DNA from: Maricaulis maris
GTDB taxonomy: Bacteria > Pseudomonadota > Alphaproteobacteria > Caulobacterales > Maricaulaceae
Length of the DNA stretch: 64,000 nucleotides
NCBI RefSeq assembly: GCF_003634045.1
Contig: NZ_RBIM01000004.1
Location: 1-64,000, forward strand
Direction: 5' to 3'
The notes below the pieces were generated by a model. That model had not been told where the DNA came from. It saw nothing but the letters and a program-made list of their open reading frames with translations, and searched no databases. Below, one piece after another: positions 1 through 64,000 of the stretch; the first letter of the stretch is position 1; every line of letters begins with the position of its first letter. Made by a program: the position numbers and the translations under genes.

Positions 1-83
1 CCAATCTTTCCTCTTACCTTCGCCGGGTCTCGTTTTGGGATTACCGGCTCTCCAATGCGGCGCTGGAAGACCTGGCCGCTTAA
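1..83 (+). CDS. 3' end of an unidentified gene (partial)
   Basis: Reading from base 3 gives an open frame of 26 codons ending in TAA at 81-83, with a C-terminus ...LEDLAA. It stops 17 bases before the next ATG, and a GGAA ribosome site (90-93) lies in the gap, so it is probably the upstream partner of the next gene. Its start lies outside the window and the fragment is too short to assign to a family. Context suggests a phage-type gene, because a spanin pair follows two genes downstream; that is inference. Confidence 0.45.
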   Translation, partial: NLSSYLRRVSFWDYRLSNAALEDLAA

Positions 84-100
84 CCTGAAAGGAACACATC

Positions 101-811
101 ATGAAGTCCAAGTCTCCTGCCCACGCCGCTCTTGCCCTGATCGAATGGGGCCATTCGGCCGGCCACTATCCGCCAGAACTGGTTGAGGCGGCTGTCCATT
201 TCGCCGGACAACCTGCAATCGACCGTGCCGGGCGCATGTCCCTGATCGCGGCTTATGGGCTGTCGACCTGGTCGACGATCTCCCGTGAAGAATTCCTCGC
301 CGAGGCTGACCTTCCCAAGTCTGTGCGGGACGCACTGGCGGCTGACCCGGTTGTCAATCCGGAGTCGCTGCCGGTGGTGGCTCCGGCCGAGATGTCGGAA
401 GACGATATCGCCGCCTATCGCCAGCGTGGGATTGCCGATCTGGCCAATCGGGCCGAGCGCCTGCGCCTGTCCGTCCTGACAGGCGGCGCCGCCAAAGCGC
501 AGACCTATCGCGAAAAGCTGGCCGAGGTGGAGCGCCACGAAGCGGCCGCCTTGAACGAGGAAGAGATCGACCCGGCCGATTATCCATACCTGTCGGCCGA
601 GGTGGGTGTTCACGGCGAAAGCATTGCAGACGTCGCCACTCTGATCCGCGCCAAGCACGTTGCCTGGACGCCGGTGAACGCCGCAATCGAAGGCCTTTAT
701 TTCGCCGCCAAGGCCGATATCGCCGATCCGGAAACGGATATTGCTGCCATCCCGGCCCGCATCGATGCGGCCGAAGCCGCCATGATGACGACGCTGGCGG
801 GATTGAGTTAG
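101..811 (+). CDS. Hypothetical protein upstream of spanin genes
   Basis: A 236-residue acidic, alanine-rich protein without a visible signal peptide or membrane segment. It is largely helical in character, with many Ala/Glu/Arg-rich stretches in the second half, and I do not recognise a catalytic motif. The ATG at 101 follows a GGAACA ribosome site. The i-spanin-like gene begins 10 bases after its stop, so the two are probably co-transcribed. Because lysis genes follow, a phage structural or lysis-associated role is possible, but nothing in the sequence proves it. No family call is made. Confidence 0.6.
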   Translation: MKSKSPAHAALALIEWGHSAGHYPPELVEAAVHFAGQPAIDRAGRMSLIAAYGLSTWSTISREEFLAEADLPKSVRDALAADPVVNPESLPVVAPAEMSEDDIAAYRQRGIADLANRAERLRLSVLTGGAAKAQTYREKLAEVERHEAAALNEEEIDPADYPYLSAEVGVHGESIADVATLIRAKHVAWTPVNAAIEGLYFAAKADIADPETDIAAIPARIDAAEAAMMTTLAGLS

Positions 812-820
812 GAGCGGCCA

Positions 821-1225
821 ATGCTAAATCATCGAGGTCCAGCCTTGCTGGTTGCTGTGCTCGCGATGATCTCGTGGGCTTATCTGAGTGGCCGGGTGGA
901 CGGCTGGGAGCGTCGCGACGCAGCCCAGGACGCAGCGGACTTGGCTGCCATTACGGCATCTCAAACCAGCTTTATGGCCGACCTTCAGGTGGCGCTCGAG
1001 GACGGTGAGGCTACGGCCCGATTGACTAGCGATTGGGCACAGACCATTGGAGGAATACGAAATGAAATTGCGCGCATCTCTACTGGCATTGATTGCCCCA
1101 GCGATCCTGACCGCAGCCTGCTCGTCGATCGCGCCGTCGAGGAAGCCAACGCCGCCCTACGCGCCGCCGGCGCCCAACCTGATGGTGCCCCCACCGCTGG
1201 TGGCGGGGATTTCGACAGCCCCTGA
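821..1225 (+). CDS. Rz-like inner-membrane spanin (i-spanin)
   Basis: A 134-residue protein with one N-terminal membrane segment (about residues 8-25) followed by a charged, helical periplasmic part rich in Ala, Glu and Asp. This is the layout of phage Rz proteins, which join inner and outer membranes at the last step of lysis. The key support is gene order: a short lipoprotein ORF starts inside this gene in the +1 frame, the classic Rz/Rz1 arrangement. GGAG lies just before the ATG. Sequence similarity to any named Rz cannot be judged by eye, so the call rests on topology and architecture. Confidence 0.6.
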   Translation: MLNHRGPALLVAVLAMISWAYLSGRVDGWERRDAAQDAADLAAITASQTSFMADLQVALEDGEATARLTSDWAQTIGGIRNEIARISTGIDCPSDPDRSLLVDRAVEEANAALRAAGAQPDGAPTAGGGDFDSP

Positions 1226-1355
1226 AGAGCGCCAGTGTACGGACTATGAGACGGCTTACGTCGACATGGTCAACGCGTACTTTCTGGTCAGCAGTCGGCT
1301 GCTCGGTCTACAGCGATATGCTCACCGTGTGAGCGGTGATTCGGTAGAGGATTGA
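1062..1355 (+). CDS. Rz1-like outer-membrane lipoprotein spanin (o-spanin)
   Basis: A 97-residue ORF starting at ATG 1062, behind a GGAGG ribosome site at 1049-1053; a longer TTG start at 1047 would include that site and is less likely. Residues 1-19 form a lipoprotein signal ending ILTAAC, although Thr at -3 is unusual for a lipobox. The mature part begins with a proline-rich stretch (about residues 25-45), typical of Rz1. It overlaps the i-spanin gene by 164 bases in the +1 frame and runs 130 bases past it. With its partner it would form the envelope-spanning lysis complex. Confidence 0.62.
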   Translation: MKLRASLLALIAPAILTAACSSIAPSRKPTPPYAPPAPNLMVPPPLVAGISTAPEERQCTDYETAYVDMVNAYFLVSSRLLGLQRYAHRVSGDSVED

Positions 1356-1696
1356 AGTAAGGCGTTCAAAGGCGCTTTGAGGCCCCGCCGAAGAGGGTTA
1401 GACGGCCACCTTACGCCGATGACAAACCCGGTGGCACAATTTGCCAAACCGGGCGGCGCGCTACATCGGTCGCAGCCCCGCCTGCCGGGAATACCCGGAA
1501 CGGGGGAGGCAAGGGGGAGCGGGCGTGAGTCGAAAATGGCGCGATCCGCGCCCTTTCACCCTTGATTGTCTTGCCGGGAAGACGCCTCAGGGGGAGTTTC
1601 AGCTGGCTGACAAGACCACAATGCTTGCTTCCGCTCACAAAAAGGGGCGGGCCCGCCACGCGAGACCCGCCCCCAAAAACTCAATTCGATCCGCCC
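1356..1696. other. Intergenic stretch between spanin pair and SDR gene
   Basis: About 340 bases with no credible gene. ORFs here are short, arginine/proline-rich and lack ribosome sites. The only structure seen is the terminator hairpin for the minus-strand dehydrogenase gene. No attachment-site duplication could be recognised within the window, so the boundary of any prophage remnant is not defined. Confidence 0.5.
1639..1674 (-). terminator. Intrinsic terminator for the SDR gene
   Basis: Arms GGGGCGGG (1644-1651) and CCCGCCCC (1666-1673) pair perfectly. Read on the minus strand, the hairpin is followed by five T residues (1643-1639). It sits just past the stop codon of the minus-strand dehydrogenase gene. 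Confidence 0.8.
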
Positions 1697-2476
1697 CTAA
1701 AACGCCCCGCGCGCCTGCGCCACGCCGCCATCCACCACGACGGTCGAGCCCACCACATAATCCCCGGCCCGCGAGGCCAGGAAGATCGCCGCGCCGGCCA
1801 TGTCGGACGGCTCACCGACCCGGCCCGAGGGCACGCCCTTGGACACCATGTCGGCATGATCGCGCGCCACCTTGTTCATCGAAGAGGCAAAGGCGCCCGG
1901 CGCGATCGCGGTGACATTGATGTTTTCCTTGGCCATTTCCAGGCCGAGGCGTTTGGTCAGATGGATGATGCCGGACTTGGACGCGGCATAGGAATAGGTC
2001 TCCATCATGTTGACCGACAGCCCGTCGATCGAGGCGATATTGATCACCTTGGCCGGCTGTTGCGGCGAGGCGGCCGCCTTGAGGGCGCCGTGCAGGGCCT
2101 GGATCAGGAAGAAGGGCGTCTTGACATTGAGGTCCATGACCTTGTCCCAGCCGCTCTCGGGGAACTCGTCCAACGGTGCACCCCAGGCAGCACCCGCATT
2201 ATTGACCAGGATGTCGAGCTTGCTTTCATGCTCGAGAAACTTGGCGGCCAGAGCCTGGGCTCCATCTGCGCCAGACGCGTCACCCGGCAGGGCGATACAA
2301 GTGCCGAGCTCGGACAGGCGCTCGGCCGTCGCCAGGCATTCCGGCGCCTTGCGCGCGGTGATGTAAACCTTGGCCCCGGCCCGCACATAGCCCTCGGCGA
2401 TCATCTCGCCAATGCCGCGCGAGCCACCGGTGATCAGAGCCACACGGCCCTCAAGGGAAAACAGATTATCAAACAT
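1697..2476 (-). CDS. Short-chain dehydrogenase/reductase (SDR)
   Basis: A 259-residue classical SDR, a cytoplasmic NAD(P)-dependent oxidoreductase. It shows the cofactor motif TGGSRGIG (residues 16-23), NNAG (92-95), the catalytic Ser near 149, and Tyr163/Lys167 in YAASK. The C-terminal end carries the usual VVDGG. It is monocistronic, with its own terminator downstream and about 750 bases of gene-free DNA upstream. The sequence resembles 3-oxoacyl-reductase/gluconate-type SDRs, but the substrate cannot be assigned from motifs. Confidence 0.9.
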   Translation of the reverse strand: MFDNLFSLEGRVALITGGSRGIGEMIAEGYVRAGAKVYITARKAPECLATAERLSELGTCIALPGDASGADGAQALAAKFLEHESKLDILVNNAGAAWGAPLDEFPESGWDKVMDLNVKTPFFLIQALHGALKAAASPQQPAKVINIASIDGLSVNMMETYSYAASKSGIIHLTKRLGLEMAKENINVTAIAPGAFASSMNKVARDHADMVSKGVPSGRVGEPSDMAGAAIFLASRAGDYVVGSTVVVDGGVAQARGAF

Positions 2477-3228
2477 GGTACGGACCTCCCGTCAGGGTTT
2501 ATGTTTTGTTACGGGATGCGTAGCGGGTGAAAACGCGACTGTCGAGGGTCGGGTACGGAATGAGCGACATTCACCGGTGAAGGGCCGCCGACATGTCTTT
2601 CCCTCGCGATGCTCACCCGCCCTTTTTCGCCTCCATCGAGTTCGGCATCGCTGCGCGATACCGAGCCCACCTCCCCGCATGCGGGGAGACAAGCGGGAAT
2701 TTATCCCCGCCCTGGCCGCCCAATAATCGTCATCCTGACGAAAGTCAGGACCCAGTCTCGCGCACACGATTTCGCCTGGCCTGGTAACAGCTTGCGTCGC
2801 AGACTGGGTCCCGGCGTGCGCCGGGATGACGGTGTTTGTTGCGGGGATAGGCGGCAAACTTATCCGCTCCCCTTCACCGCAAGCGATAATGCCCTCGGTT
2901 TTCGGGACGGGAGGCGCGAGCTCAGTCACTTGTGCCCGGAAACGAGCGGAGCCTGTCCGCGTCTCGGGGGTGACATCCCGAAGCTCCGGCAGGGCGTGCG
3001 ACCAGGTCGCGGGGCACTAAACGACCGACCCCATCTACCTGACGCATTGGAATCGGTCGCGAGAGCGTCCGGGAAAACTCCGTGAGCGGGATGCTTGTCG
3101 AAGCCTACCGTTATTAAATCAGCGCTTTATCGGCTCCGGCCGGCATCCCGCTCCCTCCCATCTCTCCGGCGCTCACGCGTGCGGACCCCTCACCCTGTCT
3201 GAAAACCTACCAAAGATTGGAGACACCC
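2477..3228. other. Gene-free stretch of about 750 bases
   Basis: No ORF here has a ribosome site or protein-like composition. The region contains the palindromic repeat at 2729-2830. Its left end must hold the promoter of the minus-strand dehydrogenase gene and its right end that of the small gene at 3229. I see no RNA gene in it. Confidence 0.5.
2729..2830. repeat. Composite palindromic intergenic repeat (REP-like)
   Basis: The ends are inverted copies of GTCATCC. Each half then carries a small hairpin (TGAC-gaaa-GTCA on the left, CGGC-gcac-GCCG on the right when inverted) followed by GGACCCAGTCT. The whole can fold into a cloverleaf-like structure of about 100 bases. A second element with the same GTCATCC ends lies at 3715-3856. 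Confidence 0.75.
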
Positions 3229-3681
3229 ATGCCGCGCTCAACCCGCCCGATCGACCCGCAAGCGCCGATAACCCCGAAGAACCCCGACCTCACCACCACG
3301 CAAGGCGCGCTGATCGGCGATTGCGTGCATTATGAATGCCTGGCCCTGAAGGCCATTCACGAGGCCATGAACCAGCAACTCGCCAAAGGCGACAGCAAGG
3401 CCGCCATCGTCTCAGCCGAAATCCTGCTGGACCGCCTCAAGTCCAGCTGGCTGGCCGATGCATTGGGCGAGCTGAACGAATATTTCCGCGCCGATGACAA
3501 CAGCGTCCGTTTGGACATGGTGCAGACCCTGCGCGACATCGCCCGAATGCTCGACGGCGAGTTCGGCGAAGGCATGGAGCCCAACGGCTGGGCCCGCGAT
3601 CCCGACGAATATCACAAGCTGCTCAAGCAGGCGAAGAAACAGGCCGAGTCCGGCAAGCGGAAGCTTTATGTGGGGACGTGA
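3229..3681 (+). CDS. Hypothetical protein
   Basis: A 150-residue soluble, mostly helical protein with a proline-rich N-terminus and a lysine-rich C-terminus. ATG 3229 is chosen because GGAGA (3219-3223) sits at good spacing; the TTG at 3217 would lie before that site. There is no signal peptide, membrane segment or recognised motif. It stands alone between two palindromic repeat elements, so context gives no functional hint. Confidence 0.7.
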   Translation: MPRSTRPIDPQAPITPKNPDLTTTQGALIGDCVHYECLALKAIHEAMNQQLAKGDSKAAIVSAEILLDRLKSSWLADALGELNEYFRADDNSVRLDMVQTLRDIARMLDGEFGEGMEPNGWARDPDEYHKLLKQAKKQAESGKRKLYVGT

Positions 3682-3714
3682 GGGAGGGGCGCGAGAGCCG
3701 GGCCTGCCGCAAAT

Positions 3715-3856
3715 TTGTCATCCCTGCCACCCGCTTGCGCGGGCGCAGGTTCCCGCCCCGCGAAGGCGGGGCGAAAGTCAGGGACCTAACTAGTGGCGGG
3801 CATATGGGTCCCCGTCCTGCGTCCGGCCTTCGCCGGACGTCCAACGGGGATGACAA
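3715..3856. repeat. Second palindromic intergenic repeat, larger variant
   Basis: The outer inverted repeat is TTGTCATCCC (3715-3724) and GGGGATGACAA (3846-3856). Inside are several short GC-rich hairpins, including CCCCGC-gaa-GGCGGGG and TCCGGC-ctt-GCCGGA. It shares the GTCATCC terminal motif with the element at 2729-2830. It lies between the convergent small gene and bipA, where it may also act as a terminator for both. Confidence 0.7.
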
Positions 3857-3868
3857 GGTGTTGTGAAT

Positions 3869-5695
3869 CTAACCCGCGGAACGCGAGGCTTTCTTCCGCT
3901 CGTGCTCTTTCAGGAAGGTCTTGCGGATGCGGATGGTCTGGGGGGTCACCTCGACGAGTTCGTCGTCATTGATGAATTCCAGCGCGTATTCCAGGGTCAG
4001 CTTGATCGGCGTGGTCAGGACGATGTTCTCGTCCGTGCCGGAAGCCCGCATATTGGTCAGCTTCTTGCCCTTGGTCGGGTTGACGATCATGTCGTCATCG
4101 CGGGAATTGACGCCGATGATCATGCCTTCATAGACCTCGACGGCGTGTCCGACGAAGAGCTTGCCGCGCTCCTGCAGGTTGAACAGGGCAAAGCCCAGCA
4201 CCTTGCCGTCGATCATCGAGACCATGGCGCCATGGTGACGCTGGCCGATCTCGCCGCCGGTCTTGGGGGCGTAGTGGTCGAAGGTGTGGAACATCAGGCC
4301 GGTGCCCGAGGTCAGGGTGAGAAATTCCGAGCGGAAACCGATCAGGCCGCGGGTCGGGATGATGTAGTCGATGCGGACGCGGCCATGCCCGTCCGGCACC
4401 ATGTTCTTCATCTCGGCCTTGCGTTGGCCGAGCTTCTCCATGACGCCGCCCTGGTGATCTTCCTCCAGGTCGACGGTGAGGCTCTCATAAGGCTCACACA
4501 GCTCGCCATCGATTTCCTTGATGACCACGCGCGGACGACCGACGGCCAGCTCGAAGCCTTCGCGGCGCATGGTTTCGATGAGGATGGACAGGTGCAGTTC
4601 GCCACGCCCGGAAACGGTGAACTTGTCCGGATTGTCCTGCTGCTCGACCTTCAGCGCCACATTGTGGATCAGCTCGCGGTCAAGACGTTCCTTGAGATTG
4701 CGCGAAGTCACGAACTTGCCTTCGCGGCCGGCAAAGGGGCTGTCATTGACCTGGAAGGTCATCGACAGGGTCGGCTCGTCAACCGAGAGCAGCGGCAGCG
4801 CCTCGACATTGGCCGGATCGCATAGCGTGTCGGAGATTTTCAGATTGTCGATGCCGGTGAAGGTGATGATGTCACCCGCCTGGGCACTCTCGCGCTCAAC
4901 CCGCTCGAGGCCATGGAAGCCGAAAATCTGCTGCACCTTGCCGCGCTGTTCGCTGCCATCGGCCTTGGCGACCACGACCGGCTGGTTGCGGGCGACACGG
5001 CCACGGGCGACACGGCCAATGCCGATCACACCGGTGAAGGAGGAATAGTCCAGGGCCGAGACCTGCAGCTGCAGCGGGCCGTCGAGGTCGACATCCGGGC
5101 GCGGCGTGTGGGCGGTGATCATCTCGAACAGCGGCGTCATGTCGGTGCCGATCACGCCGGCCTCATTGGCGGCCCAGCCCTGCAGGGCGGAGGCGTAGAC
5201 GACCGGGAAGTCGAGCTGTTCCTCATTGGCGCCGAGACGGTCGAACAGGTCGAAGGTCTGGTCGACCACCCAGTCCGGGCGAGCGGAGGGACGATCGGCC
5301 TTGTTGATCACCACGATCGGCTTGAGGCCGCGGGCCAGCGCCTTCTTGGTCACGAAGGAGGTCTGCGGCATCGGGCCGTCGACGGCATCGACCAGAAGCA
5401 GGACGCCATCGACCATCGACAGGACGCGCTCAACCTCGCCGCCGAAATCGGCGTGGCCGGGGGTGTCGACGATATTGATGTTCCAGTCATTCCAGGTGAC
5501 GGCGGTGTTCTTGGCCAGGATGGTGATCCCGCGCTCTTTTTCCAGATCGTTGGAATCCATCATGCGCTCGGACACATTGGCCCGCTCGCCCAGCGTTCCG
5601 GACTGTTGCAGCAGCTGGTCGACCAGCGTGGTCTTGCCGTGGTCAACGTGCGCCACGATGGCGATATTGCGCAGCTTGTCGAGGGACGCGCTCAT
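3869..5695 (-). CDS. typA: Ribosome-associated translational GTPase BipA/TypA
   Basis: A 608-residue translational GTPase of the EF-G superfamily, the usual length for BipA. The G domain shows AHVDHGKTT (15-23), RGITI (55-59), DTPGH (77-81) and NKAD (131-134). Domain II, EF-G-like domains and the BipA-specific C-terminal domain follow, the last with the conserved region around [10 protein letters not shown]. BipA binds 70S ribosomes and is needed for ribosome assembly and growth at low temperature or under stress; that role is family knowledge. The gene is monocistronic, with a repeat element just downstream. Confidence 0.97.
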
Positions 5696-5806
5696 GATGT
5701 CATTCCTGTCGTGAAAAGGCGCGCCCTCATACGCTGTGAGGGCGTGGCTGGCCAGTGCTTATTCCGCGCACGGGCGTCAAGAGTTGATGAGCGGGTGCCC
5801 GGCCGG

Positions 5807-7057
5807 TCAGTGTCCGCCCGGCGGCGGACCGGCATCACGGGGCGGCTTGGCGTCCTGTGCCGGGCGGGCCGGGGTCGACATGTAGCGACGCGTCGCCGGG
5901 GCTGGCGCCTGCGGTTCGAGGAAGGCGCGCACGAAGTTCGAGCGCCGCAACAAGCCACGAAGCGAGGTGATCACCAGCGACACCACGAGGATGAACCAGA
6001 ACAATCGCCAGCCCCAGCGATCCGAGGCGGCCTTGATTTCGGCGAGATGACTGACCGAGACAAAATACCAGTCGGGACCGGCAATCCGGCTGAAGGCGAC
6101 CAGAAACTCGCTGCGCGGCGTTCCGACGACACCGCGCGGTCGCGGATCATCGCGCAGAAGGGCCATGATCTCGACCGGGTTGATACCGATCGCGCGGGCC
6201 TGCTGCAGGGTCTGCCCTCGGGCGATGACACTGCCGTCGCGGTCGAACACCAGATTCACGCCACCGGCCGGCGGCGCTTCCAGCGAAGAGGCCAGGTGTT
6301 CGGTCATGTCGATCGAGGTGCCGAAAGCCCCAATCAGCTCGCCATCGACGCGGATCGGCTTGCGACAGGCGGTCGCCGAGCGCTCGCCACCGTCGGAATA
6401 GACAAAACGCGACAGGCGGGTGCATTGCATGGCGCTGTCGGGATTGGTCTCGAGGCTGAACAGGCGCGGGTCTTCATCCGCCTGCAGGTTGAAATCAGCC
6501 GGCGCCTCATAGCGGTAGAAGGCGAGCCGGTCGGCGCGCTCCGGCGCAAAGATCACGACGCGGCGGTCCGGCGTGAAATAATAGAGGCTGGAGAATTCGC
6601 CCAGATGCGCTTCACCGAAGGCGCGCACGACATGGAAGCCGGCCATGTAGCGGCGCTGTTCCTCGATGGTCATGTTCTCGCCGTCGCCCATATAGGCGCC
6701 GATGCCGAACACATGATCGGCGCCGGGCAGGGAGCGGCCGTCGAACAGGTCGGGATGGCTGCGCCGGGTGCCGTCGCCAAAGGGCGGGAACAAGGCATTG
6801 AAGTCGTCAACGATATCCTCGCCATCGATCAGGGCGTGGCGACGCAGGAAGGCTGCTTCGGCAGCCTCGGCCAGAGTGCGCGCTTCGTCGAACAGGGTCT
6901 GCTCGCGATCCGCCCGTACCCGGATATAGGAGTGCAGCATTTCGGCCCGCGCCATCGACAGGGACGACATCAGGATTTTGTGCGCAGCAAGGCCGGAAAT
7001 TCCGGCAAAAACCACCGAAATCAGGACATGGACAGCAATAATGATCGCCTGGCGCAC
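5807..7057 (-). CDS. Two-TM periplasmic sensor-like protein without output domain
   Basis: With the GTG start at 7057 (AAGG ten bases upstream) the protein is 416 residues. One membrane segment lies near residues 3-25, followed by a periplasmic region of about 320 residues with a coiled-coil-like start and dCache/PDC-like character. A second membrane segment (about 350-370) and a short proline-rich cytoplasmic tail follow. No HAMP, kinase, GGDEF or methyl-accepting region follows the second membrane segment. A longer frame to 7192 would overlap the MarR gene and lacks a ribosome site. Ligand and role are unknown; the sensory-domain call is by layout only. Confidence 0.65.
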   Translation of the reverse strand: MRQAIIIAVHVLISVVFAGISGLAAHKILMSSLSMARAEMLHSYIRVRADREQTLFDEARTLAEAAEAAFLRRHALIDGEDIVDDFNALFPPFGDGTRRSHPDLFDGRSLPGADHVFGIGAYMGDGENMTIEEQRRYMAGFHVVRAFGEAHLGEFSSLYYFTPDRRVVIFAPERADRLAFYRYEAPADFNLQADEDPRLFSLETNPDSAMQCTRLSRFVYSDGGERSATACRKPIRVDGELIGAFGTSIDMTEHLASSLEAPPAGGVNLVFDRDGSVIARGQTLQQARAIGINPVEIMALLRDDPRPRGVVGTPRSEFLVAFSRIAGPDWYFVSVSHLAEIKAASDRWGWRLFWFILVVSLVITSLRGLLRRSNFVRAFLEPQAPAPATRRYMSTPARPAQDAKPPRDAGPPPGGH

Positions 7058-7140
7058 GGAAAACCGACCTTGATTCGAGACCTTCCTATACACCGGGACT
7101 GGCTGACATACGGTGATATTTGATGAGCCGATTCGCTTGT

Positions 7141-7692
7141 CTATCGCGCTTCGTCCGGCACGGAATTGGCAAGTCGTGTCACAAGGGAACAAAACGCCCC
7201 CTGCTCGCCGGCATCCATCATCCGGTTGGCGGCGAGCGGCACCACTTCCACCGCTTGACGCAAACGGGCATAGACCGTCTTGCCCTTGCTGGTCAGGTAG
7301 AGATGACTGACCCGGCCGTCGGCCTGCGATGCCCGGCGCACCACAAGACCGCCTTCCAGCAATGCCTTCGTGGCGCGCGAGACAATGCCCTTGTCCATGG
7401 GTGTCACCGTCACCACCTCAACCGCCGTCCGCCCGGGCGCCTCGGCAATCGCCGCCAGCACCCGCCATTGCGACAGGTTGAGTCCGGCCTCGCGCTTGAC
7501 GATGGCCGCCGTCAGACGGGCGATCCGGTCGGCCAGCACGGTGACCTGGTAGGGCCAGTATTCCGTGAGCCGGATCGGCTCGCAGTCCACGTCGGTCACC
7601 AAGTCGGCCGACGTCTCGGCAAGGTCGGATCGGTCGGCGGACGCCAGGGCGTCAGCGGACGGGCTGGCTGCATGGGTATTCGTCTGGGTCAT
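7141..7692 (-). CDS. MarR-family regulator, probable repressor of tyrosine catabolism
   Basis: A 183-residue protein with a winged helix in the central part: LSQWRVLAAI, then a recognition helix around MDKGIVSRATKALLEGG, and a wing with DGRVSHLYLT. The N-terminal ~45 residues form an acidic, low-complexity extension. ATG 7692 is chosen; an open frame extends upstream but runs through the promoter region. It is divergent from the 4-hydroxyphenylpyruvate dioxygenase gene, and a dyad sits between them, so it probably controls that operon in the manner of HmgR/HpaR-type MarR proteins. The ligand is inferred, not shown. Confidence 0.85.
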   Translation of the reverse strand: MTQTNTHAASPSADALASADRSDLAETSADLVTDVDCEPIRLTEYWPYQVTVLADRIARLTAAIVKREAGLNLSQWRVLAAIAEAPGRTAVEVVTVTPMDKGIVSRATKALLEGGLVVRRASQADGRVSHLYLTSKGKTVYARLRQAVEVVPLAANRMMDAGEQGAFCSLVTRLANSVPDEAR

Positions 7693-7703
7693 GACACCAT
7701 GAT

Positions 7704-7719
7704 AGTTGCAATCACAACT
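7704..7719. promoter_or_regulatory. Candidate MarR operator
   Basis: Inverted repeat AGTTG-caatca-CAACT between the divergent MarR and dioxygenase genes, 11 bases upstream of the MarR start codon. Size and spacing suit a MarR dimer. The call is inferred from position and symmetry. Confidence 0.55.
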
Positions 7720-7831
7720 TGACGCAATAGCAACCAATAAGGTAGTCAAGGGGCACATTGAACACAGCGCGCCTCCGCCCCGGTCCGGGAGCGGCCCCAC
7801 GGCGTCGCCCCGACACTCCAGGAGAGATGAC

Positions 7832-8911
7832 ATGGCTGACCTGTTCGAAAATCCGATAGGGCTTTGCGGCTTCGATTTCGTGGAATTCACCGCCCCCGAG
7901 CGCGGCCTCATCGAGCCGGTCTTCCAGGCCATGGGCTTTACCCATATCGCCAATCACCGCTCCAAGGATGTCGAGCTGTGGCGCCAGGGCGGGATCAACT
8001 TCCTGATCAATTACGAGCCCGACACGCAAGCGTCCTTCTTCGCCAAGGAACACGGCCCGTCAGCCTGCGGCATGGGCTTTCGCGTTCGCGATGCGGCTGC
8101 GGCCTATGAGGAAGCGCTGGAGCGCGGCGCCGAACCGGTGCTGACCGAGCCGGGCATTTCCGAGCTGGTCATCCCGGCGATCAAGGGCATTGGCGGCGCC
8201 TCGGTCTATCTGATCGACCGTTTCGAGGACGGCAAGTCGATCTATGACATCGATTTTGTCTATCTCGACGGCGTCGACATCCACCCCGAGGGTTGTGGCT
8301 TCAACGTGATCGATCACCTGACCCACAATGTCTACAAGGGCCGGATGGATTATTGGGCCAAGTATTACGAGGACCTCTTCAATTTCCGCGAGATCCGCTA
8401 TTTCGACATCAAGGGCGAATATACCGGCCTGGTCTCCCGCGCCATGACGGCACCCGACGGTCTGATCCGCATCCCGCTGAACGAAGAGAAGTCCGAAGCC
8501 GTCGGCCAGATCGAGGAATATCTGCGCGAGTACAAGGGTGAAGGCATCCAGCACATCGCCTTCTCCTGCGACAATCTGCTGGAATGCTGGGACCGTCTGA
8601 AAAAGGCCGGCACCGAATTCATGACAGCGCCGCCAGCCACCTATTACGACATGCTGGAAGACCGCCTGCCGGGCCATGGCGAGCCGACAGAAGAGTTCAA
8701 GAAGCGCGGCATCCTGCTCGACGGCACCACCGAAGGCGGCCAGCCGCGCCTGCTGCTGCAGATCTTCTCGGGCAAGGCGATCGGCCCGATCTTCTTCGAA
8801 TTCATCCAGCGCAAGGAAGATGAAGGCTTCGGCGAAGGCAATTTCAAGGCCCTGTTCGAATCCATCGAACGCGACCAGATCGAACGCGGCGTCATCAACG
8901 CAGCCGAGTAG
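7832..8911 (+). CDS. hpd: 4-Hydroxyphenylpyruvate dioxygenase
   Basis: A 359-residue non-haem iron dioxygenase of the VOC fold that converts 4-hydroxyphenylpyruvate to homogentisate in tyrosine breakdown. The metal triad is visible: His162 in DHLTHN, His241 in QHIAF and Glu323 in FFEFIQR. The C-terminus holds the conserved [11 protein letters not shown] block. ATG 7832 follows GGAGAG (7821-7826); the frame stays open further upstream without a ribosome site. It is the first gene of a two-gene operon with a VOC protein. Homogentisate dioxygenase and fumarylacetoacetase are not in the window. Confidence 0.97.
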
Positions 8912-8920
8912 GAGGACATC

Positions 8921-9454
8921 ATGTCCGTCAACATCAAGCGCATCCACCACGTCGCCTATCGCTGCAAGGACGCGAAAGAGACGGTCGAATTCTACCAGCG
9001 TGTCATGGGCATGGATTTCAAACTCGCCATTGCCGAGAATGAAGTCCCCTCGACCAAAGCGCCGGACCCGTACATGCACGTCTTCCTGGACGCCGGCATG
9101 GGCAATGTCCTGGCCTTTTTCGAACTGCCCAACTCGCCGGAAATGGGCCGCGACGGCAATACGCCGGAATGGGTCCAGCACATCGCTTTTGAAGTCGAGG
9201 ACATGGACGCGCTGTTGGCCTCCAAGGCGCATATCGAGGCACAAGGCCTGGACGTGCTTGGCCCGATCAATCACGGCATCTTCAAGTCGATCTACTTCTT
9301 CGACCCGAATGGCCACCGTCTGGAACTCGCCGCCAATACCGGCACCGACGAGCAGATGGCCGAACTGAAACGCGTCGCCCCGGCGATGATCGAGGAATGG
9401 AGCCAGACCAAGCGCGCACCCAAGCACGCAGCCTGGCTTCACGAGCAGGACTAG
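8921..9454 (+). CDS. VOC/glyoxalase-family protein co-transcribed with hpd
   Basis: A 177-residue protein with two VOC half-modules. Likely metal ligands are His10 (RIHHVAY), Glu68 (FFEL), His87 (QHIAF) and Glu135 (GHRLELA), the His-Glu-His-Glu pattern of glyoxalase/dioxygenase relatives. It begins 9 bases after hpd behind an AGGAGG site, and a strong terminator follows, so the two form a bicistronic unit. A role in tyrosine or homogentisate metabolism is inferred from this linkage; a lactoylglutathione-lyase-type detoxification role is the alternative. Confidence 0.85.
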   Translation: MSVNIKRIHHVAYRCKDAKETVEFYQRVMGMDFKLAIAENEVPSTKAPDPYMHVFLDAGMGNVLAFFELPNSPEMGRDGNTPEWVQHIAFEVEDMDALLASKAHIEAQGLDVLGPINHGIFKSIYFFDPNGHRLELAANTGTDEQMAELKRVAPAMIEEWSQTKRAPKHAAWLHEQD

Positions 9455-9489
9455 CATCCCCCAAACCCGCTAGACCTGTCATGACCTCT

Positions 9490-9519
9490 CGCCCCGTCTG
9501 CCCGGACGGGGCGTTTTCT
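9490..9519 (+). terminator. Intrinsic terminator of the hpd operon
   Basis: Perfect nine-base stem CGCCCCGTC (9490-9498) / GACGGGGCG (9505-9513), followed by TTTTCTTT. It lies 36 bases after the VOC gene stop. Confidence 0.9.
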
Positions 9520-9616
9520 TTGCCCGATGCCCCGGCTCGACCGGGTCCCGCGTCAGCTTGCCTATTCTGCCAATATGGTCAGGATGCCACGCAAGCGCCG
9601 GGGGAAATCGGAACAG

Positions 9617-11434
9617 ATGTTGGGATTGATTGCCGAATTGCGCCGTCGCAGCGTGTTTCGCGTCGCCGCCGCCTATCTGGTGGTTGCCTGGTTGATCATG
9701 CAGGTGGTGGCAACGATCGGCGGCGCTGCCGGCCTGCCCGACTGGGCTGACAGTCTCGCCCTGGTCCTGCTGCTGGCCGGCTTCCCGGTCATTCTCTTCA
9801 TCGCTTGGGCCTTCGAACTCTCACCGGACGGGCTTAAGCGAACCGGGTCGGCGGACAAGGCCAGTCAGGTCCCGGCCGCGGGCATGCCCGACTATGCGCT
9901 GATCGGGGCATTGGTCATCGTCGCCGTAATCGCAAGCAGCCAGATGCTGACACGTCCCGGCCAATCGGAAATACCGACAGCGGACGCAGGCGCGATTGCC
10001 GACGGCATCCCCAGTGACAATTCGATCGCCGTCCTGCCCTTTCTCGATCTCTCGCCGGCCGGTGACCAGCAATATTTCTCGGACGGGATTTCAGAGGAGA
10101 TCCTCAATGTCCTGGTCCGGATCGAAGGGCTGGACGTCACCTCGCGAACCTCGGCCTTCCAGTATCGAAGTGATACGATGGGCGTGCCCGAGATCGCAGA
10201 GCGGCTGCGGGTTCGCCACGTGCTGGAAGGGTCTGTCCGTCGCTCGGGAAACACGATCCGCATCACCGCCCAGCTGATCGATGCCCGGAGCGATGTGCAT
10301 TTATGGTCGCAGACCTATGACCAGTCGCTGACGGCGGAAAACCTGTTCGCCATCCAGGACGAGATCGCCAATGCCATCGTCCGCGCCCTCAGCGAGGTAC
10401 TGGACATTCAAGCGCCTGAGATCGCGGTCGCACCTCTGACGGACAGTGTCGATGCCTATGACCTTTATCTGCAGGCACGCGACCTTTTCCATCGCCGCAC
10501 CGATCTCGACGTCGCCGCCGACCTGGTGGCGCTGGCCGTCGAGCAGTCACCCGATTTCACCGCAGCCTGGGCCTTGCGGGCAGCGATTTCAAATGTGCGG
10601 GGGGCCCATGGCTATGGCCCCGAAGCCGGGGTGGACCAGGCGACCCTGACCGAAAGCTATGCCCGGCAAACCCTGGCGCTGGATCCAGACAATGCGCTTG
10701 CCATCGCGGTTCGGGCCAGCCATCGATCGCAGCGGATGATGTTCCACGGCGAGCCGGGCGACATTGGCTCGGTTCTCACGGACCTGAATCGAGCGGCGGC
10801 GCTCAATCCCCACGACGCCACAATCCATAACTGGCTGGGCATGGGCCGGCTCTTTGTCGGTGATCTGGACGGTGCCCTGTCAAGCTTCCAGACCTGCGTG
10901 CAGATCGAGGCGCGGTACGCAGCATGCGCCGAAAATTACTACGACACCTTGGCCGCCATGGGCCGGACGGACGAAGCATTGGCGGCACTGGAGGCCAATC
11001 TGGCCAACGGGCTGAGCACCACCCAATGGGTCAATTTCGCTGTTCTGGAGGAGAATGACGAACGGCTTGCTTTCCTGATTGCGGCCAATCAGCCCTGGAT
11101 ATTACCGGGGTTTCCGCGCCTCGGAGAGATTTATGACGCCTATCAGACCCCGAATGCCGACCATTCGGAACTCCTGCGCGAAGCGCTCGACTACATGCCG
11201 CCGGACGATCGTGACCACCCCGCCTTGCTGTTGTCGCTCGTGCTCACCCCGCTCGGCGCAGAGGGCCTGCCAGTCTCGCCGGTGTCGATCTGGCAACCCG
11301 GCGCCTCGCGCTATCGGCAAACACCGGCCTTCCGGCAATTGATGCGCTCGAGCGGCACGTTCGACTATTGGCGCGAGCACGGTTTCCCGGCTCCCTGCCG
11401 ACCGGTCGGCGCTGATGATTTCGCCTGTGACTGA
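9617..11434 (+). CDS. Membrane-anchored TolB-like/TPR protein
   Basis: A 605-residue protein from ATG 9617, behind a GGGGGAAA site (the frame is open to 9527). It starts with the common LIAELRRRSVFRV motif, then three membrane segments (about 13-35, 46-66 and 92-108). A TolB/FlgO-like N-terminal domain starting at SIAVLPF follows, with the FSDGISEEI and VLEGSVRR signatures seen in many adenylate-cyclase-associated proteins. The rest is TPR-like helices. No cyclase or DNA-binding domain is fused to it, unlike many relatives. It overlaps the LuxR-type gene by 20 bases, so the two are probably co-expressed. Confidence 0.85.
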   Translation: MLGLIAELRRRSVFRVAAAYLVVAWLIMQVVATIGGAAGLPDWADSLALVLLLAGFPVILFIAWAFELSPDGLKRTGSADKASQVPAAGMPDYALIGALVIVAVIASSQMLTRPGQSEIPTADAGAIADGIPSDNSIAVLPFLDLSPAGDQQYFSDGISEEILNVLVRIEGLDVTSRTSAFQYRSDTMGVPEIAERLRVRHVLEGSVRRSGNTIRITAQLIDARSDVHLWSQTYDQSLTAENLFAIQDEIANAIVRALSEVLDIQAPEIAVAPLTDSVDAYDLYLQARDLFHRRTDLDVAADLVALAVEQSPDFTAAWALRAAISNVRGAHGYGPEAGVDQATLTESYARQTLALDPDNALAIAVRASHRSQRMMFHGEPGDIGSVLTDLNRAAALNPHDATIHNWLGMGRLFVGDLDGALSSFQTCVQIEARYAACAENYYDTLAAMGRTDEALAALEANLANGLSTTQWVNFAVLEENDERLAFLIAANQPWILPGFPRLGEIYDAYQTPNADHSELLREALDYMPPDDRDHPALLLSLVLTPLGAEGLPVSPVSIWQPGASRYRQTPAFRQLMRSSGTFDYWREHGFPAPCRPVGADDFACD

Positions 11435-11909
11435 CCCTGCAGCCATACGCGGCCTGTGGCGCCCCGTCCTGTTCTACGCGGCGGCGCTGGCGCTCGGGGC
11501 CTTCGCGCTGGAATGGCTGCAATACCGCTTCTGGGCCCGCATGATCCCGCTTGAAATCATGATCGGGCTGATCGGTGCCGCCTTCGCGGCACTGGGGGTC
11601 TGGGTCGGGATGCGGCTCACGCGCCGGGCGCCGCCCGCGCCCTTCGTGCGCAATGAGGCGGCGCTGAAGTCCCTCGCCATCACCCCGCGCGAACTGGACG
11701 TGCTGGAAGCCCTGGTCAGCGGCGACAGCAACAAGGAACTCGCCCGCACGCTCGGCGTCTCGCCCAACACGGTGAAGACCCATATCGCCCGCCTGTTCGA
11801 CAAGCTGGGCGTCACCAGCCGCATCCAGGCGATCGAAACTGGACGCGACCTGCGTCTGATCCCGGCGGCGGGCGATACGCCCACTCCGACGACCCGGTCA
11901 GACGGGTGA
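11415..11909 (+). CDS. Membrane-bound LuxR-type transcriptional regulator
   Basis: A 164-residue protein with two membrane segments (about 15-33 and 44-66) followed directly by a LuxR/GerE helix-turn-helix (about 88-150). Signature pieces are ITPRELDVLEAL, SNKELARTLGVSPNTVKTHI and LFDKLGV. There is no receiver or autoinducer domain, so any signal must come through the membrane part or a partner. It overlaps the TolB-like gene upstream, and a DUF4199 gene follows after about 100 bases. DNA binding while membrane-anchored, as in ToxR/CadC-like proteins, is inferred. Confidence 0.88.
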   Translation: MISPVTDPAAIRGLWRPVLFYAAALALGAFALEWLQYRFWARMIPLEIMIGLIGAAFAALGVWVGMRLTRRAPPAPFVRNEAALKSLAITPRELDVLEALVSGDSNKELARTLGVSPNTVKTHIARLFDKLGVTSRIQAIETGRDLRLIPAAGDTPTPTTRSDG

Positions 11910-11926
11910 TTTCGTCACAATCACCC
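11904..11926 (+). other. Perfect stem-loop at the end of the LuxR-type gene
   Basis: GGGTGATT (11904-11911) pairs with AATCACCC (11919-11926), spanning the stop codon of the LuxR-type gene. There is no T-run. It may be an mRNA-stability or attenuation hairpin, or an operator; the sequence does not decide. Confidence 0.4.
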
Positions 11927-12012
11927 ATCCGGGTGACGACGCGCGGCGCGGGACCGGCAGGCTGGACCGGTCCATCAAACAAGGAGGCGCCCGACCGGGC
12001 GATATCGACATC

Positions 12013-12543
12013 ATGACCCGTATCATTCTCGTTTTCGGCAGCATCGCCGGCAGCCTTGTCGCCCTCTTCCTGATCCTCGGCATGACGCTGCTGGCCGGGT
12101 CCGACGGCGTTGGCTCGGAAGCCATCGGCTATCTGGGCATGCTGCTGTCGCTGTCCATCATCTTCATCGCCATCAAGCGTCATCGCGACATCAATCTGGG
12201 CGGGGTGATCCGCTTCTGGCCGGCCCTGGCGCTGGGCCTCGGCGTTGCCGCCCTGGCCGGTGTTTTCTACGTCACCGCCTGGGAGATTTATTTCAACGCC
12301 ACCGACCGCGCCTTCATGGACAGCTATCTCAACGGCCAGATCGCCGCCCGCGAAGCCGCCGGAGCGACCGCTGCGGAACTGGCTGCCTTCCGCGACGAGA
12401 TGAGCGCCATGATGGAGCTGTACGGTAATTGGTGGTTCCGCCTGCCGATGACCTTCATCGAAATCTTCCCGATCGGCGTGCTGGTCAGCCTGATCTCCGC
12501 GGCCCTGCTGCGCAATCGCAAACTCCTGCCGCACCGGGTCTGA
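12013..12543 (+). CDS. DUF4199 family membrane protein
   Basis: A 176-residue protein with about four membrane segments (6-28, 36-54, 67-90 and 145-168). The central soluble loop contains a helix around AAREAAGATAAELAAFRDEM. Composition and layout match DUF4199, a family of unknown function. A strong AAGGAGG lies at 11981-11987, but that is 26 bases before the ATG, so the start or the translation signal is unusual; no better in-frame start was found. Its position directly behind a membrane LuxR protein suggests a signal partner, which is inference. Confidence 0.8.
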   Translation: MTRIILVFGSIAGSLVALFLILGMTLLAGSDGVGSEAIGYLGMLLSLSIIFIAIKRHRDINLGGVIRFWPALALGLGVAALAGVFYVTAWEIYFNATDRAFMDSYLNGQIAAREAAGATAAELAAFRDEMSAMMELYGNWWFRLPMTFIEIFPIGVLVSLISAALLRNRKLLPHRV

Positions 12544-12549
12544 TCCTCT

Positions 12550-12581
12550 CCCCGTCGCGCCCGGCTTGCTGCGCGACGGGG
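12550..12581 (+). terminator. Strong GC hairpin, probable terminator after DUF4199 gene
   Basis: An 11-base perfect stem, CCCCGTCGCGC (12550-12560) and GCGCGACGGGG (12571-12581), begins seven bases after the DUF4199 stop. No T-run follows, so termination would be weak or factor-assisted. It separates the LuxR/DUF4199 pair from the coupled array that follows. Confidence 0.55.
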
Positions 12582-12662
12582 ACCAAACCCGCTGCCATCC
12601 CCCTTTCACACCTTGCGGTTTTGTTGAAAACTGGCGCTCAACCGGCTGGGGAGGCGGTGACA

Positions 12663-13094
12663 ATGTCCGATTTCGAACTGGCGCTGCTATTCTCGGAATA
12701 TCTCAACACCGCCAATTTCATCTTTTCCAATTTCATGGCGCTGGTTTTTGCGATGCTGACGGCGTCCTTTTTCCTCGCCCACCGCATGGAGCGCTGGGTC
12801 GCGGCGCTCTTTCTCCTGCTCTACTCGATCGGAGCGGTGATGACCGGGTCGGGCGTCCTCTTCGCCTTTTCCGACTTTGCCGCCCTGGGCGTGCATATCC
12901 ACGAAACTGCCGGCCAGTCCGCAGACCTCGCCTGGCTCGGCCCGGCCGGGCCGGGTGGTGCGGGCATGGGGAATATGCCGGTCATGATCTCCGTCCTGCT
13001 GGCCGTCACCTATATCGGCTCGCTCGGCTTCTTCCTCGTGGTCCGCGCCAGGCGCATTGACCGGCCGGAGCCGGACGGTGAGGCCGACACATGA
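12663..13094 (+). CDS. Small membrane protein, first gene of the DUF6090 array
   Basis: A 143-residue protein with about three to four membrane segments (roughly 15-37, 42-65 and 98-122) and a glycine/proline-rich loop near residues 92-105. ATG 12663 follows GGGGAGGCGG. The stop overlaps the next start by four bases (ATGA at 13091), so it is translationally coupled to the first DUF6090 gene. No family was recognised. Its fixed place at the head of the array suggests a common membrane system. Confidence 0.75.
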   Translation: MSDFELALLFSEYLNTANFIFSNFMALVFAMLTASFFLAHRMERWVAALFLLLYSIGAVMTGSGVLFAFSDFAALGVHIHETAGQSADLAWLGPAGPGGAGMGNMPVMISVLLAVTYIGSLGFFLVVRARRIDRPEPDGEADT

Positions 13095-13828
13095 TCCTCG
13101 CCCGGATCTCCAAGGCTGTTCGCGACCAGAACTGGCTCGCCGTCAGCCTTGAATTCATCATCGTCATCGCCGGTGTGGTGGTCGGTTTCCAGGTCTCGGC
13201 CTGGAATGAGGCGCGTCAGGAACGGGGGCTGGAGCAGGCTTATCTGGAACGGCTCTTCAGTGAGTTCGAGGTTGTCAGCGACGAGCTGGACGATGCCAGC
13301 GGCGATCTTGATGATGCGCGCGATCAGGCGGAAGGCTTTCTGGCCGCCTTTGACGCCGGCGACCGCGAGACGATGGCGCGCGATACGTTCGCGCTTCTGG
13401 CCATCACCCGCGTTTCGGAAGTCCAGATCCAGTCGGCGGCGCTGCACGAGCTGATTTCCAGCGGCCGGCTCGGCCTCATCCGCAATGAGGCGCTGCGCGC
13501 GGAACTGGCCAATCTGCCGCTGGTCGAGGCCGATGCCCACGGGGTCATCGACCAGATCAAGGCCCAGCAAGTCGATATCGTCGCCACCCTGCGTCCCCAT
13601 CTTCGCGTCACGATGGACGGTCTGGGCGTGGACTCGGTCATCCTGGCTGACAGTTTCACCCCGGACGATATCGAGCTGGCCAACAACCTGGCCTTTGCGA
13701 TCTATCTCAATCGCTCGGCCGCCCTTTTCCTGCGCGTGCTGAAAAACGAGGTCGACCAGCTTCGCGCCTCACTGGCGGAAGAATTGGGCCAGCCCTCGCC
13801 CGTGCCCGCCCCGGAGACCTCGCCATGA
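13091..13828 (+). CDS. DUF6090 family protein, copy 1
   Basis: A 245-residue protein with a short basic N-terminus, the block QNWLAVSLEF, one membrane segment (about 17-36) and the exit motif GFQVSAWNE, typical of DUF6090. The outside part is helical and acidic and contains LISSGRLGLI (121-130), a motif shared by all four full copies here. Function of the family is unknown. Start and stop are ATGA overlaps with both neighbours, so translation is coupled along the array. Confidence 0.88.
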   Translation: MILARISKAVRDQNWLAVSLEFIIVIAGVVVGFQVSAWNEARQERGLEQAYLERLFSEFEVVSDELDDASGDLDDARDQAEGFLAAFDAGDRETMARDTFALLAITRVSEVQIQSAALHELISSGRLGLIRNEALRAELANLPLVEADAHGVIDQIKAQQVDIVATLRPHLRVTMDGLGVDSVILADSFTPDDIELANNLAFAIYLNRSAALFLRVLKNEVDQLRASLAEELGQPSPVPAPETSP

Positions 13829-14595
13829 TCCTCTCCCGTATCACCCGGGCCATCCGCGAGCAGAACTGGTTCGCCGTCGGACTCGAATTCGTCATCGTCA
13901 TTGCCGGCGTGGTGTTCGGTTTCCAGGTCACCGAATGGAATACGGGCCGGCAGGACCGGCGCGAGGAAGCAGCGGTCCTGTCTGCAATGCTGGAGGATAC
14001 CAGCCACTCCATCGAGGTCGCGGCGAGTGTGGCCGTGCTGATTGGCGACCAGCTTGCCGCCCTGGAGCGGCTGACTCTCGTCAGCGACCAGCCGCCCGAG
14101 CAGGACCTGCCCGACGGTTTTCAAATTGACCTTCACACGGGCGTCTTCGTGTTCAGCCTCTACAATCCTCAGATGCTGACCTTTGACGATCTGCGTCAGT
14201 CCGGCCGGCTCGCCCTGATCCGAAGCCGTGATATTCGCCGGCGACTACAGGAAATCGACGCTATCCATGCGGGGATCGCGGAGACCCGGGCCGACATCGT
14301 CTCCGTGTATTATGAATTCAGCGACCCCTATCTGATCGAGCATTTTGACCTGCGCCAGACGACGTTTTTGCCAAGTGCGCACAGTGGAAATCCGGGTCTG
14401 GAGTGGCTCTCGCCCGACGAAAACCTGCGGGATCTCAGGGCCGTCGCGCGGCAGCGCGAATTCCAGAACATCCTGCTCTACCGAGGCTTTATCATCACCG
14501 GGTATCGCGGCCAGATCGAACGGGTGATCGATCACTATGCCGGACTGGAAACAGCCCTGCGCGAGCGACTCGCCACCTTGGGAGAGCGCGCTTGA
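13825..14595 (+). CDS. DUF6090 family protein, copy 2
   Basis: 256 residues with the same N-terminal block (QNWFAVGLEF, membrane segment 17-36, then GFQVTEWN) and the second anchor LRQSGRLALIR (123-133). Between and after these anchors it differs strongly from copy 1, so the copies are old or fast-evolving. It overlaps copy 1 by ATGA and copy 3 by TTGA. Confidence 0.88.
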   Translation: MILSRITRAIREQNWFAVGLEFVIVIAGVVFGFQVTEWNTGRQDRREEAAVLSAMLEDTSHSIEVAASVAVLIGDQLAALERLTLVSDQPPEQDLPDGFQIDLHTGVFVFSLYNPQMLTFDDLRQSGRLALIRSRDIRRRLQEIDAIHAGIAETRADIVSVYYEFSDPYLIEHFDLRQTTFLPSAHSGNPGLEWLSPDENLRDLRAVARQREFQNILLYRGFIITGYRGQIERVIDHYAGLETALRERLATLGERA

Positions 14596-15317
14596 TCCTC
14601 ACGTCCATCACCCAGGCCCTGCGGACCCAGAACTGGTTCGCCGTCATCGTCGAATTCATCATCGTTCTGGCCGGCGTGGTGATCGGTTTCCAGATCTCTG
14701 CCTGGAATGAGACCCGGATCGAGCATCAACGCGAAGCCCTGATCCTGGAACGCCTGCACACCGACTTCACCGAGATCGAAACGCGCACCGCAACCGTCAT
14801 CGAACAACTGGAAGCCCGTATCGAGGCCGGCCATGCCTTCGAGGCCTTACTGCGCCGAAACCAGAGCGAGGTCAGCGATCTTGAATTCTTCGCCAGCCTG
14901 CAAAACGCCATCGGCACGCCGGTCCCCAATGGACGCTCGGCGACCTATGCCGAACTGGTCGCCTCCGGCGAGATGCGGCTGATCCGGTCCGAAGCCCTGC
15001 GTGAAACCCTGGTCGAATTTGACGAGCAGGTGCGTCGCCAGGAGCTCGCCTATGCCTCGCTGGCGCGGCTGATCACCGATAATGCCGGCATCCTGCTGAA
15101 CGTGCAGACCTACGCCTCCGATGACCCCGACAGCTTGCCGCCGCACCTCTATGCGGCGCTCGCGGAGATCCGCCAGTCGGCCGAAGTCTATACCGCCGCC
15201 CGCCTCACCACCCGCGCGAATTTCGTCAATCGTGTCTGGCATCAGGGCACGCTGGAACGGGCCCGTGACGTGCTCGCGGCGATGCCCGACGACGCCCCGG
15301 AGGCAAACGCACCATGA
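14592..15317 (+). CDS. DUF6090 family protein, copy 3 (TTG start)
   Basis: 241 residues with QNWFAVIVEF, a membrane segment at about 16-35, GFQISAWNE and the anchor LVASGEMRLIR (122-132). The open frame continues upstream inside copy 2, but alignment with the sister genes puts the start at TTG 14592, overlapping the previous stop as TTGA, with GGAGAG just upstream. The TTG replaces the ATG used by the other copies and may lower its expression. Confidence 0.85.
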   Translation: MILTSITQALRTQNWFAVIVEFIIVLAGVVIGFQISAWNETRIEHQREALILERLHTDFTEIETRTATVIEQLEARIEAGHAFEALLRRNQSEVSDLEFFASLQNAIGTPVPNGRSATYAELVASGEMRLIRSEALRETLVEFDEQVRRQELAYASLARLITDNAGILLNVQTYASDDPDSLPPHLYAALAEIRQSAEVYTAARLTTRANFVNRVWHQGTLERARDVLAAMPDDAPEANAP

Positions 15318-16066
15318 TCCTTTCCCGCATTGCCCGCGCCCTGAAAGACCAGAACTGGCTCGCCGTCGGCATCGAATTCGTGATCGTGATCCTGGGTGTG
15401 GTGATCGGCTTTCAGGTCACGGCCTGGAATGCCGACCGCGCCGAACAGGACGTGATCACGCGGCAATTGCACGAAGTTCGCGATGATATCCGGGCCGACA
15501 TCACGGCCATTGAGCTGACCCGCGATGCCAGCCTCTGGCGTCTCGCCGCGGCGGAGCACCTGCTGACCGAGGCCAATGACGGGGCCGGGTTGCGATCGAT
15601 GTCGACGGCGCCCGGAGGCACGGTTGACGCGACCCTCCTGCCCACCGTGACCGAGGCCGACCTGCCGATGCTTCTGGCGCGGGTCAATCTGATCCGCGGC
15701 GTCACCGGGCGACGTACGGGATATCAAAGCCTGGTCAATGGCGGCAGCCTGCGCCTGATCGAGGCCGGCGAGCTGCGCTCTTCCATCCAGCGCTATTATG
15801 CCGGTTATGACGATTTCCAGAGAAATCTGAACACCTTCCGGGACATTCGCAGCGCGGCCCTGCCAGTACTGTTCGAGCACGGGTTTTCGTTATTCTCCGA
15901 CCATGACGTCGACGCCGTGCTCGACGCCGCCCGCAACGATCCCGCCATCCTCGCCTATCTGCGAACCAGTCGGGAAACCGGGCAGTTCCAGACCGCCAGC
16001 ATTCTGGCCCGGGAGGACGAGGCCCGCGCCCTGCTTGCCCTTATCAATGCGGAGCTGGGCGAATGA
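15314..16066 (+). CDS. DUF6090 family protein, copy 4
   Basis: 250 residues with QNWLAVGIEF, a membrane segment at about 17-36, GFQVTAWN and a slightly later second anchor, LVNGGSLRLIE (140-150). The first 19 residues differ from the truncated fifth copy at a single position, which points to a recent duplication of this end. ATGA overlaps occur on both sides. Confidence 0.88.
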   Translation: MILSRIARALKDQNWLAVGIEFVIVILGVVIGFQVTAWNADRAEQDVITRQLHEVRDDIRADITAIELTRDASLWRLAAAEHLLTEANDGAGLRSMSTAPGGTVDATLLPTVTEADLPMLLARVNLIRGVTGRRTGYQSLVNGGSLRLIEAGELRSSIQRYYAGYDDFQRNLNTFRDIRSAALPVLFEHGFSLFSDHDVDAVLDAARNDPAILAYLRTSRETGQFQTASILAREDEARALLALINAELGE

Positions 16067-16161
16067 TCCTGGCCCGTATCGCCCGCGCCCTGAAAGATCA
16101 GAACTGGCTGGCCGTTGGACATTCGTTGGTCGCTCGGGCGCTGCCCGGTGGTGCCGGATGA
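16063..16161 (+). pseudogene. Truncated fifth DUF6090 copy
   Basis: Starting at ATG 16063, 19 codons match the N-terminus of copy 4 (through QNWLAVG) with one change. The frame then leaves the family sequence just before the membrane segment and stops at TGA 16159-16161 after 32 codons. The break point coincides with the next gene, whose ATG overlaps this stop (ATGA at 16158). It could be a deletion remnant or a short translated ORF kept to pass ribosomes to the next gene. Confidence 0.75.
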
Positions 16162-16910
16162 GGCGACGCGTCCGCCGCAAGGTTGAACGGTCCGCGCCCC
16201 TTCCCGTGCGCCATGCCTGGATGACGACCTGGGTCATCATGCTGGCGGCCTTTTTCTGGTATCTGATCCATCTGTTTTCGACCGTCTCCTACAACTGCCG
16301 CGAGTTCTATGACTGGTGGTTCGACCGCGAGATGTTCGGCATGGCGACACTGCAATGGACCAGTCTTTATGCGGTCACACTGGCGCTGTGGTTCTGCGTC
16401 CTCATCGTCCGCCCCAAACGCGAACGCATCCCGGTCTGGATCCGTTTTTTCCAGGGCAAGATGATCTTCTGGATAGTGTTGATCAGCGTTTTCCAGTGGG
16501 GGATGGTCCGGCCGCAATCAGACGAGGCGCGCATCTACGCCTGGTTCCAGGATGAGGTCGCGGGCTGGCCGGTGATAAACTGGTTTTTCAGGGGGCAGAG
16601 CATGCCCTTCGTAGAAATATACGACACATTCAACGGCGTGGAAATTGACTACGAAGACCCGTTGTTCGACGAGGCGGAGGCCCTCCAGGCCGAGTATGAA
16701 CGGACCTTCCGGGCCAACATGATCCCCCGCCGAATGGGCATGTATCGTGGCGAGCTGGAATGCGAGGCGACGGCCCGCATCGACAAGGCCTGGGAGCGGG
16801 CCTTCACTGTCTATTTCAAGCGCTGGCGTGAGGAACAACCGGTCGAGGCGCCCACAGGGTCGGTCTGGGACATGCCCCTCGAACCGGAACCGGATGAGGC
16901 GGATCGTTGA
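16158..16910 (+). CDS. Hypothetical membrane protein at the end of the array
   Basis: 250 residues with an arginine-rich N-terminus and three membrane segments (about 24-42, 62-84 and 98-116). A 130-residue C-terminal part rich in Trp, Glu and aromatic residues follows. I do not recognise the family. The start at 16158 couples it to the truncated DUF6090 ORF by ATGA; ATG at 16221 is an alternative, but coupling favours the first. It is the last member of the seven-ORF coupled chain. Confidence 0.72.
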   Translation: MRRRVRRKVERSAPLPVRHAWMTTWVIMLAAFFWYLIHLFSTVSYNCREFYDWWFDREMFGMATLQWTSLYAVTLALWFCVLIVRPKRERIPVWIRFFQGKMIFWIVLISVFQWGMVRPQSDEARIYAWFQDEVAGWPVINWFFRGQSMPFVEIYDTFNGVEIDYEDPLFDEAEALQAEYERTFRANMIPRRMGMYRGELECEATARIDKAWERAFTVYFKRWREEQPVEAPTGSVWDMPLEPEPDEADR

Positions 16911-16975
16911 ACCGATGGATTTCTCGGGCGGCGCGAGCGACAACCAGACGCATGACCAAGCGGGAGCCATCAGAC

Positions 16976-17440
16976 ATGACGCAAGCACAGAAAACCCGAA
17001 ACGGCGGCTGTCGCTGCGGCGAGCTGCGATTTCGCCTGACCGAACCGGCCCTGTTCACGGCCGCCTGCCATTGCCGGGGCTGCCAGCGCATGAGCGGCGG
17101 CGCCTATTCGCTCACGGTTGCTGTGCCCGACGCCCAGTTTGCAGTAACCCAAGGCGAACCCGTCATTGGCGGCCTGCACGGTGACGACATCCGGCATTTC
17201 CACTGCCCGCACTGCCTGAGCTGGGTTTTCACCCGCCCCACCGGCATGGATTTCGTGAATGTCCGAACCCCCATGCTGGACGACCCGTCCGGCTTCACGC
17301 CCTTCCTGGAAACCTGCACCAAAGACCGGCTCGAAGGCGTCACGATAACGGCCCCGCACAGCTATGAGGCTTTCCCGACAATGGAGGAATTCGGTGACCT
17401 GCTGGCCGCCTACACCGCCGGCCCCGGAAAAGCTGACTAG
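16976..17440 (+). CDS. GFA/CENP-V family zinc protein
   Basis: A 154-residue protein of the glutathione-dependent formaldehyde-activating (GFA) family. Zinc ligands are visible as GGCRCGELRF, CHCRGCQ and HCPHC. ATG 16976 is chosen because GGGAG lies about ten bases upstream; ATG 16952 and TTG 16907 are open alternatives. Although the family is named for formaldehyde-glutathione adduct formation, many members have other or unknown roles, so no reaction is claimed. Its start lies 65 bases beyond the membrane gene, and it may be independent. Confidence 0.88.
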   Translation: MTQAQKTRNGGCRCGELRFRLTEPALFTAACHCRGCQRMSGGAYSLTVAVPDAQFAVTQGEPVIGGLHGDDIRHFHCPHCLSWVFTRPTGMDFVNVRTPMLDDPSGFTPFLETCTKDRLEGVTITAPHSYEAFPTMEEFGDLLAAYTAGPGKAD

Positions 17441-17484
17441 AAGGCCGTTGTCGGGAGGGAGCGCCGGCGCACACCCGGCCATAA

Positions 17485-17603
17485 ATCACTTGCCGAGAGA
17501 AAGCCGTATCCGGTTCTCGAGCTCAAGGGTCTCGCCCGCGAAGCGGCGCCTGCGGCGCCCTTGACCTCGAGAACCGGATACGGCCCGCTGGCTGACAAGT
17601 GAT
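17485..17603. repeat. Long near-perfect palindrome between convergent genes
   Basis: Two 27-base arms (17503-17529 and 17558-17584) pair with one mismatch around a 28-base GC-rich loop that itself contains GGCGCC repeats. An outer ATCACTTG / CAAGTGAT pair (17485-17492 and 17596-17603) extends the symmetry. It lies between the GFA gene and the minus-strand DUF1295 gene and could form a very stable bidirectional terminator. No T-run is present, and its length exceeds normal terminators. Confidence 0.8.
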
Positions 17604-17653
17604 GTATGGACCGCTCTGCGCAAGGCGCCGAGCTTCCATAACAACGCACCCCC

Positions 17654-18424
17654 TCACCCCCGCTTCGGCCACCAGGGCACAAAGCCCGGCGTCCGGGCGA
17701 CATAATCCGCATAGCCGGGGCGACTCTCATGCAGGCCGTCTTCCAGAATTTTGGCGCCGGTCCAGCGGGTCAGGGTGAAGGTGAGGAAAAGCGGGCCGAT
17801 AACGGTCCACCAGCCATCGCCATCGGCGACGGCGATCAGCCACAGGCCCCAGAACAGGACGGCATTGCCGAAATAGTTGGGATGGCGGGTATAGCGCCAG
17901 AGGCCTGCATCCATGACCTGGCCCTTATTGGCCGGATCGGCCTTGAAGGCGGCGAGCTGGCGGTCGCCGATCACTTCGAAGGCAAGACCGATGGCGAAGA
18001 GGATGACCCCCGCGATCGCAGCAGGCGTGGCAAAGCGGCCCCCCTCCATCACCGCATGCTGGATCGGCAGGGCGGTCACCCACAGCAGGACACCCTGCAG
18101 GAGGAAGACGGTGACCAGCATGAAGATCGCTTCCTTGCCCGGCGGCGAACGCTGCAGGAGTTTCTGATAGCGCTTGTCCGCCCCCTCATGCTGCCAGCGC
18201 GTGAAGAGGTGATGCCCCAGGCGCACGGCCCAGATCGCGACCAGGCCGACATACCAGGTCGCGCCATCTGCCCCGGCGAACAGCAGCGAGGACAGCGCCA
18301 GCACCAGAAAGCCGATGGGCCAGATCGCGTCGATATAGGACGGGTCCTTGCGCGGCACGCTGAACGGCCAGGCCAGCACCATCACGGCAAGGATCAGGGC
18401 GAGATTGAGAAGATAGGGAATCAT
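17654..18424 (-). CDS. DUF1295 / steroid 5-alpha-reductase-like membrane protein
   Basis: A 256-residue polytopic membrane protein with about six to seven segments. The C-terminal signature GLWRYTRHPNYFG, followed by GPLFLTFTLTR and ADYVARTPGFVPW, marks the DUF1295 branch of the ICMT/steroid-reductase superfamily. Substrate is unknown. It lies ten bases downstream of the sodium symporter gene on the same strand, so it is probably the last gene of that operon. Confidence 0.9.
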   Translation of the reverse strand: MIPYLLNLALILAVMVLAWPFSVPRKDPSYIDAIWPIGFLVLALSSLLFAGADGATWYVGLVAIWAVRLGHHLFTRWQHEGADKRYQKLLQRSPPGKEAIFMLVTVFLLQGVLLWVTALPIQHAVMEGGRFATPAAIAGVILFAIGLAFEVIGDRQLAAFKADPANKGQVMDAGLWRYTRHPNYFGNAVLFWGLWLIAVADGDGWWTVIGPLFLTFTLTRWTGAKILEDGLHESRPGYADYVARTPGFVPWWPKRG

Positions 18425-18433
18425 GGCTGGGAT

Positions 18434-20134
18434 CTAGGGCGCGCGGATGCGTTCGACCAGCTCCCTGACCTCGGCCGGCGGAGCGGATGTCAGCAGCGAG
18501 ACGGTGACTGAGACGATAAAGCTGATGACCATGCCGATCGTGCCGAAACCTTCCGGCGAGACGCCGAGGATCCAGTGTTCGGCATCATTCGGGATCCAGC
18601 CGAAGATCTTGTAGGTCAGGATATAGGCGCCGGTCACGCCGAGCCCCGTCACCATGCCGGCGATCGCCCCTTCCTTGCTCATGCGCTGCCAGAAAATGCC
18701 GAGCAGGATGGCCGGGAAGAAGCTGGCGGCAGCGAGCCCGAAGGCCAGCGCCACGACCGAGGCGACAAAGCCCGGTGGATAGATGCCGGCGAGGATGGCG
18801 ATCAGCACCGCCCCCGTCGCCGATAGTCGGGCGATCAGGAGTTCCTGCCTGTCGGTCATCGATTTGAACAACACCTTGCGACACAGATCGTGCGAGATCG
18901 AAGACGAGATCACCAGCAACAGGCCGGCCGCGGTGGACAGGGCGGCCGCGATGCCGCCGGACACGACGAGACCGATCACCCAGCCGGGCAGGTTGGCAAT
19001 CTCCGGATTGGCGAGCACGAAAATGTCGCGATTGAGCGTGGTCACCTCATTGGTCGCCGGATCGGCACGATACTGGATGCGGCCATCGCCATTGAGGTCC
19101 TCGAAAGCCAGAAGCCCAGTGTTTTCCCAACGGTGGAACCAGTCCGGCGTTTCGCGCTCGCCCTCGACCAGGGTGGTGGTCTCGGCGTCATAGACACTCT
19201 CATTCACCGTCTCGATAAAATTGGTGCGGGCAAAGACCGCGACCGCCGGGGCGGTGACATAGAGGATGCCGATGAAGAGCAGCGCCCAGCCGGCCGATTT
19301 GCGGGCATCCGCCGCCTTGGGCACGGTGAAGAAGCGCACGATGACATGCGGCAGGCCGGCCGTTCCCGCCATCAGGGCCAGAGTGATGGCGAACACGTCG
19401 AAGGTCGATTTCGAGCCGTCCGTATAGGGGGCGAAGCCAAGCTCGGTGAGCATGCCGTCCAGCTTGACCAGCAAAGGCGTCCCGTCGGCCACATTGCCGA
19501 TGAAACCGAGCTGCGGGACGGGCGATCCGGTCAGCTGCAGCGAGATGAAAATGGCCGGCGTCATGAAGGCAAAAATCATCACGCAATACTGGGCGACCTG
19601 GGTGTAGGTGATGCCCTTCATGCCGCCGAGCGTGGCGTACATGAGCACGACCAGTCCCCCGATCACCACACCGGCCTCGATGGGGATTTCCAGAAAGCGC
19701 GAGAAGGCAATGCCGACGCCCTGCATCTGGCCGGCGATATAGGTAAAGGAGACGAAGATCGCACAGATCACCGCAACCACGCGGGCGGTATCGGAATAAT
19801 AGCGGTCGCCGATGAAGTCCGGCACGGTGAACTTGCCGAAGCGCCGCAGATAGGGCGCCAGCAGCAAGGCCAGCAAGACGTATCCGCCGGTCCAGCCCAT
19901 CAGGAAGACCGAGCCATCATAGCCGGAAAAGGCAATCAGCCCGGCCATCGACAGGAAGGAGGCGGCGCTCATCCAGTCGGCGGCGGTGGCCATGCCGTTG
20001 AAGACCGGCGGGACGTGGTGCCCGGCGACGTAGAATTCGTCCGTCGAGCCGACCCGCGAGGCGATCGCGATGCCGATATAGAGCGCGAAGGATGTGATGA
20101 CGAAGAAACCGGTCCAGAACAGGGTCGGGGTCAT
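18434..20134 (-). CDS. Sodium:solute symporter (SSS family, large subunit)
   Basis: 566 residues with about 13 membrane segments and SSS motifs such as EFYVAGHHVPP, GMATAADWMSAASFL and GMKGITYTQVAQY. An inserted soluble loop of about 90 residues (near 305-395) contains an EF-hand-like acidic stretch, DLNGDGRIQY. It overlaps the DUF4212 gene by four bases, the standard arrangement of the two-part acetate/carboxylate-type symporters. The carried solute cannot be read from the sequence; acetate or another short acid is family inference. Confidence 0.92.
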   Translation of the reverse strand: MTPTLFWTGFFVITSFALYIGIAIASRVGSTDEFYVAGHHVPPVFNGMATAADWMSAASFLSMAGLIAFSGYDGSVFLMGWTGGYVLLALLLAPYLRRFGKFTVPDFIGDRYYSDTARVVAVICAIFVSFTYIAGQMQGVGIAFSRFLEIPIEAGVVIGGLVVLMYATLGGMKGITYTQVAQYCVMIFAFMTPAIFISLQLTGSPVPQLGFIGNVADGTPLLVKLDGMLTELGFAPYTDGSKSTFDVFAITLALMAGTAGLPHVIVRFFTVPKAADARKSAGWALLFIGILYVTAPAVAVFARTNFIETVNESVYDAETTTLVEGERETPDWFHRWENTGLLAFEDLNGDGRIQYRADPATNEVTTLNRDIFVLANPEIANLPGWVIGLVVSGGIAAALSTAAGLLLVISSSISHDLCRKVLFKSMTDRQELLIARLSATGAVLIAILAGIYPPGFVASVVALAFGLAAASFFPAILLGIFWQRMSKEGAIAGMVTGLGVTGAYILTYKIFGWIPNDAEHWILGVSPEGFGTIGMVISFIVSVTVSLLTSAPPAEVRELVERIRAP

Positions 20135-20445
20135 GATGCGTCCTCCTGTCCCGGCGGGACGGGGGGCGGCATGTCATCGCTGCCGAGCCGGTCGGCAAAG
20201 CGCGCTTCGAGCCGGTTCATCGCCCAGGCGTAGTAGAAGATCAGCACAATGAAGGTGAAGATCGAGCCTTGCTGCGCGAACCAGAAGCCCAGCGGCGCGC
20301 CGCCAAGCGAGACCTGGTCCAGCCAGGGACGTAAAAGGATGCCGAAACCGAAGGATACGGCAAACCAGATCGCCAGCAATATCCCCATGAGGCCAAGATT
20401 GGCGCGCCAATAGGCCTTGCGCGCGGATGACTTGTCTTGCGCCAT
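20131..20445 (-). CDS. DUF4212 small subunit of sodium:solute symporter
   Basis: A 104-residue protein with two membrane segments (about 17-38 and 57-78) and the usual N-terminal AYWRANLGLM motif. The C-terminus is proline-rich. DUF4212 proteins are found almost only upstream of and coupled to SSS transporters; here the stop overlaps the symporter start (ATGA at 20131-20134). It heads an operon with the symporter and the DUF1295 gene. Confidence 0.92.
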   Translation of the reverse strand: MAQDKSSARKAYWRANLGLMGILLAIWFAVSFGFGILLRPWLDQVSLGGAPLGFWFAQQGSIFTFIVLIFYYAWAMNRLEARFADRLGSDDMPPPVPPGQEDAS

Positions 20446-20570
20446 GTACTCCCCCAGACTGATCGCATGACTTTGATGGCGATCTTCGGCGCGAGCTTTG
20501 CAAACAAATCCTTAACACACCAGACCTGTTGCAATTCAGGTCAGGACCGACTTGTGGAAGGATGACGATG

Positions 20571-20939
20571 ATGAGCCAGAGCCAACAACGCCTCACCGAC
20601 GACGAGAATGCCACCATGCGCATCCTGTGGGACCGCGGCGGCGCCTCGGTCAGCGAACTCGCCATCGCCACACGTCAGCCGGCCGCGACCACGCTCAACC
20701 TGCTGCACGGGCTGCGCCGCAAGGGCGCCGTCGAGCGCCAGCAGGCCGGCCGCGATACCGTCTACCGACCACGCCTCAATCGCGAGACCGCCCGCACCCA
20801 TGCACTTGGTCGCCTGTTGTGCGGCGACAGCACTGCCGCCGATAACGGGCTGGGCGTCGTCGTACTGCGCGAAAGCGATGTCGACCCGAAGGACTGGGCC
20901 GACCTGCAAGCCGAGATCGCCCAGCGCCGCAAGGCCTGA
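20571..20939 (+). CDS. BlaI/MecI-like winged-helix regulator
   Basis: 122 residues. The N-terminal winged helix matches BlaI/MecI (LTDDENATMRILWDRGG, VSELA, TTLNLLHGLRRKGAVER, then YRPRL). The C-terminal part is short and unlike the zinc-protease-cleaved segment of MecI. GGAAGG at 20556-20561 favours ATG 20568 or 20571. No BlaR1-type protease gene is nearby. It is divergent from the symporter operon, which is the simplest candidate target. Confidence 0.75.
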   Translation: MSQSQQRLTDDENATMRILWDRGGASVSELAIATRQPAATTLNLLHGLRRKGAVERQQAGRDTVYRPRLNRETARTHALGRLLCGDSTAADNGLGVVVLRESDVDPKDWADLQAEIAQRRKA

Positions 20940-20958
20940 CGCCGAAACGCCGACCGGA

Positions 20959-21924
20959 CTATTGTGCCGCCAGAAAGGCCCGCATGTCGGCGACTGTCTG
21001 GTCCGGCGCTTCCTCATGCACCACATGCCCCAGACCGGGATAGGTGATCAGCTGTGCCTGCGGGATCGTGGCTGCCATCAGGGGGCCGTGCGACGGTGGC
21101 ACGACACGGTCGGCCTCGCCCCACAGGATCAGGGTAGGCACATCGATCCGGGCCAGGTCGGCGGACGGTTCCGGCAGGGTGAAAACTTCCAGCCGCTCAA
21201 TCATCGCCTCGCCGACGCCGTCGCCCTGCATCAACGCATAGACGCGGTCTGACATGCCCTCCGGCATGCGCGCGGCATCGCCGAACAGGGCTTGTGTCGC
21301 AGCATGGATCACCGGTTGCGGCGCCTGGGTCAGATAAAAGCGCACCGGCATTGGCACCGCCACCGGTTCCTCCGTCACGCCATTGATCGAATAACCACCG
21401 GGCGCCAGCAGGACGAGCCGGTTGACCCGGTCCGGATGCGCCACCGCCAGCCGCCAGCTCGCCAGCCCGCCCAGGGAATTGCCGACCAGCGTGGCCTCGG
21501 GAATATCGAGTTCTGCCATCAGCTGATCGAGGAACTCGACCGTTTGCGGCACGGAATAACGGGATTGCGGATCCGGTCCGGTCAGACCGTGCCCCGGCAA
21601 GTCCATGCGGACCACGCGATAATCGGCCGACAAGTCGGCCGCCCAGGCATCCCAGCTCTCCAGCGAGTGCGAGAAACCGTGCACCATGACCAGGACCGGG
21701 GCATCGTCCGGCCCGTCAATGCGGACCCGCGTCATGACCCCGTCAACATCGACCAGACGGTCGCTTTCACCCCACCAGGGCGAGTCGATCATGACCGGGA
21801 TTGCCGCGACGCCGATGTCATCGCCGACCGGGTCGGGCGCGTCCGCATTTTCCCGCTGCAACCAGAAAACAACGAGACCGGCCAGCAAAGCCAGACCGAG
21901 CAAAAGACCGATGACCAGACGCAT
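20959..21924 (-). CDS. Membrane-anchored alpha/beta hydrolase
   Basis: 321 residues from ATG 21924 (TGAGG six bases upstream; ATG 21936 is also possible). One N-terminal membrane anchor (about 5-22) is followed by an alpha/beta-hydrolase fold: oxyanion VMVHGFSHS, nucleophile elbow GNSLGG, acid in WGEADRVV and catalytic His in GLGHVVHEE. It would sit in the inner membrane facing the periplasm. The substrate is unknown. It is convergent with the BlaI-like gene and downstream of the TonB-dependent receptor gene on the same strand. Confidence 0.88.
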   Translation of the reverse strand: MRLVIGLLLGLALLAGLVVFWLQRENADAPDPVGDDIGVAAIPVMIDSPWWGESDRLVDVDGVMTRVRIDGPDDAPVLVMVHGFSHSLESWDAWAADLSADYRVVRMDLPGHGLTGPDPQSRYSVPQTVEFLDQLMAELDIPEATLVGNSLGGLASWRLAVAHPDRVNRLVLLAPGGYSINGVTEEPVAVPMPVRFYLTQAPQPVIHAATQALFGDAARMPEGMSDRVYALMQGDGVGEAMIERLEVFTLPEPSADLARIDVPTLILWGEADRVVPPSHGPLMAATIPQAQLITYPGLGHVVHEEAPDQTVADMRAFLAAQ

Positions 21925-21994
21925 GGCAAACCTCATCGCAAAAACAAAATGAACGGCGGCACCCGGAGGGGCGCCGCCGCAGGATAGCCCGGTT

Positions 21995-22025
21995 CCGGCG
22001 AACGGGGGAGGTTCCCGTCCGCCGG
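21995..22025 (-). terminator. Hairpin after the TonB-dependent receptor gene
   Basis: Arms CCGGC..ACGGG (21995-22006) and CCCGT..GCCGG (22014-22025) pair with a small internal bulge, starting ten bases beyond the receptor stop. No clear T-run, so the call is moderate. Confidence 0.45.
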
Positions 22026-22035
22026 ACAAGCCGGA

Positions 22036-24333
22036 TCAGTAGCGCCAGGTCAGGGTCGCCGTGAAGGTCCGCGGCGGACCGTAATAGGCAACCAGCGTGC
22101 CCTCGGCGCCGAGTTCCGGAGCCAGGGTCGTGTTGTTGACGAAGTCATAGCCGGAGACCTTGTATTCTTCGTCGGTCAGGTTGCGACCATGCAGGCCGAA
22201 CTGCCAGTGACCATCATCACCTTCCCAGACAGCCGAGGCGTTCCACAGCGTGTAGGAACCCTGGTCAAGCAGCGGGAAGGGGAATTCGAACTGGCTGGAC
22301 GCCCCGCGATGACTGATCGTGTTGATCACCGACAGGTCACCGCCACGCATCGGCGTGATGTAGGTCAATGTCGCCGACGCCGTCGTGTCCGGCGTGTTCT
22401 GGATTACGACGTCATCGGAAACATCGACACCGAAGGCGTTGATGAACTGGTCATATTCACCGTCCAGCAGGCCAACGGCCCAGCCCAGCGTCATGATGTC
22501 GCCAGCGCTGAACACGTCAGTGCCGAGATCGAGTGAGCCTTCATACTCGATACCGCGAATGGTCGCGGCACCGGCATTGGTGGTCACGCCGGTGAAGCTG
22601 TCATTGACTCCGTCATTGTCGGTATCAATGCCGACCGAACCCGGGACCTGGATGTCGGTATAGTCCATGTTGAAAACGGCCAGGCTGTGGCGATAGCCAT
22701 TGCCCTGGTATTTCCAGCCGATCTCGATGCTGTCGACCGTTTCCGGATCAAAGCTCATGAACTCATAGATTTCGTCCGCCTCGACCGTGCCATTCTGGTC
22801 GAAGTCCGGGGCGCCGGTCGTCTGGGCGCGCGGGTCGAAACCACCGCCCTTGAAGCCCTGCGAATAGGTCAGGTAGAAATTATTCGCGTCATTGGGCTGC
22901 CAAGCGAGCGATGCCGTCGGGGAGAAATCATCCCAGGAATTCGTGCCCTGGAAGTCCGACGTCGTTGCAATCGAGAACCCGCTACCACCGAAGAATTCCG
23001 AGAATCCACCCAGATAGGTGCGGCGCAGGACGCGCGAGGTGCGCTCGTCCTCGGTATAGCGACCGCCGAGGGTCAGCGAGAATTCGTCGGTCAGATCATA
23101 GGTGAAGTTGGCAAACACCGACCAGGTCTTGGTGTCCACTTCGCCGAAGGTCTGGGCGTTGAGACCGGCCAGGACATTGTCCAGCAGCACGTCAAACACC
23201 GTCATCGCACTGGCATCGAGATAGTAATAGCCAACCAGGCCGTTCAGGCGCTCGCCGGAATAGAGCAGCTGGAACTCCTCGGAGAACTGCTCGTTGTCGT
23301 AGATCGCCGGAACATCGAGATCGCCCGAGGCCAGATTGTCGAAATCGATCGGCGTGACCGAGGTGTCGGAACGATCAGCAAGGATATTGCGGACGGTCCA
23401 GTTGTCGTTGATCTGCCATTCGGCCGTCAGGGCAAGACCGTCGCCTTCAACTTCCTGGTCGACCACATTCAGGCCGGCGCGGGTATCATGCACATCCGAC
23501 AGAACCGGCGCGCCGGACAGGGCACCGGCCGTCAGGCGGTGACCGCCACGGGCATTCGACGTGTCGGAGACATTGTCATAAGCCAGACGGACAAAGAAAT
23601 TATCCGTCGGTTCCCACTCGGCCGAAACGCGATAGCCGAAGACATTCTTGTCGTAATTGTCTTCGCCGGTGGTCAGGTTGTCGCCGAAACCGTCACGGGT
23701 GAAACGGCCCATCGAGCCGCCGACGCGGAAAGTGTCGGTCAAGGGCGCGCTGCCGGACAGCACGGTGTCGAGCTGGCCATAGCTGCCAATGCCGAGGCGG
23801 GCCGTCATGGTCGGCTCGTCGGCATCGATACGGCGAGTGACGTATTTGACAGCGCCACCGATCGTGTTGCGACCGTAGAGCGTGCCTTGCGGACCGCGCA
23901 GCACTTCGATCCGATCAACATCATAAATGTCGAGCACGGCGCCTTGCGGACGGTTCAGGTAGACGTCGTCGACATAGATACCGACACCGGCTTCGAAACC
24001 GGCAACCGGGTCCTGTTGGCCGACACCGCGGATGAAGGCGGACAGCGTCGAATTGGTACCGCGCGACACTTCCAGCGTGATATTCGGCGTGGTGTCGGCA
24101 ATCGCGACAATGTCGAGTGCCCCCATGCGCTCCAGGTCCTCGCCGGACATGGCGGACACGGACAGCGGCACGTCCTGCAGTGTTTCTTCGCGGCGGCGGG
24201 CGGTGACGGTGATGACGTCACGGCTTTCCGACGCGCCATTGTCCTGGGCGACGGCGGGTGCCGCAACCAGGGCTGATGCGGCAACCGTGCTCAACAGAAG
24301 CGCGGTGCCCGTCAGGGTCTTGAAGTGTTTCAT
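22036..24333 (-). CDS. TonB-dependent outer-membrane receptor
   Basis: 765 residues. A Sec signal peptide ends near residue 29 (APAVAQ). A TonB-box-like VITVTARR and a plug domain with SAFIRGVGQ, YVDDVYLNR and DRIEVLRGPQGTLYGRN follow, then a 22-strand-type barrel ending in an aromatic residue (LTWRY). ATG 24333 overlaps the stop of the upstream hydrolase gene by four bases, so receptor and hydrolase are coupled. The motif set is that of receptors for organic substrates rather than a clear siderophore type; the substrate is probably that of the neighbouring catabolic cluster (inference). Confidence 0.95.
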   Translation of the reverse strand: MKHFKTLTGTALLLSTVAASALVAAPAVAQDNGASESRDVITVTARRREETLQDVPLSVSAMSGEDLERMGALDIVAIADTTPNITLEVSRGTNSTLSAFIRGVGQQDPVAGFEAGVGIYVDDVYLNRPQGAVLDIYDVDRIEVLRGPQGTLYGRNTIGGAVKYVTRRIDADEPTMTARLGIGSYGQLDTVLSGSAPLTDTFRVGGSMGRFTRDGFGDNLTTGEDNYDKNVFGYRVSAEWEPTDNFFVRLAYDNVSDTSNARGGHRLTAGALSGAPVLSDVHDTRAGLNVVDQEVEGDGLALTAEWQINDNWTVRNILADRSDTSVTPIDFDNLASGDLDVPAIYDNEQFSEEFQLLYSGERLNGLVGYYYLDASAMTVFDVLLDNVLAGLNAQTFGEVDTKTWSVFANFTYDLTDEFSLTLGGRYTEDERTSRVLRRTYLGGFSEFFGGSGFSIATTSDFQGTNSWDDFSPTASLAWQPNDANNFYLTYSQGFKGGGFDPRAQTTGAPDFDQNGTVEADEIYEFMSFDPETVDSIEIGWKYQGNGYRHSLAVFNMDYTDIQVPGSVGIDTDNDGVNDSFTGVTTNAGAATIRGIEYEGSLDLGTDVFSAGDIMTLGWAVGLLDGEYDQFINAFGVDVSDDVVIQNTPDTTASATLTYITPMRGGDLSVINTISHRGASSQFEFPFPLLDQGSYTLWNASAVWEGDDGHWQFGLHGRNLTDEEYKVSGYDFVNNTTLAPELGAEGTLVAYYGPPRTFTATLTWRY

Positions 24334-25241
24334 GAGATACTCCCCTCGATGGTCTGTTTTGATGTCGCCTGCGCCAGGGCCTGGCGGGCGAAGGATTTGA
24401 CCGCGTCGACAAATTCTTCCGGTTGCTCGAGGTGCGGTGCATGCCCGGAGTGGGCGAACCCGTGCGCCGTGGCGGCGGGCAGGGTTTCGACGAGATAGCG
24501 GCTCGTCTCCGGGCCATAGGCATCGCTGCGTTCGCCAAAGGCGATCAGCGCCGGGATGGCCATTCCCGGAAGGCTTGCGCGCAGATCCTGCTGCGCCATC
24601 GACGCCCACAAATCCGCCATGGCATCGGCGTTGCGGGCTGTCAGTAAAGTCAGGGCATCGGCCACGATCTGCGGCTCGCGGGCGGCGCGATCCCGGGCGA
24701 ACATGCGCGGCGCAAAGGCGGCGGCGTAGGCCGGCCAGTCGGCGCGCATGGCGGCGGTGGCGCGGACGGAGGCTTCCACATCCATGCCGCTCGACATGCC
24801 CAGCGCCCAACTCTCATCATTGAGAATGCGCGGACTCATATCCTCGATCACCATGCCGGCCAGCCGGTCGGACCCGTGGCGTTCGATCATCGACCACAGG
24901 ACGGTGGCCCCCATCGACCAGCCCAGCATCACGACCCGGTCGAGACCGAGCGCGGTGAGAAACTCATTCATGTCATCGGCAAGATCGGCAATCGAAGCCG
25001 CGCCTGCGCCTGCCGGCGTCTCGCCATGGCCGCGCAGGTCCGGCACCAGAACCCGGTGCTCGTCGGCCAGCCGATCCGCAATCGTATCGAAAAATTCGCT
25101 TGAGGCGGCCCAGCCATGGACCAGAACCAGCGCCGGACCCTGACCGAGATCGCGATAGGCCATCACGGTGCCGTCACGCAGCGTCAGGTGCTGCGCGCGG
25201 CGCCCACCCTCGTCTGATCTGTGCGGCTGCGCTTCGGCCAC
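24330..25241 (-). CDS. Alpha/beta hydrolase coupled to the TonB receptor
   Basis: 303 residues from GTG 25241, behind a GGGGAGA site; the frame is open to ATG 25286. Fold markers are VLVHGWAAS, the nucleophile elbow GWSMGA, an acid near FGERSDAYG, and His in HSGHAPHLEQP. There is no signal peptide, so it is cytoplasmic. Its stop overlaps the receptor start. Being divergent from a TetR/acyl-CoA cluster, it may open an ester, lactone or C-C bond of the imported compound; this is inference. Confidence 0.87.
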   Translation of the reverse strand: MAEAQPHRSDEGGRRAQHLTLRDGTVMAYRDLGQGPALVLVHGWAASSEFFDTIADRLADEHRVLVPDLRGHGETPAGAGAASIADLADDMNEFLTALGLDRVVMLGWSMGATVLWSMIERHGSDRLAGMVIEDMSPRILNDESWALGMSSGMDVEASVRATAAMRADWPAYAAAFAPRMFARDRAAREPQIVADALTLLTARNADAMADLWASMAQQDLRASLPGMAIPALIAFGERSDAYGPETSRYLVETLPAATAHGFAHSGHAPHLEQPEEFVDAVKSFARQALAQATSKQTIEGSIS

Positions 25242-25288
25242 GTTGCATCTCCCCTCGACCGTCCAATTTTCGCTGGATCGTGTCATAT

Positions 25289-25321
25289 TGATTTAGGAGC
25301 CATTTTGTGAAAACTGAATCA
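25289..25321. promoter_or_regulatory. Candidate TetR operator between divergent operons
   Basis: TGATTTAG (25289-25296) and CTGAATCA (25314-25321) form an inverted repeat with one mismatch. A shorter dyad, TTTT-gtg-AAAA (25303-25313), lies inside it. The region is AT-rich compared with its surroundings and covers the space between the hydrolase and TetR start codons. Confidence 0.45.
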
Positions 25322-25322
25322 T

Positions 25323-25931
25323 ATGTCAACTTCTGAAACGAGCACGGTCGATAAAAGACCCAAAACCGCCCGCGGTCTGAGGACCCGGAACAAGCTTCTG
25401 GAGGCCGCCGAGGGCGCCTTCGGAGAGAACGGGTTTCATGCCACCTCGATCGGCGACATCACGCGCCGGGCCTCGGTGGCACTGGGAACTTTCTATGTCT
25501 ATTTCGACTCCAAGGACGAGATTTTCCGCGCCCTCGTCGCCCATATGGGCGAGATGACACGCGGCTGGATCGCCGAACGTGTCAAAGGCGCGCCGGACCG
25601 GCTGGAAACCGAGCATCGCGGCCTCGTCGCCTATATCGAGTTCGCCCGGGCCCACCCGAATCTCTATCGCATCATCGAAGAGAGCCAGTTCGTCGCGCCG
25701 GACGCCTACAAGGCCCACTATGACGTCTTCATGGAGCGCTATCAGCGCAATCTGGAAGAGGCCGAGGCACGCGGCGAAGTGCGGGCAGGAGACCAGGGCA
25801 AACGCGCCTGGGCCCTGATCGGCATGAGCGTGTTCATGGGTCTGCGCTTCGGCATCTGGGAGCGTGACCGCGACCCGGAAGACATCGCCCGCGTCGTCTC
25901 GGACCTGATCGCCAACGGCCTGAAGCCATGA
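25323..25931 (+). CDS. TetR-family regulator
   Basis: 202 residues. The N-terminal TetR helix-turn-helix spans about 18-64, with RNKLLEAAEGAFGENGFHATSI and the recognition part ASVALGTFYVYFDSKDEI. The C-terminal ligand-binding helices include a region around AHPNLYRIIEESQF, as in fatty-acid/aromatic-acid-type TetR proteins. It starts the acyl-CoA operon and overlaps the enoyl-CoA hydratase gene by ATGA. It probably controls itself and the divergent hydrolase-receptor unit; the likely inducer is an acyl-CoA (inference). Confidence 0.92.
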   Translation: MSTSETSTVDKRPKTARGLRTRNKLLEAAEGAFGENGFHATSIGDITRRASVALGTFYVYFDSKDEIFRALVAHMGEMTRGWIAERVKGAPDRLETEHRGLVAYIEFARAHPNLYRIIEESQFVAPDAYKAHYDVFMERYQRNLEEAEARGEVRAGDQGKRAWALIGMSVFMGLRFGIWERDRDPEDIARVVSDLIANGLKP

Positions 25932-26725
25932 CAGATACCGGCGCAGCACCACCGCTCCTCATTGACCGCGGCGGCACAATCGTGCGGCTGCGGCTGAACC
26001 GGCCACGGCGCGGCAATGCGCTGACACCGGAGCTGCTGGACGCGCTCTGTGTGGCTCTGGCCGATTGCGGTGACGCGCGCGCCGTCATCCTGACCGGCGA
26101 GGGTCGGGCCTTCTCCAGCGGCGGTGATATCGGCGAGTTTCACGCCCGAACCGGCGATCTGGCTCAGCTGGAGGCCTATGGCGACCAACTCGTCAGCGCC
26201 CTCAACCGGGCCATCCTTGCCCTGCGGGCCCTGCCCTGCGCCAGCATTGCCGCCGTCAACGGGCCGGTAACCGGCGGCGCGATCGGCCTGATGCTGGCCT
26301 GCGATGCCGTCCTGATGCGCCGCGACGCCTTCATCCAGCCCTACTACGCCAAGATGGGCTTTGCGCCCGATGGCGGTTGGACCGCCCTGATGCCGGAGCG
26401 GATCGGCAGCGCCAGAACCGGCGCCTGGCTGGCCCTGGACGACCGCGTCAGCGCCGTCGCCGCCTTCGAAATGGGCCTGGTCGACCGCCTCGCCGGGGCC
26501 GGCAGCTTCGACGCTGCATTGACCGACATCATCACAACGCTCGCCGCCCACGATCCCGCTGTCGCCACCACCAGCCGCCGCCTGCTTGATGCCCGGCAGG
26601 GCCGCGATCCGCTCGGTGACCGGCTCGACCGCGAGCGTGCGGCCTTCTGCGACCTGCTGGTACGGCCGGAGACCCGGTCGCGCATGGCGGCCTTCCTCGC
26701 ACCACACCGGGAGGCGGTTCGCTGA
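25928..26725 (+). CDS. Enoyl-CoA hydratase/isomerase (crotonase) family
   Basis: 265 residues with the crotonase fold: the oxyanion regions GRAFSSGGDIGEF and VTGGAIGLMLACD, then PDGGWTALMPERIG, where an Asp sits at the usual catalytic zone. This points to a hydratase/isomerase acting on a CoA thioester, although the family also includes dehalogenases and C-C lyases. It overlaps both neighbours (ATGA with tetR; TGATG with the ligase gene). It is part of the catabolic cluster. Confidence 0.9.
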   Translation: MTDTGAAPPLLIDRGGTIVRLRLNRPRRGNALTPELLDALCVALADCGDARAVILTGEGRAFSSGGDIGEFHARTGDLAQLEAYGDQLVSALNRAILALRALPCASIAAVNGPVTGGAIGLMLACDAVLMRRDAFIQPYYAKMGFAPDGGWTALMPERIGSARTGAWLALDDRVSAVAAFEMGLVDRLAGAGSFDAALTDIITTLAAHDPAVATTSRRLLDARQGRDPLGDRLDRERAAFCDLLVRPETRSRMAAFLAPHREAVR

Positions 26726-28227
26726 TGGATATCGTCACCGACATCACTGCCCGCCGCGCAGCCCTGACACCCGATCGCCCGGCCTTCCACGATGTCAAAT
26801 CCGGCGAGATTGTCAGTTTTGCCGCACTCGAGGACCGCTGCGCCCGGGCCGCGACGCTGCTGGCTGATCGCGGTGTCGGCCCCGGTGACCGGGTTGCCAT
26901 CCTGTGCCGCAACCGGGTGGAATTTTTTGAGGCCCTGTTCGGCTGTGCCAAGCTGGGCGCCATTCTCGCGCCATTGAACTGGCGCATGCCGGCCCGTGAA
27001 CTGGCCGACCTGCTCGCCGATTGCGCGCCGAGCCTGTTGTTGACCGGTGCCGAGGACGCAGCGACTGCGGCCGAGGCCGCGCAGCCGCACGGCACGCCGC
27101 TGCTTGACCTGGAGCAGGATTGGCCCGCAGCCCGGAACGCCGCCGAACCACACCCCGGCCGGCCGGCCTGGCCCGGCGAGGAGACCTGGTATCTGATCTA
27201 CACGTCCGGCACGACCGGGCGCCCCAAGGGCGTGATCCAGACCTATCGCATGGCGTTGGTGAATTACGTCAACATCTCGCAAGCCATCGGCCTGCGCGAC
27301 GGCGATGCCAGCCTCAACTTCCTGCCGCTCTTCCATACCGCCGGCATCAATCTGCACACCTTGCCGGTGCTGATGGCCGGCGGCCTCAACCATATCCTGC
27401 CGGGTTTCGAGGCCGGCGCCGTGCTCGACCTGATCAATACCGGCCGGCTTGATGTCATGCTGTGTGTGCCGGCGGTCTATCGCGAGCTTGCCCTGCATCC
27501 CGATTTCGCCACCACCGACCTGACCCGGCTGCGCCACTGGGCCTGTGGCGGTGCGCCGATGCCGGACGTGTTGATCGAGCAATTCGCGGCCCGCGGCGCG
27601 GTCGTGTGCAATGGTTTCGGCATGACCGAGACCGGCCCGACCGCCTTCCTGATGGACCGCGAACACGCGCTCGACAAGATCGGTTCGGTCGGCAAGCCGC
27701 AACTCCTCATCGATGCCCGCATCGCAACGCCGGAGGGCGTGCCGCTGCCGGCCGGCGAGACCGGCGAGGTGCAGTTTTTCGGTCCCGGTCTGACACCGGG
27801 GTATTGGCATTGCGACAGTGAGACGGCCCAGCTCTTCACGCCCGATGGCTGGCTGAAAAGCGGCGATCTGGGCCGGTTCGACGATGAGGGCTATTGCTAT
27901 ATCGCGGGCCGGATCAAGGAGATGTATATCTCCGGCGGCGAGAATGTTTATCCGGCCGAGGTCGAGAACGTGCTCGACGAACACCCCGCCATCCTCGAAG
28001 CCGCCGTCACCGGCATCGCCGACGAGAAATGGGGCGAGGTCGGCTGCGCCCATCTTATCCTGCGCGAAGGCCAAAGCGTCAGCGACGAGGCGCTGCGGGC
28101 CTGGTGCCGCGAGCGCATGGCCGCTTACAAGGTGCCGCGCCATTTCCTGCGCAGCACCGACTTTCCGCGCACCGCCGCCGGCAAGGTCCAGAAACATCTT
28201 CTGCCTCGCCCGGAGGGGGTGCGATGA
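26725..28227 (+). CDS. Acyl-CoA synthetase (AMP-binding family)
   Basis: 500 residues of the ANL superfamily, activating a carboxylic acid to its CoA thioester through an acyl-AMP. Motifs are YTSGTTGRPKG (about 159-169), GFGMTETGP, GWLKSGDLG, ISGGENVYPAEVE and the C-terminal catalytic Lys in TAAGKVQK. The length and motif spacing fit medium- or long-chain acid ligases. The acid is unknown. It is translationally coupled to crotonase upstream and MaoC downstream. Confidence 0.93.
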   Translation: MDIVTDITARRAALTPDRPAFHDVKSGEIVSFAALEDRCARAATLLADRGVGPGDRVAILCRNRVEFFEALFGCAKLGAILAPLNWRMPARELADLLADCAPSLLLTGAEDAATAAEAAQPHGTPLLDLEQDWPAARNAAEPHPGRPAWPGEETWYLIYTSGTTGRPKGVIQTYRMALVNYVNISQAIGLRDGDASLNFLPLFHTAGINLHTLPVLMAGGLNHILPGFEAGAVLDLINTGRLDVMLCVPAVYRELALHPDFATTDLTRLRHWACGGAPMPDVLIEQFAARGAVVCNGFGMTETGPTAFLMDREHALDKIGSVGKPQLLIDARIATPEGVPLPAGETGEVQFFGPGLTPGYWHCDSETAQLFTPDGWLKSGDLGRFDDEGYCYIAGRIKEMYISGGENVYPAEVENVLDEHPAILEAAVTGIADEKWGEVGCAHLILREGQSVSDEALRAWCRERMAAYKVPRHFLRSTDFPRTAAGKVQKHLLPRPEGVR

Positions 28228-28619
28228 CCCCCACCAAGCCGCGGCCGACAACCGCTCATATCGTGCTGGACAAGACCTTCAGCCAGGCCGATTTCGACGC
28301 TTTCGCGCGCCTGTCCGGCGATGACAATCCGATCCATGTCGATCCGGATTTCGCGGCTGGAACCCGGTTCGCAAAAACCGTCGCCCACGGCGCCCTGCTG
28401 TGCTCGGTGTTGCGCGGGCTGGTGGCGCAAATCCGTCCCGGTGCCCGGCAGATCCGCCAGGACACACAGTATCCGGCCCCCAGCCCGGTCGGCGAGCCCC
28501 TTCGTTTCGAGGCCGAAACAACCGGCGAAACGCCTGACGGTATGGTGATCGCCCTGAAAGTCACCCGCCTCGGCGATGGGGTGGTGACCTGTCTCGGCCA
28601 GACCGAGGTCACCGCATGA
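28224..28619 (+). CDS. MaoC-like (R)-specific enoyl-CoA hydratase
   Basis: 131 residues with a hot-dog fold. The hydratase motif GDDNPIHVD carries the Asp/His dyad of MaoC and PhaJ proteins, followed by AHGALLCSVLRGL. ATG 28224 overlaps the ligase stop. It would hydrate a 2-enoyl-CoA to the (R)-3-hydroxyacyl-CoA. It overlaps the next gene by ATGA, suggesting a paired (possibly heterodimeric) arrangement. Confidence 0.88.
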   Translation: MTPTKPRPTTAHIVLDKTFSQADFDAFARLSGDDNPIHVDPDFAAGTRFAKTVAHGALLCSVLRGLVAQIRPGARQIRQDTQYPAPSPVGEPLRFEAETTGETPDGMVIALKVTRLGDGVVTCLGQTEVTA

Positions 28620-29005
28620 GCGCCGCGCTGACAATCGGCCAATCAGCGCAGACGCAGCGCCGCTTCACGCCCGCCGATGCCGCTGAACTGCACGCGCTCG
28701 CCGGCGCCCCGCCGGAAACCGACCACGTGCCGGAACCTCTGATCAACGGTCTCTTCTCCTACCTGCTGGGTGTCGAACTGCCGGGCCAGGGGACCAATTA
28801 TCTCAAGCAGGAAACCCGTTTCCTGGCCGACGCCCCGTTCGGCGACCCACTCATCGCCCGGGTCGAAATCACCCGCCTGCGTCCGGACAAGCAATTGGTC
28901 GACCTGGCCACGACCTGCACGACGTCCGGCGGCGTCAAAATCGCCGACGGCCGCGCCCTGGTGCTGGCGAAAGACGTGGCCGGCGCTTTCAACACGCCTG
29001 TCTGA
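28616..29005 (+). CDS. Hot-dog-like partner of the MaoC protein
   Basis: 129 residues. It has hot-dog features (PEPLINGLFSYLLGVELPGQGTN, then a beta-rich C-terminal half) but lacks the Asp/His hydratase motif seen in its neighbour. The GQGTNYL segment resembles the second half of two-domain MaoC dehydratases. The pair may therefore form one active hydratase from a catalytic and a non-catalytic subunit. A thioesterase role is the alternative. Confidence 0.7.
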   Translation: MSAALTIGQSAQTQRRFTPADAAELHALAGAPPETDHVPEPLINGLFSYLLGVELPGQGTNYLKQETRFLADAPFGDPLIARVEITRLRPDKQLVDLATTCTTSGGVKIADGRALVLAKDVAGAFNTPV

Positions 29006-29075
29006 ACAGGCCTCCAGCGCCACAACCTCCACGCTGCATTGCGCTTTTTCCGGTTCGCGGCCAATCTGCCGCGCC

Positions 29076-30722
29076 ATGACCGCCCTCACCGCAACGCGCC
29101 CGCAGCGCCACGGCCAGACCCGTCTCGACCGCGATATCCTGATCGTCGGCGGTGGCCATAACGGCCTCGTCTGCGCCGCCTACCTGGCCAAGGCCGGCCT
29201 CAAGGTGACCGTGCTGGAACGCCGGGACGTTGTCGGCGGCGCGGCCGTCACCGAGGAATTTCATCCCGGTTTCCGCAATTCGGTGGCCAGCTACACCGTC
29301 TCCCTGCTCAACCCGAAAATCATTGCCGATCTCGACCTGCACGGGCATGGCCTGGAAATCGTCGAGCGGAAGATCGGCAATTTCCTGCCCCTCGAGCACG
29401 GCCGATACCTGTTGGCCGGCGACGGGCTGACGCGCGACGAAGTCGCGAAATTCTCAACCCGTGATGCCGAACGACTGGCCGAATATGGCGCCCGGCTGGA
29501 AGTGGTCGCCGACACGCTACGCTCGCTGGTGCTGGAAACCCCGCCCAACCTGTCCGAGGGCAGCTGGCTGGGCGCGCTGCCGGAGATGATGAAAGCCGCC
29601 AATCTGGGCGGACGGCTCGGCGCCATGTCGATGACGGCACGGCGCGACCTGCTGGACCTGTTTTCAAAATCCGCCGGCGACTGGCTCGATGGCTGGTTCG
29701 AGAGCGACGCCATCAAGGCCCTGTTCGGCTTTGACAGCATTGTCGGCAATTTCGCCAGCCCCTACACGCCCGGCAGCGCCTATGTGCTGCTGCATCATTT
29801 GTTCGGCGAGGTGAATGGCAAGAAGGGCGCTTGGGGTCATGCCATCGGCGGTATGGGCGCGATTACCCAGGCCATGGCCCGTTGCTGCGAGGCGCGCGGC
29901 GTCGAGATCCGCACCGGCTGTCCGGTCCGCGAAGTGCTGGTCACGGATGGCGGTGCCGGTACGGTGGTGCTCGACAGTGGCGAGCAACTGAGCGCCCGTG
30001 CCGTGGTCTCGAATCTCAACCCGAAACTCCTGTTCGGCTCACTGGTTGATCCTGCCGCCCTGCCCACCGATTTCAACGAGCGCATCCGCCACTATAAATG
30101 CGGCTCCGGCACCTTCCGGATGAATGTCGCGCTCGACCGCCTGCCCAGCTTTACCGCCCTGCCCGGCCCGGGCGACCACCTGACCGCCGGGATCATCATG
30201 GCGCCCTCGCTGGCCTATATGGAACAGGCCTATGTCGATGCCCGCCGCCAGGGCTGGTCGACCTCACCGATCATCGAAATGCTGATCCCCTCAACCCTCG
30301 ACCCGACCCTCGCCCCCGAGGGCCAGCACGTCGCCAGCCTGTTCTGCCAGCATGTCGCGCCGGAACTCTCAGGCGGCCGCGACTGGGATGATCATCGCGA
30401 TGAGGTGGCGCAAGTGATGCTCGACACGGTCGAGCGCTGGGCGCCGGGTTTCCGGGACAGCGTGCTAGGCTATCAGGCCCTGACACCGAAGGACCTGGAA
30501 CGGACTTTCGGCCTCGTCGGCGGCGATATTTTCCACGGCGCGCTCAGCTTGGACCAGCTCTTTTCTGCCCGCCCCGTGCTCGGCCATGCCGACCATCGAA
30601 GCCCGGTCAAACGCCTCTACCAATGCGGGGCCGGCACCCATCCCGGCGGCGGCGTCACCGGCGCCCCCGGCCATAATGCAGCCCGCGAAATCCTCAAGGA
30701 TTTCGGCAAAAGGATGGGTTAG
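29076..30722 (+). CDS. FAD-dependent oxidoreductase, PYROXD2/phytoene-desaturase-like
   Basis: 548 residues from ATG 29076. The N-terminal Rossmann motif is ILIVGGGHNGLVCAAYLAKAG, followed by ERRDVVGGAA. The C-terminal FAD motif is LYQCGAGTHPGGGVTGAPGHNAA, typical of the NAD(P)/FAD oxidoreductases near PYROXD2 and carotenoid desaturases. It lies 70 bases after the hot-dog gene and ends the operon. A dehydrogenation of a hydrophobic or isoprenoid-like chain would fit the acyl-CoA context, but the substrate is not known. Confidence 0.88.
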   Translation: MTALTATRPQRHGQTRLDRDILIVGGGHNGLVCAAYLAKAGLKVTVLERRDVVGGAAVTEEFHPGFRNSVASYTVSLLNPKIIADLDLHGHGLEIVERKIGNFLPLEHGRYLLAGDGLTRDEVAKFSTRDAERLAEYGARLEVVADTLRSLVLETPPNLSEGSWLGALPEMMKAANLGGRLGAMSMTARRDLLDLFSKSAGDWLDGWFESDAIKALFGFDSIVGNFASPYTPGSAYVLLHHLFGEVNGKKGAWGHAIGGMGAITQAMARCCEARGVEIRTGCPVREVLVTDGGAGTVVLDSGEQLSARAVVSNLNPKLLFGSLVDPAALPTDFNERIRHYKCGSGTFRMNVALDRLPSFTALPGPGDHLTAGIIMAPSLAYMEQAYVDARRQGWSTSPIIEMLIPSTLDPTLAPEGQHVASLFCQHVAPELSGGRDWDDHRDEVAQVMLDTVERWAPGFRDSVLGYQALTPKDLERTFGLVGGDIFHGALSLDQLFSARPVLGHADHRSPVKRLYQCGAGTHPGGGVTGAPGHNAAREILKDFGKRMG

Positions 30723-30732
30723 CGCAACAAAA

Positions 30733-30758
30733 AGCCCCGGACCAGCCAGTCCGGGGCT
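30733..30758. terminator. Bidirectional terminator between the catabolic operon and ppa
   Basis: A ten-base perfect stem, AGCCCCGGAC (30733-30742) and GTCCGGGGCT (30749-30758), is flanked by A-rich sequence on the left and CTTT on the right. It can end both convergent transcripts. Confidence 0.85.
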
Positions 30759-30784
30759 CTTTCGTGTCGGTGGTGGGAAAGGCC

Positions 30785-31312
30785 TCAGCCCTTCACGCGC
30801 TCGATCGATTCCGAGATCAGCTCGCGCGCCTTGGCGGCGTCGCCCCAGCCGATGACCTTGACCCATTTATTGGGCTCGAGATCCTTGTAGTGCTCGAAGA
30901 AATGCTTGATCCGCATCAGCTGGGCTTCCGGGATATCGTCGGGCTCATTGACCTTGCCATAGAGCGGGGAGAGCTTGTGGTGCGGGACGGCGAGGATTTT
31001 CTCGTCCATGCCACTCTCGTCTTCCATCAGGAGAACGCCAATCGGACGGGCGCGGACGACGCAGCCCGGCACCAGCGTGGTGTGGCCGACGATCATCACG
31101 TCGATCGGATCGCCATCTTCCGACAAGGTGTGCGGCATGAAGCCATAATTGCACGGATAGCTCATCGGCGTGTGCAGGTAGCGATCGACGAAGAGCGTGC
31201 CGGCATCCTTGTCCATCTCGTACTTCACCGGCTGGCCGCCCACCGGGACCTCGATGATCACATTGATGTCTTCAGGCGGATTTTCGCCCGCGGAGATTTT
31301 GTCGATCCGCAT
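30785..31312 (-). CDS. ppa: Inorganic pyrophosphatase
   Basis: 175 residues, the size of family I soluble pyrophosphatases (hexameric, Mg-dependent), which hydrolyse PPi to phosphate in the cytoplasm. Signatures are [19 protein letters not shown] near the N-terminus and the metal-binding [10 protein letters not shown]. The C-terminal [16 protein letters not shown] is also typical. It is monocistronic, with the terminator of the neighbouring operon just downstream. Confidence 0.97.
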
Positions 31313-31422
31313 CCTGTGCTCCTTGCGGCTGGTCCGGGCGAGGTTTTACGCCCAAATGCTGGCGCGACCAATGCCCGTGTTGCGCCGCAATATCAATTCT
31401 CAAGGTCACAAGAAACGGCAAA

Positions 31423-34400
31423 TCAGGCGGTCTGGCTGTCATTCGCGGCCGCCAGCGCGGCGCGCTCCCGCTTGACCACTTCCTCGCCGCGCAGATGGAC
31501 GAAATGTCCCCGCTCTTCCGGCCAGCCCGCCAACAGTCGGCGGGCGACACGCGAGCCGGTCTCGGCCGCATGCGCCTCGATCAGGGTCAGGCAGCGGCGC
31601 TCGCCCTCGCCTTCCAGATCAAAGGCGAGCACGGTCTCGCGATTGAGGCGGGCATCGAGACGGCGTTCCGGATCATAGACGAAGACATCGCCGCCGGTCA
31701 TGCCGGCGGCAAAATTATCGCCGACCGGGCCAAGAATGACGGCGGTGCCGCCGGTCATGTATTCGCAGCCATTGGTGCCACAGCCCTCGATCACCGCATC
31801 GGCGCCGGAATTGCGCACGCCGAAGCGCTGCCCGGCACGACCGGCCGCCAGGAGCCGGCCCGCAGTGGCACCGTAAAGACAGGTATTGCCGATGATGGCG
31901 TGTTCCTCATTGGCCTCGGTCGCGCCGCCATAGGGCCGCACAATGATGCTGGCACCGGACAGGCCCTTGCCGACATAGTCATTGGCATCGCCATCAAGCT
32001 CGATGCGCAGCCCCTTGGCGGCGAAAGCCCCCAGCGACTGACCGGCCGAACCGCGCAGGCGCAGGGTGAGGTGATCAGTACCCAGCCCGTCCAGACCGAA
32101 GCGGGAGACAATCTCCGACGAGGTCCGCGTGCCGACGGCGCGGTCGGTATTCTTGACGCCATAATCGAGCTGCATCTTCTCGCCGCGATCAAAGGCCGGG
32201 GCCGCATCCTCGATAATCTGTTCGTCGAGCGCCGGAGCGACAGGATTGCGCAGGCTGCGGGTCGAGCGTGCCGGACGCTCCACCGCATCGGCCCGCGACA
32301 TGATCGCCGAGAGGTCGAGATCGTCGAGCGATTCCGAACCGCGCGAGACCTGGTCGAGCAGGTCGGCCCGCCCGATCACGTCTTCCAGCGACGTGGCACC
32401 AAGACCAGCGAGGATTTCGCGCACATCCTGGGCCAGGAAGGTCATCAGGTTGACGACATGGTCCGGGAAACCGCCGAAACGGGCGCGCAGATCATCATCC
32501 TGGGTGCAGACGCCGACCGGGCAGGTGTTGGAATGGCATTGCCGCACCATCAGACAGCCCAGCGCGATCAACGAGGCCGTGCCGACGCCGAATTCCTCGG
32601 CCCCCAGCATGGCGGCAATGACAATGTCGCGCCCGGTGCGGATCCCGCCATCAGCACGCAGGGTGACGCGCTCACGCAGCCCGTTGAGTGACAGCATCTG
32701 GTGGGCTTCGGCGAGGCCGAGTTCCAGCGGACCGCCAGCAAACTTGATTGAGGACAGGGCCGCAGCGCCCGTCCCGCCAACCGAGCCGGAGATATTGATG
32801 ATGTCGGCATTGGCCTTGGCCACGCCGGCGGCGACAGCCCCGACACCGGCGGCCGCGACCAGCTTCACACCGACCCGGGCGGTCGGATTGATCTGCTTGA
32901 GATCATAGATGAGCTGGGCCAGATCCTCGATCGAATAAATGTCATGATGCGGCGGCGGCGAGATCAGGCTGACGCCCGGCGTCGCCAGTCGCATGCGGGC
33001 GATGAATTCGGTGACCTTGAAGCCGGGCAGCTGGCCACCCTCACCGGGCTTGGCGCCCTGGGCGACCTTGATTTCCATCTCGCGGCACTGGCCGAGATAT
33101 TCCGCCGTCACGCCGAACCGGCCGGAGGCGATCTGCTTGACGGCGGAGTTCATGTTGTCGCCATTGGGCAGCGGCTTGTAGCGGGCCGGATCCTCGCCAC
33201 CCTCGCCGGACACCGATTTGGCACCGATCCGGTTCATCGCCACATTCAGCGCGCCATGCGCTTCCGGCGACAGGGCGCCCAGCGACATGCCCGGCGTCAC
33301 GAAACGGCGACGGATGCCATTGATCGATTCCACCCGGTCGAGCCCGACGGCCGGGCCGATGGGGCGCATGTCCATCAGATCGCGAAGCTGGATCGGGCCC
33401 TGGTCACGGATCGCGCTGCGATAGGATTTCCAAGCCTTGGCATCATTGCCGCGCACGGCGGCCTGCAGGGCGCTGATCACCGGCGCGTTGAGCGCATGGC
33501 GGTCGCCACTGGAACGCTGGCGATAGAAGCCACCGATCGGCAGGCGCGCCTCGTCATCGCGCCAGGACTTGCGATGCAGCTCCACTGTCCGCACTTCCAG
33601 GCCCGGCAGGCCGATGCCGGAAATCCGGCTGACCACGCCCGGCAGATAGGCTTCGACCAGGGCGCGTGACAGGCCGAGAACCTCGAAATTGCAGCCGCCC
33701 CGATAGGAGGAAATGATCGAGATCCCCATCTTGGAGAGGATTTTCAAAAGCCCGCCATCAAGCGCCGCCTTGAGGCGACCGGCCCGGGCGCGGGCCCAGC
33801 TTTCGCCGCCCACGCTTTCGCGTCCGGCCGTCACCGTGTCGAAGGCGAGATAGGGGTTCACCGTGGTCGCGCCGAGCCCGATCAGCACGGCGGCATAATG
33901 GGCGTCAAAACACTCCCCCGCCCGCACATTGAGCGAGCAGAAATTGCGCAACCCCTCGCGGGTCAGGGTCGAGTGGACGGCACCGGCCACCAGGATCATC
34001 GGCAGGGCCGCATTTTCGGCATCCTGTCGGTGATCGGTGAGCACGAGATGGGCAGCACCATCCCGGACGGCGGCGACACATTCGCGGATCACATCATCAA
34101 TGGCCTGGCGCAGAACCTGACCGTCGCCTGAGGCCGCCACGACCGGCAGCAAGCAATCAATCTCCTTGACCGCACCGCCCATATGGCCGCGCCAGCGTTC
34201 ATATCCGCCATTGGTCAGGATCGGGCTGTCGAGCACGAGCACGCTCGCGCGTGCTTCGCCCTGGCCGAGAATGTTTCCCAGATTTCTGAAGCGGGTCTTC
34301 AGTCCCATCACCCGGCCTTCGCGAAGCGGGTCGATGGGCGGATTGGTGACCTGGGAGAAATTCTGCCGGAAGAAGTGCGAGAGCGGGCGATAGTTCTCAG

Positions 34401-35955
34401 ACAGCACGGCCAGCGGCGCATCATCGCCCATCGAGCCGACCGCCTCCTTGCCATCCTCGGCCATCGCCTTGATGACCAGTTCTATATTCTCGAAGGTAAA
34501 GCCCGATGCCGCCTGGCGCCGCGTGCGGTCATCCTCGCTGAAAATCTGGTCTTCCGATCCCGGTCCGACGACGGATTCAAGATCCTCCATCTCGCCGAGC
34601 CAACGCGTATAGGGGTGCTGTTCCGACAGCTCGTTGAGGATGTCCTGCTCGCGGTAGAATTTGCCTTCGACGATATCGAGCGCGATCAGGCGGCCCGGCG
34701 TGATCGAACCGCGCTCGGTGACGGTCACCGGATCAACCGGCGCCATGCCGGTTTCCGAGCCGGCGACGAAGACGTCGTCATTGGTCAGGGCATAGCGCAT
34801 CGGCCGCAGGCCATTGCGGTCGAGACCGGCAATCGCCCAGCGACCGTCAAAGGCGGCAATCGCGGCCGGCCCGTCCCAGGGCTCCATCACCGCATTGCAA
34901 TACTCATACATCCGGCTCCAGCCCTCGGGCATGACATCGGCCCGCTTGGACCAGGCTTCCGGGATAAGCAGCGTCTTGGTCATCGGCGCCGAGCGGCCGG
35001 CGCGAACCAGGATTTCAAAGGTCTGGTCGAGCGCGGCACTGTCCGAGGCCCCCGGCTGGATCACCGGTTTCACATCGCTGATGACATCGGCAAAGGCCGT
35101 CTCGGCGATGTGGACCTCATGGCTCCGCATCCAGTTGATATTGCCGCGGATCGTGTTGATCTCGCCATTGTGGGCCAGCATCCGGAAGGGCTGGGCCAGC
35201 CGCCACTCCGGGAAGGTATTGGTAGAATAGCGCTGGTGGAAAATGGCGAAGGGCGAGACGAAGTCCGGCGATTGCAGGTCGCGATAAAACGCATCGATAT
35301 CCTCGGCCCGGAACAGGCCCTTGTAGATGATGTCGCGCGAGGACAGCGAACAGACATAGAGGTCGCGGAGATTCTCCTCACGGGCCCGACGCTCGATGCG
35401 GCGGCGGACAATATAGAGCACGCGCTCGACCGCCTCGCTGTCGCGTTCGCGCGGATCGCGGAACAGGACCTGTTCGATTTCCGGCAGGGTGGCGCGGGCC
35501 TTGTCGCCCAGAACAGACGTGTCGATCGGCGGTTGGCGCCAGCCGTAAAAGGCAAAACCCTCACGCAGGATTTCCGCCTCGATGATGGCGCGGGCGCGTT
35601 CCCGGGCGGCAAAATCGGTGCGTGGCAGGAAGACCATGCCGACAATGACATCGCCGCGCTCGGGCTCGTGGCCGGTGCGGGCCACGGCCGCCTTGAAGAA
35701 GTCCTGCGGCACGCCAACGCGCAGGCCGGCCCCGTCACCTGTCAGCCCGTCGGCATCGACGGCCCCGCGGTGCCAGACTGCCTTGAGCGCATCAATCGCC
35801 AGCTCGACAATATCGCGACGGGCGCGGCCCTTCATGTCGGCGACAAGGCCGACACCACAGGCATCGCGTTCATCACGCGGATCGATCAGGCCGGCACGAG
35901 TGAGGGTTTCCAGCCCCTGGCGGTGGGCGGCTTCGGACCAGGTCTTGTTCGTCAT
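31423..35955 (-). CDS. gltB: Glutamate synthase (NADPH) large subunit
   Basis: 1510 residues. The N-terminal class II amidotransferase domain starts at Cys33 (DACGVGL), which should be exposed by propeptide removal. A central domain follows, then the FMN/synthase domain with the 3Fe-4S motif around residues 1135-1150 (CHSNTCPVGVC), and a C-terminal beta-helix (GTNGCEYMTGGTAVILG). It transfers the glutamine amide to 2-oxoglutarate. It lies downstream of gltD with a four-base overlap, the gltD-gltB order. Confidence 0.98.
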   Translation of the reverse strand: MTNKTWSEAAHRQGLETLTRAGLIDPRDERDACGVGLVADMKGRARRDIVELAIDALKAVWHRGAVDADGLTGDGAGLRVGVPQDFFKAAVARTGHEPERGDVIVGMVFLPRTDFAARERARAIIEAEILREGFAFYGWRQPPIDTSVLGDKARATLPEIEQVLFRDPRERDSEAVERVLYIVRRRIERRAREENLRDLYVCSLSSRDIIYKGLFRAEDIDAFYRDLQSPDFVSPFAIFHQRYSTNTFPEWRLAQPFRMLAHNGEINTIRGNINWMRSHEVHIAETAFADVISDVKPVIQPGASDSAALDQTFEILVRAGRSAPMTKTLLIPEAWSKRADVMPEGWSRMYEYCNAVMEPWDGPAAIAAFDGRWAIAGLDRNGLRPMRYALTNDDVFVAGSETGMAPVDPVTVTERGSITPGRLIALDIVEGKFYREQDILNELSEQHPYTRWLGEMEDLESVVGPGSEDQIFSEDDRTRRQAASGFTFENIELVIKAMAEDGKEAVGSMGDDAPLAVLSENYRPLSHFFRQNFSQVTNPPIDPLREGRVMGLKTRFRNLGNILGQGEARASVLVLDSPILTNGGYERWRGHMGGAVKEIDCLLPVVAASGDGQVLRQAIDDVIRECVAAVRDGAAHLVLTDHRQDAENAALPMILVAGAVHSTLTREGLRNFCSLNVRAGECFDAHYAAVLIGLGATTVNPYLAFDTVTAGRESVGGESWARARAGRLKAALDGGLLKILSKMGISIISSYRGGCNFEVLGLSRALVEAYLPGVVSRISGIGLPGLEVRTVELHRKSWRDDEARLPIGGFYRQRSSGDRHALNAPVISALQAAVRGNDAKAWKSYRSAIRDQGPIQLRDLMDMRPIGPAVGLDRVESINGIRRRFVTPGMSLGALSPEAHGALNVAMNRIGAKSVSGEGGEDPARYKPLPNGDNMNSAVKQIASGRFGVTAEYLGQCREMEIKVAQGAKPGEGGQLPGFKVTEFIARMRLATPGVSLISPPPHHDIYSIEDLAQLIYDLKQINPTARVGVKLVAAAGVGAVAAGVAKANADIINISGSVGGTGAAALSSIKFAGGPLELGLAEAHQMLSLNGLRERVTLRADGGIRTGRDIVIAAMLGAEEFGVGTASLIALGCLMVRQCHSNTCPVGVCTQDDDLRARFGGFPDHVVNLMTFLAQDVREILAGLGATSLEDVIGRADLLDQVSRGSESLDDLDLSAIMSRADAVERPARSTRSLRNPVAPALDEQIIEDAAPAFDRGEKMQLDYGVKNTDRAVGTRTSSEIVSRFGLDGLGTDHLTLRLRGSAGQSLGAFAAKGLRIELDGDANDYVGKGLSGASIIVRPYGGATEANEEHAIIGNTCLYGATAGRLLAAGRAGQRFGVRNSGADAVIEGCGTNGCEYMTGGTAVILGPVGDNFAAGMTGGDVFVYDPERRLDARLNRETVLAFDLEGEGERRCLTLIEAHAAETGSRVARRLLAGWPEERGHFVHLRGEEVVKRERAALAAANDSQTA

Positions 35956-37388
35956 TCGGCCGCTCCCAGAACACGCATACGGTTGTCGAGATAGGATTCG
36001 ATCGAGCGCGCGGCATCGAGTCCGTCCTTGATCGCCCAGACCACCAGCGAAGCGCCGCGATGCAGGTCGCCGGCGACAAACACGCCGTCAAGACTGGCCA
36101 TGCGGGTATCCCGATCCGCCTCGACCCGGCCGTCGCGATGCACGGAGAGGTCCGGCGCGTCGAACAGGACGGGGAGGTCTTCCGGGGTGAATCCGAGGGC
36201 CGAGATCACCATGTCGGCGGGCCGGTCCCAGGTCTTGCCGGGATCGGGCTCGGGGGCGCGGCGTCCCGACAGGTCGGGCGCGCCGAGGCGCATGCCCTGG
36301 ACGCGGACGGCTGAAATGGCATCGCCCTTGGTCAGGACGGCGAGCGGGGCGGAGAGCCATTCGAACACGACCCCCTCCTCCTCGGCATGTTTCACTTCGC
36401 GGGCCGAACCGGGCATGTTGGCGCGGTCGCGGCGATAGAGGCAGGTCACGGATTTGGCGCCCTGGCGCACGGCGGTGCGGACACAGTCCATCGCCGTATC
36501 GCCGCCGCCGACCACGACGACATCCTTGCCCTTGGCATCGAGCACACTGTCATTGGCCGCCGGGTCGCCCAGATCATCGCGATTGGAGCGGGTCAGGTAA
36601 TCCAGCGCCGCCAGCACCCCGTCACCGGAGCCCGGACAGGTCAGCAGGCGGGCATTATAGACCCCGGTTGCCAGCAGGACCGCATGATGTTCGGCCCGGA
36701 TCTCGTCCAGCGTCGCGTCTCGGCCGACCTCGAAATTCATCTTGAAGGCAATACCGCCCCGGGCCAGCCGGTCGAGCCGACGCTGGACAACGGACTTTTC
36801 CAGCTTGAAGCCGGGAATGCCATACATCAACAGGCCGCCGGCGCGGTCGGCGCGCTCGTAGACGGTGACCGCGAACCCGCTCTCGCGCAGCCGTTCTGCG
36901 GCAGCAAGACCGGCGGGGCCGGAGCCGATGATGGCGACGCTCTGACCGCGTTCAGGGCCGGGTTTGAGCGGCTCGACCCAGCCTTCTTTCCAGGCGGTAT
37001 CGGTGATGTATTGCTCGACGGCACCGATCGTCACGGCGCCGTGCTTGGACTTTTCAACCACGCAGGAACCTTCACACAGACGGTCCTGCGGGCAGATGCG
37101 GCCACAGATCTCCGGCATGGTCGAGGTTGCGGCGGAGGCGTCATAGGCCTCTTTGAGACGATCTTCGCCGGCCAGCATCAACCAGTCGGGGATATTGTTC
37201 TGCAAGGGACAGCCGGACTGGCAGAAAGGGACGCCGCATTGTGAACAGCGCGAGGCCTGGCCGGCCGCGGCCTCGGTCGAGAAACCGCGATAGATTTCAT
37301 TGAAATCCTTGCGCCGTTCGCTCTCCGAGCGCTTCTCCGGATAGGCCTGGTCGATGTCCACAAATCTGAGCAATCCTGCCCCCTTCAC
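35952..37388 (-). CDS. gltD: Glutamate synthase (NADPH) small subunit
   Basis: 478 residues. N-terminal cysteines bind 4Fe-4S clusters (C48, C51, C56, C60 and C95, C99, C105, C109). The FAD motif is IIGSGPAGLAAAE (about 153-165) and the NADPH motif is VGGGDTAMDC. It feeds electrons from NADPH to the large subunit. The start is taken as GTG 37388; GTG 37361 is an alternative, since the first nine residues look non-essential. It is the first gene of gltDB. Confidence 0.96.
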   Translation of the reverse strand: MKGAGLLRFVDIDQAYPEKRSESERRKDFNEIYRGFSTEAAAGQASRCSQCGVPFCQSGCPLQNNIPDWLMLAGEDRLKEAYDASAATSTMPEICGRICPQDRLCEGSCVVEKSKHGAVTIGAVEQYITDTAWKEGWVEPLKPGPERGQSVAIIGSGPAGLAAAERLRESGFAVTVYERADRAGGLLMYGIPGFKLEKSVVQRRLDRLARGGIAFKMNFEVGRDATLDEIRAEHHAVLLATGVYNARLLTCPGSGDGVLAALDYLTRSNRDDLGDPAANDSVLDAKGKDVVVVGGGDTAMDCVRTAVRQGAKSVTCLYRRDRANMPGSAREVKHAEEEGVVFEWLSAPLAVLTKGDAISAVRVQGMRLGAPDLSGRRAPEPDPGKTWDRPADMVISALGFTPEDLPVLFDAPDLSVHRDGRVEADRDTRMASLDGVFVAGDLHRGASLVVWAIKDGLDAARSIESYLDNRMRVLGAAE

Positions 37389-37770
37389 ACAGCCGAAAGT
37401 TCGCTAATGCAGCACAGACTTCGCATGCGCACAAGTCGGAGCCTGTGCGGCGAATTGGCATTTTATGCCCTGAAAGTGGAATTCAGGGAATGGATTTCCA
37501 CGAATTATGACTTGATACCGCCACCACGGCAAATACTTGGCATCCCGTGGGGTGGCCGCCCGACCCGAGCGCGCAAGAATGATGCAAGCCTGCTCGCCAA
37601 TGTGGCAGATTGGGGATCATCAGCGCGACGACGCGGGCGAGACGTGCCCTCCGGGCGCAATTTGCAGAACCAATGCCCGCTGGCAACACGCCCGGTCACG
37701 ATTGCGTGCCACCGGCTTTCATCCGCCAAAACGCCTTGCCCCGCCTCGCCTTCCCCCCCAAATTCGCAGC
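37389..37770. other. Intergenic region between gltD and moaA
   Basis: About 380 bases, divergent promoters expected. Near gltD it holds nested dyads: CCCTGAA (37468-37474) with TTCAGGG (37482-37488), and GTGGAA (37476-37481) with TTCCAC (37496-37501). I could not recognise a molybdenum-cofactor riboswitch. An open frame leads into moaA, but it has no start signal or family similarity. Confidence 0.5.
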
Positions 37771-38784
37771 ATGGCCGTCTCCCACCCCTACTCGCCGCTG
37801 ATCGACAGTTTCGGTCGCCAGATCCTCTATCTGCGCCTGTCCGTCACGGACCGCTGCGATCTGCGCTGTGTCTACTGCATGAAAGCGCAGCCGGACTTCC
37901 TGCCGAAATCGGAGCTGTTGAGCCTGGAAGAGCTGGAACAGGTCGCCGGCGCCTTCATCGCGCGCGGCGTCCGCAAGATCCGCATCACCGGCGGCGAACC
38001 CCTGGTGCGGCGTGATGTGGTCAGCCTGATCGAACGGCTCGGCGCCCGTCTGGGTCAGGAAGGCGGCCTCGACGAGCTGACCCTGACCACCAATGCCACC
38101 CAGCTGCCGCGCTTTGCCGAACGCCTCGCTGCTGCCGGCATGATGCGCATCAATGTCTCGCTCGACACGCTGGACGCCGAGCGCTTTTCCCGCCTGACCC
38201 GTGGCGGCCGTCTCGCCGACACGCTGACCGGCATCGCAGCGGCCAAGGCTGCCGGTCTCAAGGTCAAGATCAATGCGGTCGCCATGAAGGGCGAGAATGA
38301 GGACGAACTGCCCGACCTCATCGCCTGGGCGCATCGCCAGGGCCATGACATCACCCTGATCGAAGTCATGCCGGTCGGCGATGTCGGCACCGATCGTTCG
38401 GTCCAGTTCCTGCCGCTGAGCGCGGTCCGGGATCGCCTCGACCAACGCTGGACCCTGACTCCGCTGGATGAAACCACCGGCGGGCCGGCGCGTTATCATC
38501 ATGTCGCGGAGACTGGCGGCAAGCTCGGCCTGATCACGCCGCTGACCGGGAATTTCTGCGCCGGCTGCAACCGCGTCCGCCTGACCTGCACCGGCCAGCT
38601 GCATGCCTGCCTGGGACAGGAGGGCAGCGTCGATCTGCGCGGCGCCCTGCGCGAGCACGGTGTCGCCGGCCTGCATTCAGCCTTGGAGGCCGCCGTGGCC
38701 GCCAAGCCGGAAGCGCATAATTTCGACGTCAGCCCGGGGGCCAAACCTTCGGTGACACGGCACATGGCCATCACGGGAGGCTGA
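37771..38784 (+). CDS. moaA: GTP 3',8-cyclase MoaA
   Basis: 337 residues, a radical SAM enzyme for the first step of molybdenum cofactor synthesis (GTP to 3',8-cyclo-dihydro-GTP). The SAM cluster motif is C29-x3-C33-x2-C36 (DRCDLRCVYC), and the C-terminal cluster is FCAGCNRVRLTCTG. ATG 37771 is chosen by family alignment (SPLIDSFGR near the N-terminus). The protein ends in tandem glycines (ITGG), important for MoaA function. It is the first gene of a tight Moco operon. Confidence 0.96.
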   Translation: MAVSHPYSPLIDSFGRQILYLRLSVTDRCDLRCVYCMKAQPDFLPKSELLSLEELEQVAGAFIARGVRKIRITGGEPLVRRDVVSLIERLGARLGQEGGLDELTLTTNATQLPRFAERLAAAGMMRINVSLDTLDAERFSRLTRGGRLADTLTGIAAAKAAGLKVKINAVAMKGENEDELPDLIAWAHRQGHDITLIEVMPVGDVGTDRSVQFLPLSAVRDRLDQRWTLTPLDETTGGPARYHHVAETGGKLGLITPLTGNFCAGCNRVRLTCTGQLHACLGQEGSVDLRGALREHGVAGLHSALEAAVAAKPEAHNFDVSPGAKPSVTRHMAITGG

Positions 38785-38787
38785 TCC

Positions 38788-39039
38788 ATGCAGGTTCATA
38801 TCCGCTATCTGGCTGCCCTGCGCGACCGGCTCGGCGCGGGCGAAACCACGCTCGACCTGCCCGGCGAGATCACCGACAGCGAAGCGTTGATCGCCCATCT
38901 CACATCCGCTGACGTTGCAGCCGCCGCGCTTGCAGCACCGGAAATCCGCCTGATCCGCAATGACCGCATCGTCACCCGCCCCAGCCCGCTGGATGATGGC
39001 GACCGGCTTGCCTTCTGCCCGCCCTTCACCGGAGGCTGA
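38788..39039 (+). CDS. moaD: Molybdopterin synthase sulfur-carrier subunit MoaD
   Basis: 83 residues, ubiquitin-like fold, ending in the required FTGG tail that carries the thiocarboxylate. The motif LDDGDRLAFCPPFTGG matches MoaD. It lies three bases after moaA and three before moaE, so the two synthase subunits are made together. Confidence 0.95.
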   Translation: MQVHIRYLAALRDRLGAGETTLDLPGEITDSEALIAHLTSADVAAAALAAPEIRLIRNDRIVTRPSPLDDGDRLAFCPPFTGG

Positions 39040-39042
39040 CCC

Positions 39043-39513
39043 ATGACGACGGACATCCTGGTCACGCCTGATCCGCTCGACGCAGCGGCCCTGATCGCCG
39101 CCCTGACAGGAACCCATCCCGATGACGGCGCGATGGCGAGCTTTGTCGGCCAGGTCCGCGCCGAGCCGGGCCTTGAAGCGCTCGAACTGGAACATTATCC
39201 CGGCGTCACCGAAACCGCCCTGACCGAGCTTCGCGAACAAGCCATCAGCCGCTGGTCGCTGAGCCAGGCCCTGATCCATCACCGGGTCGGCCGCATGGCC
39301 ATCGGCGAGACCATCGTGGTGGTCGCCGCCAGCGCCCCGCACCGCCGCGCCGCACTGGAGGCGGTCAGCTTCCTGATCGACCGGCTGAAGACCGAAGCGC
39401 CGTTCTGGAAGCGGGTCCACACAAAGGACGGCAGTCACTGGGTTGCGGCCCGTGACAGCGACACATCAGCATCGCAATACTGGCGCGACCAGATCGCGCA
39501 GGAGGATGCCTGA
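39043..39513 (+). CDS. moaE: Molybdopterin synthase catalytic subunit MoaE
   Basis: 156 residues. Typical MoaE motifs are ASFVGQVR, LELEHYPGVTE, HHRVGRMAIGE and the C-terminal PFWKRV. It converts cyclic pyranopterin monophosphate to molybdopterin using MoaD-thiocarboxylate. The stop shares one base with the moaB start. Confidence 0.96.
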   Translation: MTTDILVTPDPLDAAALIAALTGTHPDDGAMASFVGQVRAEPGLEALELEHYPGVTETALTELREQAISRWSLSQALIHHRVGRMAIGETIVVVAASAPHRRAALEAVSFLIDRLKTEAPFWKRVHTKDGSHWVAARDSDTSASQYWRDQIAQEDA

Positions 39514-40024
39514 TGAGCGACGAGACCCGGCTCGGCTTTGCCGTAATGACGATTTCCGACACGCGCGATGCGGCCAGCGACAAGACCGGTCCCTGGCTGC
39601 GCGAACAGATCGCCGCCGCCGGTCACGCCATCATCGACCATGGCATCGTGCCGGACACGATCGAGACCATACGCGCCCGCCTGCAGTCATGGCTCGATGA
39701 TCCAGCGATACATGCCGTGATCACCACCGGCGGCACCGGCCTGACCGGGCGCGATGTCACGCCGGAGGCGATCCGACCGATGCTGGACAAGGAGATCGAC
39801 GGCTTCTCCGTCGTCTTCCACCAGATTTCCTTCCAGTCGGTCGGCGTCTCGACCCTGCAATCGCGGGCGCTGGCGGGCATTGCCAAGGCGACCTATGTGT
39901 TTGCCATTCCCGGCTCGATGGGCGCCTGCAAGGATGCCTGGAACGGGATTTTGCGGCATGAATTCGATGCCACACACAAGCCCTGCAACCTGGTCGAAAT
40001 CCTGCCGCGCCTGGGAGAAAGTTG

Positions 40025-40025
<1 letters not shown>
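39513..40025 (+). CDS. moaB: MoaB/MogA-type molybdopterin adenylyltransferase
   Basis: 170 residues with the MoCF fold and the motif ITTGGTGLTGRDVTPEA. It lacks extra domains. By family it is MoaB, which activates molybdopterin by adenylation where mogA is absent; whether mogA exists elsewhere cannot be seen. It is followed by moaC with a one-base overlap. Confidence 0.93.
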
Positions 40026-40509
<484 letters not shown>

Positions 40510-40513
<4 letters not shown>

Positions 40514-41694
40514 TCCCGCTCTCCGACGCCATAGCCCGCGTGCGGGCCGGTCTCACGCCGATTGAGGTCGAGACGGTCGGCCTTGGCGAGGCGGCGGGCC
40601 GGGTGCTGGCCGAAGCGGTCACCGCCGGTCTCACCCAGCCGCCCTTCCATGCCTCGGCGATGGATGGTTATGCCGTACGTTCCGGTGATCTCGGCGACAA
40701 TCCCGTCACCCTGCCGCTCGATGGCGAATCCGCCGCCGGTCATGCCCTCGACCGTCCGATCCGTCCCGGCAGCGCGGTGCGTATCTCCACAGGCGCCGCC
40801 CTGCCCGACGGCGCAGACCAGGTCGTGATCCAGGAGAACACGACGCGCACCGGCGACCAGATCACCCTGCAGGACCCGCCCCAGCCCTGGCGCCATGTCC
40901 GCGCCAGCGGCGAGGACTTCACCACCGGCCAGACCCTGCTGGAAGCCGGATTGCGCCTGACCGCGCCGCGCCTGGCGCTGGCCGCCGCGGGCGGTGCCGC
41001 TTCGCTGCGGGTCCGCCGCCAGCCGCGCATCGGCGTGTTGGCCTCGGGCGACGAGCTGGTCGCCGCCGGTGCCCCGCCCGGTCCCGGCCAGATCATCAAT
41101 TCCAACGGCCCGGCCCTGATGGCCCTGCTGAATGCCTGGGGCGCCATCGCCATTGATCTCGGCATCGCTCGCGACACGCCGAGCGCGGTCCGAACGGCGC
41201 TGGAACAGGCCCGCGATCTCGACCTTCTGGTCACGATCGGCGGTGCTTCGGTGGGGGATCATGACCATCTGCGCCGGGTCTTCGCCGAGATGGGCGGCAC
41301 GCTCGCCTTCGACAAGATCGCGCTGAAACCGGGCAAGCCGACCTGGTTCGGACAGCTGCCGGGCCTGCCGGTGCTGGGCCTGCCAGGCAATCCGGTTTCC
41401 GCCCTTGTGGTCGCCGAACTGGTCGTGCGCCCGGCGGTCGAACGTCTGCTGGACGAAACGCCGCGCTCGCGCCTGCGCCCGGTGCGGCTGATGGTCGACC
41501 TGCCCGGCAATGGGCCGCGCGAGACCTGGATTCGCGGTCGTTTCGATGCCGAAACGGGCCGTGTCCGCCCCTCCGGCAGTCAGGACAGCGGCCTGATCTC
41601 GGCCCTGGCCCGGGCTGAGCTCCTCATCCCGCGCGCCGTCGACGCGCCGCCGACACGGGCGGGCCAGATGATCAATGTCCTGCTGCTCGACTGA
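40510..41694 (+). CDS. moeA: Molybdopterin molybdotransferase MoeA
   Basis: 394 residues, GTG start at 40510 overlapping the moaC stop. The N-terminal part has the MoeA segment PPFHASAMDGYAV. The MoCF domain has ASGDELVAAG, TIGGASVGDHD and LPGLPVLGLPGNPVSALV, and a C-terminal beta domain follows. It inserts molybdate into adenylated molybdopterin. It closes the six-gene Moco operon; no molybdate transporter or moeB is present in the window. Confidence 0.95.
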
Positions 41695-41703
41695 GCCACA
41701 AGA

Positions 41704-41722
41704 CCGCCAGCGGACCTGGCGG
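41704..41722 (+). terminator. Possible terminator of the Moco operon
   Basis: Seven-base stem CCGCCAG (41704-41710) / CTGGCGG (41716-41722), nine bases after the moeA stop, without a T-run. Confidence 0.4.
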
Positions 41723-41784
41723 CATGACACGCGCGACACACCTGCCTAATCTGCCCCGACGCCAATCATCCGGGAGCGCCCCCC

Positions 41785-42462
41785 TTGCCGGGCACTGATA
41801 CTAGCTTCTCCGACCCCATCGCCCAGCCCTCGGTCGTCGACCAGCTGGCTGCGCGCATCCGCGCCCGCATCCTGGCCAATGAGTTCAAGCCCGGCGAAGC
41901 CCTGCGCCAGGAGACACTGGCCGACGCCTACAAGGTGTCCCGCATGCCGGTCCGCGAAGCGCTGCGGCGGTTGGAAGTGGAGGGCCTGGTAGTCTTCCAG
42001 CCCAATCGCGGCGTCACCGTCTCGCCTGTCTCCGTCGACGAAATGGCCGAGCTGTTCGATATCCGCCTGCAACTGGAACCCGGCCTCTTCGCCCACGCCA
42101 TCGAGCGCGCCAGCACCGCCGACATCGCCGCCGTCGAGACCATCCGCGCCCGCGAAACCGCCGCCCTGGCCGAGGGCGACACCGCCCGCTTTGGCGCCCT
42201 CAACCGCGACTTCCACGCCGCCCTGCACGCCCCGGCCAACCGCCCGCGCACGCAGGTCATCGTGCAATCCCTCAACCAGCACATAGATCGCTATGTGAGG
42301 CTCCAGCTCGCCCTCACCCCCAACGCCCGCAAGACCGCCAACACCGAACATGACGGCCTGCTGGACGCGATGAAGTCCCGCGACCCCATCGCCGGCGCCA
42401 ATCGCATGACGCAGCATATCGTGACGGCGCGAACGGCGCTGGTGACGGCGTTTGAGGGATAG
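41785..42462 (+). CDS. GntR-family regulator (FCD type)
   Basis: 225 residues. The winged helix spans about 18-82 (GEALRQETLADAYKVSRMPVREALRRLE, then GVTVSPVS) and is followed by an all-helical FCD ligand domain. TTG 41785 is used as start, with GGGAG upstream; no ATG fits. It is convergent with two probable hydroxyproline-catabolic genes. A perfect FCD-type operator palindrome (44874-44885) lies before them, so it probably represses that unit. The effector is not known. Confidence 0.88.
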   Translation: MPGTDTSFSDPIAQPSVVDQLAARIRARILANEFKPGEALRQETLADAYKVSRMPVREALRRLEVEGLVVFQPNRGVTVSPVSVDEMAELFDIRLQLEPGLFAHAIERASTADIAAVETIRARETAALAEGDTARFGALNRDFHAALHAPANRPRTQVIVQSLNQHIDRYVRLQLALTPNARKTANTEHDGLLDAMKSRDPIAGANRMTQHIVTARTALVTAFEG

Positions 42463-42485
42463 GTTTCCGCCCCCTTTCCTCCCCT

Positions 42486-42611
42486 CTCATTTTTCCCGGA
42501 GGCGCGAAGCGCCATCCGGGACCGACGGGAGGCTCATCGCTTGCCGGAGGAGGCGGTGGGTCCCGGATCTCCGCCCGGCTCAGGGCCGGGCCTGCGTCCG
42601 GGAAAAATGAG
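42486..42611. repeat. Palindromic repeat between convergent genes
   Basis: Perfect 15-base ends (42486-42500 and 42597-42611; CTCATTTTTCCCGGA and its inverse) enclose GC-rich hairpins such as GGCGC-gaa-GCGCC. Because the arms carry a T/A run next to a strong stem, it can also act as a bidirectional terminator. Confidence 0.75.
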
Positions 42612-42650
42612 GGTGGGTTTGGTTTGAAAGGGCGGTGCCATGACGACCGT

Positions 42651-42754
42651 CCTTCTCCCCTGGGAGAAGGTGGCCCGAAGGGCCGGATAAGGGGGGATGC
42701 TCCGGCGTTCGCCTGGATTTCCCCCTCACCCTGACCCTCTCCCAGGGGAGAGGG
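42651..42754. repeat. Second palindromic repeat with CTCCC...GGGAG hairpins
   Basis: The left hairpin is CCTTCTCCC-ct-GGGAGAAGG (42651-42670) and the right hairpin is CCCTCTCC-ca-GGGGAGAGGG (42735-42754). Between them is GGCCC-gaa-GGGCC. The pattern resembles an intergenic repeat widespread in Proteobacteria; that identification is from memory of the sequence type. Confidence 0.65.
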
Positions 42755-42782
42755 AAGGTGGGTGCGTGTCAGAAGAAAGCCC

Positions 42783-43784
42783 CTACCCCACCGTAAATCC
42801 ACCCGCATACGGATCACGCTCATCGACCCAGATCGTGTTGATGCCGGTCTGGATGGCCCAGCCCTTGATGCTGGGGATGATCGCGGCGTGGTCGCCGACG
42901 GTGGTGGCGGCCTCCACCTTGCCCTCAAACAGGCTGCCGATCAGGCTTTCATGGATGAAGGCGTCGCCGGGCTTGAGTTCGCCTCTTGCCGCGAGCTGGG
43001 CCATGCGGGCGCTGGTGCCGGTGCCGCAGGGGGAGCGGTCGATGGCGCGTGCGCCGTAGAAGACGGCGTTGCGGGCGTGGGCTTTCGGGTCGCGCGGACG
43101 GCCGGTCCACAGGGCGTGGCTGACACCCTGGACACGAGGGTCGTCGGGATGGCTGAGGGTGACGGCTTCATTGGCGGCGGCGCGGATCAGCGGGCTGAGG
43201 CGCAGGATGTCGGCGACACTCATCTCGTCGAGATCGCCATAGCCGGGCTGCGGCTCGATGATGGCGTAGAAATTGCCGCCATAGGCGATATCGACACTGA
43301 TCGCCTGCCAGCCGGGAATGTCCAGCATCAGGCCGGTGACCGCCAGATAGGAGGCGATATTGCGGATGCGCACGCCGGCGACCCGATCGCCCTGCCAGTC
43401 AATCTCGGCCTCGATCCGTCCGGCGGGGGCGTCGAGCTTGACGCAGGTGCGATCGGCCGGCGTGAAGACACCATTTTCCAGCGCCATGGTCAGCGCCCCG
43501 ATCGTGCCATGGCCGCACATGGGCAAGCAGCCCGAGGTCTCGATGAAGAGGATGGAGGCGTCGGCATCGGGGTCACAGGGCGGGTAGAACATCGCCCCGG
43601 ACATCATGTCATGGCCGCGCGGCTCGAACATGAGCGAACGCCTTATCCAGTCGAAACGGGCCATGAAATCGGCCCGCTTCTCACTCATCGTGTCGCCTGC
43701 CAGGAAGGGCAAGGGTCCGGTGATCAGGCGGACCGGATTGCCGCAGGCATGCCCGTCCAGGCATTGGAAGACATGGCGTGTCAC
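42783..43784 (-). CDS. Proline racemase family, probable 4-hydroxyproline 2-epimerase
   Basis: 333 residues. The two catalytic cysteines are Cys90 (PMCGHGT) and Cys253 (SPCGTGTSA), so this is a racemase/epimerase rather than the Thr-containing dehydratase branch. Epimerisation of trans-4-hydroxy-L-proline to cis-4-hydroxy-D-proline is the likely reaction, because the next gene is a DapA-like deaminase. It lies 15 bases downstream of that gene on the same strand. Proline racemase is the alternative. Confidence 0.88.
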   Translation of the reverse strand: MTRHVFQCLDGHACGNPVRLITGPLPFLAGDTMSEKRADFMARFDWIRRSLMFEPRGHDMMSGAMFYPPCDPDADASILFIETSGCLPMCGHGTIGALTMALENGVFTPADRTCVKLDAPAGRIEAEIDWQGDRVAGVRIRNIASYLAVTGLMLDIPGWQAISVDIAYGGNFYAIIEPQPGYGDLDEMSVADILRLSPLIRAAANEAVTLSHPDDPRVQGVSHALWTGRPRDPKAHARNAVFYGARAIDRSPCGTGTSARMAQLAARGELKPGDAFIHESLIGSLFEGKVEAATTVGDHAAIIPSIKGWAIQTGINTIWVDERDPYAGGFTVG

Positions 43785-43799
43785 CGGCGCGCTCCCGTC

Positions 43800-44720
43800 C
43801 TAGTGCGCCAGCACCGAGGGCAGTTTGACCGGACGGGTGTCGCGCGCTGTCTCGACCATTTTGATGACCTCGGCGCGGCGGGCGCCCGACAGCGGCAGGC
43901 GCGGCATGCGGACCCGCTCCGAACCACGGCCCATGACCTGTTCGGCCAGCTTGATCGATTGCACCAGGTCATGCTCGGCATCGAGATGAAGCAGCGGCAT
44001 GAACCAGCGATAGATGGCGCGGGCGGTCTCCAGATCACCGCTCTCGACGGCTTCCCACAGGGCAATCGACTCGGCCGGGAAGGCATTGGTCAGGCCGGAC
44101 ACCCAGCCGACCGCGCCGAGCAGGATTTCCTCCAACGCCACATCATCCAGCCCGGCGAAGACCCGGTAACGGTCGCCGCAGCGATTGAGAATGTCGGTGA
44201 TGCGGCGCGGATCGGGGGCGCTTTCCTTGATCGCCACCAGGGTCTCGACATCTTTCAGGCGCTCCAGCGTGTCGAGGGAGATCGCGACACGATAGGCGGG
44301 CGGGTTGTTGTAGAGCATGACCGGCAGTGAGGTCGCCGCTGCGACGGTGCGGATATGGGCCTCCAGCTCGGCTTCGGACGGGACATAGACCATGGCCGGC
44401 AACAGCATCAGCCCGTCCGCCCCGATCCGCGCCGCGTCGACGGCATAGGTCCGGGCCAGGTCGGTGGTCAGCTCGGAGACGCCGGTCAGTACCGGCACCC
44501 GGCCATCGACCGCATCGATGATGGCGGTGAGGACGGCCCGCTTTTCCGCTGCGGTGAGGGAATTGTTCTCACCCACAGTACCCATGGCGATGAGGCCGTG
44601 CACCCCGTCCTCGACCAGGGCCTTGACCACCGCCGTGGTCGCTTCGAGATCGACCGAGAGATCCTCGGCAAATTGCGTCGTTGCGGCGGGGAAAACCCCG
44701 CGCCAGCTTGATACCGTCAT
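43800..44720 (-). CDS. DapA-family lyase, probable pyrroline-4-hydroxy-2-carboxylate deaminase
   Basis: 306 residues from ATG 44720 (GGGG six bases upstream; GTG 44723 adjacent). It is a DHDPS/NAL-type barrel with the Schiff-base Lys166 (VAIKES), Tyr138 (LYNNPP) and GTVGENNSL at the N-terminal substrate loop. A true dihydrodipicolinate synthase is unlikely given its coupling to a hydroxyproline epimerase. The pathway's D-amino-acid oxidase/dehydrogenase and semialdehyde dehydrogenase are not in the window. Confidence 0.82.
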   Translation of the reverse strand: MTVSSWRGVFPAATTQFAEDLSVDLEATTAVVKALVEDGVHGLIAMGTVGENNSLTAAEKRAVLTAIIDAVDGRVPVLTGVSELTTDLARTYAVDAARIGADGLMLLPAMVYVPSEAELEAHIRTVAAATSLPVMLYNNPPAYRVAISLDTLERLKDVETLVAIKESAPDPRRITDILNRCGDRYRVFAGLDDVALEEILLGAVGWVSGLTNAFPAESIALWEAVESGDLETARAIYRWFMPLLHLDAEHDLVQSIKLAEQVMGRGSERVRMPRLPLSGARRAEVIKMVETARDTRPVKLPSVLAH

Positions 44721-44873
44721 CACTCACCCCTTCTGCCGGACCGACGCCCTGTTCGGGCGCCATCCGGGTCTCGCTCAACGCTGTGTCATCCGTGTCCGCC
44801 GCCGCGCCTGACGAACGACCGGATCGGCCTCGACCAGCCTGTCATTCCCGGCGGGAAAATCAACAAGACCCAA

Positions 44874-44885
44874 ATTGTATACAAT
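44874..44885. promoter_or_regulatory. Perfect GntR (FCD-type) operator palindrome
   Basis: ATTGTATACAAT is a 12-base perfect palindrome. It matches the TNGTATACNA-type sites used by FadR/VanR-group GntR proteins. It lies between the deaminase gene (minus) and the metalloprotease gene (plus), about 150 bases from the former. The nearby GntR gene is the likely binder. Confidence 0.7.
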
Positions 44886-44965
44886 ATCCAATTCGGTCAA
44901 CCGCCAACGTGACAGTGCGTGACAGCTCGGCTAGCGTCGCCGCAAAGAAGGGGACCAGGACCACC

Positions 44966-47491
44966 ATGAAGATCACCAGGATGACCACGACGAAGACGCT
45001 GGCCATGATTGCCGGCTGCGCACTCGCCTTTTCCGCCCTGACGCCGGTCGCGCAGGGGCAGGACAATGACGCGGCGGGCTATGCCGAGACGATTGCCGAA
45101 CTGGAATTGCGCGACGGTTTCATCCCGCTCTATCTCGATCCGTCCGACGGTCGCATCCTGGCCCGGCTAACCGGCGGCGAAGGCAATGACCTTGGTCGCA
45201 TGATCTACACCGCCCGGCTGACATCCGGCCTCGGATCGAATCCGGTCGGACTGGATCGCGGACTCGGCTCAAGCTCCGAAATCCTGCGTTTTTTCCGGGT
45301 CAACGACCGGGTGTTCGCCGAGTTCGAGAATACGGGCTATCGCGCCGAGGGTGCCGGGCCGGACGAGGCTGCGGCGACCCGAAACTCCTTCGCCCGCTCG
45401 GTCATCTGGTCGACCGATATCGTCGCCGAAGAGGGCGGTTCGGTGCTGATCGATCTCGGCGATTTCCTCAAGCGCGATCCGATCGGCACGGTGCGGCAAT
45501 TGTCGAACAGCGGCCAGGGCAGTTTCTCGATCGCTACCGACCGCTCTACCGCCCTTACCGACAGTGCGCTGGTCTTTCCGCAAAATGTTGAAATTGACGC
45601 CCTTCTGACGCTATCCAGCTCCAGTCCAGGGTCGGAAGTGCGGGCTGTGACGCCGGCACCGGAGTCGGTCACCCTCACCGTCCACCACTCCTTCGCGGCC
45701 CTGCCCGAACCCGGCTATGAAGCGCGCGAAGCCGATGATCGCTCGGGCGCGATCACGCTGGATTTCTACGACATGGCAACACCGCTGGACGCCCCCGTCC
45801 GGCGCTCGCTCGCCTTGCGCCACAGGTTGGAGCGTGTTGATCCGTCAGCACAATCCGGGCCAGTCGTCGAACCGATCGTCTATTATCTCGACCGCGGCAC
45901 GCCATCCCTCATCCGTGACGCGCTGATCGAAGGCGGCAACTGGTGGGCCGAGGCCTTCACCGCGGCCGGCTATGAAAACGCCTTCCGTGTCGAGCTTCTG
46001 CCGGAAGGCGCCCACCCGCTCGATGTCCGCTATAATGTCATCCAATGGGTGCACCGCCAGACCCGCGGCTGGTCCTATGGCGGCTCGGTGATTGACCCGC
46101 GTACCGGTGAAATTCTCAAAGGGCATGTCATACTCGGCTCCCAGCGCGTGCGTCAGGATCGCATGATCTTTGAAGGGCTTATGGGAGTGGAAAATACCGG
46201 GACCGGTGCCGCAAATGATCCGCTGGAACTCGCCCTTGCCCGTATCCGGCAGCTCTCGGCGCACGAGATCGGCCACACAATCGGCCTCGCCCACAATTTC
46301 GCCGCCAGCGTCTCGGACCGCGCCTCGGTGATGGACTATCCGGCCCCCCTGGTGACACTCGACAGCAATGGCGAGATCGATACCAGCGCGGCCTATGACA
46401 CCGGCATAGCGGCCTGGGATCGTGTCGCGATTTCATGGCTTTATGGCGAGTTCGGTGAGGGGTCGACAGAGACTGCAGCGCTCAACGCCATTCTTGATGA
46501 CGCCGCCGCCAACGGCCTGCTTTACATCACTGACCGTCATGCCCGCGGCAATGCCAGCGCCCACCCGCTCGCCAATCTGTGGGACAATGGCGCCGATCCG
46601 GTCGCCATGCTTGAGGAGACGCTGGCCGTCCGGGCGCGAGCTCTCGCGGCTTTTGGTCCCCATGTGCTGGCACAGGGCGAACCCGCCAGCGGCCTGCGTC
46701 AGGTGCTGCCGCCGATCTATCTCTACCATCGTTATCAGGTTGAGGCAGTTGGAAAATCCATTGGCGGCGTGGTGTTCAACTACGGGCCCAACCAGGCTGG
46801 CCTGATCGGGCTGACGCCGGTGAGCGCTGCAGATCAGACCCGGGCGCTCGACGCCCTCCTCGCAACGCTCGATCCGCAAGTGCTGGATATTTCCGATGAT
46901 ATCCTCACCCTGATGGTGCCGGCCCCCTTCGCCGACTATGATCCGGCCGCAACGCGGGAACTCTTCCGGTCCGATGATTACCCGGCCTTCAGCCGCACCG
47001 GCGCCGCCGCCGCAGCCGGACAGATCACGCTTGAAGCCATGCTCAACCCGTCCCGGCTGTCCCGCCTGGCGGACCAGGCGGCTCGGGACGGCAGCCAGAT
47101 GAACCTTGCGAGCCTGTTTGACCGGGTCGAGGCGCAATTGTTCGACGCGCCCCGCAATGAGGCGGCCCGGCTGGTGCCGCTGCGCCGGGTGCTCCAGACC
47201 GAATATGTCGCGCAATTGCTCGACATTCTTGTCTCGGACCCCGCCGCACCTTCCGCCGCGGCCCGGCAGCGCCTTGAAACAATTGCTCGCAATGAACCCG
47301 CCCGGCAGCGCAATGACGCAGCAGCCAGCCACCAGCTCTGGCTGGCCCGTGCGGCGGCGGCCGGCCTGGCCCGGTTTGATGAGGGCGAAACGCCGGAGCT
47401 GGTCGACACGCCGGTCCCGCCCGGCAGCCCGATCGGGGCCGACACATGCTGGCATTGCGACAGCGCAAGCTTGCTGGGGCTGGGAGAGTGA
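44966..47491 (+). CDS. Secreted zinc-dependent metalloprotease (DUF5117/DUF4953 type)
   Basis: 841 residues from ATG 44966 (AGGA upstream). A signal peptide ends near residue 32 (PVAQGQ). The zinc site is HEIGHTIGLAH (433-443), the HExxHxxGxxH form, with a Met-turn-like SVMDYPAP after it. The N-terminal DUF5117-like and C-terminal DUF4953-like regions match a family common in marine bacteria. It is periplasmic or exported. Its stop overlaps the next gene's GTG, so the two are coupled. Physiological substrates are unknown. Confidence 0.92.
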   Translation: MKITRMTTTKTLAMIAGCALAFSALTPVAQGQDNDAAGYAETIAELELRDGFIPLYLDPSDGRILARLTGGEGNDLGRMIYTARLTSGLGSNPVGLDRGLGSSSEILRFFRVNDRVFAEFENTGYRAEGAGPDEAAATRNSFARSVIWSTDIVAEEGGSVLIDLGDFLKRDPIGTVRQLSNSGQGSFSIATDRSTALTDSALVFPQNVEIDALLTLSSSSPGSEVRAVTPAPESVTLTVHHSFAALPEPGYEAREADDRSGAITLDFYDMATPLDAPVRRSLALRHRLERVDPSAQSGPVVEPIVYYLDRGTPSLIRDALIEGGNWWAEAFTAAGYENAFRVELLPEGAHPLDVRYNVIQWVHRQTRGWSYGGSVIDPRTGEILKGHVILGSQRVRQDRMIFEGLMGVENTGTGAANDPLELALARIRQLSAHEIGHTIGLAHNFAASVSDRASVMDYPAPLVTLDSNGEIDTSAAYDTGIAAWDRVAISWLYGEFGEGSTETAALNAILDDAAANGLLYITDRHARGNASAHPLANLWDNGADPVAMLEETLAVRARALAAFGPHVLAQGEPASGLRQVLPPIYLYHRYQVEAVGKSIGGVVFNYGPNQAGLIGLTPVSAADQTRALDALLATLDPQVLDISDDILTLMVPAPFADYDPAATRELFRSDDYPAFSRTGAAAAAGQITLEAMLNPSRLSRLADQAARDGSQMNLASLFDRVEAQLFDAPRNEAARLVPLRRVLQTEYVAQLLDILVSDPAAPSAAARQRLETIARNEPARQRNDAAASHQLWLARAAAAGLARFDEGETPELVDTPVPPGSPIGADTCWHCDSASLLGLGE

Positions 47492-48522
47492 AGCGGCAGT
47501 CCCGGTTCGGCCTGGCCACGGTCGCACTCGCGCTCACCGGGTGTTCCGCCGAGACCTGGCAGGTCGAGCGCCAGGACAGCGGTGTCACAACGTCGCTGCG
47601 CGGACTAAGTGTCGTCTCGGACCAGGTCGTCTGGATCGGGGCGCCTGAAGGCGGCGTTTTGCGGACGCTGGACGGCGGCCTGTCCTGGCAGGTCACCACA
47701 GCCGGGCCGGCCGAGGGCGCCGATCTGCGCTCGGCACATGGTTTTGACGACAGCCACGCGCTGTTCATCACAGCAGGCCAGCCCGCCCGGATTCTGGAAA
47801 CGCGAGACGGCGGAGCAAGTTTCACGATCGCCTGGGAAGACGGGAGCGGGTCCGCCTTCTTTGACAGCCTCGCTTTCTGGGATGATAGGCAAGGCCTTGC
47901 TTTTTCCGACCCGGTCGATGGTCAATTCCTGATCCTCCGAACACGCGATGGGGGGGCGAGTTGGGAACAGGTCGAAGGACTACCCGAACCGCTTGACGGC
48001 GAAGCCGGGTTTGCCGCTTCCAACACGTCGATCGCGCTTGCCCCGGACGGTTGCGCCTATATCGGAACCGGGGGCGGTGCCATCGCCCGCGTTCTCGCAA
48101 GTTGTGATTTCGGCGAGAGCTGGGTCGCGCGGCCTGCGCCTCTGGCGGCGGGGTCCGGCGGGGCCGGGATTTTCGCGCTGGCAGCCGGGCCGGACGGCCT
48201 GCTGGCAGCAGTCGGTGGCGATTACCAGGACCCGGAACGCCGGGACGGCACATTCGCCCTGACCAGGGATGGTGGCGCAAGCTGGGTCTGGGGCGATCCG
48301 CAGCCGAATGGCTACCGCTCTGACATCAGCCCGCTCGGCGATGGCTGGATGTCGGTGGGCACGAATGGTGTGGATCTGGGTCGTGTGAGTGGCGACACCA
48401 TTAGCTGGGAGGCGAGCGGCTGGGAGATTGCCGCTCCCAATGCGGTTGCCTTTTCACCGTCCGGCGAGACCGGCTGGATCATTGGTGCCAATGGCGGCAT
48501 CTGGCGGTTGACGGCCCAATAG
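47488..48522 (+). CDS. YCF48/BNR-repeat lipoprotein
   Basis: 344 residues from GTG 47488, overlapping the metalloprotease stop, behind GGGAGAG. The lipoprotein signal ends LALTGC with Cys19 as the lipidated residue. The rest is a beta-propeller with repeated RTLDGGLSW, ETRDGGASF and RTRDGGASW motifs (Asp-box/BNR), as in YCF48-like or sortilin-like propellers. It probably sits on the outer membrane facing the periplasm or outside. Coupling suggests it helps or binds the protease. Confidence 0.88.
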   Translation: MKRQSRFGLATVALALTGCSAETWQVERQDSGVTTSLRGLSVVSDQVVWIGAPEGGVLRTLDGGLSWQVTTAGPAEGADLRSAHGFDDSHALFITAGQPARILETRDGGASFTIAWEDGSGSAFFDSLAFWDDRQGLAFSDPVDGQFLILRTRDGGASWEQVEGLPEPLDGEAGFAASNTSIALAPDGCAYIGTGGGAIARVLASCDFGESWVARPAPLAAGSGGAGIFALAAGPDGLLAAVGGDYQDPERRDGTFALTRDGGASWVWGDPQPNGYRSDISPLGDGWMSVGTNGVDLGRVSGDTISWEASGWEIAAPNAVAFSPSGETGWIIGANGGIWRLTAQ

Positions 48523-48524
48523 AA

Positions 48525-48551
48525 ACGGGCCCGGCGCAAGGCCGGGCCCGT
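48525..48551. terminator. Hairpin between convergent genes
   Basis: An 11-base perfect stem, ACGGGCCCGGC (48525-48535) and GCCGGGCCCGT (48541-48551), with a five-base loop, right after the lipoprotein stop. There is no T-run on the plus side; TTTC follows the stem on the minus side. Confidence 0.65.
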
Positions 48552-48585
48552 CAATGCGTTCGCGTTAAGCGGAGGGTTGCCGCGA

Positions 48586-49257
48586 CTAACCGCCGAAGCT
48601 CTGCGAGAAGGACAGGACGACCGACTCATTGCCGCCACCCGACACATCGTGAGCGCGCAGGCCCCAACCGACATTGTCGAAGATCGTGCCAGAGAGGCCG
48701 ATGCTATAATCCTCATAATCCGCGCCTGAGAAGTCATCGAAGCGACTGGCTCCGACACGGCCGTCCAGCGTGATGCCGGCGCCGATTTCCAGACCGAGGC
48801 CGGTCTCGAGATAGATGGCCGGGCCGGTCTCGCCGTAGAATTCCGGCGAATAGGACAGCTTGGCGTCCCAGCTCAGGATGTCGAAGCTGCGCGCAATGCC
48901 GCCATAGAACTCGAAGAAGTTCTGATCGCCCCCGGCACTCGGGCTATCGGGATAGGCATAGTAGATGCCGCCAACGTCAAAGTCGAAACCGCCTGCGGCG
49001 AAGCCGTAACCGCCATAGAGGTCGAGTTCCATGGTGGTGTCGTCGCTGAAATCGACGCTGGACGCCCACACACCGCCATAGAAGCCACCGCTTTCGACGT
49101 CAAAGCCGCCGGAAATCGCCGGGCCATTATCGGTCTGGGTGATGCCGCGGAAGATATAGTCCGTCGCGAGTGCGACATTGCCGGTGATTTCCTGGGCGGC
49201 AACCGGGGCGGTGAAGCAGCAGGCCGCGAGGCCGAGGGCGAGAAACTTGGTTTTCAT
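48586..49257 (-). CDS. TorF-family putative porin
   Basis: 223 residues. A signal peptide ends near residue 21 (TAPVAAQ). The mature protein starts with the TorF hallmark TGNVALATDYIFRGITQT and continues as alternating beta strands with many aromatic and Gly residues, ending in a beta-strand (VVLSFSQSFGG). It is an outer-membrane barrel of unknown solute. It lies downstream of amt with a terminator between, so it is a separate unit. Confidence 0.9.
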   Translation of the reverse strand: MKTKFLALGLAACCFTAPVAAQEITGNVALATDYIFRGITQTDNGPAISGGFDVESGGFYGGVWASSVDFSDDTTMELDLYGGYGFAAGGFDFDVGGIYYAYPDSPSAGGDQNFFEFYGGIARSFDILSWDAKLSYSPEFYGETGPAIYLETGLGLEIGAGITLDGRVGASRFDDFSGADYEDYSIGLSGTIFDNVGWGLRAHDVSGGGNESVVLSFSQSFGG

Positions 49258-49460
49258 GACTTACTCCTGGGTGGAAAATCGGGTGTTGATGGTCTGGATT
49301 TCAGAGTGCTCCGGCCCGCTGGTCGGGAGCGCAGCTCTCCCGTTGACCGCGTGACGACCGGCGCGGATTTCAGTGTCTGCAGGGAGGTCGGGCTGGACCG
49401 GCGCTCCGGGGTTGATGAAACGGTCTGGCTTGGCTGCGGGACGGCCCCGTCCGGCGGCGG

Positions 49461-49497
49461 GGCCGGATCCGGCGAGACAGGCTCACCGGATCCGGCC
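49461..49497 (-). terminator. Hairpin after the ammonium transporter gene
   Basis: A 12-base perfect stem (GGCCGGATCCGG at 49461-49472, CCGGATCCGGCC at 49486-49497) sits just past the amt stop. It lacks a T-run. The rest of the 250-base gap to the porin gene shows no other structure. Confidence 0.65.
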
Positions 49498-49507
49498 ACA
49501 TGTGCCG

Positions 49508-50857
49508 TTACTGCGCCGGGGCCGACGTCTTTCCCACGTCACTGGCGAAGATCGAGCCGGCATTGTGTCCCAGCTCGGACAGGTCGCCACCGACATTCTC
49601 GGCATCCGGTGACAGTCGGATCCCGACCGTGATCTTGAGGACCAGCCAGACGACGAAGCTGGTGGCGAAGACAAAGGCACCGATGGCGCCGACCCCGACC
49701 GCCTGACCGAAGAAGGTCGCGTCGGAATTGGTCAGCGGCACCGCCATCGTGCCCCAGATACCGGCGAACAGGTGGACCGGGATGGCGCCGACGACGTCGT
49801 CGATGCGGACCAGTTCCAGCAGTTTGGCACCGAATGTCGCGATCACGGAACCCACCGCACCGATGGCGATGGCCTCCATGATGGTCGGCGTCAGCGGCTC
49901 GGCGGTGATGGCCACAAGACCGGCGAGGGCGCCGTTGAGGCAATAGGCCAGATTGGCCTTGCCGCCACCGAGCAGCATGGACAGAAGATAAGCCGTCACC
50001 ACACCGCCGGCTGCGGCCATATTGGTGTTGGCGAAGATCTGCGAGATCGCGACCGCATCGGCCGAGGACCCCAGGGCGAGCTGGGAGGCGCCGTTGAAGC
50101 CGAACCAGCCGAACCAGAGGATGAAGGTGCCCAGCGTGGCGAGCGGCAAGGAGCCGGGTATCATGGGCTTGGCGTCTGGGCCGAACCGCCCGGCGCGGGC
50201 ACCGAGCAGAATGGCACCGGCGAGCGCCGCCCAGCCACCGGTCGAGTGAACGAGGGTGGAGCCAGCAAAATCAGAGAAGCCGAACTCGGCATCCAGCCAG
50301 CCGCCGCCCCACTCCCAGCTGCCCTGGATCGGGTAGATCACCGCAGTCAGGACAACGACAAAGATGAAGAAGGGACCCAGCTTGACCCGTTCGGCGATCG
50401 TGCCGGAGACAATCGAAGCCGCAGTGGCCACGAACACCATCTGGAAGAACCAGTCTGATGCCGCCGCATAGCCGGTTCCCAGGTCAATCGCCTCATCGCT
50501 GGCCACCTCGGAGGGAGCCCAGATTTCAGGGATGCCGAAATAGGGGGTCTGCCCGCCATACATGACCTGATAGCCGACCAAGTAGAACATGATGCCGGCG
50601 ATCGAGTAGAGGGCGATGTTTTTGAGGCAGATCGCGGCCGTGTGCTTGGTGCGCACGAAACCGGCTTCCAACATGGCGAACCCGGCCGCCATGAGCATGA
50701 CCAGGAACCCCCCGATCAGGAATAAGAGCGTGTTGAAAACAAACGCTGTTTCCTCTGACACCTCGGCGTGGGCGGCACCGGTCAAACCGATACCTGCCAC
50801 CACGGCGCACAATGCGCCCCTGGCCAGTGTCTTGTTCATCTGTGTTCTGCCAATCAT
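49508..50857 (-). CDS. amt: Ammonium transporter (Amt/MEP/Rh)
   Basis: 449 residues from ATG 50857, behind GGGGGG; ATG 50839 is possible. A cleavable signal (about 1-31, ending AAHA) is followed by 11 membrane segments. Typical Amt stretches are AGFAMLEAGFVRTKH, GSTLVHSTGGWAALAGAILLGAR and WFGWFGFNGAS. The C-terminal tail is short. It imports ammonium across the inner membrane. No glnK gene precedes it, unlike the common glnK-amtB order; the upstream 570 bases are gene-free. Confidence 0.96.
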   Translation of the reverse strand: MIGRTQMNKTLARGALCAVVAGIGLTGAAHAEVSEETAFVFNTLLFLIGGFLVMLMAAGFAMLEAGFVRTKHTAAICLKNIALYSIAGIMFYLVGYQVMYGGQTPYFGIPEIWAPSEVASDEAIDLGTGYAAASDWFFQMVFVATAASIVSGTIAERVKLGPFFIFVVVLTAVIYPIQGSWEWGGGWLDAEFGFSDFAGSTLVHSTGGWAALAGAILLGARAGRFGPDAKPMIPGSLPLATLGTFILWFGWFGFNGASQLALGSSADAVAISQIFANTNMAAAGGVVTAYLLSMLLGGGKANLAYCLNGALAGLVAITAEPLTPTIMEAIAIGAVGSVIATFGAKLLELVRIDDVVGAIPVHLFAGIWGTMAVPLTNSDATFFGQAVGVGAIGAFVFATSFVVWLVLKITVGIRLSPDAENVGGDLSELGHNAGSIFASDVGKTSAPAQ

Positions 50858-51427
50858 TGGGATCCCCCCGTTCTGGCAACTGCCCCTCACCATCCGGCCT
50901 GTCATCAGGTCGCGAACAGGGCTGCGGACTGCCCGCAGCACTTGAAAAAACTTGTCGAGGATCAATGAGTTGACGGTCGCCATACGTGGCGCGCACCAGC
51001 GAAAACCCTGTGGTTTCGCCGTCCCTCACGATCCGCACCACATCGCTGTGGTGACGGATCCAATCTGTGCGCTCTGTGGTCAGGTCACCTTGAGGCGACT
51101 CTTGATATCATCAGTGTAGGACCCATTATGCTGCATCGCAACAAATTTCTCCGAACGATGCATTTGCGGTGCTTTTTTTCACCGCGGGTCCAAATATTGC
51201 TCCGACCTGCAAATTTCTTCTCCGGGAAAGAGGCTGGCGTCGGCCGCCGCCAGCAGTTCAATCCACAGAGTCGCGACATGATCGGATGTCGCCCGAAAAT
51301 TTGCTGCGCGCGCTCAATGTTCCGTCAACCGGTTAATCAGGATTCCGGTGCTGACGTTTCCCGCTGCACGAAAATGAACAGGCCTGCCTGCCGATGCAGC
51401 AAGGTGAACCGGCCGTCACATGGCGCT
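50858..51427. other. Gene-free region upstream of amt
   Basis: About 570 bases with lower GC and several dyads. The strongest is 51030-51060: CACCACA-tcgc-TGTGGTG inside GATCCG/CGGATC arms. Others are TGCATCG (51132-51138) with CGATGCA (51156-51162), and GCGGTG (51166-51171) with CACCGC (51180-51185) around a T-run. The amt promoter and 5' leader must lie here. No glnK remnant was recognised, and I found no clear sigma-54 site. Confidence 0.5.
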
Positions 51428-51805
51428 TCAGGCCTCGTCTTGAGGTCCCTCAGGGCGGCTCAAAATGAAATAGGCGGCACCGGACAGGACCAGCGCCTGT
51501 ATCGCGATCAGGAGCGGGCGAAGCCCCAAGGCGATGCTGATCAGCAATGCCGCCAGCATCGCGCCAACCGCAAAATACTTGGTCCGCCGGCCAATACTGC
51601 CATGGTCATGCCAGTTGCGGATCAAGGGGCCGAACTGCCGGTGCGACAACAGCCAAGCATGCAGGCGGGGCGAGGAGCGGGCGAAGAAAAAGGCCGCAAG
51701 CAGGAGAAAGGGTGTCGTCGGCACAAGTGGCAGCACGACACCGGCGATCGCCAGGGCCACAAAGACCAGGCCAAGCCCGCGCCAGATCATGCGTTTCAAC
51801 CACAT
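51428..51805 (-). CDS. DUF454 (YbaN-like) inner-membrane protein
   Basis: 125 residues with about four membrane segments. The family signature is PLVPTTPFLLLAAFFFARSSPR, followed by HAWLLSHRQFGPLIRNW. YbaN proteins are of unknown function. It is monocistronic, divergent from the ilv leader region. Confidence 0.9.
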   Translation of the reverse strand: MWLKRMIWRGLGLVFVALAIAGVVLPLVPTTPFLLLAAFFFARSSPRLHAWLLSHRQFGPLIRNWHDHGSIGRRTKYFAVGAMLAALLISIALGLRPLLIAIQALVLSGAAYFILSRPEGPQDEA

Positions 51806-51996
51806 CGTGGCAACCTACCCTGTTTCGCGCGCGCGAGCGCGTAGTATTCCAGTGCTCAAAAGCCTCATTCCGGGAATGAACCTGCCGCTTTGTGCCAAAA
51901 TTTGAGCTTCGGTGCAGTTTTTTTCCAAATCGGGGTTGCCTTAACCAAATTCACCGGTCACGTTGCACCGCAATAGAGTTCTGGAAAGCCGATCTG

Positions 51997-52134
51997 ATGA
52001 TCACTGCGTACGCCCTGCCGGTTGCACCGGCCGCTGCCCTGACCGGCGAGCGGGCGAACACGCTCGGCCTCCTCCTTCTCGTACTTGTACTTATTATCCC
52101 CACCATAACGGGAGCGGTTAGCGCGCCTGCCTGA
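51997..52134 (+). CDS. Leader peptide of the ilv-leu operon
   Basis: A 45-residue ORF whose middle reads [12 protein letters not shown], followed by PTITG: Leu, Val and Ile codons in a row just before the attenuator hairpins. The run uses codons scarce in this GC-rich DNA (GTA, CTT, ATT, ATA), as expected for ribosome-stalling control codons. Its stop (52132-52134) lies about 60 bases before the T-run and 87 bases before ilvD. Its function is to sense charged tRNA(Leu/Val/Ile), by the known mechanism of ilv/leu leaders. Confidence 0.9.
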
Positions 52135-52176
52135 CGAGAGACCTCGGACACGCAGACACAAAAAACCCCGCTCCCG
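52031..52176 (+). promoter_or_regulatory. Attenuator: competing RNA hairpins of the ilv-leu leader
   Basis: Segment 2, CGGGAGCGG (52109-52117), can pair with segment 3, CCGCTCCCG (52168-52176), the left arm of the terminator, giving an antiterminator. Segment 2 can instead pair with CCGCTgCCC (52031-52039, one bulged G) inside the leader coding region, which frees the terminator. Ribosome stalling on the Leu/Val/Ile run (about 52066-52105) would cover segment 1 and favour antitermination. Confidence 0.82.
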
Positions 52177-52196
52177 GACACGGAGCGGGGTTTTTT
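52160..52196 (+). terminator. Attenuator terminator before ilvD
   Basis: Stem CCCCGCTCC (52166-52174) / GGAGCGGGG (52182-52190) with a seven-base loop, extended by A6/T6 pairing and followed by the T-run 52191-52196. It lies 24 bases before the ilvD ATG, inside the transcription unit. Confidence 0.93.
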
Positions 52197-52220
52197 GTGT
52201 TTCGAACCACGGAACATGAA

Positions 52221-53945
52221 ATGACCCAGGACCACCGCAAATCCTCAGACGCCATCACGGCAGGCCCGGCCCGCGCGCCGGCCCGTGCCATGTTGCGCGC
52301 CACCGGCATGGAGGATGGCGATTTCGACAAGCCGATGATCGGGGTGATCAACACCTGGACCACGGTCACGCCCTGCAACATGCATTTGGCCGATCTCGCC
52401 GAGCCGGTCCGTGAGGCCGTGCGCGAGGCCGGCGGCCATCCGGTCGACTTCAACACCATTGTTGTCTCCGACGGCATCTCGATGGGCACCGAGGGCATGC
52501 GCGCCTCACTGATCTCACGCGAGGTGATCACTGACTCGATCGAGCTGGCGACGCGCGGCCATAGCCTGGACGGCGTCGTCATCCTGGTTGGCTGTGACAA
52601 GACCATCCCGGCCGCCGCCATGGCACTGGCCCGGATGGATGTGCCCGGCTGCATCCTCTATGGCGGCACGATCATGCCCGGCAAGCTGGGCGACCAGGCC
52701 CTGTCGATCCAGGACGTGTTCGAGGCCGTCGGTGCCCACGCCGCCGGCACACTCGACGATGCCGGCCTGGCCAAGGTCGAAAAAGCCGCCTGCCCCGGCG
52801 CCGGTGCCTGTGGTGGCCAGTTCACGGCCAATACCATGGCCATGATCCTGACCATGCTGGGCCTGTCGCCGATGGGCGTGAACGACATCCCGGCGCCGCA
52901 CCCTGAGAAACCAGCGGCCGCCGCCCGCTGCGGCCGACTGGCTGTCGAATTGGCGAAATCCGGCACCACGCCGCGCCGTTTCATCACCGAAGCCTCCCTG
53001 CGCAACGCCGTCATCGCTGCTTCGGCCTCCGGCGGCTCAACCAATGCTGTCCTGCACGTCGCCGCCATCGCGGCTGAAGCGGGTGTGCCGTTCGACATTG
53101 CCGATTTCGACCGCATCTCCAGCCAGGCCCCCGTCATCACCGATCTGAAGCCCGGCGGTCGTTTCCTGGCCCACCACATGTTCCTGGCCGGCGGCTCGCG
53201 CCTGTTCGGCCAACGCCTGATCGAGGGCGGTCTCCTGACCGACACACCGACCGTGACCGGTCAGAGCCTGCACGCCGAATGCGCCAGCGCCACCGAGGCC
53301 AAAAATCAGCGCGTCATTCACAGCGTCGCCAATCCGGTCAAACCCGATGGCGGCTTCCGCGTCCTGACCGGCGATCTGGCGCCCGAGGGCGCCGTCCTGA
53401 AACTGTCCGGCCATGACCGCTCGGAATTCTCCGGTCCGGCCCGCGTTTTTGAGTGCGAGGAGGATGCCTTTGCCGCCGTTGAGTCCAATTCGGTCAAGGC
53501 CGGCGACATCATCATCATCCGCAATGAAGGCCCCAAGGGCGGCCCCGGCATGCGTGAAATGCTGGGCGTCACCGCGGCCTTGGTCGGCCAGGGCCTGGCC
53601 GGCGATGTCGCCCTGGTCACCGATGGCCGCTTTTCCGGCGCCTCCAAGGGTTTCGTGATCGGCCATGTCAGCCCGGAAGCGGCTGATGGCGGCCCGATCG
53701 GCCGGGTCCGCAATGGCGACATGATCCGTATCGATGTCGCCGCCCGCCGGATCGATGTCGAGGCCGATCTGGCCAATCGCCCGCAATCCACCTCCGGCCG
53801 GCCCGCACCGACCGGTGTCTTCGCCAAATACGCCGCCCTGGTCGCTTCGGCCTCGCGCGGCGCCACCACCCTCATCGCGCCGTCGCCCGCCAAGGCGTCG
53901 CCGCAACCCACAGCCATGCAATCCAAGCAGGAGATGCCCGCATGA
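52221..53945 (+). CDS. ilvD: Dihydroxy-acid dehydratase
   Basis: 574 residues from ATG 52221 (GGAA upstream; GTG 52197 would lie in the terminator T-run and is unlikely). Cluster-binding cysteines are Cys52 (TPCNMH), Cys125 (VGCDKT) and Cys196 (GAGACGGQ). It dehydrates dihydroxy-isovalerate and dihydroxy-methylvalerate to the 2-oxo acids for Val and Ile. It is the first structural gene after the attenuator and overlaps ilvC by ATGA. Confidence 0.96.
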
Positions 53946-54958
53946 CCGCGTCCACCCCGTCCCGCCGTGCCGCCTTCGAGGTCGACACGACAGCCTATAA
54001 AGCCCAGCCGATCGCCGTGATCGGCTATGGCAGCCAGGGCCGCGCCCACGCCATGAACCTCAAGGAAAGCGGGTTTGACGTGACGGTCGGCGTCCGCCCC
54101 GGCGGTGCCGGCGAGACCAAGGCCAAGGCCGATGGCCTGAAGACGGCGACGCCGGACGAAGCCACCAAGGGTGCCAAGCTGATCGCCATCCTGACCCCGG
54201 ACATGAGCCATGAAGCCCTGTTCCGCGAGTCGATCGCGCCCAACCTGTCGGCCGGCGATGCGGTCCTGTTCGCGCACGGTTTCTCGGTCCATTTCGGCCG
54301 CGTCACCCCGCCAGAAGGCGTCGACATCATCCTCGTCGCCCCGAAAGGTCCCGGCGATCTGGTCCGCCGTGAATACGAGATCGGACGCGGCGTACCCTGC
54401 CTGTTTGCCGTCCAGCAGGACGCCACCGGCGAAGCCCGCAACCGGGCGCTGGCCTATACCGCCGGTATTGGCGGCGCCAATTCCGGCATCATCGAAACCA
54501 CATTTGCCGAAGAGACCGAGACCGATCTGTTCGGCGAACAGGCCGTTCTGTGCGGCGGCGCGACCGAGCTGGTCATGGCTGGCTATGAGACGCTGGTCGA
54601 TGCCGGCTACCAGCCGGAAGTGGCCTATTTCGAATGCCTGCACGAGCTCAAGCTGATCGTTGACCTCCTCTATGAGGGCGGCATGGCCAAGATGCATGAA
54701 TTCATCTCGGAAACGGCCATTTACGGCGATCTGCGCTCGGGCCCGCGCGTCATCAATGACGAGACCCGCGCCCGCATGCGCGAAGTCCTCAAGGACATCC
54801 AGGACGGCACATTTGCCCGCGACTGGATCACCGAGAACCAGGCCGGCAAGCCGCAATACCAAGCGCTCCTGCGCAAGGACCTGGAACACCCGATCGAGAA
54901 AACCGGTGCCGCCCTGCGCGCCGACATGCCGTGGCTGCAGCCCGGCGCCAATGCCTGA
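53942..54958 (+). CDS. ilvC: Ketol-acid reductoisomerase (class I)
   Basis: 338 residues, the short class I length. The NADPH motif is [15 protein letters not shown]; metal-binding and catalytic residues lie in the helical C-terminal domain ([31 protein letters not shown]). It converts acetolactate and acetohydroxybutyrate to the dihydroxy acids. It starts inside the ilvD stop and is followed by ilvB after 32 bases. Confidence 0.97.
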
Positions 54959-54990
54959 CCCGGCCGTGACCGCAAGAAGGACTGAGTGAG

Positions 54991-56712
54991 ATGACGGCCC
55001 TGCCCGCCACCGAAATCGACGACACGGCGACCGCCGCCGCTGCCGCCCGCCCCGCCCCTCGACAGACCGGGGCGCACGCGGTCGTGCGCACGCTGGAAGC
55101 CCTGGGTGTCACCCGCGTTTTCGGCTATCCGGGCGGGGCCATCATGCCGGTCTATGACGCGCTGACCGGCTCGTCCCTGCAGCATATCCTGGTCCGCCAT
55201 GAGCAGGCCGCCGCCTTTGCCGCCGACGCCCAAGCGCGGTTGACCGGCAAGGCCGGCGTCTGCCTGGCGACCTCCGGCCCAGGGGCCACCAACCTGTTGA
55301 CCGGCATTGCCAATGCCTATCTGGACAGCGTCCCGATGATCATCCTGACCGGCCAGGTCCCGTCAGGGTTGATGGGCACGGATGCCTTCCAGGAAGTCGA
55401 TGTCTTCGGCATGTCGATGCCGGTCGTCAAACACTCGATCATCATCCGCGACCCGATGCGGATTCCGGAAATGATCGCCGAAGCCTTCGCGATCGCGGAG
55501 GGTGGCCGCCCCGGCCCCGTCCTGATCGACCTGCCGAAGGATGTCCTACAAGCCGAGGCGTACCCCACCCTACCCCCAGAGCCTCGGCCTGAGGCCGGGC
55601 CGTCGCAGCCGCCTGAATCAGACCTGGCAGCCGCGACGGCCCTGCTGGCCCAATCCAAACGCCCCGTCTTCTATATCGGCGGCGGCGTCACACTTGGCGG
55701 CGCGGTCGAGGCCGTGCGTGACTTCATGGCCCGCACCGGAATCCCGACGGTCGCGACGCTGAAGGGGCTGGGCTGTCCTGATCCGGACAGCGAGACCTTT
55801 CTGGGCATGTTGGGCATGCATGGCGGCCGCGCCGCCAATGTCGCCGTCGATGAGAGCGATTTGCTGATCTGCTGCGGCGCCCGTTTCGACGATCGGGCGA
55901 CCGGTCGGCTGGACAGTTTCGCGCCGGGTGCCCGCATCATCCATATTGATGGCGATGCCGCCGAGATCGACAAGTTGCGCCGGGCCGAGATCGGTCTGGC
56001 CGGCGACATCACCGCCATCCTGGCCGGCATCACCAATGACTGGTTGGACATCGCCGAATGGCGTGATGCCTGTGTCGATCGCAAACATCGCCACGCCTTT
56101 CGCTATGACGCGCCCGGATCCGGCGTCTACGCCCCGGCCATGCTGAAACAATTATCGGAGGCGGCCGGTGACGATTTCATCGCCGCCTGCGATGTCGGCC
56201 AGCACCAGATGTGGGTCGCCCAGCATTGCCGTTTCTCGCGCCCGGAACATCATCTGACCTCGGCCGGTCTGGGTGCCATGGGCTATGGCCTGCCAGCCGG
56301 GATCGGGGCTGCCATGACGCGGCCCGACGCCAAGGTCGTCACCATCACCGGCGACGGCTCGATCATGATGAATATCCAGGAGCTGGCGACCGCCCGTCGC
56401 TATGGCGTGCCGGTCAAGATCCTGCTGCTGGACAATGCCTCGCTGGGCCTGGTCCGGCAGTGGCAGGAATATTTCTTCGACCAGAATTTCTCCGAGATCG
56501 ACCTCTACGACAATCCCGATTTCGCGGAAGTGGCCCATGCCTTCGGTATCGAGGCCTTCACCGTTCACAGCCGCGAGGAAGTTCCCGCGGCCATCGACCG
56601 CCTGCTCAACGCCCGCGGCCCGATCCTCGCGCATGTCCTGATCGACCCGCGTGAGAATGTCTGGCCGCTGGTGCCGCCGGGCGCGTCCAATGCCGACATG
56701 ATGGAGGACTGA
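54991..56712 (+). CDS. ilvB: Acetolactate synthase large subunit
   Basis: 573 residues, a thiamine-diphosphate enzyme. It shows the catalytic Glu in RHEQAAAFAADAQAR, the central FAD-binding domain and the ThDP motif GDGSIMMNIQEL through LLLDN. It joins two pyruvates, or pyruvate and 2-oxobutyrate. Together with the small ACT protein next to it, it resembles the IlvG/IlvM pair. The first 25 residues are an Ala-rich extension. It is followed by the small subunit after two bases. Confidence 0.96.
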   Translation: MTALPATEIDDTATAAAAARPAPRQTGAHAVVRTLEALGVTRVFGYPGGAIMPVYDALTGSSLQHILVRHEQAAAFAADAQARLTGKAGVCLATSGPGATNLLTGIANAYLDSVPMIILTGQVPSGLMGTDAFQEVDVFGMSMPVVKHSIIIRDPMRIPEMIAEAFAIAEGGRPGPVLIDLPKDVLQAEAYPTLPPEPRPEAGPSQPPESDLAAATALLAQSKRPVFYIGGGVTLGGAVEAVRDFMARTGIPTVATLKGLGCPDPDSETFLGMLGMHGGRAANVAVDESDLLICCGARFDDRATGRLDSFAPGARIIHIDGDAAEIDKLRRAEIGLAGDITAILAGITNDWLDIAEWRDACVDRKHRHAFRYDAPGSGVYAPAMLKQLSEAAGDDFIAACDVGQHQMWVAQHCRFSRPEHHLTSAGLGAMGYGLPAGIGAAMTRPDAKVVTITGDGSIMMNIQELATARRYGVPVKILLLDNASLGLVRQWQEYFFDQNFSEIDLYDNPDFAEVAHAFGIEAFTVHSREEVPAAIDRLLNARGPILAHVLIDPRENVWPLVPPGASNADMMED

Positions 56713-56714
56713 TC

Positions 56715-57035
56715 ATGCGCACCTCTCTTCGTATTGAACTCGCTGACGCCGAAGGCGCCTTGATGCGGCTTATCGGTCTTGTGGAACGCCGCGGCTTCAC
56801 CATCGCCACACTCGACAAGGACGCGGCCAGCAATGGTCAGTCGACTGTCACCATGACGCTCGATGCCCGTGACGGCGCCCGCAACATGGACGTGCTGGCG
56901 CGCCAGGTCGCGCGCCTGCTCGACGTGCGCGGCGTCTTCACCCGTGACAACCACCCCCAGATTGCACCGGAGATCGCAGCCCAGGCGGCTGGCGGTCCGG
57001 ACCGATGGAGACAAGCATGTCCGCCCCGACACTGA
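56715..57035 (+). CDS. ilvN: Acetolactate synthase small (ACT) subunit, IlvM-like
   Basis: 106 residues, one ACT-type domain (LRIELADAEGALMRLIGLVERRGFTIATL), shorter than usual IlvN/IlvH (about 160) and close to enterobacterial IlvM. Loss of the C-terminal half often goes with weaker valine feedback inhibition in known isozymes; here that is inference. The last 19 bases overlap leuA. Confidence 0.88.
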   Translation: MRTSLRIELADAEGALMRLIGLVERRGFTIATLDKDAASNGQSTVTMTLDARDGARNMDVLARQVARLLDVRGVFTRDNHPQIAPEIAAQAAGGPDRWRQACPPRH

Positions 57036-58606
57036 GACCCGTAAACAGCCCGCAGCCGGACCGGTTGCAAATCTTCGACACCACGCTGCGCGATGGCGAA
57101 CAGGCGCCCGGCTTCTCGATGAATCCGGCGGAAAAACTGGAGATCGCCCGCCTGCTCGAAGCCATGCGCGTCGACACGATCGAGGCCGGCTTTGCCGCCG
57201 CTTCACCGGGCGACAGCGAAGCCATCCGCCTGATTGCCTCGGAAATCCGCAATTCGACCCTGTGCTCGCTGGCCCGTGCCACCGAGAAAGATATCGATGC
57301 AGCGGCCATCGCGCTGGAACCGGCTCGCCGCAAGCGCTTGCACATCTTCCTGGCCACCAGCCCGATCCACCGTGAAGCCAAGCTGCGCATGTCGCGACGC
57401 GAAGTGCTGCAGACCATCGAGCGCTGCCTCAAGCACGCCGCCGGAACCTTCGACGAGATTGAGTTTTCCGCCGAGGACGCGCTGCGCACGGAGCCTGACT
57501 TCCTGGTCGAGGCGATGAGCTGCGCCGCGGCCCATGGCGCCGACGTGCTGAATGTACCGGACACGGTCGGCTATTCCGAGCCGGACGAGATCCGCGCCGT
57601 GTTCGAACGCCTGATCGCCAAGGTCGAACGGCCCGAGCACGTGATCTTCTCGGCCCATTGCCACAATGATCTCGGCCTCGCCGTCTCCAACTCGCTGGCC
57701 GCCGTCAAGGGCGGCGCCCGCCAGGTCGAGTGCGCCATCAACGGCATCGGCGAGCGGGCCGGCAATTGCTCGCTGGAAGAGATCGTCATGGCGCTGCAGG
57801 TGCGGGCCGACATCTTCCCGGCCATCAGCCATGTCGATGCCACCAGGATCTGGGCCGCCAGCCAGCGCCTGTCGCGGGTGACTGGTGCCCCCGTGGCGCC
57901 GAACAAGGCGATTGTCGGCAAGAATGCCTTTGCCCACGAGGCCGGCATCCACCAACACGGCATGATCTCGGATCGCCGCACCTATGAAATCATGACCCCG
58001 GAAAGCGTCGGCGCGCCCGGCTCGGCCCTGGTGCTGGGCAAGCATTCCGGCAAGCACGCTTTGGTCCAGCGCCTGGCCAAGCTGGGTTATCAGCCCGACC
58101 CGGACAAGCTGAACCAGGTCTTCAAGGACTTCAAACATCTCGCCGACGAGCTGGGCGAGGTCAACGATGCCGACCTGGTCGCCATGATGGAGGGCTTTTC
58201 GCCCAGCGGCTCACGCTGGACCGTTCTGCGCACCGAGCTGCGCACCACGGCCGGCCGCCAGCCGAAACAGTTTGCCCGGGTAGAGCTGGAACATCCCGAC
58301 CGGGGTCGTGTCTCCGACATTGCCTCCGGCGACGGCCCGATGGCGGCGGCCTTCGCGGCGGTGCAACGCATCACCGGCACTGACGCGACCGTGATCGGAT
58401 TGGAAACGCGGATGCGTTCGACCACCACTGGCCGTGAATTTGTTGCCGATATCAGCGTCGACATCGCCGGCGAGACCTTCTCCGGCCGTGCCCGCGGCCC
58501 TGATGTCGTTACCGCAGCGATCGACTCGTTGCTCTTCACCCTCGATCGCGGCGAGGCCTATGGCCGGGCCGACATGACCCAAAAACAACCGGCCGCGGCC
58601 GTCTGA
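57017..58606 (+). CDS. leuA: 2-Isopropylmalate synthase
   Basis: 529 residues from ATG 57017 (GGAG just upstream; ATG 57005 is the alternative). The catalytic barrel has DTTLRDGEQAPG, HCHNDLGLAV and NGIGERAGNCSLEE. The C-terminal ~130 residues are the leucine-binding regulatory domain, so feedback control is expected. It condenses acetyl-CoA with 2-oxoisovalerate, the first step to leucine. Its start lies within the small-subunit gene. Confidence 0.97.
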   Translation: MSAPTLRPVNSPQPDRLQIFDTTLRDGEQAPGFSMNPAEKLEIARLLEAMRVDTIEAGFAAASPGDSEAIRLIASEIRNSTLCSLARATEKDIDAAAIALEPARRKRLHIFLATSPIHREAKLRMSRREVLQTIERCLKHAAGTFDEIEFSAEDALRTEPDFLVEAMSCAAAHGADVLNVPDTVGYSEPDEIRAVFERLIAKVERPEHVIFSAHCHNDLGLAVSNSLAAVKGGARQVECAINGIGERAGNCSLEEIVMALQVRADIFPAISHVDATRIWAASQRLSRVTGAPVAPNKAIVGKNAFAHEAGIHQHGMISDRRTYEIMTPESVGAPGSALVLGKHSGKHALVQRLAKLGYQPDPDKLNQVFKDFKHLADELGEVNDADLVAMMEGFSPSGSRWTVLRTELRTTAGRQPKQFARVELEHPDRGRVSDIASGDGPMAAAFAAVQRITGTDATVIGLETRMRSTTTGREFVADISVDIAGETFSGRARGPDVVTAAIDSLLFTLDRGEAYGRADMTQKQPAAAV

Positions 58607-58620
58607 CAGGACTTGAAACA

Positions 58621-59577
58621 ATGGCTATCCAGGAAACCGACTTCATCTGGCGCAATGGCGAACTGATCGACTGGCACGAAGCCCAGACCCATATTCTCTC
58701 GCACGCCTTGCATTACGGCTCCTCGGTGTTCGAGGGAATCCGCTGCTACAACACGCCAACCGGCCCGCAGATCTTCCGGCTGACCGACCATGTCCGGCGC
58801 CTGTTCAACAGCGCCAAGGTCTATCACATGCCGATCAATCACACCGAGGAAGAGGTCGAAGCGGCCTGCCGCATGGTGATCCGCGCCAATCATCTCAAGG
58901 ACGCCTATATCCGCCCGGTCGCCTTTTTCGGCTATGGCGGGATCGGCGTGCTGCCGGGCGCAGATACGAAGCCGGAAATCTGCGTCGCGGCCTTCCCCTG
59001 GGGCGCTTATCTGGGCGAGGAAGCCCTGACCAAGGGCGTCGATTGCTGCATCTCCTCATGGAGCCGCCCGGCCCCCAACACCATCCCGACCGGCGCCAAG
59101 GCCGGCGGCAATTATCTCTCCTCCATGCTGATCAGCCATGAAGCCCATTCGCGCGGTTTCGACGAAGGCATCGGGCTGGACGTCAACGGGCTGGTCTCCG
59201 AAGGCGCTGGCGAGAATATCTTCGTGGTCTCCGACGGGGTCATCCGCACCCCGCCGAGCTCGGCCTCCATCCTGTCGGGCCTGACCCGCGACAGCGTCAT
59301 CAAGCTGGCTGAGGCGGAAGGCTTTGACGTGCGCGAGCAGACCCTGTCGCGCGAGAGCCTGTATTTCGCCGACGAGATCTTCTTCACCGGTACGGCGGCC
59401 GAGATCACCCCGGTCCGCTCCGTCGACGGACATGTCGTGCGCGCCGGTGGCCGCGGCCCGATTGCGGAGCTGATGCAGGAGCGCTTCTTCGGCCTGTTCT
59501 CGGGCAAGACGCCGGACCGCCATGGCTGGCTGCAGCCGGTCCAGGACAATGCGATGGAGGTCCAGCATGTCGCCTGA
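58621..59577 (+). CDS. ilvE: Branched-chain amino acid aminotransferase
   Basis: 318 residues, PLP fold type IV. Motifs are [11 protein letters not shown] near the N-terminus, the PLP Lys in [10 protein letters not shown], and [10 protein letters not shown]. It makes Leu, Ile and Val from their 2-oxo acids. CAGGA precedes the ATG. The gene overlaps leuC by 11 bases. Confidence 0.96.
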
Positions 59578-61006
59578 GACTGAGCGCGCGGATCAAGCCC
59601 CGCGCTCGCTGTTCGACAAGGTCTGGGAGGCTCACCAGGTTCGCGCCGAAACGGACGAGACACCGGGCCTGCTCTATATCGACCTGCACCTGGTGCACGA
59701 GGTCACCTCGCCGCAGGCCTTCTCCGTGCTCGATGAGCGCGGCCTGGCCGTGCGCCGTCCCGACCGCACCCTGGCGACGATCGACCATTCGACACCGACG
59801 CTGGATTTCGCGCCCGGCGACACGCCGCCCTATGCGACAGCGGCGGCGCAAAGCCAGGTCGAGCGGCTGCAGGACAATACGAAAAAGCATGGCATCACCC
59901 TGCATGGCTGGGGCAGCGGCCATCGCGGCGTCGTGCATGTGATCGGCCCGGAACTGGGCGCGACCCAGCCCGGCATGACAATTGTCTGCGGCGACAGCCA
60001 TACCGCTACCCATGGCGCGTTCGGGGCGCTGGCCTTCGGCATCGGCACGACCGAGGTCGGTCATGTCCTGGCGTCGCAATGCCTGTTGCAACGCAAACCG
60101 AAATCGATGCGGGTCACCGTCGATGGTGAGGTCGCGAAGGGTATTTCCGCCAAGGACATCATCCTCGCTGTGATCGCGGAGATCGGTGTCGATGGCGGCA
60201 CGGGCTGCGTGATCGAATATGCCGGCAGCGCCATCGAAGCGCTCGACATGGAAGGCAGGATGACGGTCTGCAACATGTCGATCGAAGCCGGTGCCCGGGC
60301 CGGCATGATTGCTCCGGACGCAACGACATTTGACTGGCTGGAGGGCCGGGAGCACTGCCCGTCCGGCGCCGACTGGGACCAAGCCGTCGCACGCTGGAGC
60401 GCGCTGCGCAGCGATCCCGGCGCCCGGTTCGACCACGAAGTCATGATCGACGCCGCCAATATCCGCCCCATGGTCACCTGGGGCACGGCGCCGGATACCG
60501 GCATTGCCGTCAACACGCCCATCCCGCAGCCGCGCAGCGCCTCGCACCGGAAAGCCCTCTCCTATATGGGCCTGGAAGCCGGCATGCCGGTCGCCGGCGC
60601 CAAGGTCGATCAGGTCTTCATCGGGTCGTGCACCAATTCGCGCATCACCGATCTGCGCGAGGCGGCGACCATCATGAGCGGACGGCGGGTGGCCGAGGGC
60701 GTCCGCGCTCTCATTGTCCCCGGCTCGGTCGCGGTCCGGGCCCAGGCGGAAGCGGAAGGTCTCGACCGGATATTCCTCGAGGCCGGGGCCGAGTGGCGGC
60801 AGCCCGGTTGCTCCATGTGCATCGCGATGAATGGCGATCGCGGCGAGCCGGGCCAGCTGGTCGTCTCAACCTCGAACCGCAATTTTGAAGGCCGCCAGGG
60901 ACCGGGCGTGCGCACCGTGCTGGCCAGTCCGGCCACGGCTGCGGCGGCGGCCATTGCCGGTCATGTCATCGACCCGGCCGAGCTGATGGAGCCCGCCCAT
61001 GCCTGA
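59567..61006 (+). CDS. leuC: 3-Isopropylmalate dehydratase large subunit
   Basis: 479 residues of the aconitase superfamily. ATG 59567 follows GGAGG (59556-59560) inside ilvE. Substrate and cluster motifs are [25 protein letters not shown] and [11 protein letters not shown], the last two giving the three 4Fe-4S cysteines. It works with LeuD to isomerise 2- to 3-isopropylmalate. It overlaps leuD by eight bases. Confidence 0.97.
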
Positions 61007-61586
61007 TCAAATCGACGATATCCGCCAGATCGACAGCCGCACTTTCGTGATCGACCAGGAAGACATCGACACCGACCAGATCATCCCGGCCCGCTTCCTG
61101 ACCACCACCAGCCGCGACGGTCTGGGCAAGCTGGCCTTTCACGACTGGCGTTATGATGGCGAGGGCAAGCCGCTGGACACGGTCTCGCTGAACAGTCTCG
61201 ACACGGCAGAGTGCCGGGTTCTGGTCGCCGGTCGCAATTTCGGCTGCGGCTCGTCGCGCGAACATGCGCCCTGGGCGCTGCATGATTTCGGCTTCCGCGC
61301 CGTCATCTCCAGCGAATTTGCCGACATTTTCCGCTCCAACTCGGCCCGCAACGGACTTCTCCCGATCGTGGCGCCCGAGGCGGCGCACAACTGGCTGCTC
61401 GCCAATCCGGGTGTCTCGATCAAGGTCGACCTCGCCAGCCAGCATGTCGATCTGGGCAATGGTCCCAGTTTCGACTTCGCCATAGAACCCTTTGCCAAAC
61501 ACTGCCTGATGGAGGGCACCGATCCGCTCGGCTTCCTGATGAGCCATGCCGATGCGATCGACGCATATGAGGCCGACCACGCATGA
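60999..61586 (+). CDS. leuD: 3-Isopropylmalate dehydratase small subunit
   Basis: 195 residues, swivelling aconitase domain. Motifs are [13 protein letters not shown] and [15 protein letters not shown]. Its stop overlaps the leuB start by ATGA. Forms a heterodimer with LeuC. Confidence 0.97.
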
Positions 61587-62644
61587 CCTACCGCATCACA
61601 CTTTTGCCCGGTGACGGGATCGGACCGGAAATCACCGCTGTCGCCCGCGCCGTGCTGGAGCATGTCGCGGCCCTTGAGGGCTTTGGCGTCAGCTTCGAGA
61701 CGTGCGCCTTTGGCGGCGCCTCGATCGATGAATTCGGCGAACCGCTGACCGCGGCCACGCTGACGACCTGCCGGGCCTCGGATGCGATCTTCCTCGGCGC
61801 GGTCGGCGGACCAAAATGGGACCGCGCCGATATCCGCCCGGAAGCCGGCCTGCTGGCCCTGCGCAAGGCGCTCGGCGTCTATGCCAATCTGCGCCCGGCC
61901 GCCGTTCACCCGGCCCTGGCCGGCAAATCACCCCTGCGAGCGGACCTGGTGGCCGGCACCGATGTGCTGATCGTGCGCGAGCTGACCGGCGGGATTTATT
62001 TCGGGACGCGCGAGCGCAGTGCCGACAGCGCCAGCGACACTTGCACCTATTCGCGCGGCGAGATCGAACGGGTCGCCCGCATCGCCTTCCAGCAGGCCCG
62101 CCTGCGGCGCGGCAAGCTGACCTCGGTCGACAAGGCCAATGTGCTGGAAACCAGCCGTCTGTGGCGCGAAACCGTCTCCGAAATGGGCGCCCGCGACTTC
62201 CCCGATATCGAACTCGACCACATGTATGTCGACGCCGCCGCCATGCACATGCTGCGCGCCCCGGCGAGCTTTGACGTCATCGTCACCGAGAACATGTTCG
62301 GCGATATCCTCTCCGACGAAGCCTCCATGCTGCCCGGCTCGATCGGCCTTCTGGGCTCAGCCTCGCTGGGCGACCAGAAGCCGGGCCTCTTCGAACCCAT
62401 CCACGGCTCGGCCCCCGACATTGCCGGCCAAGACAAGGCCAACCCGTTCGGCGCCATCGAAGCGGTGGCGCAATTGCTGGAAAGCCTGGACGAGACGGGG
62501 GCGGCGAGACGGATCCGGGATGCTGTTGATGCCATGCATCAGGCTGGCGAATGGACGGGGGATCTGGGTGGTTCGTTGAGCTGTTCGCTGGCGGGGGTGA
62601 AGCTGGTGGAGCATTTGGAGGCGGAGGCTGTGGCGGCGGAGTAG
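61583..62644 (+). CDS. leuB: 3-Isopropylmalate dehydrogenase
   Basis: 353 residues. Signatures are LLPGDGIGPEI, the substrate Arg region with ELTGGIYFG, TENMFGDILSDEASMLPGSIG and HGSAPDIAG(Q)DKANP for NAD. It oxidatively decarboxylates 3-isopropylmalate, completing the leucine branch. It is the last gene of the operon; no clear hairpin was seen in the 46 bases before the convergent gene. Confidence 0.97.
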   Translation: MTYRITLLPGDGIGPEITAVARAVLEHVAALEGFGVSFETCAFGGASIDEFGEPLTAATLTTCRASDAIFLGAVGGPKWDRADIRPEAGLLALRKALGVYANLRPAAVHPALAGKSPLRADLVAGTDVLIVRELTGGIYFGTRERSADSASDTCTYSRGEIERVARIAFQQARLRRGKLTSVDKANVLETSRLWRETVSEMGARDFPDIELDHMYVDAAAMHMLRAPASFDVIVTENMFGDILSDEASMLPGSIGLLGSASLGDQKPGLFEPIHGSAPDIAGQDKANPFGAIEAVAQLLESLDETGAARRIRDAVDAMHQAGEWTGDLGGSLSCSLAGVKLVEHLEAEAVAAE

Positions 62645-62690
62645 GTGGTGCCCTCACGGCCGTTGCTACAGAACTAGAGCGGCTTCCATG

Positions 62691-63548
62691 TCAGTCGTTG
62701 CCAAACATCGCCGCAGGATCACCAAAAATGTCTCCGCGTACCGGCCTAAGCGTTATGATTGGGACGCCCGTATCGAACCCCCACGCCAACGCATTCCGAG
62801 CTAATGCCGACGTCAAACTTTCGTGGCATCGGCCGCTTGAAATAAGCACTTCCGGCAACAGTTCGAGAATTTGAGAGTTTATTTGGCCCAACGATAGGGC
62901 AAGACGGTGCACGTCTGGATTTGCTTCCGTTGACCAAGCAATATCCCCAGTAATGCCTTTGCCAGCTTGCACACGTAGGGGAGAAACCCTCAACTGCTCA
63001 ACAGCGAGGTCAAACTTTTCGCGATCTGCCTCAAATTTCTTTAGGGCGTCTTCAAGCAATAGCGTCTGCTCAACGAACGCAGAAATGTTCGCCAGACAAT
63101 CATGTTCGTTTGACTGAATGAGCAATGCAAAACAGCAGGCCGGCAATTCTCCGGGCGAATGGCTTCCGGTTATCCTTGATCGGACGAATGACCACCTATT
63201 CTGATGAGCAAGTTCTTCTAGAGCCAGACGGTTCCCCAAGACCACATGTGATGCGTTGCTAGACAAATAGTTGTTCGCTGCCAGAAAAGTGCTTATCAGC
63301 TGCGCGGCCTGCTCGTGGGACTGATCTCGCAATTGTCGACGATGCTGTTCCTCGGCAAGCTTTCGATTCAATTTTCCTGCATACCAAGCGCCACAGAACG
63401 CAGAGAGTAGCGTTGCACTCACCGTTAAAAGAGCGAAGGCGAAGCTGACCCAATCGTGCAAAAACTCTTGAGTGGGCAATTCTGTGGCTTCAATTCCTGC
63501 GAGATCAACCAGCCTATCCAGTCCGGGAAAATTTTTCGAAACAGCCAT
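62691..63548 (-). CDS. Hypothetical single-TM protein, lower GC than neighbours
   Basis: 285 residues with one membrane segment (about 34-55), followed by a basic, coiled-coil-like stretch (LNRKLAEEQHRRQLRDQSHEQ) and a helical C-terminal domain. The layout recalls phage- or island-borne accessory proteins of unknown role. Base composition is visibly less GC-rich than the ilv-leu operon and codon choice is mixed, which suggests recent acquisition. No family was recognised. Confidence 0.7.
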   Translation of the reverse strand: MAVSKNFPGLDRLVDLAGIEATELPTQEFLHDWVSFAFALLTVSATLLSAFCGAWYAGKLNRKLAEEQHRRQLRDQSHEQAAQLISTFLAANNYLSSNASHVVLGNRLALEELAHQNRWSFVRSRITGSHSPGELPACCFALLIQSNEHDCLANISAFVEQTLLLEDALKKFEADREKFDLAVEQLRVSPLRVQAGKGITGDIAWSTEANPDVHRLALSLGQINSQILELLPEVLISSGRCHESLTSALARNALAWGFDTGVPIITLRPVRGDIFGDPAAMFGND

Positions 63549-63706
63549 TGCGTCGTGCCGCCTCTACCTCGTCATTCGCGCACTGATGGATTGCTAGACG
63601 CACTGGCTAGCACCTTCTCGTTCGCCGTATCGCCTCAGCTGCGCCGCCTACGGCTAGGGCACCAATTTTTACGAAACTTCTCAGAACCGTAGTTAAAATG
63701 AGTTGT

Positions 63707-64000
63707 TCACGATTCCGGCAAATTCTCCAAAAAGAACCGGATCGTGTTTTCGCCCATGACCTGGCGGATTTCGCTTTCGCTCAACCCGGCATCCAGCAGG
63801 CGGTCGGTTAGGACGGCGTATTCGGAGGCGTCGAAGGTGGTGGTGACGGTGCCGTCATAGTCCGAGCCGAGGGCGACATGGTCGATGCCGACCAGCTCGA
63901 TGGCGGCCAGCAGGGTTGCGGCGACGCCTTCGGGGCTGTCGTCGCAGGTCACATCGGCCCAGAAGCCGATGCCGATCAGACCGCCGCCGGCGGCAATGCG
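63707..64000 (-). CDS. Renal-dipeptidase-type peptidase (M19), C-terminal part
   Basis: The frame is open to the window edge, giving 97 residues of the C-terminal end. Family signs are GIGFWADV, IELVGIDHVALGSDYDG (with the Asp of the active site) and IRQVMGENTIRFF near the end. Membrane-dipeptidase relatives cleave dipeptides with a two-zinc centre. The N-terminal two thirds lie outside the window. Confidence 0.88.
   Translation of the reverse strand, partial: RIAAGGGLIGIGFWADVTCDDSPEGVAATLLAAIELVGIDHVALGSDYDGTVTTTFDASEYAVLTDRLLDAGLSESEIRQVMGENTIRFFLENLPES

Follow-up and report, generated by a model that had tools for sequence, protein, structure and literature searches.

A translationally coupled string of DUF6090-related membrane protein genes in Maricaulis maris as a probable recombining cassette array

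The window analyzed here, a stretch of 64,000 nucleotides from Maricaulis maris (contig NZ_RBIM01000004.1, positions 1 to 64,000), contains a tandem array of membrane protein genes. Taken as a whole, we interpret it as a short recombining, translationally coupled cassette array with an immunity- or exclusion-like repertoire (probability about 0.6). The cassette-array mechanism on its own is very probable, and the immunity-like function is tentative. Comparison with related loci demonstrated a common unit structure, a characteristic joint between the units, a variable content and mosaic units.

The array and its recurrent neighbors consist of the following features, all on the forward strand.

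9527 to 11434 (+): 635-aa protein, no Pfam family at E<=1e-5, recurrent neighbor (11/31 loci); we take it to be of the TolB-like/TPR type
11415 to 11909 (+): protein with a LuxR-type DNA-binding domain (GerE, Pfam) and a hydrophobic N-terminal part, recurrent neighbor (6/31 loci)
12013 to 12543 (+): DUF4199 membrane protein (Pfam), recurrent neighbor (6/31 loci)
12663 to 13094 (+): tm1, 143-aa membrane protein heading the coupled chain (ORF; no Pfam family above cut-off)
13091 to 13828 (+): copy A, 245 aa, C-domain type T7 (ORF, blastp, C-domain typing)
13091 to 13120 (+): differing 5' end of copy A, with a putative recombination breakpoint just after 13120 (comparison with the orthologue G063_3)
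13825 to 14595 (+): copy B, 256 aa (ORF, blastp, C-domain typing)
14592 to 15317 (+): copy C, 241 aa, TTG start, C-domain type T0 (ORF, Pfam, C-domain typing)
15314 to 16066 (+): copy D, 250 aa, C-domain type T9 (ORF, C-domain typing)
16063 to 16161 (+): E', 32-codon stump retaining about 19 block codons (ORF, comparison with D)
16158 to 16910 (+): tm2, 250-aa membrane protein coupled to E' (ORF; no Pfam family at E<=0.1)

A preliminary description of this DNA had proposed four full copies and a truncated fifth between two membrane proteins, with seven ORFs chained by 4-base overlaps. Both points were borne out by the ORF coordinates and pairwise blastp: copies A to D and the stump E' are framed by tm1 and tm2, and the seven ORFs from 12663 to 16910 are connected by six joints, every one exactly -4. 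All pairs of the copies A to D match with E values of 3e-18 to 2e-26; only the first 45 residues align in the pairs A-D and B-D, and the other pairs align over 150-186. Each unit combines a conserved 5' block of about 40 codons (about 108-120 nt), coding for a membrane helix, with a C-terminal domain that is divergent. E' is identical to D at 49 of 57 nt, and the related genome G063 carries a stump of the same length. The type of copy C, T0, is the most widespread C-domain type (10 genomes), and for copy B no C-domain relative at 50% identity was present among 185 sampled units.

The assignment to DUF6090 is a distant one. Copy C is the only window copy that touches the Pfam model (E 0.023, 14.9 bits, below the cut-off of 23.5); copies A, B and D gave no match to it at E<=0.1, and one further sub-threshold match was located outside the array in the same genome. 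Using hhalign, the Maricaulaceae-type profile matched canonical DUF6090 with 99.7% probability (E 7.5e-27, 233 columns); the input alignments contained 78 rows including A to D (A4) and 23 rows, all matching PF19578 (A5). On this profile-profile comparison the window copies are homologous to DUF6090 (PF19578), remotely but along the entire length. The DUF6090 label of the preliminary description therefore stands as remote homology, although no copy reaches the Pfam cut-off; the Maricaulaceae branch lies mostly outside the model (13/99 members match at E<=0.01). Two conserved anchors had been proposed as well. The membrane block is indeed conserved among the 185 alphaproteobacterial units (E21 0.65, G28 1.00, G32 0.82, Q34 0.98, W38 0.90). 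The mid-protein motif is recognizable by eye in all four copies, but its strict form [SG]G-x3-LI occurs in only 43/185 of these units, compared with 1.3 expected after shuffling, and in 18/106 units of a second phylum. The canonical DUF6090 units of this second phylum, homologous over the 233 columns, carry the membrane-block motif in the same register and show the same architecture, a repeated 5' block with unrelated C-domains in strings of units.

The C-terminal domain is modelled as a helical bundle; AlphaFold2 gave a pLDDT of 94.1 for copy A and of 91.4 for copy D, with a pTM of 0.83 in both cases. Each cassette product is predicted to carry an amphipathic helix at the N-terminus, a single membrane helix and the C-terminal bundle, presumably with the N-terminus inside and the C-domain in the periplasm. 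As a tentative best guess, the products may form a repertoire of envelope-facing binding proteins directed against varied outside agents, with an immunity- or exclusion-like role. An unlikely alternative is that they are envelope sensors, with C-domains acting as ligand-binding four-helix bundles as in chemoreceptors and sensor kinases and the signal passing through the membrane helix or through the LuxR-type and TolB-like/TPR neighbors. In the fold lists from VIA-align, designed bundles and Borrelia surface proteins rank as high as sensors. The arrays of relatives are often located close to one recurring pair of conserved genes (11/31 loci). Neither the recurrent neighbors nor the ten neighbors scanned with Pfam included a recognizable toxin or another target, and an unsystematic inspection of the recurrent and Pfam-scanned neighbors recognized no recombinase beside the arrays.

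The joint of exactly -4 occurs more often than by chance. Close joints between family members have this value in 128/147 cases (40 loci), whereas non-family same-strand neighbors have it in 40/190 cases (31 loci, generous start rule; Fisher p 7.5e-36). It is a feature of the Maricaulaceae branch and not of the canonical DUF6090 units of the second phylum (8/77). Where tm1 was found (4/31 loci), it was always joined at -4. Nearly all -4 joints begin ATGATCCT, and the TGA of the upstream gene is located inside the ATGATCC start of the next unit's block. This position allows C-domains to be exchanged by crossing over within the block, with frame and coupling intact. The 5' block would have three jobs: it would encode the membrane anchor, bear the start codon with the embedded TGA of the preceding gene, and serve as the homology site at which a cassette is gained or lost or receives a new C-domain. 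After such a crossover the chain would still be intact, coupled and in frame. Homologous recombination is the probable mechanism of exchange. The function of the C-domains is maintained by selection, and every array contains different types.

The content of the arrays differs between species (one genome per species was compared). Full copies per genome range from 1 to 21 across the sampled loci, the sets of C-domain types differ between close relatives, and single copies exist, for example in G073 and G074 and at a separate locus (L004) of the M. maris genome itself. The order A-B-C-D-E'-tm2 of the window corresponds to X-Y-A-C-D-E'-tm2 in G063. Measured against the check named in the preliminary description, multi-copy arrays with the strict joint recur in relatives and share flanking genes in part, although these vary; tm2 was found in 2/31 loci. 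C-domain pairs with at least 60% identity numbered 0 within and 118 between genomes, with 5.8 within-genome pairs expected at random; at 50% identity there were 3 within and 183 between, the between-genome counts including four identical pairs of G110/G120. Copy number and composition speak against the original proposal of a hetero-oligomeric membrane complex with a fixed subunit ratio, a reading in which the copies would be translated together in set proportions and joined via the shared membrane helix. The strict coupling of the joints would fit such a complex, as would the conserved polar and small residues in the membrane helix (E21, G28-x3-G32, Q34), a pattern that can generally pack helices. 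The variable copy number, the differing type combinations in close relatives, the single copies and the rarity of tm2 make a complex of fixed ratio highly improbable.

Evidence for exchange in the proposed cassette array came from mosaic units. C-domain DNA can be 99% identical where the preceding blocks share only 76% identity. In the pair G024_18/G027_1, nt 1-108 contain 26 mismatches, nt 109-150 are free of them and 7 follow after nt 150; the synonymous difference drops from 0.52 in the block to 0.03 in the C-domain (p 4e-10). Three more pairs have a higher synonymous difference in the block than in the C-domain with p<0.01. Within the window, the 5' end of copy A differs from G063_3 by 8 mismatches that are all located in nt 1-30, the next mismatch being at nt 184 of A (Fisher p 1.7e-4, with the boundary at nt 36 picked after the data had been seen); no donor of this 5' end was identified. 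The mosaic pairs and the putative breakpoint in copy A indicate recombination between paralogues via the conserved blocks. The C-domains themselves are under purifying selection (uncorrected pN/pS 0.07-0.37 in 68 pairs).

Strong genome-specific homogenization of the blocks had been expected, but was weak or absent in permutation analyses. For units of different C-domain type, the blocks in Maricaulis are no more similar within than between genomes (p 0.60). Two other sets show only a slight excess of similarity within genomes (p 0.012 and 0.004), and some of the identity among blocks is therefore due to constraint alone. Units with orthologous C-domains still have, on average, closer blocks than units with non-orthologous ones in most pairs of genomes (e.g. 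0.146 vs 0.212), and block and C-domain are therefore only partly unlinked. The synonymous difference of the block exceeds that of the C-domain in only 22/68 pairs; taken one by one, 4 of the 68 reach significance in the expected direction and 8 in the reverse direction (p<0.01, uncorrected), the latter being explicable by homogenization or constraint. Plain tandem duplication and divergence, with the block kept only by membrane-helix constraint and without C-domain exchange, would suit the weak homogenization, the conservation of the block motif across phyla and the fact that only 23/45 orthologue pairs, about half, have a block of lower similarity than the remainder of the unit, but is very unlikely: no sampled genome contains a C-domain pair of at least 60% identity, and constraint can neither yield synonymous divergence confined to the block next to an unchanged C-domain (4 pairs) nor give the mismatch pattern of copy A.

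Several other candidates were rejected. No relative was confirmed in viral contigs, phage records or plasmid records at the sensitivities used, PADLOC matches to known defence families were weak and limited to 1-2/99 members, and PHROGs matched 1/99. The best hit to a solved structure by sequence (E 0.029) was taken as chance, and the longer repeat families of locus L115, considered as integron-like spacers, proved to be the coding block itself. A search of the M. maris genome for the VgrG-type family PF05954 was negative (0/1, controls matched); that for PF05860 (0/1) was uninformative, as no control matched either.

With respect to the cassette array, the closest known counterparts are immunity loci. 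As reported in PMC9484751, the T7SS immunity strings of firmicutes (esaG, tipC, tsaI) consist of non-identical paralogues in variable number, and gain and loss in esaG and tipC are driven by recombination through conserved blocks. The tsaI genes are closest in form to the present array: they encode membrane proteins, and a single conserved 5' block (about 75 residues) is followed by variable sequence. Little recombination is reported for tsaI, which has just this one block and intergenic regions that vary. In contrast to tsaI, the single block of the array overlaps the preceding stop codon, so that one block can suffice. No toxin gene was recognized among the recurrent and Pfam-scanned neighbors of the arrays, and the likeness is architectural; a sequence relationship is not claimed. 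Homogeneous polyimmunity loci, as described in the part of PMC3482391 considered, are tandem runs of paralogues on one strand, set close together; the paralogues are distant relatives within a single family, vary in number and type between related bacteria and are not interrupted by toxin genes. The array agrees with this in its tandem same-strand paralogues, small spacing and differences in number and type between species. Unlike the members listed in that part, it encodes membrane-anchored, predicted helical proteins; no member of its family is known to neutralize a toxin, and no recombinase was recognized beside the arrays. Text searches on the family and on tandem and immunity arrays gave no description of DUF6090-type strings.

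Taken together, DUF6090-type proteins form long, changeable strings in two phyla. It is possible, if somewhat doubtful, that this architecture unites anchor, coupler and recombination site in one block, so that single crossovers would rebuild a repertoire of exposed helical binding proteins with the operon intact; such a repertoire would resemble an immunity library at the envelope, but one that is anchored in the membrane and lacks toxins. If the C-domains bind outside agents, the strings would be a record of what the bacteria have been exposed to. They would also provide a clean natural case in which a stop/start overlap lets recombination shuffle genes while the operon stays unbroken.

The array was read and translated directly from the window, which is C4:1-64000 within a 3.57-Mb genome. 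The chain of coupled genes claimed in the preliminary description was confirmed: seven ORFs are connected by six 4-bp overlaps from 13091 to 16161.

12663-13094: tm1, flanking membrane-protein gene
13091-13828: A, full paralogue, start codon ATG
13825-14595: B, full paralogue, ATG
14592-15317: C, full paralogue, TTG
15314-16066: D, full paralogue, ATG
16063-16161: E', stump of 32 codons
16158-16910: tm2, flanking membrane-protein gene

The full copies match each other in blastp (E 3e-18 to 2e-26), and in the pairs A-D and B-D the alignment is restricted to the first 45 residues. Each unit consists of a conserved 5' part of about 40 codons with a membrane helix (the block) and a divergent C-terminal domain (C-domain). 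E' retains about 19 block codons, closest to the block of D (49 of 57 nt identical). The near relative G063 has an equally long stump, so E' was inherited as a relic and does not stem from a sequencing error.

The assignment of all four copies to DUF6090 held in part. Copy C matched the Pfam family, yet below the cut-off, no Pfam DUF6090 match was obtained for A, B and D, and an NCBIfam search of A-D gave no match. PF19578 was matched at E<=0.01 by 13 of 99 related proteins. A profile comparison of the Maricaulaceae-type branch with canonical units of a second phylum (23 of 23 matching PF19578) aligned 233 columns with a probability of 99.7% (E 7.5e-27). This phylum is that of the Rhodothermales genome G138, which we take as Bacteroidota of GTDB; NCBI now places Rhodothermales in Rhodothermota. 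The motif E-x6-G-x3-G/A-x-Q-x3-W lies in the same register in both groups, and because 97 of the 106 second-phylum units counted were preselected by its E, G and Q, only A32 (1.00) and W38 (0.96) are independent there.

Outside the window, the genome contains one further clear copy (C2:111998-112729) and a weak one at C1:217997. The clear copy is a lone relative with a canonical-looking block, ...VFGVFIGLQVNNWNE. At the family level a match at E<=0.001 was present in 72 of 137 genomes, and 15 of 396 Pseudomonadota genomes had one at E<=1e-8; the 36 named loci include 17 from Maricaulis and 3 from Hyphobacterium. In the second phylum PF19578 was matched in 14 of 99 genomes, and in six of these genomes the matches numbered between 8 and 30. 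Genome G181 carries a string of 39 canonical units in 59 kb (L115-L117, G181:C2:76000-135000), with assorted enzymes between the units and variable spacers. For detailed analysis, 32 of the 72 genomes supplied 40 loci (208 units, 185 full), a sample drawn from the best matches and hence biased towards arrays. One copy in G071 (L082:5428-6135) is split in two pieces by an intervening stop. Two units on a Rubrivirga contig (L072:758-1519 and 2448-3209), about 0.9 kb apart, have identical first 50 residues and are perhaps a recent duplication.

The 4-bp overlap is typical of the Maricaulaceae-type branch. Of the 147 joints whose units are separated by under 300 bp, 128 show an overlap of exactly 4 bp and another 11 one of 1 bp; the 4-bp overlap was possible for 40 of 190 non-family neighbours under a generous rule, and was found in just 8 of 77 close joints of the second phylum. 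Joints of the Maricaulaceae-type branch nearly always start with ATGATCCT, and therefore the TGA of the upstream gene sits inside the start of the downstream gene.

A TolB-like/TPR gene was found at 11 of 31 loci, LuxR-type, DUF4199 and DUF3500 genes at 6 each, tm1 at 4 and tm2 at 2. Two further neighbours (11 of 31 loci each) are presumably a 4-hydroxyphenylpyruvate dioxygenase and a VOC-type protein. The window gene at 9527-11434, which we take to be TolB-like/TPR, matched no Pfam family at E<=1e-5; TPR matches were obtained for a relative within the long array of G181. At E<=1e-20 this gene occurs in 5 of 19 genus genomes. Nine of the 13 matches lie beside arrays (one in the window genome, three in G063, four in G068, one in G078), two elsewhere in G063 and two in G073, on contigs where no array is known. 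Up to three copies adjoin an array in tandem (L079, L088). The protein is a possible partner of the arrays. Two Maricaulis arrays have a gene at the upstream end that we name PhoH-like ATPase from its sequence (L075:8304-9308, L078:11801-12778). No toxin was recognised among the array neighbours looked at.

C-domain pN/pS (uncorrected) was 0.07-0.37 in 68 pairs, which marks these as working proteins. D shares 24-27% identity with A-C. AlphaFold2 models of A (pLDDT 94.1, pTM 0.83) and D (91.4, 0.83) show a common plan in which a helix of 10-11 residues at the N-terminus is followed by one of 73-75 residues, whose beginning is the membrane segment, and by more long helices. The basic N-terminal residues suggest an N-in topology. 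Structural neighbours of the models were generic helical bundles scoring under the stated background.

In genomes with at least four units, block DNA identity within arrays averaged 0.66-0.87 per genome, and the stretch after the block showed 0.29-0.35 ungapped identity, the chance level. At >=60% identity, 118 C-domain pairs were found between genomes and none within (5.8 expected); at 50% the counts were 183 and 3. The members of an array are therefore different types taken from a shared stock and not the products of recent duplication. The order is X-Y-A-C-D-E'-tm2 in G063 and X-Y-A-C in G078, compared with A-B-C-D-E'-tm2 in the window (X and Y are other units).

Several comparisons speak for recombination between block and C-domain. 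G024_18 and G027_1 differ at 26 positions in nt 1-108, none in 109-150 and 7 beyond 150; the synonymous difference is 0.52 for the block and 0.03 for the C-domain (p 4e-10). G112_7/G130_1 (p 6.8e-8), G024_19/G027_6 (5.1e-6) and G024_14/G027_11 (2.0e-4) behave alike. In 17 of 25 pairs with a C-domain synonymous difference <0.4 the block value was higher (Wilcoxon p 0.0025). Window A and its orthologue G063_3 differ at 8 sites within nt 1-30 and are identical over nt 31-183; past nt 36 there are 28 mismatches in 699 nt (p 1.7e-4, with the boundary set after the data were seen); a search for the donor of the 5' end of A identified none. Exact shared runs of at least 25 nt and up to 95 nt, all inside nt 1-126, occur in 126 within-genome pairs with unrelated C-domains. 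Other counts limit this reading or speak against it. In 23 of 45 close pairs the remainder of the unit was more alike than the block. Its synonymous difference exceeded that of the C-domain in 22 of 68 pairs and was significantly lower in 8 (p<0.01, uncorrected); the latter could reflect either homogenisation or constraint.

In most genome pairs orthologous units share more of the block than non-orthologous ones. Blocks of different-type units were as similar within as between Maricaulis genomes (p 0.60), and slightly more similar within genomes in two other sets (p 0.012 and 0.004). Exact runs of at least 25 nt occurred in 5.4%, 12.7% and 4.9% of between-genome pairs of the three sets and in 7.4%, 18.3% and 18.7% of within-genome pairs. 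With this weak or absent within-genome excess and the between-genome runs, we therefore limit the claim to repeated swapping of blocks and C-domains, as the sequences suggest, and do not extend it to strong genome-specific homogenisation.

Our preferred guess, by analogy and with a probability of roughly one in three, is that the arrays may constitute an immunity- or exclusion-like repertoire. A sensor repertoire ranks behind it as a doubtful alternative. Plain duplication without exchange is improbable, and so, to the same degree, is the hetero-oligomer of the preliminary description. The nearest precedents for the arrays are recombining immunity strings (PMC9484751) and polyimmunity loci (PMC3482391). 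The likeness of the arrays to both lies in the architecture: co-expressed, non-redundant and interchangeable paralogues under purifying selection.
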